Positions 1 through 35,073 of a stretch of DNA of 35,073 nt are shown piece by piece. The number at the start of each line of letters is the position of its first letter. The stretch's first letter is position 1. This DNA comes from Candidatus Stahliibacteriota bacterium (GTDB taxonomy: Bacteria > Hydrothermota > Tepidihabitantia > SM23-42), in assembly GCA_030609135.1 (NCBI GenBank), contig JAUWCU010000009.1, positions 1 through 35,073 on the forward strand, in the 5' to 3' direction. Position numbers and translations under genes: made by a program. The notes below the pieces were generated by a model. That model was not told where the DNA came from, did no database searches, and saw nothing but the letters and a program-made list of their open reading frames with translations.

Positions 1-306
1 ATACTAATCCTTGACGAACCAACCAGCCACCTTGACCTGCATCATCAATTCGCAATAATGGAACTCTTAAAAAAACTGAATAAAGAAGGTATGTCAATAA
101 TAGTAGTCAACCATGATCTCAATTTAGCAAGCCTTTATTGCGCGCGTTTGATTCTCATGCATCAAGGCAAGGTTTTTGAGCAAGGAAGTCCGAAAGATTT
201 GATAACTGAAAAGATATTGAAGCAAGTCTACCAAACTGAAGTTAAGGTCATCAGACACCCACAAAAAGATGTGCCCCACATTTTACTGAACCCTAAAGGA
301 GAATAA
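1..306 (+). CDS. ABC transporter ATP-binding protein, C-terminal part (5' end outside window)
   Basis: Frame 1 is open from base 1 and reads ILILDEPTSHLDLHHQFAIMELLKKLNKEGMSIIVVNHDLNLA..., i.e. Walker B/D-loop (LDEPTSHLD) and H-loop (VNHD); FecE/BtuD-like. Confidence 0.93.
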   Translation: MLILDEPTSHLDLHHQFAIMELLKKLNKEGMSIIVVNHDLNLASLYCARLILMHQGKVFEQGSPKDLITEKILKQVYQTEVKVIRHPQKDVPHILLNPKGE

Positions 307-307
307 G

Positions 308-727
308 ATGGAAATCATAAATCAGAGAATTACCCTGAAGACCAAGGGCAGCGGCGACCTTGTAAATATCACTGATGAGATATCAGAATTGCTCCAAAAG
401 TCGAAACTGACTAAGGGTAATGTCACGGTCTTTAATATCGGCTCAACCGCCGCGATCACAACCTTTGAATTCGAATCAGGTATGATAAAGGATATGCAGG
501 AGCTTTACGAAAAGCTCGTCCCCTCAAACCGACACTACCATCATGATGATACATGGGGCGACGCCAACGGGTTCAGCCATTTGCGCGCCGCGCTCCAGGG
601 ACCATCTTTGACCATACCCTTTGAAAACGGTAGCCTCTTACTGGGCACCTGGCAACAAGTCGTCCTTGCCGAGTTTGACAACCGACCGCGCCAGCGCAAA
701 ATTGTGGTCCAGATAATTGGGGAATGA
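308..727 (+). CDS. YjbQ/UPF0047 family protein (secondary thiamine-phosphate synthase-like)
   Basis: 139 aa; GNVTVFNIGSTAAITTFEFE, YHHDDTWGDANGFSHLRAALQGPSLTIPFENGSLLLGTWQQVVLAEFDNRPRQRKIVVQIIGE is characteristic of the family. Confidence 0.93.
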   Translation: MEIINQRITLKTKGSGDLVNITDEISELLQKSKLTKGNVTVFNIGSTAAITTFEFESGMIKDMQELYEKLVPSNRHYHHDDTWGDANGFSHLRAALQGPSLTIPFENGSLLLGTWQQVVLAEFDNRPRQRKIVVQIIGE

Positions 728-766
728 AAAACTATTGACTCACTAAATGTAACATGGAGATAAACG

Positions 767-1105
767 ATGAAAACCTATAAATTTACTAGCATCATATGGA
801 AGGAGAAAGAAGATTATGTTTCTAAATGTCCTGAATTAGGTGTAGCTAGTTGTGGATCAAGTATTGAAGAGGCACTTGAAAATTTGAAAGAAGCAGTTGA
901 ACTTTATATAGAAAATGCTAGAGAGCTGAGGTGCCACGTGGGGTCAGACCTGGAAACTAATACCGTTTCAAATTATCAATGTTCGATTTTCCAATTCCGT
1001 AGTGGTCGAGCTTGCTCGGCTAACAATGCAGACCAAGGTCTGCCACTACAGTTTTCTGATGTTCGCGCAAAACTAAAACACGAACTATTTGAAACGGCAC
1101 TATAA
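767..1105 (+). pseudogene. HicB-like antitoxin N-terminal domain, 3' end replaced by mobile-element sequence
   Basis: MKTYKFTSIIWKEKEDYVSKCPELGVASCGSSIEEALENLKEAVELYIENARE is HicB-like to about nt 930; from 939 the ORF reads into TGGGGTCAGACC and the TIR element at 960-1100. Confidence 0.75.
960..1100. mobile_element. Family A MITE-like element, copy 1 (TA-flanked, 14-bp TIR)
   Basis: Left ATACCGTTTCAAAT (960-973), right ATTTGAAACGGCAC (1087-1100), flanked by TA (958-959, 1101-1102); contains the inverted GTAGTGG hairpin pair 999-1049. Confidence 0.8.
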
Positions 1106-1122
1106 ACTACACCTGCGGTTCC

Positions 1123-1210
1123 AAATTAAATCGAGATTTTTGGATTTTTTGCAATATTAATAGAAACTTGGACAGATTGTTTAATAGACATTTTAGGAAA
1201 TCCTCACCCC
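1123..1210. repeat. Dispersed repeat R, copy 1
   Basis: aaattaaatcgagatttttggattttttgcaatattaatagaaacttggacagattgtttaatagacattttaggaaatcctcacc closely matches 3345-3430. Confidence 0.85.
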
Positions 1211-1416
1211 ATAACGGCAGATGTAAGTCCGTTATATCGTAAATAACGAGACCAGGGATAATAGATGCTTGATGATAGTAAAAGAACTGGATTCCCCGGT
1301 CAAGCCGGGGAATGACCCCGTAGGATTAACATCCTGAAGAATCACCCTGATTATTAGTGTGCATAAGAAAAAGATCAGCCCTAACGAAGGTATATTTGAC
1401 CCCATCAGACCTTCCT

Positions 1417-3198
1417 TTATTTTTTTCTCGTATCCCTTTTTGCCACAACTACTTGATTCCCACCACTCTTTTTCCCCTCATAGAGGGCATTATCCGCTTG
1501 TTTGATACAGTCATTAATGTCCATAATTTTATCGTATACACTGACACCAAAGGTCATATGAATCAGGAGTTTATGTTTTCCTGAATGATATATACTATTG
1601 GCAATCTTTTCCCTCAGTTTCTCAGCCGAAATTATTCCTCCCTCCAGGTTAGTCTCTGGTAAAAAAAACAGAAATTCCTCACCTCCCCAGCGGCAGATAA
1701 AATCTTGCATTCTTATACTTTTGCGCATTAAATTGCTTATTGAAATGAGTATGGAATCACCTACGTTGTGCCCATATTTATCATTGAGTTTCTTGAATCC
1801 ATCGATATCACATAGCACCAAAACAAAAGGCTTTTTACTCCTTTCGAAGCGAATCTTTTCCATTCTAATCTTCTCTAATATGTCACGTCGGTTTGGTAAC
1901 TTTGTAAGTGGGTCAGTTCTTGAGAGCAGATCTAATTTTTCATTCATCTTTATCTTCAGACGATAAAGATAAACCAAGAAAACGATAATAGATAGAGTAA
2001 TAATGAGTAAGAAAATAAACATTCTCTTTCTTGATTGTTCAATTATTCTATCTTTTTTAAGCAGTTCGATTTCTCTTTCTTTCTTCTCTGTCTCATATTT
2101 TGTTTGCATCTCGGCAATCCTCTTACTGCCTTCTTCAGTATAAATACTATCCTTTACTTCTGAATACAACCTATAATATTCAAAAGCCTTCTTGTAATTA
2201 CCTTTCTTGGAATATAATTTGGATAAATGTCTGTAGCTATCTTGTATTGAGATTTTAGCTCCAATTTCTTTAGCTAAATTCAACCCCTGGTTAACATATG
2301 AAAATGCCTCATCATAATTTCTAAGTTCTAGGTAAATGCTTCCAATGTTATTTAGAGAAATAGCAAGACCATATTTATTCCCAATTTCCTTCTCAATTTT
2401 TAATGATTTCAGCTGATATTCTAAAGCTTTCTTATAATCCCCTGAAATTCTATAAACCAATCCGATGTTGTTTAAAGAAGCAGCAATACCTTTTTTATTT
2501 TCAATCTCTTCGTAAATCTTCAATGATTTCAGATAATATTCTAAAGCCCTGTTGCTATTATCCATATTATCATAAACGATTCCAATATTATTTAAAGAAG
2601 CAGCAGTCCCATCCTTATCCCCTATCATTTCCCTTATTTTTAATGATTGTAAATAATATTCTAAAGCCTTATCATATTTGCCCAAATTATCGTAAATAAT
2701 ACCAATGTCGTTTAAAGTAGAGGCAACATCTTTTCTATTACCAATTATTTCTCGCATTTTCAATGATTCCAGATAATATTCTAAAGCCTTATCATAATTA
2801 CCTAGATCAACATATATCCTGCCAATATTGTAGAAGGAGGCAGCGATACCATTCTTATCCCCGATTTGTTTTCTTATTTCCAACGATTTTAAATCATATT
2901 CTAATGCCATTTCATAGTTTCCCAAATAATAGTATCCCGATCCAAAATTGTGTAAAGAAAGTGCTTTCCCTTTTCTGTAACCCAATTTTTGTGACAACTC
3001 AAGGGCTTCTTTACTGTATTCTAATGTTTTTTGGGGTGATATTTCTCTATATGCTCTTGCTAATTCATCTAACACTTCGACTTTTTCTTTCCCTGAAACG
3101 GTTGGAAGTTTTTTCTCCAATTCTTCTATCTTTTCAGCGGAAAAAAGAAAACTGGAAAACAGCAGCATTGCAATGAAACAATGTAGATATCTTCTCAT
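1417..3198 (-). CDS. TPR-repeat sensor with transmembrane helix and C-terminal GGDEF diguanylate cyclase
   Basis: Signal peptide, repeated ALEYYLKSLKIREEIGDKxGIAxSLNNIGxVY TPR units, TM helix, GGEEF motif (RWGGEEFLFF). Start set at 3198 because the -10 box overlaps the ORF-track start at 3213. Confidence 0.9.
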   Translation of the reverse strand: MRRYLHCFIAMLLFSSFLFSAEKIEELEKKLPTVSGKEKVEVLDELARAYREISPQKTLEYSKEALELSQKLGYRKGKALSLHNFGSGYYYLGNYEMALEYDLKSLEIRKQIGDKNGIAASFYNIGRIYVDLGNYDKALEYYLESLKMREIIGNRKDVASTLNDIGIIYDNLGKYDKALEYYLQSLKIREMIGDKDGTAASLNNIGIVYDNMDNSNRALEYYLKSLKIYEEIENKKGIAASLNNIGLVYRISGDYKKALEYQLKSLKIEKEIGNKYGLAISLNNIGSIYLELRNYDEAFSYVNQGLNLAKEIGAKISIQDSYRHLSKLYSKKGNYKKAFEYYRLYSEVKDSIYTEEGSKRIAEMQTKYETEKKEREIELLKKDRIIEQSRKRMFIFLLIITLSIIVFLVYLYRLKIKMNEKLDLLSRTDPLTKLPNRRDILEKIRMEKIRFERSKKPFVLVLCDIDGFKKLNDKYGHNVGDSILISISNLMRKSIRMQDFICRWGGEEFLFFLPETNLEGGIISAEKLREKIANSIYHSGKHKLLIHMTFGVSVYDKIMDINDCIKQADNALYEGKKSGGNQVVVAKRDTRKK

Positions 3199-3233
3199 AT
3201 TTAAAGAATACAATAATTAGTTCGTTTTGTCAA
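3196..3233 (-). promoter_or_regulatory. Promoter of the GGDEF gene with start codon at about +1
   Basis: Minus strand: TTGACA-17 nt-TATTCT-6 nt-ATG. Confidence 0.65.
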
Positions 3234-3344
3234 TATTAAGATGCTCATTTGTGTAATTGGGGTCAAATCCCCGTTATAACGAGATAACGAGGGCAGGCAG
3301 TGATAATAAAAAGATTACGCCGATGACAAAATAAAATCTTACCG

Positions 3345-3430
3345 AAATTAAATCGAGATTTTTTGATTTTTCGCAGCATTAACAGAAACTTGGACAGATT
3401 GTTTAATAGACATTTTAGGAAACCCTCACC
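3345..3430. repeat. Dispersed repeat R, copy 2
   Basis: Closely matches 1123-1210. Confidence 0.85.
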
Positions 3431-3526
3431 TTTACCCCGTGAAATACAACGTTTTTAAGGGTAATAAGGTAATAGTTTAGTTTTTCCTAAATCGCTTTTC
3501 AATAAACGAAGAACAAACAGATAAAC

Positions 3527-3581
3527 GGAGTAGCAGAACTTGTTCTGCGCTGTTTTGATGCGAGACAAGTCTCGCTACTCC
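3527..3581. repeat. Inverted pair of GTAG-foot hairpins (REP/BIME-like)
   Basis: GGAGTAG-cagaacTTGTtctg ... gcgagacAAGTctcgc-CTACTCC. Confidence 0.8.
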
Positions 3582-3700
3582 ATTTTTTGAATTCTCGGTC
3601 ACCCTGTAAAAATTTGACCCCATTTCAGCTGTTAAACACGATTTATATTACGGGTTCACAATATGTTTATACGGGGATAAAAAAATTGAAATAATCAGAA

Positions 3701-4021
3701 CTACTTCTTTTCGATTTCGGTTTTGCCCAGCTCTTTAGCGAAATTTAATAGCTTTAGAGCTTTTTTTAATGTATCAACATTCGATCCAACACCTGGTCTC
3801 TCGTCAGGGAAAGAAACAAGCTCGGGTAGTGAAATATTGAATGCCTTGGCTATTTTTTCTAAAGAAGTGATAGTGGGGTTTTTCTCTGTTCTTTCAATTT
3901 CGCCAATATAGGTGAAGTGTAGATCAGCTTTCTCGGCTAATTGTTCTTGTGTCATCTTGTTTATTTTACGTAGCTGTCTGATTCGCCTGGCCAATTTGGA
4001 TAAAATGGACTTTTTCTGCAT
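3701..4021 (-). CDS. XRE-family HTH transcriptional regulator
   Basis: IRQLRKINKMTQEQLAEKADLHFTYIGEIERTEKNPTITSLEKIAKAFNIS. Confidence 0.93.
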   Translation of the reverse strand: MQKKSILSKLARRIRQLRKINKMTQEQLAEKADLHFTYIGEIERTEKNPTITSLEKIAKAFNISLPELVSFPDERPGVGSNVDTLKKALKLLNFAKELGKTEIEKK

Positions 4022-4076
4022 AGCAGACTATATCCTGTGAATAACCGTTCTCCAGAGGCTATAGCTATAAAAATGC

Positions 4077-4104
4077 TTGACAAGTAGGCCATGGTACATA
4101 TAAT
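4077..4104 (+). promoter_or_regulatory. Promoter of the P-domain lipoprotein gene
   Basis: TTGACA (4077-4082), 16-nt spacer, TATAAT (4099-4104); SD AAAGGAGG before ATG 4122. Confidence 0.65.
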
Positions 4105-4121
4105 TCATCATTAAAGGAGGA

Positions 4122-4817
4122 ATGATGAAAAAATATATACTCCTAATAGGCCTTATCATATTGATGGGCTATATAAGTTGTGGTGGAAATACTGCTCCGA
4201 TTATCACCGATATTGCATTCAACCCGAATCAACCCAGTCCAGGAAGTGATGTGACCTGTACTGTTTCAGCTACTGATGAAGATGGAGATCCGCTTACTTA
4301 TGCCTGGTCAGCCAATAATGGAACTTTTGCATCCAATACAGGAAACCCAGTTACGTGGACCGCTCCTAATAGTGAAGGCACTTATTCGATAGAAGTAGAG
4401 GCTTCAGACGGTGTCGATATAGATACGTATAGTGAAAACATTCAAGTTGCTACTGGTGTGGGTTCAGTATCTGGCAGCAATCCTAATTCTATTCAAATAT
4501 TGGATGGATATTACAGTGCCCTCGGCATTACTATATCAGGTGCACCTGCAGGTGCAGAGGTCGATTCAATTACATTTACAATCAATATCGACCATACAAG
4601 TTATAGTGATTTAACCGTTGATATGTATGCACCAGATAGTGTTTATACCAGATACTGGGAATTTAACTATCCAGGCGGAAGCCAAACAAGAACTAGTTCA
4701 ATCTTGGCTGGTAGACCAGTGAATGGTGATTGGTGGCTCACTGTTACTGATTGGATTATGAATGGTGAAGAAGGAATGTTTAACGGGTGGAATATTACGA
4801 TTTATTACGAAGAGTAA
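4122..4817 (+). CDS. Secreted lipoprotein with PKD/Ig-like domain and proprotein convertase P-domain
   Basis: Lipobox-like ISCGG; TCTVSATDEDGDPLTYAWSANNGTF PKD-like; TFTINIDHTSYSDLTVDMYAPDS...NGDWWLTVTDWIMNGEEGMFNGWNITIYYEE P-domain-like. SD at aaaggagg. Confidence 0.85.
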   Translation: MMKKYILLIGLIILMGYISCGGNTAPIITDIAFNPNQPSPGSDVTCTVSATDEDGDPLTYAWSANNGTFASNTGNPVTWTAPNSEGTYSIEVEASDGVDIDTYSENIQVATGVGSVSGSNPNSIQILDGYYSALGITISGAPAGAEVDSITFTINIDHTSYSDLTVDMYAPDSVYTRYWEFNYPGGSQTRTSSILAGRPVNGDWWLTVTDWIMNGEEGMFNGWNITIYYEE

Positions 4818-4950
4818 ACAAACTGGCAACACAAACACTACGGATGTTCTTGCGGTTCTAAAATCATGGAATGGGGTCAAATCCCCGTTATAACGAGATA
4901 ACGAGGGCAGGCTAAACACTTTACATTAGGGGTTTTAAGTCATTTACTAT

Positions 4951-5181
4951 CTATTTGAGTTCAGCAAATTCTTCAACCGGAACCTTGAGTTGTTTTTTTG
5001 GTTTCTTCTTAGCTGATAAAATTTTCACGAATTCTTTCTCGATTGTCTTCAAGACATCAACTTTAAAATATTGTTCACCACAATACTCGCATTCTTCGCA
5101 TGGCACATTATTTACAACCAAAAAGTGCCTAAATGGTACAAATCTGTCACAAGGTAACACAGCGGAAGTGTGGAAATCCAC
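4951..5181 (-). pseudogene. YgiT-type zinc-finger (MqsA-like) antitoxin fragment, N-terminal CxxC half missing
   Basis: VVNNVPCEECEYCGEQYFKVDVLKTIEKEF retains the second zinc knuckle; the first half is replaced by a 19-bp inverted repeat. Confidence 0.65.
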
Positions 5182-5219
5182 TAATACACTTTTTCTAAAA
5201 TCCGTTGTGTTACCTTGTG
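5148..5219. repeat. Long hairpin (19-bp arms, 1 mismatch) at the 5' end of the YgiT fragment
   Basis: CACAAGGTAACACAGCGGA (5148-5166) / TCCGTTGTGTTACCTTGTG (5201-5219), nested AGTGT/ACACT. Confidence 0.85.
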
Positions 5220-5241
5220 CTATTTTTTGCTAGAGACATAA

Positions 5242-5278
5242 TTGACTTTTGAATCCCTGCACATATAATCTACAGATG
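5242..5278 (+). promoter_or_regulatory. Promoter with start codon at about +1
   Basis: TTGACT (5242-5247), 16-nt spacer, TATAAT (5264-5269), 6 nt, ATG 5276. Confidence 0.65.
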
Positions 5279-6619
5279 AAAGGAGGAATAAGGATCGTAG
5301 TATGGGCTGTTATCGTTTTATTGATTTTGTTGGTACTTTATCCAATCCTGAAACCACGATTTCTTTTGTATCGTGTACGCAATAATCCTCTCTTCAGAGA
5401 ATTCGACAAGTGTACATTAGTCAGTAATGAGTTTAAGTATGAAAACGTAGATAAATTCACATGGAAAAAACTGTACACTAGAAAATATACAGAGATAATT
5501 TTTTCATTTCGAGATACCCTTTCGGAACATAGAATTGTCTACAACTATAGGATATTTGTTCATCTAAATTGTGATACTATAACTGGAATTTTTCTTGAAG
5601 GAGATATTCCGCTAACTAAAGATAACACAGTCAGGAAAACTATATCTGATATGGAACAAGATTCCAGTTTGGCACAAGTCATTGCTTGCTCGGATGTTAA
5701 GGAATGCCATAAGGACTATTGGAATTTTCTCTTTACCGGGAAGCAAGATACCATCAAATATGCAAATATACCTGGAGTTACCTACTTCAAATTATCAAAC
5801 ACGCCTGGACGGCTTTCAGCCTTATCTCATTTTAATGTTTTTCGATCAATGACGGAAGAAAAAGGATTCGCGCTAGCGGATTTTGATTCGCTGCGGTATC
5901 TTAAGCATTCACATACGTGGCGAATGCAAGCGTACTGCTCTCAATGCAGCCTTGACATTGTAGAAGTTGGTAACTATGCAGTTTCTCAAGCGCATTTGAA
6001 ATGGCTTTCAAAGCCTGATACGATAAACCCTAACTTCTTGAAGACGAAAGTATTCAACAAACTGCTGGCGACAGGTCTGACCAAAGATTATATAAACAAG
6101 AAAATGTTCTTAGAGGAAAAAGGTGCGACTAGGCTTGCCGATTATTACAAACGTGGTGACAAGATAATCGAAGCATCTCGTATCGTTGGTTATTTCAAAT
6201 ACAGGTGGCGTACAGACAGTTGGATTGACAAGCTGCACGGTGGATTGAAACTGAAAATCTATTTCACATATTTCATGAACCGCAGAGATCTTGAGACAAT
6301 ACGAATAGGCCTATCACCAAGTAATTTCCACGACAGAATCACCCTACATCCCCTGGATAATATTGTCGATTATGATGTAATTACGCGAATAAGTTCCGAG
6401 ATCGACACAACCGACCTAAACTTCAAAATTAGGCAAAACGGTAACATTGTCATAACTTTTGTCTACGATAAGCACACATATGAGGTTGATGTTGAAACAG
6501 GAGACATAAAGAAGGAACGGTATTGGGGAGTCGGAATGAGTTGTTGTCCACCATATGACAGACATCTATATGGTCAAATGGAAGGACAGGTAAATGGCAA
6601 GAGAGACAAAAAGCCATGA
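5276..6619 (+). CDS. Hypothetical membrane-anchored protein
   Basis: Long ORF with N-terminal TM helix (IRIVVWAVIVLLILLVLYPIL); no family recognised. Start chosen from promoter geometry. Confidence 0.75.
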   Translation: MKGGIRIVVWAVIVLLILLVLYPILKPRFLLYRVRNNPLFREFDKCTLVSNEFKYENVDKFTWKKLYTRKYTEIIFSFRDTLSEHRIVYNYRIFVHLNCDTITGIFLEGDIPLTKDNTVRKTISDMEQDSSLAQVIACSDVKECHKDYWNFLFTGKQDTIKYANIPGVTYFKLSNTPGRLSALSHFNVFRSMTEEKGFALADFDSLRYLKHSHTWRMQAYCSQCSLDIVEVGNYAVSQAHLKWLSKPDTINPNFLKTKVFNKLLATGLTKDYINKKMFLEEKGATRLADYYKRGDKIIEASRIVGYFKYRWRTDSWIDKLHGGLKLKIYFTYFMNRRDLETIRIGLSPSNFHDRITLHPLDNIVDYDVITRISSEIDTTDLNFKIRQNGNIVITFVYDKHTYEVDVETGDIKKERYWGVGMSCCPPYDRHLYGQMEGQVNGKRDKKP

Positions 6620-6926
6620 TTACATGCACATTTCCAAAGCAAAAAGAGCGGTTTCACGAAGTCCCAAAAATGTAATTGTTTAGTTGGTTTCTACAGCAAA
6701 CCCGTAAAAATCAGCATCCTCGTTTTCTGCAAGAGAAACGAGAGTGGGGAGAAAAAAAGTGGGAGATATGGGGTCAGACCCGGAAACTAGTATTCTTTAA
6801 CATTAATTTCTGCTGGGTGTCATTCCCGCGAAAGCGGGAATCCAGAAGATTTCTTCCTGTGGATTGCCCGATCAAGTCGGGCAATGACAACATGGTGTTT
6901 TCAAGAATTTATGTCACAGAGCACTA

Positions 6927-7182
6927 GTGCCGTTTCAAATTATTAATGTTCGATTTTCCAATTCCGTAGTGGTCGAGCCCTGTGAAACACTACAAGACTG
7001 AAGACGAAAAACAAACACAAATTTCATAACAAGGACAATACATGCAAAGAAACATTTGTTTGTTATTTCACGGGGCGAGCCTATCTTGAGTTATAGCAAG
7101 AGGTTTGTTCAACAGATATTTGCAGAGTGAACTCTGCCACTACATGGATCATGAATAACTGCAGAACTATTTGAAACGGTAC
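6927..7182. mobile_element. Family A MITE-like element, copy 2 (TA-flanked)
   Basis: GTGCCGTTTCAAAT (6927-6940) / ATTTGAAACGGTAC (7169-7182), TA at 6925-6926 and 7183-7184; GTAGTGG at 6966 and CCACTAC at 7137-7143. Confidence 0.8.
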
Positions 7183-7252
7183 TATAAATTAACGTCTTTT
7201 ATCAAAATAAGATCTTATTTAAATTAAGATTTTTGGATTTTTAGCAGTATTA

Positions 7253-7452
7253 TTACGGAGAACATTAAATAGTTTAATTTGATAGTTCTCCATAGCTTGC
7301 TACAGAGTTTCTTCTGTCATTCCCTGGCTTGCCTGTCCTCTGATCCCCTGATCAAGTCAGAGGACAGGCTTGATCAGGGGGACCAGGGAATCCAGGAAAA
7401 TGACGACATACATTGAGCAGTATTTGATTAAACTATTTAATGGTCTCCTTAG
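7253..7452. mobile_element. Family B MITE-like element (26-bp TIR, TA duplication) inserted in repeat R copy 3
   Basis: TTACGGAGAACATTAAATAGTTTAAT / ATTAAACTATTTAATGGTCTCCTTAG; flanks gcagtatTA | TAacagaaacttggac rebuild the uninterrupted repeat R seen at 3345-3430. Confidence 0.88.
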
Positions 7453-7548
7453 TAACAGAAACTTGGACACATCTTTTGAGGGTCGTTTATACTTCTTTAG
7501 ATAGAAACCTTACTTATTCTATTTTGTAATCTTATCAAAACGAGGTTG

Positions 7549-7701
7549 CTGAAAAAGTCCTCTTTGTCACCCTGAATTTATTTCAGGGTCTCATAAACCA
7601 TTGATTTTATTAGAACCTGTCCTGAAGAGATTCTGAACCAAGTTCAGAATGACACTTTCATGGTTCAGCATGACAACTTACGCTGAATTAGCCTTTTTCA
7701 G
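7549..7701. repeat. Possible short-TIR element with Gttgc/TTgTGAAAAAGTC-like end
   Basis: CTGAAAAAG (7549-7557) / CTTTTTCAG (7693-7701), left end resembles the 15976 element; encloses GTCACCCTGAA... and TTCAGAATGACA palindromic sequence. Confidence 0.45.
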
Positions 7702-7719
7702 AAATCTGATCTAACGGGG

Positions 7720-7757
7720 TTGACATCCATATCTAAGTAACTTATAATTATATTATG
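7720..7757 (+). promoter_or_regulatory. Promoter of the DUF4159 gene with start codon at about +1
   Basis: TTGACA (7720-7725), 17-nt spacer, TATAAT (7743-7748), 6 nt, ATG 7755. Confidence 0.7.
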
Positions 7758-8387
7758 CATATCCTCATGATGATAACACTGCTTTTTGCGCAGTATGATT
7801 TCACAATTGGCCGTCTCAAATACGCAGGCGGCGGTGATTGGTATTCAAACCCCTCTTCTTTACCGAATTTGCTCGAGGCAATAAATGAAAGAACCACGAT
7901 CCGGGCTGCGCCCCGAGAGGAAAACGTGGAGATCACTGACCCTGAATTATTCCAGTATCCATATTTATATATGACTGGTCATGGTAAAGTCCGTTTTTCA
8001 GATGAAGATGTTAAAATCTTAAGGAACTATTTTGCCGCCGGCGGATTTCTCCACGCCGACGACAATTACGGCATGGATTCTACTTTCCGCCGAGAAATAG
8101 AAAAGGTCTTTCCCGATTCACCGCTTATTGAGCTACCCTTTGACCATGACATATATCATTCTTTTTATGAATTCCCCAATGGTTTACCCAAAATACACGA
8201 ACACGATGCCAAACCTGCCCAGGGGTTTGGCATGTTTTATGATAATCGACTCGTTGTCTTTTACACTTACGAATGCGATTTAGGCGATGGATGGGAAGAC
8301 CCTGATGTTCACAATGATCCACCAGAAAAAAGGGAAGACGCCATCAAGATGGGAATCAATATTATAGTTTATAGCTTAACCCACTAA
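7755..8387 (+). CDS. DUF4159 domain protein
   Basis: FTIGRLKYAGGGDWYSNPSSLPNLL...YLYMTGHGKVRFSDEDVKILRNYFAAGGFLHADDNYG...GINIIVYSLTH. Confidence 0.88.
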   Translation: MHILMMITLLFAQYDFTIGRLKYAGGGDWYSNPSSLPNLLEAINERTTIRAAPREENVEITDPELFQYPYLYMTGHGKVRFSDEDVKILRNYFAAGGFLHADDNYGMDSTFRREIEKVFPDSPLIELPFDHDIYHSFYEFPNGLPKIHEHDAKPAQGFGMFYDNRLVVFYTYECDLGDGWEDPDVHNDPPEKREDAIKMGINIIVYSLTH

Positions 8388-8393
8388 GTACAA

Positions 8394-11300
8394 GTGTCAG
8401 ATATTAATTTAATTCTAAATAAAGTAAAAAAGTTCGCACGCCGTCAGCAGCTCGTTGACTCAGCCACTTTACTGCTCTTTACATTAGGCACAACGATAAT
8501 ATCGATTTCAGTCGCACTGCTTTTTCTCAAGTCGCCGCTTTTTGGCATTATCGGTCTTATCCCGCTGTTCTTTTATCGTCCGGTTTCCCTGATTAAACGA
8601 GCAAAAATCCTCGAGGAAAAAATCGGCTTAAAAGGTGAGCTTGTAAATAGTATTCAATTATCGCTGATTAAAAAAGACAATAGAGAAAAATATTCACCTG
8701 AACTAATAAACGCCTATATTTCAGACGCGACCGAGAAAATAAAAAAGATCGATTTCAGAAAATACGTATCGTATACATTGATGTATGTTGGTCTGCGATT
8801 CTTGTTGATCGCCATTATTTTTGCGTTGCTTCACCCGGTAATACATCCAGGACACTTCTGGTACTCATTGAATCATAAAATTTTCTACACCGTGGAACCC
8901 GGGACTACGACACTTCTTGAAGGTTCTACAGTTGAGGTAAAACTATGCCTCAATGGTGTATATTTGCCGAAAAGTACAACACTCTTCCTTACTGAAAATC
9001 AAACAACGACCAAGAAAAAACTCGCTGTACAAGATGGTCTTGCCCAAGACAATATCAAGTTGCAAGAATCACTGGCTTATCATTTTGCTTTTCTCGAACA
9101 CACCAGTGAGCAATATTTCCTGAAACAACTGGAACCAGCATACATTAAAGAACTAACTTTTCTTCTCAAATATCCAGTTTACACAAAACTCAAAGACGAC
9201 GTCAAAACTGGCCGGCAACTAATCGTTCCGGAAGGAACTAGAGTAACCATGAAAGGTAAAACATCACAACCCCTGGTTTCGGGCAGTCTAGTCATGAACG
9301 ACACAATCGAACTGAAATGTGAAGACAAAACCTTCGCCGCAGAGTTCAAGGTCAAAGAAAGTGGCACAGCTTTCCTGTACCTTAAATCGACAACTGAGAT
9401 AAAAGAGCAGATAGTCTTATATGCGGTGCCTGATTTGCCACCGCTTGTCGACATCTTCTACCCGGGGTTTAATATACACCTGCCCCATGATATGCAAATC
9501 GATATCAGTATCAGGTGTAGTGATGACTATGGTTTGACAAAGGCATTGTTCCACTATAACTTTGAAAACAAATATGAAAAAACGCTTCCTATAAAACAGG
9601 GCGCAATCGAAGATACTGTATATTTCACATGGGATATGTCAGACCTTGGCATGCTGCCCGGTGACGAAGTTTCTTATTTTGCAGAAATTATCGACAACGC
9701 AGGTAAGGTGAGCAAAAGCAAGATGTACTATATCTATTTCCCTACCATGGAAGAGATTTATGAAGAAGTTGACAGAAAAGAAGAACTGGTACAAAGAGAA
9801 CTCGAGGACCTCCAGGTAGAACACGCTGATGAAATGGATGAAATTTCAAGGTTGCACGAGAAAATAATGAGGGAACGGGAACTCCTCTGGGCTGATCAGG
9901 AAAAATTGCGCACCGCAATTTCCAAAGAACAGAAGATCCTTGAGAAAATCGATGCATGGCAGACTGAATTCGAAAAAACCATTGAGAAACTGAACCAGGG
10001 TGTACTCCTTGATCAGGAATCAATTGAGCATCTCCAGGAAATTGCAAGAATACTACAGGAAATTGCGCCCGATGAATTGCGCAAGGCTTTGGAAAATTTA
10101 CAAACCGCGCTGAACAAACGACCCCAGGATATCCAAATGGCACTTGAAGATTTGAAAAAGAAACAGGAAGAAATAGCAAAAGCCTTAAAGAGAACTCTGG
10201 AAATCCTAAAAAGATTCCAACAGGAAGAAAAACTGAAGGAGCTTGCACAAATGGCTGACGAGCTTTCCGAACAGGCCGAGGAAATAGATCAAGCGCTTAA
10301 ACAAGAAGAGATTCAAGCACTCCAGCAAGAAATTGACGATTTAAAGAAAGCTATTTCCGAACTTGGTGAAGAACTCCAGGAACTCGCTGATGCTAAAGGT
10401 CTTGAGCAAGACATAAAACAAAAACTAGAGGAACTCGCCCAGCAAACTCAGGATATGACCGGCGACATGGTACCCTCGCCCGGAGAAATGAAAAAAGGCT
10501 TAAAAATGATGGCTGCGGAATTACAAAGGCTGTATGACAAACTCACTAAAGGTCGGTCAGCGCAACTACGAAAGAAACTTCTCGATGTCGTGAATCAACT
10601 AATCGATATCTCCAAAACTGAAGAGCGTTTGGCTCAAGATAAAACATTTGACATAGCGCAACAAAACGAAATCATCAATGCCACTAAAGCTGTGGCTGAA
10701 AGTCTTTATGCCCAACAGGTCAAGAGTCTTCACATTACGCCGAGTATGGGTAAGAACCTTGCCAAAGCAATCAAGCATATGGAGAAATCCAAGCAGGCTA
10801 AGGGATATAAGCAGAATGCACAGGAGGCAATGAAGCAAATTAACCTTGTCTGCCTTGAAATGCTCAAAAAGCTTGAACAAGCGACTGGTAGTGGCTCATC
10901 AACTGGTATGGATAATTTTTTACAAGCGCTCTCTAAGCTATCACAAGGACAGATGTCTCTGAGTCAATCGATGTCTGGCTTCTTCCCTATCCCGGTTAGC
11001 GGGTTGACCCCTGATCAAAGAGCACAGGTGCAAAGGCTTGCCGGCAAACAGCGTGCCCTGCGTCAAGCACTGGAATCGCTGCGCAGTGATATAGGAGCGA
11101 ACCAACACCAGAGTATGCTTGACCAGGTAATCGAAGAAATGAAGCAGGCAGAAGAAGATTTATACCAATACAAACTTGACCGCGAGCTTATCGAACGCCA
11201 GAAAAAAATAATATCAAGACTCCTTGATGCACAGAAATCGATCCGCAAAGAAGATTATGAAAAGAAGCGTAAAAGCAAGCCCGGTGAGGAATTCCTTGTT

Positions 11301-11444
11301 AGAGAAAATCCTGATGCCCTACCTGCAGAACTCGGTAAAGACCAATTGCGGGAATTAATCCAAAAAGCCCTGCGCGAATCATACCCCAAAGAGTATGAAT
11401 TGTACATAAGAGAGTATTTCAGGAAACTGCTTGAGGACCGATGA
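8394..11444 (+). CDS. DUF4175-like large membrane protein with extended coiled coil
   Basis: GTG start; N-terminal TM segments, beta-rich domain, long Glu/Gln/Lys coiled coil; directly downstream of DUF4159. Confidence 0.8.
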   Translation: MSDINLILNKVKKFARRQQLVDSATLLLFTLGTTIISISVALLFLKSPLFGIIGLIPLFFYRPVSLIKRAKILEEKIGLKGELVNSIQLSLIKKDNREKYSPELINAYISDATEKIKKIDFRKYVSYTLMYVGLRFLLIAIIFALLHPVIHPGHFWYSLNHKIFYTVEPGTTTLLEGSTVEVKLCLNGVYLPKSTTLFLTENQTTTKKKLAVQDGLAQDNIKLQESLAYHFAFLEHTSEQYFLKQLEPAYIKELTFLLKYPVYTKLKDDVKTGRQLIVPEGTRVTMKGKTSQPLVSGSLVMNDTIELKCEDKTFAAEFKVKESGTAFLYLKSTTEIKEQIVLYAVPDLPPLVDIFYPGFNIHLPHDMQIDISIRCSDDYGLTKALFHYNFENKYEKTLPIKQGAIEDTVYFTWDMSDLGMLPGDEVSYFAEIIDNAGKVSKSKMYYIYFPTMEEIYEEVDRKEELVQRELEDLQVEHADEMDEISRLHEKIMRERELLWADQEKLRTAISKEQKILEKIDAWQTEFEKTIEKLNQGVLLDQESIEHLQEIARILQEIAPDELRKALENLQTALNKRPQDIQMALEDLKKKQEEIAKALKRTLEILKRFQQEEKLKELAQMADELSEQAEEIDQALKQEEIQALQQEIDDLKKAISELGEELQELADAKGLEQDIKQKLEELAQQTQDMTGDMVPSPGEMKKGLKMMAAELQRLYDKLTKGRSAQLRKKLLDVVNQLIDISKTEERLAQDKTFDIAQQNEIINATKAVAESLYAQQVKSLHITPSMGKNLAKAIKHMEKSKQAKGYKQNAQEAMKQINLVCLEMLKKLEQATGSGSSTGMDNFLQALSKLSQGQMSLSQSMSGFFPIPVSGLTPDQRAQVQRLAGKQRALRQALESLRSDIGANQHQSMLDQVIEEMKQAEEDLYQYKLDRELIERQKKIISRLLDAQKSIRKEDYEKKRKSKPGEEFLVRENPDALPAELGKDQLRELIQKALRESYPKEYELYIREYFRKLLEDR

Positions 11445-12154
11445 TTTTATTATTTATCCTTTTCAACCTGGAAATAAATAGTAAGATTGACAGTTTGAAA
11501 ACTCTTATAAATCAAAATCCGCAATTATCAATAATTACTGAACTCAATACGTGTTATTTCATGACTGGACAGGACAGCTTGGGCATTGAACTACTGAAAA
11601 AATACTACGACCGGCTGGGTGCTCATGACAATGCTGCGCTTAGGCTACACTTAGCTGATGATTATCTATATACTGGTAATATCCTTGGAGCACGCGACGA
11701 ATATCTGAAATTAGTTAGCCGTTACCCCGGTTCAGTGTTTGCCAACGATGCTCTTGAAAAACTCTATATGATTGAAAATGCCCGTTTAGATACGACCTCC
11801 TTCAAGTCCCTGGGATACTCGATTTTTCTTTATCAGAGCGGTCAACTCAATGCGGCTAAAGACAGCCTAAAGGATCTTGTAAAAACCAGGTTAGGAGATT
11901 ATGCATTCTACTATCTTACCCTAACCTTTATCAAGCAGGATAACCTTGCGCAAGCATTAAGTGCTCTTGATGATTTAACGACATCATTCCCAGATCACAA
12001 AATACACAATGCAGCCCTACTCCAGGCCGAGGTATATCTTGATCTGAATAAAAAAAAGGAGGCACGTACAATCCTGGAAGAGCTTATCGTACGTGAACCG
12101 ACATCAATTTATGCAGTTAAGGCACGTAAAATGTTAGAAAATAACTTCGAGTGA
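11441..12154 (+). CDS. TPR-repeat protein
   Basis: Overlaps the upstream stop; repeated AxxxLxxLxxxxP motifs (AKDSLKDLVKTRLGDYAFYYLTL, ARTILEELIVREPTSIYAVKA). Confidence 0.75.
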   Translation: MILLFILFNLEINSKIDSLKTLINQNPQLSIITELNTCYFMTGQDSLGIELLKKYYDRLGAHDNAALRLHLADDYLYTGNILGARDEYLKLVSRYPGSVFANDALEKLYMIENARLDTTSFKSLGYSIFLYQSGQLNAAKDSLKDLVKTRLGDYAFYYLTLTFIKQDNLAQALSALDDLTTSFPDHKIHNAALLQAEVYLDLNKKKEARTILEELIVREPTSIYAVKARKMLENNFE

Positions 12155-12251
12155 TTTGGTTGGAGTGACCGTCCGCCTGAGCCGGATGCGGTCGTATTCT
12201 AAATGCTATTCTTTTGTGGAGATGTTCGTATCATCCCTTCGAATGTTTGTT

Positions 12252-12911
12252 CTAAATGAGATTTTGTTCACCAGCTGTAGGTAAATCCATATGTCCAAGC
12301 ATTTTGCTTGCCATATCATAGATGTCTTCAGGTCCTTTAACCTGAAAAATCTGCATGCCTATTACCTGAGCCGGCTGCAAATCAACATCGTAGCGATCGC
12401 CCACGTACAAACAGGCTTTGGGCTCAATGCCTAACTCGGCTGTGGCTTTTTTGAAAAATTCACGGTCTGGTTTCAAAATCTCAAAGCTATTAAAGGTGAA
12501 TACTCTATCAAATAAACCATTCAATTCAAGGGCTTCAATAACCCGTTCAGTCTGTATTCTATTATTATTGGTCATAACTGCCAGGCGATGATTCTTTTTT
12601 AGTTTAACAAGGCTCGCTTTCAATTTCTCATCTTTATGCAGAAAGTCACGTGGGTCAAAGAACGCGATGTTTTCTTTATGCCAGACTTTTATCGGGATAT
12701 TAAATGATTTCAAAGTTAAGGTATAAGGAACTGGAAAACCGCTTTTTGCTTTGAGCTCAGCTCTCCGTTCCTCAATCAGGTCTTGGGCACGGTCTATTGG
12801 AATATTGTCAGATTTTGCCAGGGTATGATATGCCGCGGCGGCAAACTGCTTTCTAATATCCGGATTCGCATAAAGCGTGCCGTCCATATCGAAAATAATT
12901 GCCTTAATCAT
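12252..12911 (-). CDS. HAD-superfamily hydrolase (phosphatase)
   Basis: MIKAIIFDMDGTLY motif I, VMTNN motif II, YVGDRYDVDLQPAQVIGMQ motif IV. Confidence 0.92.
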   Translation of the reverse strand: MIKAIIFDMDGTLYANPDIRKQFAAAAYHTLAKSDNIPIDRAQDLIEERRAELKAKSGFPVPYTLTLKSFNIPIKVWHKENIAFFDPRDFLHKDEKLKASLVKLKKNHRLAVMTNNNRIQTERVIEALELNGLFDRVFTFNSFEILKPDREFFKKATAELGIEPKACLYVGDRYDVDLQPAQVIGMQIFQVKGPEDIYDMASKMLGHMDLPTAGEQNLI

Positions 12912-13004
12912 AAACTGAATGAATTTCCAAAAGCCTTTGCGGAGCACATAGAATTCAAATTATTCTGTGTACTCCGCGTTTTTCTGCGTAATCTGCGATA
13001 TGCT

Positions 13005-13928
13005 TTATAATGCTTCGCTTCGCTTCAGTAATCTATTCCAGATAAAATCCACTTCTTCCTGAAATTCCTTAATAGGTACATCATCCTTCCATTTGAATAA
13101 GTGAGCAAACCTTCCCTGCATTTTAAGGAATTCTGTAATCGGTTTTTTCTCCTTGGGCTTAATCGTAATGCGATATTTGCCATCCTGATATTCATAGAGT
13201 GGCCAGATGCAACTTTCCACTGCCATCTTCGACACCTTCACGGTTTTTTCTGGTGCGTATGCCCAGCCAAGCCGACAAGGTGCGGAAATGTTAAGAAAAG
13301 AAGGTCCTTCAGCATCAAGTGCTTTGCGTACTTTTGTGACCAGGTCATTCCAATAACCAAGTGTCGCCTGTGCAGCATATGCAGGTTCATGGGCAATGAC
13401 AATCTCGGTCAGGTTCTTTCTGAACTGGAGCTTACCAGGGATCACCTTACCTGCTGGCGAAGTAGTCGTGTGCGCACCACGCGGTGTTGCTGATGAACGC
13501 TGAATACCAGTATTCATATATGCCTCATTATTATAACAGACATAAAGTACGCGGTGCCTCCGCTCAATCATACCAGAGAGTGCCTGTATACCGATATCAT
13601 ATGTGCCGCCATCACCACCAAAGGCAATGAACCTCAGGTCTTTCTTAATCTTTCCTTTTTTCTTCAATGCTCTGTAGGCAGCCTCCACACCAGCCATAGT
13701 CGCGGCAACATTTTCAAAGGCATTGTGTATGTACGGAACATTCCACGCCGAATATGGATATATCGTCGAGAACACCTCTAAACAACCGGTCGACGCACCA
13801 ACCACAACTGGGTTTTCTGCAGCCATAAGTACCTGGCGTGCAATAATCGACGCGCCGCACCCGGCACAGGCACGGTGGCCACCAACAAATCTCTCTTTTT
13901 GTGCAGCAAGTTCTTTCAGTTTAGCCAT
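13005..13928 (-). CDS. porB: Pyruvate/2-oxoacid:ferredoxin oxidoreductase, beta subunit
   Basis: GHRACAGCGASIIARQVL, GGDGGTYDIGIQALSGMIERRHRVLYVCYNNEAYMNTGIQRS (TPP binding). Confidence 0.95.
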   Translation of the reverse strand: MAKLKELAAQKERFVGGHRACAGCGASIIARQVLMAAENPVVVGASTGCLEVFSTIYPYSAWNVPYIHNAFENVAATMAGVEAAYRALKKKGKIKKDLRFIAFGGDGGTYDIGIQALSGMIERRHRVLYVCYNNEAYMNTGIQRSSATPRGAHTTTSPAGKVIPGKLQFRKNLTEIVIAHEPAYAAQATLGYWNDLVTKVRKALDAEGPSFLNISAPCRLGWAYAPEKTVKVSKMAVESCIWPLYEYQDGKYRITIKPKEKKPITEFLKMQGRFAHLFKWKDDVPIKEFQEEVDFIWNRLLKRSEAL

Positions 13929-15100
13929 TATTCACCTCGCACTCCAAAATACACGACATCTTTATCAACTTCCCCTGATTTCTGGATGTCAAATAACTGT
14001 TCATATATCGCCTCAATCTCTTCGATACTAATATCTCTTCCACCAAGGCCATAGATGTAATTCTTCATAAGTGGTTGATTATCAGATTTATACAATATCG
14101 AACGGGCATCATTGTAAAGATGACCACCGAGTGTTGACATGGTATCAGAACGGTCCATAACGCCGATAACCTTTACTTTACTCAGTGCTTTAGTCATTGC
14201 ATCCTTGGGAAATGGCCGGTACACTCGGGCACGGATAAGACCAACCTTCTTACCTTTTTCTCTCATTCTCTCGACTGCAACCTTTGCCGTACCACCGGTC
14301 GACCCCATTACCAAAATCGCCACTTCAGCATCATCTAATTTGTACTCGTCAACTATCGGGTAATACCTGCCAAACTTATCACCAAACTCCTTCTGCACTT
14401 TTTCAATAATAGGTAACACATTATCCATAGCATCGATCTCAGAACGCTTGTGCTCAAAAAAGTAGTCCTGCAAATCCAGAGGTCCAAGGGTAATCGGATT
14501 GTCAACATCAAGCAATGAATAATTCACTTTTCTCTCACCGAGGAACTTTGGTACTTCCTTATCGTCAATAAGTTCGACCCGCTCCATACCATGACTGATA
14601 ATAAAGGCATCGGTTGACACGATACCCGGAAGTAAAGCCTGTTCAGCCATCTTAACCAGCTGGATTGTTGTATCATAGGCTTCCTGGGCGTTTTCCGTGT
14701 AGATCTGAAGCCAACCAGCATCCCTTGAAGCCATGGTATCTGAGTGATCACAGTGAATATTAATCGGACTCGACAAAGAGCGGTTGACCAAGCAGATAGT
14801 AATAGGCAGACGCAGACCAGCAGCAATGAAGAGGATTTCGTGCATCAAAGCCAGTCCCTGAGAGGCAGTTGAAGTCATCACCCTGGCGCCTGAAGCCGAG
14901 GCGCCACAGCAGGCACTGCAGGCTGAGTGCTCACTCTCAACCGGGACAAACTCAGTATCAACCAAGCCATCATTGACAAACTTAGCAAACAATTGAACAA
15001 TCTCCGTAGCCGGGGTAATCGGATAAGCAGCAACCACATCAGGGTTAATTTGACGCATTGCTTCAGCCATCGCCTCATTTCCTGTTCTCGCGACTATCAT
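13928..15100 (-). CDS. porA: Pyruvate/2-oxoacid:ferredoxin oxidoreductase, alpha subunit
   Basis: NEAMAEAMRQINPDVVAAYPITPATEIVQ...EHSACSACCGASASGARVMTSTASQGLALMHE. Confidence 0.95.
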   Translation of the reverse strand: MIVARTGNEAMAEAMRQINPDVVAAYPITPATEIVQLFAKFVNDGLVDTEFVPVESEHSACSACCGASASGARVMTSTASQGLALMHEILFIAAGLRLPITICLVNRSLSSPINIHCDHSDTMASRDAGWLQIYTENAQEAYDTTIQLVKMAEQALLPGIVSTDAFIISHGMERVELIDDKEVPKFLGERKVNYSLLDVDNPITLGPLDLQDYFFEHKRSEIDAMDNVLPIIEKVQKEFGDKFGRYYPIVDEYKLDDAEVAILVMGSTGGTAKVAVERMREKGKKVGLIRARVYRPFPKDAMTKALSKVKVIGVMDRSDTMSTLGGHLYNDARSILYKSDNQPLMKNYIYGLGGRDISIEEIEAIYEQLFDIQKSGEVDKDVVYFGVRGE

Positions 15101-15387
15101 TTCTCCTCCCTTACCATGGTAATTGCCTTAACCTTGGGTGGACATTCCTCAGCACAAATACCGCATCCTTTACAATACTTGTAATCAATCCCTTGTACCT
15201 TACCGTCTTTGACAATAATTGCTGAATCCGGGCAATAAACCCAACATAGAAGACAGTGGGTACACTTCTCTGAATCCCAGATCGGCTTCTCGCTGCGCCA
15301 GTCACCAGTCTTGAAATTCAAGCAGGTCGCGGCTCCTAAAACCAAGCCGATTGGCAGGTCTTTCCAGCCCTCTTTCTCCTTCTTCAT
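15097..15387 (-). CDS. porD: Pyruvate/2-oxoacid:ferredoxin oxidoreductase, delta (ferredoxin-like) subunit
   Basis: Two 4Fe-4S motifs: CTHCLLCWVYCPDSAI and CKGCGICAEECPPKVKAI. Confidence 0.95.
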   Translation of the reverse strand: MKKEKEGWKDLPIGLVLGAATCLNFKTGDWRSEKPIWDSEKCTHCLLCWVYCPDSAIIVKDGKVQGIDYKYCKGCGICAEECPPKVKAITMVREEK

Positions 15388-15956
15388 ACTCCCACCTCCT
15401 CATACGCTCGCTTTATTGCCTTTATATTACCTTGGACCACTTCAGGCCGATTGGGGAATTTCTTTTTCAAACGGTTTTGAACAGAAGCCAACATCGGTTC
15501 GAACTCTAATAGTTTAGAAGCTTTTATCAAAGCGCCGAGCATCGGCGTATTTGGCAAATCGCGATTCAGTATCTCTTCAGAAATCTTGCTGGCATCAATA
15601 ACATAAACCTTTTGTGAGGTTAAACCAAGTTGTTTCTTTATCTCCTCAGCGCTCTTTTGTGAATTAACTAAGACTATCCCGTCTTCGGGTAAACCTTCGG
15701 TTACATCCACAGTTTCCATGAGAGTTGGATCCAGAACCACAACAATCTGCGGCGTCTTAATGCCACAGTGTTGCAGAATTGGCTCATCAGCAATACGATT
15801 GAATGCAAAAACCGGTGCGCCCATTCTTTCTGGCCCGTATTCTGGAAACGCCTGAATGTACTTACCGGTTTCCACTGCGGCATCGCCTATGAGCAAAGCT
15901 GCGGTCTTTGCACCTTGGCCTCCCCTGCCATGCCATCTAATCTCAAGTAACGCCAT
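15384..15956 (-). CDS. porC: Pyruvate/2-oxoacid:ferredoxin oxidoreductase, gamma subunit
   Basis: LEIRWHGRGGQGAKTAALLIGDAAVETGKYIQAFPEYGPERMGAPVFAFNRI. Confidence 0.95.
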   Translation of the reverse strand: MALLEIRWHGRGGQGAKTAALLIGDAAVETGKYIQAFPEYGPERMGAPVFAFNRIADEPILQHCGIKTPQIVVVLDPTLMETVDVTEGLPEDGIVLVNSQKSAEEIKKQLGLTSQKVYVIDASKISEEILNRDLPNTPMLGALIKASKLLEFEPMLASVQNRLKKKFPNRPEVVQGNIKAIKRAYEEVGV

Positions 15957-15975
15957 TGTGAATCTCCTTTCTTAT

Positions 15976-16094
15976 TCAGGCTGTTGAAAAAGTCATTTTT
16001 CACTGGAGTAGAGCATTTATGCTCGTGAAAACTGACGAAATTTCATTGCTTTTGACGGGGCTAAAGCCCCTACTCCACTAAATCAACAGCCTGA
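15976..16094. mobile_element. Small TIR element (12-bp TCAGGCTGTTGA TIR) enclosing an inverted GTAG-hairpin pair
   Basis: TCAGGCTGTTGA (15976-15987) / TCAACAGCCTGA (16083-16094); core 16005-16076. Confidence 0.75.
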
Positions 16095-16120
16095 TTGAGT
16101 ATGCTATAAATTATTAGTTA

Positions 16121-16316
16121 TTACTCCGAACATATAATAGTTTCAATTATGTTGTGGAACCTGTCATTCCGAACTTGTTTCGGAATCTCGATAAAGTGAG
16201 ACTCTGAAATAATCCTGTCCTGGTCCTGAATTAAGTTCAGGACAGGTCAGGATTCAGAGTGACAATAGTGTAACATGCTAATGAAATCCACTGAAACTAT
16301 TATATCTTCTCCTTAG
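16121..16316. mobile_element. Family B MITE-like element, second copy (TA-flanked)
   Basis: TTACTCCGAACATATAATAGTTTCA / TGAAACTATTATATCTTCTCCTTAG, TA at 16119-16120 and 16317-16318; shares the CTAAGGAGA end with 7253-7452. Confidence 0.78.
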
Positions 16317-16488
16317 TAAATTGTTATAATTTCAACACCGAATCAGCAAAAAATACAAACCATTGGAATGGCTTAAAACCTTGCTAATGCTCACATCATT
16401 ATAGCCGATAAAGCCCAAAAGTCAAGCAGATTAGCAGGCCTTGAACATCTCTTTGGATCTCTTCGGGGCTGACAATTACACCGAACCC

Positions 16489-16516
16489 TTGACATCCTTA
16501 TTGCTTTTGTTATAAT
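16489..16516 (+). promoter_or_regulatory. Promoter of the peptidase pseudogene
   Basis: TTGACA (16489-16494), 16-nt spacer, TATAAT (16511-16516); SD AAGGAGG precedes ATG 16560. Confidence 0.6.
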
Positions 16517-16559
16517 TATTATATAAGAATGGCGAGGGTATAGAAAAAAGGAGGTTAAA

Positions 16560-18250
16560 ATGACGAACACAGTAAAACTGGTTGCCCTTGTTAGCATTAT
16601 GCTAACTACGCTATGGGGGGGGTATACGGTTGATTATTCCCCTTCAGAGTTCTCTTTTTATAAAGAGAACGGCTTTGATTGAATAAAGGCAATAAATTTT
16701 GCCCTTATTGGTGAACCAGGCACACCCGAGTTGCCTGCAGTCTATCTTAACTACATTATTCCGCCTTATGCAAAAGTAGAATCTCTTATTGTATCTCAGT
16801 CTAATATTAATCAAATCTCTGGCTCTTATTTAATTTACCCTGCACAACCTCCTCATAAGCCTGGCGAGACTATTCCCTGGGTTGATCCTGATTCTCTAAT
16901 CTACAATTCTGACGAACTATTCCCTGGTGAATTTGTTAGGATTGTTAGCCAGGGAGTCATGGATGGTGCAAGAATTGTTACGATAGAAGTTCGTCCTCTT
17001 CAATATCGTCCCAAATCAAAAAGATTATTTCTTGTAAGAAATATCACCTTTGAATTTTCATTTGGTTCAAATACTATACCTGAACTACGTCCACAAATCA
17101 GAGGTAGATGTGAACAGGCAGTTTATGATGCAGCAATCAGAAATGTAGTTGTAAATGATTATGAGGTACCGTTGTATTATCAAACACCAACACTTGTCGA
17201 GGAAAACCAGATAGGAACACTTGCGCCAATACCAGGCGCCCCTGGAGTAATAATTACTCCATCTGAATTCTTTGACGCATTTCAGGGGTATGCCAACTGG
17301 ATGACCGACCAGGGCATAAGGACGATACTAATCACGCCTGAGTACATATATTCTGTTTTTCCACAAGGTCGTGATAATCCTGAAAAGATTCGACTTTACA
17401 TGCAATGGTGCTACAAGCATGCTGGTGGAACATATTTTATCCTGGGCGGTGACGATTACTTTGTACCGGTCCGATATTGTTACAGTCTCTACAGTGTTCC
17501 ACCAGAAGATTCAAACTTCAGCGTACCTTGTGACATGTATTTCTTAGATCTAACTGGTGAGTGGGACAAAAATAATAACCGGCTATGGGGCGAAATAGAT
17601 GACGACGAGGCTGACCGTTTTCCCGAAGTATATGTAGGGAGAGTTACGTCCTACTGTGTTCAGGAGGTCGATAATTGGGTAGATAAGGTACTGGGCTATG
17701 AAAAGTCTCCTAACCTTGTTGATTCAGTTGCCCTTTGGCTTTACAAAGATATGGCTATCGGTGACGCCCCCACCGTGTTCCCGGATTATTTCCAACATCT
17801 TTATGTAGAGATGATTAATGCAGAGCAAGCTGTTGAGTATTTGAGTCAGGGGTATGCATTCAATAATATTTATTGTCATGGAGTACGCGATACTTTTAGT
17901 GATTGCCCTGCTACGATTAAAGTCGCGGCATATTGGCCGTTTCAACCTTCGCCATCCTACGATGGACTGAACAATCTGGAGAATTTTAATAAATACATCT
18001 TTGTCTACTCGCTTGCATGCCATAATGGAGGTTATGATTCACACTGGATTGATCCTGGAACACAGGGTGAAATTGCACCTACTGACACTTGTATTGCCGA
18101 TGGTTTCATAGATACCTATAATAATTCAATTGGAGCCTGTGCATTTCTTGACTACACGAGGGCAACCAGACTTAGTTATAGCTACGATCTTGAGTATGAG
18201 TTTTATAATTGTTTCTTCTCTCCATATACAGGTCCTTATCCGTTTTTCCT
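16560..18250 (+). pseudogene. Gingipain-like cysteine peptidase (family C25), in-frame TGA near N terminus and 3' end cut by an element
   Basis: ATG 16560 with SD and hydrophobic leader; TGA at 16680-16682 in frame with GEPGTPELPAVYLNYIIPP...; YCHGVRD (His) and VYSLACHNGGYD (Cys) candidate catalytic motifs; reading frame enters TGGGGTCAAATCTCAACA at 18251. Confidence 0.82.
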
Positions 18251-18480
18251 TGGGGTCAAATCTCAACATTCAACATTCGTGGTTGATCTTATCTGCTGAT
18301 TACTATGGCTGCGCTTTTTGTTCTTTGCGAATGTTGAATGTTGACAGGGTGACCGAGAATTAGGAGTAGGGCGTTTACGCCCGTGAAAATATGTCGAAAT
18401 TTAATCACATTTAACGAGCCTAAAGGCTCTACTCCAAGAAATTTCGACATTCTCGGTCAGCCTGTTGAGATTTGACCCCA
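18251..18480. mobile_element. Non-autonomous element with 18-bp perfect TIR TGGGGTCAAATCTCAACA
   Basis: 18251-18268 and reverse complement 18463-18480; nested inverted repeats and GTAG-hairpin pair 18363-18435. Confidence 0.87.
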
Positions 18481-18503
18481 TTAACCCATCCTAAAAGTTG
18501 CGC

Positions 18504-18539
18504 TTGAAAACTCTTTTTGTTTAGCTATAATAGCCTATG
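18504..18539 (+). promoter_or_regulatory. panC promoter with start codon at about +1
   Basis: TTGAAA (18504-18509), 16-nt spacer, TATAAT (18526-18531), 5 nt, ATG 18537. Confidence 0.65.
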
Positions 18540-19373
18540 CGAATTATAAAGACAATTGCCAAAACCAAACGTCTTATTAAAAAAGTGAAAGCGAACGGTA
18601 AAACCATTGGTTTTGTGCCAACTATGGGATATTTGCATAAAGGGCATTTGTCTTTGGTGCGCATCGCCCACAGGAAATCGCAATTTGTCATAGTTTCCAT
18701 TTTTGTAAACCCAACTCAGTTCAGTCCTTATGAAGACCTTACCAAATACCCAAGAGATATGAAAAGGGATGCTGCGTTGCTCAAAAAAGAAAAGGTTGAT
18801 CTCATCTTTTACCCATCAGTAAATGAAATCTATCCGCCGGATTATAAAACCTATGTCTATGTCAAAGAACTCAGCCGTCTCATGTGCGGTATTACAAGAC
18901 CCCACCACTTTCAAGGAGTCACGACCGTAGTCTTGAATCTGTTCAATATTGTCAAACCTGACATTGCGGTTTTTGGTGCAAAAGATTATCAACAAGGGGT
19001 AATCATTAAACGCATGGCAAAAGATTTAAATCTGGATATTAAAATAATTATTGGCAAAATAACAAGAGAAAAAGACGGCCTGGCAATGAGCTCGCGTAAT
19101 AAGTATCTCTCACCCAGACAAAGAAAAGATGCAACTGTCCTGTACCAAGTACTAAGAAGAATCAGATATGATTTTCGACACGGATTTTCTGACCCCAAAA
19201 GGGCAAAGACTATGATCCGTCAGATGATTGAGAAAAAAAACGGGAGAATCGACTATATCGCAGTGGTCAATAAAAACACCCTTTCGCCAGTTAAGAAACT
19301 CGGCGCCGGCACATTAATTGCGCTTGCTGTATACTTTGGCAAAACTCGACTTATCGACAACACAATTCTCTAA
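18537..19373 (+). CDS. panC: Pantothenate synthetase
   Basis: GFVPTMGYLHKGHLSLVRIAHRKSQFVIVSIFVNPTQFSPYEDLTKYPRD...KDYQQ...LAMSSRNKYLSPRQR. Confidence 0.97.
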   Translation: MRIIKTIAKTKRLIKKVKANGKTIGFVPTMGYLHKGHLSLVRIAHRKSQFVIVSIFVNPTQFSPYEDLTKYPRDMKRDAALLKKEKVDLIFYPSVNEIYPPDYKTYVYVKELSRLMCGITRPHHFQGVTTVVLNLFNIVKPDIAVFGAKDYQQGVIIKRMAKDLNLDIKIIIGKITREKDGLAMSSRNKYLSPRQRKDATVLYQVLRRIRYDFRHGFSDPKRAKTMIRQMIEKKNGRIDYIAVVNKNTLSPVKKLGAGTLIALAVYFGKTRLIDNTIL

Positions 19374-19389
19374 AATTAAAACGTTACTC

Positions 19390-19418
19390 TTGACACAAGA
19401 AATAACGGTGTGTATAAT
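19390..19418 (+). promoter_or_regulatory. topA promoter
   Basis: TTGACA (19390-19395), 17-nt spacer, TATAAT (19413-19418); the ORF-track start at 19410 overlaps the -10 box. Confidence 0.65.
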
Positions 19419-19430
19419 GAATCCGCAAAT

Positions 19431-21629
19431 ATGAAGAAGAAAGCAAGAAAAGAAAAAAAGAAAATAAATAAAAAAATTATCATCGTGGAATCGCCGACCA
19501 AAGGCAAAACGATCAAAGGTTTCCTTGATCCGAACTACACGCTGGTATCATCGCGCGGCCATATCAAAGACTTGCCTAAATCAACCCTCGGGGTTGATGT
19601 TGAAAATAACTTCCTGCCGCGCTATATTAAAATAAGAGGTAAAGCAAGTATTATTCGGGAAATAAAAAAGGCCTGTAAGAATTCATCGGAGATTTTTTTG
19701 GCTCCGGACCCAGACCGCGAAGGAGAAGTAATAGCCCAGCATCTTGCCGAAGAGTTAGATGCTAACGGTGCGCGAATAAAAAGAGCCTTATTTTATGAGA
19801 TCACTCCTGAACATGTAAAAAGAGCCCTCGCCAATACAACGATCATTAATCAAAACCTGGTCAATGCGCATAAGGCGAGAAGAGTCCTCGATAGAATAGT
19901 CGGCTACTACACCAGTCCCATACTTTGGAAAATCATTAAAGGAGGGTTGTCAGCTGGTCGGGTTCAGAGTGTTGCATTACGTCTTGTATCTGAACGCGAA
20001 AAAGAAATTACTTCTTTTAAACCAATACCCTATTGGGTTGCCGAAGCAAATTTCATAACGGAACGCAACGAGAAATTTCTCGGGAAGCTTTGGCGTATAG
20101 ATGGAGAAGCCAGAAAAATCGCAGATAAAAAGGAGTTAGAGCGAATCAAGACGACTCTTAAAAAAGGCACAAAATTCAAGGTCTCATCTTTTCGGGTAAC
20201 AAATCCAAGCCGAACACCACCTCCACCATTTATTACCTCCACGCTCCAACAAGAAGCGTCAAAACACGTACGGTTTTCTGCTAAAAAGACAATGTACATT
20301 GCTCAAAGCCTTTATGAGGGAATCAGGCTACCGCAAGGACGTATCGGTCTCATCACCTATATGCGTACTGATTCAATCCGCGTGAACACAAAAATTCTGG
20401 AACGATTAAGGAATTATATCGTTGGCAAGTATGGCGAAGAATATTTAAACAAGACAATTCGGATTTTCAAAGACCGCAAGAACATCCAGGGTGGTCATGA
20501 AGCAATCCGTCCGACCAAGCTGGAGCTTGAATCAGATAAAATTAAACAACATTTGACTGATGATCAATACAAAATCTACAAATTGATTTTCGACCGTTTT
20601 ATTACCTCGCAAATGTCGCCGGCTAAATACCGTCAAAAAGAAACAGTAGTTAGCTTCGGCGGTGTTGATTTTAAAGCCGAGGAAATGAAACAAATCTTTC
20701 CAGGCTTTCAAATTGTCAGCGGCGACTCAATCGCCAGAGGGGCAGTACCTGACATGGAAGTTGGTGAGGATGTGGAAATGACAGATATAGAGTTCACTGA
20801 GAAAAAGACCGAACCTTCAGCCCGTTACACAGAAGCGAGCCTCATAAAGAAATTAGAAGAAAATGGCATTGGCCGACCGTCAACCTATGCTCATATCCTG
20901 CAAACACTCTTTGATCGTGGCTATACTATCAAAGAAAAAAGCAAAATACAGGCTACTGAACTTGGTCTTCAAGTATACGACGTAATTATCCCAAGGTTCT
21001 CAAATATCTTTGAGGTATCATTTACCGCCAAGATGGAAAAAGAACTTGATCAAATCGAAGCAGGTACAAAACTGTGGCAGGATGTAATCCGTGAATTCTA
21101 CGATCCCTTTGTAATAAACTTGAATAAAATAAAAGAAGAAGTCGATAAGATAAAAGAATCGATCAGTCAAAAAGTCGAAAAAAAATGTCCAAAATGCGGT
21201 CGCCCGCTCGTTATTAAATGGGGCAGATACGGAAAGTTTCTGGCTTGTTCAGGATTTCCTGAATGCAAGCACTCGGAAAACCTTGAACATGAAAAGAGCG
21301 ATCGCAAGTGTCCAGAATGCGGCAAGCATTTGACAATCCGACATGGAAAATTCGGTAAATTCCTTGCGTGTTCTGGTTACCCGGATTGTCGTTATACTGA
21401 AAATCTTGCACATGATGCACCCTGCCCTATGTGTCATGGTGATGTCATAATCATAAAAACACGTCGCGGTAATGTCTACAAGTGCAAACAATGTGACTTT
21501 TCGACCTTTTATCCACCGAGCAAAGATCGGTGTCCCCAGTGCGAGCACGGTATGGTTATGAAAAGAGGCAAAAAGGTCTGTCCAGTTTGTACCGGACTCA
21601 TCAAGAAAAAGAAACATGCAAAAAAGTAA
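19431..21629 (+). CDS. topA: DNA topoisomerase I with C-terminal zinc ribbons
   Basis: IIVESPTKGKTIKGFL, LAPDPDREGEVIAQHLAEEL, YMRTDSIR, EENGIGRPSTYAHILQTL, repeated CPKCGRPLVIKWGRYGKFLACSGFPEC zinc fingers. Confidence 0.97.
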   Translation: MKKKARKEKKKINKKIIIVESPTKGKTIKGFLDPNYTLVSSRGHIKDLPKSTLGVDVENNFLPRYIKIRGKASIIREIKKACKNSSEIFLAPDPDREGEVIAQHLAEELDANGARIKRALFYEITPEHVKRALANTTIINQNLVNAHKARRVLDRIVGYYTSPILWKIIKGGLSAGRVQSVALRLVSEREKEITSFKPIPYWVAEANFITERNEKFLGKLWRIDGEARKIADKKELERIKTTLKKGTKFKVSSFRVTNPSRTPPPPFITSTLQQEASKHVRFSAKKTMYIAQSLYEGIRLPQGRIGLITYMRTDSIRVNTKILERLRNYIVGKYGEEYLNKTIRIFKDRKNIQGGHEAIRPTKLELESDKIKQHLTDDQYKIYKLIFDRFITSQMSPAKYRQKETVVSFGGVDFKAEEMKQIFPGFQIVSGDSIARGAVPDMEVGEDVEMTDIEFTEKKTEPSARYTEASLIKKLEENGIGRPSTYAHILQTLFDRGYTIKEKSKIQATELGLQVYDVIIPRFSNIFEVSFTAKMEKELDQIEAGTKLWQDVIREFYDPFVINLNKIKEEVDKIKESISQKVEKKCPKCGRPLVIKWGRYGKFLACSGFPECKHSENLEHEKSDRKCPECGKHLTIRHGKFGKFLACSGYPDCRYTENLAHDAPCPMCHGDVIIIKTRRGNVYKCKQCDFSTFYPPSKDRCPQCEHGMVMKRGKKVCPVCTGLIKKKKHAKK

Positions 21630-21682
21630 CACATTAGCCCCAAACAGCCACCCCATTTTCAAAAGAGAATGAACCGATCTTT

Positions 21683-22531
21683 ATGAAAATCGGTTTTCAT
21701 ATATCAATCGCCGGTGGTTTTCAAAATGTCATCCAACGAGCCCTCGAACGAAAGTGTGAAACAGTACAATTATTCTCCAGAAACCCTCGAGCATGGAAAT
21801 ACCGAGCTCTGGACAAAGAAGACATTAGACTTTTTAAAAAAGGCATGGAACAAACACAGATATCACCGTTATTCATCCACATGCCGTATCTCGTCAATTT
21901 AGCTTCATCTGATAAAGTTCTGTTTCAACGATCAATAGATTCGCTTGTCGTGGAACTACAAAGAACGGCACAAATCAATGCTCATTTTGTAATAATGCAT
22001 ATAGGCTCTTGCCCAGACGAAGGAAAAGGCTTAAGGTTAATGACAAAAGGGATAAACCAAGCTCTTCAGCGCGCCAAAAATAAGATTATCTTGTTATTGG
22101 AGAATACACCAAAAAGCGGCCATGAACTCGGTTATGCATTCACCCAGATAAAAAAAATAATCGACGGCGTCAAACAAAGCCGGAGAATCGGCGTTGTCTT
22201 AGATACTGCACATGCCTTTGCTGCTGGATACCCGCTCCATACTAAACACGGGGTCGCACGCACCATGGCTGAATTTGACGAAATTATCAGTATCGACAGA
22301 TTAATGCTCGTCCACCTCAATGATTCCAAAACAGAACTTGGCTCGGGTCGTGATCGACATTGGCACATTGGAAAAGGCAATATCGGCAAAGGCATAGGCT
22401 ACATTCTCAAGCACCACCTTCTAAAAGATAAACCATTTATCATGGAAACCCCAAGGAAAAATCTGCAGGATGATTTGATGAATCTGAAGACAATTAAAGA
22501 AATCTTGAAAGAGAAAGGAGAATATCAATAG
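21683..22531 (+). CDS. nfo: Endonuclease IV
   Basis: GFHISIAGGFQNVIQRALERKCETVQLFSRNPRAWK, LLLENTPKSGHELGYAF, VVLDTAHAFAAGY, LVHLNDSKTELGSGRDRHWHIGKGNIG. Confidence 0.96.
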   Translation: MKIGFHISIAGGFQNVIQRALERKCETVQLFSRNPRAWKYRALDKEDIRLFKKGMEQTQISPLFIHMPYLVNLASSDKVLFQRSIDSLVVELQRTAQINAHFVIMHIGSCPDEGKGLRLMTKGINQALQRAKNKIILLLENTPKSGHELGYAFTQIKKIIDGVKQSRRIGVVLDTAHAFAAGYPLHTKHGVARTMAEFDEIISIDRLMLVHLNDSKTELGSGRDRHWHIGKGNIGKGIGYILKHHLLKDKPFIMETPRKNLQDDLMNLKTIKEILKEKGEYQ

Positions 22532-22602
22532 GCATCGTTGTATGTATCTCTTGACCATTGCCAAAATATGTATATCATATCGATAGTTAAAGGAGGATAA
22601 AA

Positions 22603-23730
22603 TTGGCACACGCTTACACACCAGGACTAAAAGTGCTTGCCCACACTACTTTGACCAAAGAACGTCGGCTACCGCTACCAGGAAAAATTCTGGTAAACAA
22701 AGGCGCTAAGGTTCGTGGTGAAGAGGTTGTCGCAAGAACTGAACTACCAGGGAATGTTCAAACGTTAAACATACATGGTTTATTGGGGATACTCCCTGAT
22801 GAAGTCGAAGAAGCGATGCTCAAAAAAATAAATGACCCCATCAAAAAAGATGAAATCGTTGCTCAAAACAAAGGTTTCTTCGGTTTGTTCAAATCATCAG
22901 TTCGAAGTCCAATAGATGGGGTTATTGAGAGTGTTTCAAAAATCACCGGCCAGATCATTATGCGAGAACCACCTATTCCGGTTGAAGTCATGGCCTATAT
23001 CGACGGTGAAGTAGTCGACATTATCCAGAACGAAGGCGTGAAAATCAAGACGCACGGGAGTTTCATCCAAGGTATCTTTGGTATTGGCGGCGAAACAATA
23101 GGTGCATTAGCCATGGTCGCGAATAACCCTAATGAAGTGCTCACAGAAAAGGATATTGATAAATCATTCAAGGAGAAAATAATCGTCGGTGGTTCAATCG
23201 TGACCTATAATGCCCTGGAACAAGCCAGAAAGGTTGGAGTTAAAGGTATTGTGATTGGTGGTATTGAAGATCAGGACCTCAAGCAATTTATGGGTTATGA
23301 TATCGGGGTTGCGATTACTGGTTCTGAACAGGTCGGTCTAAGCCTGGTCATAACCGAGGGGTTTGGCAAAATGAGTATGGCGAACCGGACCTTCCAGCTG
23401 CTTAAATCTTTGGCTGGCAAGAGGTCGTCCATAAACGGCGCAACCCAAATCAGAGCTGGGGTCATGCGCCCCGAGGTGATCGTGCCAATGGAAGAAGTAC
23501 GAGAGTCCAAGAAAACTGCCGATATCTCAACTGGAAGCGGTCTTGGAGTTGGCATGGCGGTTCGAATTATCAGAGAACCACATTTCGGTGCAATAGGTAA
23601 GGTTGTAGCGCTGCCTGTTGAACTACAAAAGATAGAAACTGAGGCTTTGGTGAGAGTACTCCAGGTCGAGCTGGAAGATAAACAAGTCGTTGCCTTACCA
23701 CGAGCCAATGTGGAAATTATTGAGGAGTAA
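22603..23730 (+). CDS. Conserved-looking hypothetical protein with lipoyl/barrel-sandwich-like N-terminal segments
   Basis: TTG start with SD AAAGGAGG; LPLPGKILVNKGAKVRGEEVVARTELPG and SPIDGVIESVSKITGQIIMREPPIPVEV resemble hybrid barrel-sandwich motifs; family not recognised. Confidence 0.75.
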   Translation: MAHAYTPGLKVLAHTTLTKERRLPLPGKILVNKGAKVRGEEVVARTELPGNVQTLNIHGLLGILPDEVEEAMLKKINDPIKKDEIVAQNKGFFGLFKSSVRSPIDGVIESVSKITGQIIMREPPIPVEVMAYIDGEVVDIIQNEGVKIKTHGSFIQGIFGIGGETIGALAMVANNPNEVLTEKDIDKSFKEKIIVGGSIVTYNALEQARKVGVKGIVIGGIEDQDLKQFMGYDIGVAITGSEQVGLSLVITEGFGKMSMANRTFQLLKSLAGKRSSINGATQIRAGVMRPEVIVPMEEVRESKKTADISTGSGLGVGMAVRIIREPHFGAIGKVVALPVELQKIETEALVRVLQVELEDKQVVALPRANVEIIEE

Positions 23731-23732
23731 TA

Positions 23733-24566
23733 ATGGCGGCATTCGTTTTCTTTCTTATCGCAACATCAGGGGTAAATACACTCTTGTTGCCAGCATCACC
23801 AGTTGGCATAACCACCCCTTTTTCAATATCGAAAGATGCCGAGGCGATCTTTTACAACCCGGCAAATTTTGAAGCACAAGATAATTACCAAATCTGGTGT
23901 TCGTACAACCGCTTCTATTTATCGATGCAGAGCGTTTCACTAGCCCTGACCAGAAAAATAAAGACGCTTAATGTGGGTATCGCATTTTTGAACTTTGATT
24001 ACGGTGACATTGAATGGCATCCAAACTACCCAAGTGAAGACTCTTTGACATATTACTCAGGGAATGATTTTACCATAGTATTAGGCGGTAGTGTACCGAT
24101 TACAACTCAAGGTAAAATCGGTGTAAATTTAAAGTACGTTTCGGAAAACATTCTTATTTATTCTGATTACGCATTAGCTTTTGACATCTCGTTTACCTAC
24201 GTCGGCACCAAGGCTGGAATCAGTTTTGGCGCAGCTAATATCGGTTCGAAGATAACCATAAATAATGAAGACGTTAATCTGCCAGCCCGAATAAGTATCG
24301 GCGCTTTCTACGATTTAAAGAAGTTCATCCCGAGTTTCGATATATATTATTTAGTAAACACCGCGGCGTTTGAGGGTGGACTTGGCATAGATATACCGGT
24401 CCATAAAATAGCCAATCTCAATGGCGCAGTTCTTTACCGCGAGGTTCCTTACCCAGGCTTTGGTCTGGAGATCAGACCCGGGAAACTAATTATCAAATAC
24501 GCCGGCGCCTTATACCCTCAAAATCTTGGTTTGATTAATTCCATCGGCATAGGTTTTGAATTTTAA
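23733..24566 (+). CDS. Predicted outer-membrane beta-barrel protein (PorV/PorQ-like)
   Basis: Signal peptide, [12 protein letters not shown] motif, alternating aromatic strands, C-terminal [10 protein letters not shown]. Confidence 0.7.
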
Positions 24567-25507
24567 TGAATGGCATCTGGCTGGATTTTGAAAGACCGAT
24601 TGGCGAACTCGAGAAAAAGATCGAAGAGCTAAAGGGTCTTAAAGGCGTCGATGAAGAGATCACGCGCCTGGAATCCCAAGCCAAACGACTAAAGAAGAAA
24701 ATATACTCGAATTTGAGTCGCTGGCAGCGAGTCCAACTCGCTCGTCACCCAAGACGCCCTTACCCTTTGGATATCATCCCCTTAATCACTGAAGATTTTA
24801 TAGAGCTCCACGGTGACCGGCGTTTTGGCGACGACTGGGCAGTTGTATCAGGCATTGCAAAGTTCGATAAGTTCAACGTTGCAATCGTGGCACAGCAAAA
24901 AGGACGAGACACTAAAGAAAAAATCAAACGAAATTTCGGTATGCCCCACCCTGAAGGATATCGTAAGGCTTTGCGGATAATGAAGATGGCGGCGAAATTC
25001 GCGATGCCGATAATAAACATGGTTGATACACCTGGTGCTTATCCTGGTGTAGAAGCTGAAGAACGCGGTCAGGCTGAAGCGATCGCTACGAATCTATTTG
25101 AATGTGCTGTCTTACCAGTACCAATCGTTGTCTTAATCGTCGGTGAAGGTGGTTCTGGCGGTGCATTGGCAATTGCGGTCGGCGATCGAATTCTCATGCT
25201 GGAAAATTCCATCTATTCAGTAATATCACCTGAAGGATGTGCTTCTATACTCTGGCGTAATTCTTCCAAGAATAAAGAAGCCGCTGAGGCGCTGAAAATA
25301 ACTGCCTCTGATCTGATAAAGCTGGACATCATTGATGAAATAGTGCCGGAACCTACGGGCGGCGCACACCTAGACCCGGAGCAGACTGCGAAGAATATAA
25401 AAGATGCCCTCATCAAACACCTCGATGAACTAACCAAAATACCAATCGATAAACTCATTCCACTCAGGATAAGCAAATTCCAAAATATGGGGGTTTATAA
25501 AGAGTAA
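24566..25507 (+). CDS. accA: Acetyl-CoA carboxylase carboxyltransferase subunit alpha
   Basis: [123 protein letters not shown]. Confidence 0.97.
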
Positions 25508-26151
25508 TGGCTTTACAGGGTAACTTAGAGGATTTTGAACTGACTGATGTCTTCCAACTGATCCAACTCGGTCAGAAAGATGGTGGTTTGCGCATTCAGT
25601 CTGAAGATGATGTTGGAATCGTTTACTTCAAGGACGGCATAGTAATTCACGCCAAGACAAATTCAATTCGAGGCGAAACAGCTATCGATACGATCTTGAC
25701 TTGGAAAAAAGGCAGATTTGTCTTTAATCCCAATGAAGAAACGCTTGAACGCACCGTTGATCTGCCGATACAGCAGGTAATACTTGAAGCAGCACGTCGA
25801 ATTGATGAAATGACTAAAATCCAAAAACTCATACCCTCATTTGATGTCGTTGTAAATATTATTGAAGTACCTGATGCCGGTGTAGAAAAAATACATCTAA
25901 AACCTGAGGAATGGAAAATCCTTTCGTTTGTTGATGGGACACGGGCGGTCAAGGATATCGCTTCAAAAACAAATGTCTCGGAATTTGAAACCGCACGCAT
26001 CCTATATGGTCTGATATCTTCAGGACTGCTTAAGATCGTTCAGAAAACCGAGACCCTTAAACCAGCCGAAAAGATTGAAGAAAAGAAAGAAGACAAAAAA
26101 GAAGATAAGAAAGAAGGCGGCGGTCTCTTCGGGTTGTTCAAGAAAAAATAA
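25507..26151 (+). CDS. DUF4388 domain protein (PatA-like)
   Basis: [75 protein letters not shown]. Confidence 0.88.
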   Translation: MALQGNLEDFELTDVFQLIQLGQKDGGLRIQSEDDVGIVYFKDGIVIHAKTNSIRGETAIDTILTWKKGRFVFNPNEETLERTVDLPIQQVILEAARRIDEMTKIQKLIPSFDVVVNIIEVPDAGVEKIHLKPEEWKILSFVDGTRAVKDIASKTNVSEFETARILYGLISSGLLKIVQKTETLKPAEKIEEKKEDKKEDKKEGGGLFGLFKKK

Positions 26152-26156
26152 AACCC

Positions 26157-26453
26157 CTATAGGTCTTTAATCAATCCAAGAAATTTCTTATAAGGTATTG
26201 CGGCCCACGATTCAGCAGCAACCGCGCCGCCAGATAAGCTTATCATGGAAACCCTTGCTGCTGATTCCTCATTAGGCGCCTCATAAATATCAAGAAAATC
26301 ATAAGGCCCTAAAAGAGCATAGTGAGCAATAAACTTCACCTCAGGGCAATTCTTCTTGACTTTATCCAACCACTTTCGGCCAATCCCGGCGCGCTTTTTT
26401 ACGTCTTTAGTCAACTCCGGGGAAAGTTTTGTCACCAAGATATAAGTTGCCAT
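26157..26453 (-). CDS. GYD domain protein
   Basis: YILVTKLSPELTKDVKKRAGIGRKWLDKVKKNCPEVKFIAHYALLGPYDFLDIYEAPNEESAARVSMISLSGGAVAAESWAAIPYKKF. Confidence 0.9.
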   Translation of the reverse strand: MATYILVTKLSPELTKDVKKRAGIGRKWLDKVKKNCPEVKFIAHYALLGPYDFLDIYEAPNEESAARVSMISLSGGAVAAESWAAIPYKKFLGLIKDL

Positions 26454-26510
26454 AATACCTCCTTAGATATATAGATTAAACTCTTTTTTATCATAATGTC
26501 AAGTGTGAAA

Positions 26511-26723
26511 GGCGTGTTGCCCAAATCAAATTCAGGTCCATATAACCCTAAAATGTCATTACGCCTGTCCGCCTTTTTGTATGGCGGAAGAAACGAGATT
26601 CCTCACTGCGTTCGGAACAGGCTGCGTAATCTCATGAAAAATAATGAGATTGCCACGTCCCGCCCGTTATATATATAGACGGTCGGGACTCGCAATGACA
26701 AATAAGAATTTGGGCAACACGCC
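26511..26723. mobile_element. Small TIR element, 16-bp perfect TIR GGCGTGTTGCCCAAAT
   Basis: 26511-26526 / ATTTGGGCAACACGCC 26708-26723; core runs TGTCATTacgcc ... CAATGACA. Confidence 0.78.
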
Positions 26724-26765
26724 CTGAAGATTTGACCCGAGTCTGCATTTTATCGTAAATCCTTA

Positions 26766-27917
26766 CTATTTCCGGTAAAGGTTTAGGTGCTGTAACTTAC
26801 CGTCTTTGTCACGTGATTCATTACCGATAAGCATGTCAGATTCCAATTCAGTATTGCAGTTTTCATCATACTTCTTGAGTTCAGCGGTCTGTGCGTGTTT
26901 CAGCTCATCAAAGAAAGCGAGGATCTCCTGTTTGCCAGGGATCTTTGTGCTTGTCTCTTCGGTGCTTATGGCATCGAGCACATATGCCTTTAGCAATTTA
27001 TCTTTGACTTCAGCAAAGAACTTTGGATTGGCAAAAATATCCACGCATACGATTTCGCCGTTTAAAGCCATAATCACACCGACCATACGGTCGTCTTTAA
27101 GACCTTGCTTCATCGCATCAAAGAAAGGTTTACTCCTTTTTTCTACTTCTTCGCTTGAGAGGATGGCACCGTATGTACCACTCTGAGACGCGACATCGAT
27201 CTGTGCACATTTCTTGCTTACTTCATCCCATACATCGGTCTGTTCTTTGAATTGAAGAGCAACCCTGACACCTTTGGAGCCCACGGCACCGCCGGACATG
27301 AACTCAACAGACTTACCATGCCACCTGCCGTGCTCCACACACTTGACCTCGACTCTTACTTCCTTGCCACCTGGGATAAGGATATCAAATGAGACCATTC
27401 TATCCTGTTTGCCGCCGATGATTATCTCACCTGCCATTATGAAGATGGATTTAACCCCGGTATTCTTTATTAATACGGCTGGTACTGATGCACTCGATAA
27501 TTCAGAGATAATCACAACTTTATTCTTTTGTGCTTGATCCAGAGTTATGTAATCTCCTATGTCTAATGATGTCTTTCTGAAAACCGGATAAATAGCAAGA
27601 TGTTCGTGGGTTATAGAACTCTGAACAACAAAGTCCTGGTCAAGTTCAAAAGGAAAATCACCAGTTGCTTTTCCGATCATATATGAAAGTAAATCGTCGC
27701 TCGCACCAGCTTTCTTGAGTTTAACAATGTCCTGGGTTGATAGATCAAAGCTCATACCTTTGTTTGCGATATGCTCCTTGATAACCTCTTGTCCAACCTT
27801 TGCTTTGAGCAGGGTTATGATATCATTGATATTTTCAGACCCGGTAATCCCGAGACATCCAACAAGACACAACCCAATAGCCATAATGCCCAGTATAACG
27901 CCCATCTTTCTAACCAT
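26766..27917 (-). CDS. Lipoprotein with ARPP-1-like domain
   Basis: LVGCLG lipobox; LAIYPVFRK...VPAVLIKNTGVKSIFIMAGEIIIGGKQDRMVSFDILIPGGKEVRVEVKCVEHGRWHGKSVEF. SD AGGAGG fits Met at 27917. Confidence 0.8.
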   Translation of the reverse strand: MVRKMGVILGIMAIGLCLVGCLGITGSENINDIITLLKAKVGQEVIKEHIANKGMSFDLSTQDIVKLKKAGASDDLLSYMIGKATGDFPFELDQDFVVQSSITHEHLAIYPVFRKTSLDIGDYITLDQAQKNKVVIISELSSASVPAVLIKNTGVKSIFIMAGEIIIGGKQDRMVSFDILIPGGKEVRVEVKCVEHGRWHGKSVEFMSGGAVGSKGVRVALQFKEQTDVWDEVSKKCAQIDVASQSGTYGAILSSEEVEKRSKPFFDAMKQGLKDDRMVGVIMALNGEIVCVDIFANPKFFAEVKDKLLKAYVLDAISTEETSTKIPGKQEILAFFDELKHAQTAELKKYDENCNTELESDMLIGNESRDKDGKLQHLNLYRK

Positions 27918-28025
27918 GATTTGCCTCCTTTTTTTCATGTAAAGAACAGATGACTACCTACGTTTAGGTGCCATTCTCTATTAGTATTACATGTTTTTTT
28001 GGAATATATTCCCTCAAAAATCCGA

Positions 28026-28418
28026 TTAATTTGTTCTGGGTTTGCCGTATTTGGCTTCGATGACTGAAGTTATGCCGCCACGTGGATTAAATGCACCGCG
28101 CACAATTGCCCAACGTGGTTTTACTGCCTTAACAAAATCCTTTAACATACGGTTAACTGCATTCTCATAAAAAATGCCAAGGTTTCGATAGGCTAAAATA
28201 TATAGTTTCAATGACTTCAATTCTACAAAATACTTGTCTGGTTCATATTCAATCGTAATTATACCGGCATCAGGCAACCCTGTTTTTGGACACAATGATG
28301 TGTATTCGGGTATGGCAATTGTAATCTTATAGCTTTTGAATTGATTTGGCAGCACCTGCAATTTCGGCAACTTAACCTTTAACCCTGCTCTGGCATGTTG
28401 TTTTGTGTATTTAACCAC
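28026..28418 (-). CDS. queF: PreQ1 (7-cyano-7-deazaguanine) reductase
   Basis: YTSLCPKTGLPDAGIITIEYEPDKYFVELKSLKLYILAYRNLGIFYENAVNRML...RGAFNPRGGI. GTG start. Confidence 0.95.
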   Translation of the reverse strand: MVKYTKQHARAGLKVKLPKLQVLPNQFKSYKITIAIPEYTSLCPKTGLPDAGIITIEYEPDKYFVELKSLKLYILAYRNLGIFYENAVNRMLKDFVKAVKPRWAIVRGAFNPRGGITSVIEAKYGKPRTN

Positions 28419-28451
28419 GGAGAATTATACTGCGGTAAGCTTGAAAGTCAA
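28416..28451 (-). promoter_or_regulatory. queF promoter with start codon at about +1
   Basis: Minus strand: TTGACT-16 nt-TATAAT-5 nt-GTG. Confidence 0.65.
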
Positions 28452-28493
28452 TGCTGAAAAACAGCTATTACCAGGGTTTTCTGATGGCATTCT

Positions 28494-29354
28494 TTAGTTT
28501 ATTTTGAATAACCCGCCGATATAGAAAACGTAGAATATAAGGAGCAACCAACCTTCCCATTGGCTAATCTCCTTATCCTGGGTCATGAAAAAGAAAAGGA
28601 GCGATGCTATCACCATCATCGGCAGAGCAAAAGTGATGATGTGCTGAGGTATAATTAGCGAACCAATCAACGCCGGTATCCCCATAACGGCAAGGACATT
28701 GAATACATTGGAACCTAAGACATTACCGATGGCAATCTCGGGTTTTCCCTGACGCACGGCAGTAATGCTCACCACCAATTCTGGTAAAGACGTTCCAAAA
28801 GCAACTGCACTGGCAGCAATTATTTCCTTGCCGATGTTTATGATTTGCGATAGCTCGATTACCGCCTCAACCGTGTAGCGACCACCTAAGTAAATGAAAA
28901 AGCTGCTGATGATGAGTACAATAAATGTTTTAACACCGACTTTTATTTTCTTTACCGGCTTGCGGGTCATCCCGCGGTTCTTTGCCCGGTCCCCATTTCC
29001 CCCGCTGGTTACCGCGTGTAAGAAATATACCACCAAGCCGATTAGACATAGGAGCGCTTCAAAAAGCGAAAACCGGCCATCCCACACCGTGATCGTCAAA
29101 AAAAGAGCGGTGCCCATTAATAGCGGCAGATCAATATGGATGAGTTCATAAGTGATTTTCAGTTTCTTGGCGGCTATTGCAGTCACGCCAACAACAAGAA
29201 ATATATTCGTAATGTTTGACCCGACAACATTACCAATCACAATTTCTGAGGAGTTGTGCAGAACCGCAAAAATTGAAGATATTAACTCTGGCAGCGAAGT
29301 TCCAATAGCAACGATTGTTAAACCAACGACAAAATCCGGGATACCAAAAGCCAA
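28494..29354 (-). CDS. Calcium/sodium antiporter (YrbG-like)
   Basis: Duplicated exchanger motifs GLTIVAIGTSLPELISSIFA...GNVVGSNITNIFLVVG and AASAVAFGTSLPELVVSITAVRQGKPEIAIGNVLGSNVFNVLAVMG. The true N terminus probably lies upstream of the called Met. Confidence 0.93.
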   Translation of the reverse strand: MAFGIPDFVVGLTIVAIGTSLPELISSIFAVLHNSSEIVIGNVVGSNITNIFLVVGVTAIAAKKLKITYELIHIDLPLLMGTALFLTITVWDGRFSLFEALLCLIGLVVYFLHAVTSGGNGDRAKNRGMTRKPVKKIKVGVKTFIVLIISSFFIYLGGRYTVEAVIELSQIINIGKEIIAASAVAFGTSLPELVVSITAVRQGKPEIAIGNVLGSNVFNVLAVMGIPALIGSLIIPQHIITFALPMMVIASLLFFFMTQDKEISQWEGWLLLIFYVFYIGGLFKIN

Positions 29355-29491
29355 ACCAATCTTCGCAGCAGCGTTGGTAAAGTAAGCTGAAGCCCGGATT
29401 AAAATGCACAGGCTAATAATAAATATAACGATCCAGAATACTGCAGAGTTGATAAATCCTCTTTTCGTAACAGTTTAGCTATCCTAAAATT

Positions 29492-29512
29492 GTAGTAGCC
29501 TGATTTATCAGG
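29492..29512 (+). repeat. Single GTAG-foot hairpin
   Basis: GTAGTAG-CCTGA-TTTA-TCAGG. Confidence 0.6.
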
Positions 29513-29545
29513 CATTGCAATAACGAAGTTATTGCAGTAAAAGAA

Positions 29546-29629
29546 GCCCAATTCACCCCGTTAGATAACTGTCTCCGTCGAAACTCCACACTATTAAAAC
29601 CACCATGTATCTAACGGGGTAAATTGGGC
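29546..29629. repeat. Long inverted repeat, 22-bp arms with 1 mismatch
   Basis: GCCCAATTCACCCCGTTAGATA (29546-29567) / TATCTAACGGGGTAAATTGGGC (29608-29629). Confidence 0.88.
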
Positions 29630-29634
29630 AACTA

Positions 29635-29738
29635 CTTGTTTCGGAATCTCGATAAAGTGAGACTCTGAAATAAATTCAGAGTGACAATAGTGCAACATGC
29701 TAACGAAATCCACTGAAACTATTATATGATCTCCTTAG
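29635..29738. mobile_element. Left-truncated family B element (third copy)
   Basis: TTGTTTCGGAATCTCGATAAAGTGAGACTCTGAAATAA...TGAAACTATTATATGATCTCCTTAG-TA matches 16171-16316 apart from a 39-nt internal palindrome. Confidence 0.82.
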
Positions 29739-29861
29739 TAAATTGAAAACCCTGACTGAAAAGGCTCAAACATATATCCACCTGATTCTCTCAAAGCATC
29801 TTCAGTACGTTTACGCTCTTGCGCTTCCCGCTCTAAAAGTTCTTATGATCTCTTAAGCTCT

Positions 29862-30653
29862 TCAGTCAAAAGAATGAGCTTTGTCCGGATAAACGCCCTT
29901 TCTTACTTCATCCCGATACTGCTCGACTGCCTGACGTATCGCTTCACCAACATGTGCATATCGCTTAACAAACTTCGGTGAAAAGTCATCAAACAAACCG
30001 ATCATGTCGTGCAAAACGAGAATTTGGCCATCACAAAAAAGTCCTGCTCCAATACCAATAGTTGGTATGGAAACACTTGCCGTGATCTCCTTTGCCAGGC
30101 TAACTGGTATCTTCTCAAGGACCACGGCAAAACAACCAGCTTCTTCAAGTAATTTAGCATCGGCTAAGAGTCTGGATTTACTGTCTTCAGTACGACCCTG
30201 CAATTTGTAACCACCAAATTTGTGAATGGATTGAGGCATCAAGCCAAGATGTCCCATCACGGGGATGCCAAGCGCAACGAGGCGCTTGATCGTATCCAGG
30301 ATCGGTGTACCGCCTTCAAGCTTAACACCAGCCGCACCAACTTTCAAGAACCTTCCCGCATTGTATACTGCATCCTGGATCGATGTTTGATAAGACAAAA
30401 ATGGCATGTCTGCAATGACCAAACCATTCTTCACTGCCCGGCTCACAATCCGCGTATGATATAACATCTCTTCCATGGTAATCGGCAGCGTGTTTTTCTC
30501 GCCGGCAAAAACATTGGCTGCAGAATCACCGACCAAGATGACATCAATACCTGCTTTATCAAGGATACACGCGGTTGGATAGTCATAAGCAGTGAGACAG
30601 ACGATTTTCTCCTGCTTTTGTTTCATGGAACCTATTGTTTTTACAGTTACCAT
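29862..30653 (-). CDS. panB: 3-methyl-2-oxobutanoate hydroxymethyltransferase
   Basis: KIVCLTAYDYPTACILDKAGIDVILVGDSAANVFAGEKNTLPITMEEMLYHTRIVSRAVKNGLVIADMPFLSY...GGYKLQGR. Confidence 0.97.
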   Translation of the reverse strand: MVTVKTIGSMKQKQEKIVCLTAYDYPTACILDKAGIDVILVGDSAANVFAGEKNTLPITMEEMLYHTRIVSRAVKNGLVIADMPFLSYQTSIQDAVYNAGRFLKVGAAGVKLEGGTPILDTIKRLVALGIPVMGHLGLMPQSIHKFGGYKLQGRTEDSKSRLLADAKLLEEAGCFAVVLEKIPVSLAKEITASVSIPTIGIGAGLFCDGQILVLHDMIGLFDDFSPKFVKRYAHVGEAIRQAVEQYRDEVRKGVYPDKAHSFD

Positions 30654-31294
30654 TGTCGTGATAGAATTCTACGCGGCTCTTTCAAGTTTTTCACCTCATC
30701 ACAAATTAAATCAAGGTCCTTTGAATTTCCAGTAAAGTCAAAGCCCTTGATATCAACGATAAGCAGCGGCGAAGTTTTGTAATGAAAGAAAAAGACATTG
30801 TACGCCTCACACAACTGTTCAATATAGCCGAAGTCGATATTGCTCTCAAAATTGCGGTCACGTTGTCTTATCCGCTTGTAAAGAAATTCTGCTGGAGCCT
30901 GAAGATAGATGACGAGATCAGGCTTTGGTACATCTCGTTCGATTAATCCATATATTTTATCGTATAAAGCAAATTCTTCTTCATTCAAATTTATCTCAGC
31001 GAAAATACGGTCTTTTCCAAAAAAGTAGTCAGCAATAACCCGCGATGAGAAAAGGTCAATCTGGGATATTTCCCTTTGCTGACGATACCGTGACATTAAG
31101 AAATAGAGTTGAGTATGGAATGCATGTTTTTCAGGATCTGAATAAAAATTCTCAAGAAATGGATTATCCTCAAATTTCTCAAGGATCATACCAGCGTGAA
31201 ACCTCTTGGCGAGGAGCTTGACTAATGACGTCTTACCAGCACCGATGACGCCTTCAACCGTAATAAATCTCAGATCCTTCATGCTTAACTCCAC
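30647..31294 (-). CDS. Deoxynucleoside kinase
   Basis: FITVEGVIGAGKTSLVKLLA P-loop, YFLMSRYRQ, SRVIADYFFGKDRIFA, PDLVIYLQAPAEFLYKRIRQRDRNFE. Confidence 0.92.
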   Translation of the reverse strand: MELSMKDLRFITVEGVIGAGKTSLVKLLAKRFHAGMILEKFEDNPFLENFYSDPEKHAFHTQLYFLMSRYRQQREISQIDLFSSRVIADYFFGKDRIFAEINLNEEEFALYDKIYGLIERDVPKPDLVIYLQAPAEFLYKRIRQRDRNFESNIDFGYIEQLCEAYNVFFFHYKTSPLLIVDIKGFDFTGNSKDLDLICDEVKNLKEPRRILSRQW

Positions 31295-31739
31295 TCAGAT
31301 AATCCTTTAATTTTTTATCAGAACAAGGCGGCACAAAATCCGGCGCAATTTCAGCGAGTACCTTTATGGCAAAAGCACGCTCAAAAAAGCTTGCATGGGG
31401 TATTGTTAAATCTCTGGTCTTAACAATCTGGGTGCCGTAGAATACGATATCAATATCAATTATCCTTGGTCCCCATCTAATGCCACCTGGTTTTCTGCCC
31501 ATTTTTACCTCAATTTGCTTGAGCACACGAATCAACTCCAAGGGTTCATGATCACACACTATTTCTAACCCCATATTCAAGAAATCAGGTTGATCGACCC
31601 AACCCCATGGCTTGGTTCGGTAAATCCTGGACTTTTTTACAATCTTTATCCCATTATTTACCAATTCTTCTAAAGCAGTCATGAGGTTAGTTTCCAGGTC
31701 GCCAAGGTTGGTTCCCATGAGAAGCAAAATCTTCTCCAT
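31254..31739 (-). CDS. folK: 2-amino-4-hydroxy-6-hydroxymethyldihydropteridine pyrophosphokinase
   Basis: LLLMGTNLGDLETNL, SRIYRTKPWGWVDQPDFLNM, EVKMGRKPGGIRWGPRIIDIDIVFYG, IPHASFFERAF. Start at 31739 supported by promoter geometry. Confidence 0.95.
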   Translation of the reverse strand: MEKILLLMGTNLGDLETNLMTALEELVNNGIKIVKKSRIYRTKPWGWVDQPDFLNMGLEIVCDHEPLELIRVLKQIEVKMGRKPGGIRWGPRIIDIDIVFYGTQIVKTRDLTIPHASFFERAFAIKVLAEIAPDFVPPCSDKKLKDYLSGVKHEGSEIYYG

Positions 31740-31774
31740 TTCATTTATTCTACACGAAACACAACCTATGTCAA
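31737..31774 (-). promoter_or_regulatory. folK promoter with start codon at about +1
   Basis: Minus strand: TTGACA-16 nt-TAGAAT-7 nt-ATG. Confidence 0.65.
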
Positions 31775-31856
31775 GATACCATGAGTAACGGTGTATCGGA
31801 GTAACCGAGTAACGGTGAAAATGCAAACACCTACCTAAGCGAATTGCGAATTGGGG

Positions 31857-32855
31857 TCAAATCTTTGCATTTTGCACACTACTTCTTAACTTTACTTCAG
31901 TTTTCTTGTATATCTCTCTCACTTTCGAACTCTTTTTCATTTTCTCTCTAAATCGTTTTCGCAAATGATGTACTGAAACATAATCTATATCACCTATTAG
32001 TTTTCCTATCTGTGCTTGGGTTATATCACTATATTTATATAATAGTTCCGCTACCATCCCTCTAATTTCACCATTAACCCCACGTCGCTGTATTATCCCC
32101 TTTTTGATCCCAAACTCCCTGATCAATATCCCTAACACCACCTCAGGCTCTAATGTTTTAATCATAATATCCCGATACGATGGTTGTTCACGTACTGACG
32201 CTCGTCTAATGTATTTCTTCGCCTTCATTACAAAATCATCGTCACCTAATATTATCCTGCTTTTTACTTTCTTAAACGGATTATCTGTGTCCTTCTTTAT
32301 GCCATCTAATACAAACTTCCGGTACTCACTTCGATCATTAACCATTGATAATATCAAACCGTAATCAACATTTTTAACCACCTTTTTCTCATCCAGATAA
32401 CCAGGCATACTGCTCCATTGATAATCCCTTACATACTGCCATCGCTCCCGGTAACCTAATTTTCTTAACTTCTTTACGCGCACACAATTCAAATGTAAAT
32501 AACGAGATACCTCTAATAAATAATTATCCGCATCTATTAAAAATGCCTTATATCTACCCTGATATAAATTCCCATTACGATGATGACGCCAATTAAACCA
32601 ACCAGTATACCGAATGTTAAAATGACGCATAAATTCTGAACAGTTTGCCTTTCTGGTCTGAATTAGTAGATGAAAATGATTGGTCATAAAAATATATGCA
32701 TGAAGTACAACTTGATAGGTCTCCAATGATTCTTCGAGCAGGGCAAGAAACTTGTGGCGATCCTTGTCATCCATATATATCTTCCTTCGTTCAATACCTC
32801 GACAGGTTATATGGTAAAAAGCATTTGGAAACTGAATCCGCAAAGGTCGTGCCAT
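31857..32855 (-). CDS. REP-associated tyrosine transposase (Y1/HUH, TnpA_REP-like) with C-terminal helix-turn-helix extension
   Basis: MARPLRIQFPNAFYHITCRGIERRKIYMDDKDRHKFLALL...FMTNHFHLLIQT (HUH)...SRYLHLNCVRV (Tyr); C-term DITQAQIGKLIGDIDYVSVHHLRKRFREKM is DnaA-HTH-like. Confidence 0.93.
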   Translation of the reverse strand: MARPLRIQFPNAFYHITCRGIERRKIYMDDKDRHKFLALLEESLETYQVVLHAYIFMTNHFHLLIQTRKANCSEFMRHFNIRYTGWFNWRHHRNGNLYQGRYKAFLIDADNYLLEVSRYLHLNCVRVKKLRKLGYRERWQYVRDYQWSSMPGYLDEKKVVKNVDYGLILSMVNDRSEYRKFVLDGIKKDTDNPFKKVKSRIILGDDDFVMKAKKYIRRASVREQPSYRDIMIKTLEPEVVLGILIREFGIKKGIIQRRGVNGEIRGMVAELLYKYSDITQAQIGKLIGDIDYVSVHHLRKRFREKMKKSSKVREIYKKTEVKLRSSVQNAKI

Positions 32856-32889
32856 TACACCATTATACTCATTTATGTTCCCATGTCAA
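32853..32889 (-). promoter_or_regulatory. RAYT promoter with start codon at about +1
   Basis: Minus strand: TTGACA-16 nt-TATAAT-6 nt-ATG. Confidence 0.7.
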
Positions 32890-33056
32890 CTGTGACGCAA
32901 AATGCAAAGATTTGACCCCATATCTTCACAAAGGGAAGAAGAGAGAAAAGGGGTTAGAGTTGGTAACTATTAACTAACCTCTTTGATATTTGAATATTCC
33001 GTACGATTGGTATTTGGTAGAGCGGATGAGTACTCTGTTCACTTAAACAATAAAAC

Positions 33057-33078
33057 GCGGAGCAAGCTCCGCCACTAC
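33057..33078 (-). repeat. Single GTAGTGG-foot hairpin
   Basis: Minus strand GTAGTG-GCGGAGCTTGCTCCGC. Confidence 0.75.
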
Positions 33079-33215
33079 AATATATATTCAAGCCGTATGT
33101 AATTTTATTGACATATAACGATCAATACATATAATATTGAACCCTCACCCCGTATCAGGTACGGGGCAGGCTCTTTATCCTCTCCCCTAAAGGGAGAGGA
33201 AATTGGAGGGTTGAC

Positions 33216-33260
33216 GCGCCCGTGGCTCAATTGGATAGAGCAGCGGACTACGGATCCGAA
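33216..33260 (+). pseudogene. tRNA-Arg(ACG)-like 5' half, 3' half missing
   Basis: GCGCCCG-TG-GCTC-AATTGGATA-GAGC-A-GCGGA-CTACGGA-TCCGA then divergence; no T-arm or CGGGCGC acceptor 3' strand found downstream. Confidence 0.72.
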
Positions 33261-33438
33261 ACAACACATTTTGCATGCTCCCATGATTTCGACGGAAATA
33301 AGGCAAAGCAAAGAGGTGCAAGGCTTCGCACTATTCTGACCTTTACGAAATTTTCTGAACGATACCATATTTTCCGACAAAAAAAGACACAAAAAAAGCA
33401 CACTCGTGTTAGCCGGTGTGTTAAGATAGACTTCCATG

Positions 33439-33467
33439 AAGGGTCGGCAACAACCTGCCGACCCCTT
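33439..33467. terminator. Stem-loop, possible terminator
   Basis: AAGGGTCGGCA-acaacc-TGCCGACCCCTT. Confidence 0.5.
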
Positions 33468-33507
33468 ATGGAGATTTATTTGCTAAAATAACAAAAGGAG
33501 GTCTAAA

Positions 33508-34554
33508 ATGAAAGTGTTCGACATATTTAAAAAGAAAAAAACTGAGGGTCAGGCAGAAGACGGACCTCAGTCAAAGAAAAAAACAAAGCCGTTTGTTGAT
33601 GAGACCGACCCAAGAGAAGAAATAGAGTCTGAACTAGAAGAACATTTAATATCCACTGAGGAAGTAAAGATGAAGTTATCTGATTTTGGTGATGTGTTTC
33701 CAGAAATTGAGATTGAGCCATTAACCCAGGATGATTTAATATTGTACATCACTGAACTCAAAAAGATTGATGGTCAAAGGAATTCGTTTTCAGTTAAAAT
33801 TGAACATCAGGAGGAGTGGTTTCCAGTAGACCGCGATCTACTTGAGACGTCTCTTGGACCGGGAACATTCTTTTTGAAATTGTACAAACGAGGCGAGAAA
33901 GACCCGAAGAAAAAATGGTTGTTTAACAAACAGTTTGTCTTTGGAGCAGAGGACACATCAGGGGATGTTGCTGGTATGGTTGAACACAAAGTTAATGAGG
34001 CAGTGAACCAGGAAACAGAAAAAACAGAGACTACATTGATGAAAGAAGAGATAATCAAACCGCACGAAAAGGTCAAAGAATTGGTTGATAGCAAAAGGAA
34101 AACTTTTGAACAGGAACTAATCTTTATGCTATTTAGGGACCTCAATAAATCAGGAAGGGGTGAGCTGAACGAAGCACTACTGAACTCAATTGCATCAGTT
34201 AAGACAGCTGAGATCACATCTGCAGCCGAAACCACGAAAGCTCAGATAAATGCCAATACTGCACGGGCAAGAATGAACGTGGAAATAGAGAAGGCAAAAC
34301 TGAATATCAAAGACGCACTTGGTGAACCGCCAAATGATCTCAAGGATAATCCAAAAGAATCAAAAGCAGGTCTTGGTGCTGTTGTTGACGGTGTTAATAA
34401 ATTCGTGAATGGAATGAACGCTTTCATGGATAACCTGACAACCATAATTGACAAGGCACAAGAAAAACAGAAGGGAAGACCAACTGGAGATGATATTCAG
34501 GACGCGGTTGATAAGATAGTTGCTGAAACGACGGGCATTGGTGAACAGAATTGA
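33508..34554 (+). CDS. Hypothetical protein, charged/coiled-coil
   Basis: SD AAAGGAGGT before ATG; 348 aa, Lys/Glu-rich, helical C-terminal half; no family recognised. Confidence 0.78.
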   Translation: MKVFDIFKKKKTEGQAEDGPQSKKKTKPFVDETDPREEIESELEEHLISTEEVKMKLSDFGDVFPEIEIEPLTQDDLILYITELKKIDGQRNSFSVKIEHQEEWFPVDRDLLETSLGPGTFFLKLYKRGEKDPKKKWLFNKQFVFGAEDTSGDVAGMVEHKVNEAVNQETEKTETTLMKEEIIKPHEKVKELVDSKRKTFEQELIFMLFRDLNKSGRGELNEALLNSIASVKTAEITSAAETTKAQINANTARARMNVEIEKAKLNIKDALGEPPNDLKDNPKESKAGLGAVVDGVNKFVNGMNAFMDNLTTIIDKAQEKQKGRPTGDDIQDAVDKIVAETTGIGEQN

Positions 34555-34687
34555 AAGGTATATCTATTACCTCCGTGCGGGTCCACCGCAACTGATGGCA
34601 AGTGAAAATTCTGCACGCCATATGTTCTTAAGACTATTGTCCCGGAAGGCATAAATTTACTGAGTATACAGGAGTTTCAAGTGTTGA

Positions 34688-34856
34688 GTTCTACACATTC
34701 TGCTAATCACGAGTAGAACAATAAAACTATACGAGTAGAAAACGCCATATACGTTGATTCTAAGAGCCTTTTTATTTGTACAACTAATTATATTCAATAG
34801 TGAAATACCGTCCAATTGTGCTAATTCTACAAAGTTCTACATAGTATCTGTAGAAC
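34688..34856. repeat. Cluster of six GTTCTAC/GTAGAAC-type motifs
   Basis: GTTCTAC 34688, GTAGAAC 34713, GTAGAAA 34735, ATTCTAC 34824, GTTCTAC 34834, GTAGAAC 34850. Confidence 0.7.
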
Positions 34857-34888
34857 AGTTCAACCGCCAATCGGGCAAAAAAATAAAA

Positions 34889-34924
34889 AAGGCTTGAGAC
34901 ACCATTTCTGACATCTCAAGCCTT
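34889..34924. terminator. Bidirectional terminator hairpin
   Basis: AAGGCTTGAGA (34889-34899) / TCTCAAGCCTT (34914-34924) flanked by A-rich and T-rich tracts. Confidence 0.75.
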
Positions 34925-34928
34925 AATT

Positions 34929-35073
34929 TTAGACTGGTTTTGTATGCTTTTTCTCAGGTGGCAGAACATTGTCTAACACTTTCGCTACTGGTTTATTCAA
35001 ACCGTAGTCAAGATCAATTACTACTTCATGCCAGAAACCTGTTTTTGTAACCTGGCAATAAAGCGTGAACATA
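34929..35073 (-). CDS. Hypothetical protein, C-terminal part (may continue past window end)
   Basis: Minus-strand frame: MFTLYCQVTKTGFWHEVVIDLDYGLNKPVAKVLDNVLPPEKKHTKPV*. Confidence 0.5.
   Translation of the reverse strand, partial: MFTLYCQVTKTGFWHEVVIDLDYGLNKPVAKVLDNVLPPEKKHTKPV

Follow-up and report, generated by a model that had tools for sequence, protein, structure and literature searches.

The window analysed here is a 35,073-nucleotide stretch of a MAG (170 contigs, 2.56 Mb), the nearest named relatives of which are MAGs of Candidatus Stahlbacteria / WOR-3. It contains a perfect 24-bp inverted repeat, TGGGGTCAAATCTTTGCATTTTGC, whose arms at 31852–31875 (+) and 32897–32920 (−) match at 24/24 nt and are separated by 1021 nt. 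The ORF between the repeats (31857–32855, −) encodes a protein of 332 residues, P0001, with a Y1_Tnp match in Pfam (E 4.4e-13) and a match under the cut-off to NCBIfam REP_Tyr_transpos; the Y1/HUH domain is present in 60/60 homologues. A reading made from the sequence only had described such a gene between perfect repeats, and the description holds. It had also noted that the left repeat overlaps the stop region. Indeed, the TGA stop (31857–31859) is part of the left tip, and P0001 takes its last five codons from TIR sequence. The promoter, TTGACA-16-TATAAT, is leaderless by position, as had been proposed, because the −10 box ends 6 nt before the ATG. The stated distance of 19 bp between the right repeat and the promoter is corrected to 7 bp, counted from the −35 box. 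The element is laid out as follows.

31852–31864 (+): generic tip TGGGGTCAAATCT of the downstream (left) TIR, holding the TGA stop of the gene
31865–31876 (+): two putative address words, TTGCATT and TTGCA, with a 7-bp period, in the left TIR (sequence and period-7 test over 162 ends)
31857–32855 (−): TIRYT gene, encoding the 332-residue Y1/HUH transposase
31869–32144 (−): predicted DnaA domain IV-like DNA-binding domain, residues 238–329 (PDB profile match to DnaA, E 1e-7, and Foldseek match to 1j1v)
31956–31985 (−): recognition helix, residues 291–300 (DYVSVHHLRK), the best word-predicting window, with residue 293 at the top of the tree-aware test
32493–32825 (−): Y1/HUH catalytic domain, residues 11–121, with invariant H60, H62, Y112 and Y119 (Pfam, alignment and fold match to TnpAREP 4er8)
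32862–32867 (−): −10 box TATAAT
32884–32889 (−): −35 box TTGACA
32896–32907 (−): putative address words TTGCATT and TTGCG of the upstream (right) TIR
32908–32920 (−): generic tip of the upstream (right) TIR

TIRs had been regarded as an anomaly among RAYTs. However, TIR-flanked Y1 genes were already named TIRYT/TIRtron by De Nocera 2013 (PMC3733652), and Quentin 2018 (PMC6006769) equates most TIRYTs with subclass 2.1 TnpA-Y1 and notes a DnaA_C/HTH domain. The window element is of this TIRYT/TIRtron kind, probably within subclass 2.1, and is not an ordinary RAYT. It shares with the kind a Y1/HUH gene between inverted repeats with the GGGGTCA motif, a C-terminal Bac_DnaA_C/HTH domain, and gene-less TIR families in the same genome. 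Within the literature searched, the term TIRYT occurs only in these two papers. The catalytic fold is also that of RAYT/TnpAREP proteins (E. coli type, 4er8), consistent with the REP_Tyr_transpos match below cut-off, but RAYTs have GTAG hairpins on both sides, whereas the window element has TIRs and an extra DnaA-like domain and is mobile as a unit. GTAG REP hairpins on both sides of the gene, which characterize the canonical RAYT/REPtron, are absent; one hairpin lies ~140 bp outside the right end. With the TnpA of IS200/IS605 (IS608, ISDra2) the element has in common the Y1/HUH catalytic domain and the absence of target duplication. It differs in its element-specific words, its DnaA-IV-like domain and its TIRs, which lack the imperfect subterminal hairpins found at both ends of IS200/IS605.

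The ends were analysed in 81 non-redundant elements with tips on both sides (162 ends). The common plan is a tip, GGGGTCA[AG][AG][TC]CT, followed by two words, NNACANN-NNACA, at 7-bp spacing. Word positions 1–5 and 8–12 of the same end agree with an identity of 0.66, against 0.19–0.33 at other offsets. Agreement is 0.93 between the two ends of an element and 0.60 between different elements, and there are 53 distinct 12-mers. The window sequence GGGGTCAA fits the published GGGGWSAS TIR motif at 7/8 positions, and some relatives carry GGGGTCAG. In the genome of the window, the tips fall into word families CTACAT (15), GAATAG (7), CGACATT (6), TTACATT (5), CAACATT (4), TTGCATT (2) and TCACAAT (2); another 18 tips have a nested CAGG element at the word position and 25 belong to no class. 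An intact gene is present for five word families. The own word of P0001 is TTGCATTTTGCA, and TTGCATT occurs in the genome only at the two ends of the window gene.

The AlphaFold2 model of P0001 is confident (pLDDT 88.5). In Foldseek searches, the catalytic part matches TnpAREP 4er8 (E 6.5e-5), and the C-terminal part matches 1j1v, a structure of DnaA domain IV in complex with a DnaA box (TMt 0.85, 1.5 Å over 92 columns; E 0.03 in the whole-chain search). A profile built from 60 homologues matches DnaA chains with E 1e-7 to 2e-6. P0001 alone is below the Pfam threshold for Bac_DnaA_C, which 24 of the 60 homologues match. By profile and predicted structure, then, the C-terminal domain is a DnaA domain IV. 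The alignment places D291, Y292, V293, H297 and R265 at DnaA D433, H434, T435, H439 and R399, all of which are listed as base-contacting (PMC7561715). The likeness comprises the fold, the D-(H/Y)-x-x-V helix, the arginine at the R399 position and the ACA words. Unlike in DnaA, the domain is fused to a transposase, the words vary between elements, and Y292 replaces H434.

The co-variation of helix and words was tested in several ways, weaker outcomes included. Partial correlation within WOR-3 alone was ambiguous, with other columns leading the ranking, perhaps through one outlier; nearest-neighbour and tree tests were therefore added. In nearest-neighbour prediction over the 81 elements, with neighbours of >75% protein identity excluded, no 10-residue window of the protein does better than the one beginning at residue 291, in the recognition helix. 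Helix residues 293, 296, 297 and 300 predict the words with a score of 0.76 (all) and 0.82 (WOR-3), a level that 400 random or entropy-matched sets drawn from residues 1–226 all fail to reach; the whole C-terminal domain does slightly better (0.82 and 0.85). In the non-WOR-3 set, where the words hardly vary and the test has no power, the helix is not better than other regions. For the tree-aware test, the tree was built from residues 1–225 only, without the HTH. Residue 293 (DnaA T435) ranks 1/270 columns for sharing its branches of change with the second word base (p 3.7e-7, with 8 branches in common). At residue 297, M goes with C (7/7 versus 0/74) and K with G (14/15), by Fisher values that ignore ancestry; among the K members, L090 has a broken C-terminus and L119 an odd tip. 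The tree test gives no significance for residue 297, where K and M arose only a few times. Because the words and the gene travel together, shared ancestry accounts for part of the co-variation. The co-variation suggests that the DnaA-like domain may read an address word inside each end, which is how each copy could know its own DNA.

A leaderless sigma70 promoter with a −10 box ending 4–8 nt before the start codon precedes 61/81 genes (1.2% in shuffled sequence), and in 36/81 elements word 2 is itself the −35 TTGACA. This coincidence in many relatives suggests that binding at the end may also repress the gene. It also fits an alternative in which the words are promoter or accidental sequence carried with the gene, the tips alone are the transposition signal, and the HTH does something else (for example, dimerisation or binding of host DNA). 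Quentin 2018 (PMC6006769) leans the same way: as GGGGWSAS is unlike the DnaA box, end reading by the domain is doubted there. However, it is in the words that the end resembles the DnaA box, namely the ACA of its 3′ half (TTWTNCACA). The same words also occur at the downstream end, which needs no promoter, and the co-variation is seen with that end alone. In addition, residue 293 and the words change on the same branches of a tree built without the HTH. We therefore consider this alternative unlikely, and favour word reading by the DnaA-like domain.

The accessible text of the TIRYT and subclass 2.1 papers contains no 7-bp-spaced words, helix match or leaderless promoter on word 2, all of which are found here. 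We found no description of a word-based recognition scheme in the literature on TIRYT, figures and subscription papers aside, and nothing showing TIRYT movement or end finding in the accessible literature searched.

A search of the 2.56-Mb genome for exact matches to the tip TGGGGTCAAATC gives 84, and 0 for the reversed control. Besides the window copy, the genome contains four full-length homologues (46, 55, 66 and 70% identity to it) and fragments, and the full-length copies each lie between convergent TGGGGTCAAATC tips ~1.06–1.08 kb apart. Homologues are present in 36/61 related genomes; in the named genome collection, 569/590 candidate stretches encode relatives, and the best 80 relatives kept are mostly from WOR-3 and Deltaproteobacteria. 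The TIRs could instead belong to a DDE transposase elsewhere that carries the Y1 gene along as cargo. DDE elements typically have TIRs and MITEs, and many tips have no Y1 gene. However, the TIRs flank Y1 genes at a near-fixed distance in WOR-3, Deltaproteobacteria and other phyla, the words track the P0001-type helix, and no DDE gene was seen between matching tips and words among the part of the tip pairs covered. Target duplications, moreover, are not commoner than in shuffled pairs. The cargo explanation is accordingly very improbable, and we retain the Y1/HUH protein as the probable transposase of these ends.

By comparison of copies, the element is mobile, having moved between loci and between genera. 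A copy in this genome (G000:C65) and one in the sister species (G001:C82) are 96% identical over 1070 bp; the identity stops at the tips and the flanks are unrelated. Among 44 element pairs at least 72% identical, the alignment stops no more than 4 bp from both tips in 23 and runs well past a tip in only 2. The window copy is 82.8% identical (nt) over 1070 bp, tip to tip, to a copy in another genus (G017). For rpoB, the reference gene in this comparison (panC has no match in G017), the same two genomes are 70.0% (nt) and 74.8% (aa) identical, so that horizontal transfer of the element between genera is probable. Short derivatives are 96–98% alike at several loci. G001 and G002 lack one copy (C169) at the orthologous site, and a 94-bp short element (C68) is absent in G003, while G001 has a short element with a different word at the same place. 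A comparison of filled and empty sites had been proposed; the window copy has no clean empty site, its left flank being kept in G001–G003 and its right side rearranged. Sites near other copies are messy, and most other intergenic sites between the sister genomes are remodelled. A domesticated RAYT that does not move, the usual description of RAYTs, and whose inverted repeats are fortuitous would fit paralogues only 46–70% identical to the window copy and full-length copies that are old within the genome, without an IS-like recent burst; the presence of one element at unrelated loci of sister species, with boundaries at the tips, the transfer between genera and the near-identical short derivatives leave this the least probable explanation of all. 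The sequence-only reading, which had proposed a TIR-bounded mobile unit, had named the lack of other copies and a repeat unique to this locus as evidence against it; we looked for this and found the opposite.

No single-end hairpin is stable (10 ends folded, z −1.8 to +1.6), and whole short elements fold as long hairpins. In a palindromic-target test, the mutual complementarity of the left and right flanks is slightly above chance in autonomous elements and not in short ones. A one-sided, IS200-like target motif was rejected: both ends have the same purine-rich, then A-rich outer flank.

Taken together, it is quite probable, on comparative sequence grounds, that the locus is a complete TIR-bounded, mobile TIRYT/TIRtron with a word-reading DnaA-IV-like domain, HUH single-strand movement and autorepression. 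The DnaA-like domain would bind the two 7-bp-spaced words of each end in double-stranded form, and would thereby select its own ends only. The HUH domain would then nick one strand at the GGGGTCA tip through a tyrosine, putatively Y112 from its place in the motif, and a single-strand route without target duplication would move the unit or its short derivatives. Binding to the upstream words would silence the leaderless promoter next to or overlapping them. We lean slightly towards a wider proposal, that an HUH transposase family found in several phyla takes its address from a fused DnaA domain IV, with a code from residues 293/296/297 to NNACA words, orthogonal paralogues each with their own short derivatives, and word 2 doubling as a −35 autorepression box. 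If this is true, exchanges of a few residues or words could change the specificity of such a transposase. TIRYTs were described >10 years ago, and the 2018 survey left DNA recognition by the DnaA-like domain open. The co-variation of words and helix makes end recognition directly testable with purified domains, and word reading would explain the coexistence of several diverged transposases and short derivatives in one genome.

Two further elements lie elsewhere in the window.

18251–18480: related non-autonomous element with the same tips and the word CAACATT, in the family of the C89 fragment, not of the window gene
18345–18464: element of the CAGG...CCTG type carrying inverted GTAG hairpins, nested within the 18251 element in its right TIR

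The element at 18251–18480 had been linked to the window unit by its ends. The shared tip is confirmed; the pairing fails, because the tip is generic and the inner word differs (CAACATT there, TTGCATT here). The C25-peptidase ORF at 16731–18299 runs into this element, which supplies its last codons and stop, and may be truncated by the insertion. The nested element is flanked by a 4-bp duplication, TTGA (18341–18344 and 18465–18468). Its type, CAGG[N]TGACCGAGAAT...CCTG with two inverted GTAG hairpins, has 76 end matches in the genome and is inserted at the same TIR point (TGGGGTCAAATCTNNA^) in several word families, often with a 4-bp TNNA duplication (also L017, L020, L046, L047, L050 and L056). 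In G001, two of the short elements (C24 and C167a) lack it. It looks like a DDE-type MITE parasitising TIRYT ends. GTAG-tagged hairpins of several types (e.g. 1028–1049 and 33057–33078) number 7 in the 35-kb window versus 0.35 in shuffles. The hairpin at 33057–33078, reported earlier beside the unit, is real; nothing ties it to the unit. Since GTAG hairpins recur in the separate CAGG...CCTG element at the loci examined, they belong to another system.

Several minor observations concern other sequences. At 33216–33403, the 5′ half of a tRNA-Arg-like sequence is followed by ~130 nt, and this stretch is 98% conserved in G001 (C15:11179–11366) at a non-syntenic place; a 3′ half of the tRNA-like sequence was not found, no tRNA was called and the Rfam tRNA score is weak. 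A repeat sharing the tip (3258–3297, 4872–4911 and L022) continues as TGGGGTCAAATCCCC[AG]TTATA...GATAACGAGGGCAGGC and has no NNACA words. One intergenic site (L028 1332–1425 compared with L222 and L214) is a recurrent insertion spot, with a GAATAG-word short element in G000, a CGACATT-word one in G001 and none in G003. A distant RAYT (L010, C13) is flanked by four copies of a GCGTCAGC-TT-GCTGACGC palindrome in conserved surroundings. A second tip family follows the same plan as the first: a Y1 gene lies between TGGGGACGGTGCTTGACATTTTGACA ends, consisting of a tip and repeated TTGACA words (L021, C45, 1334–2230 plus both flanks; L096).
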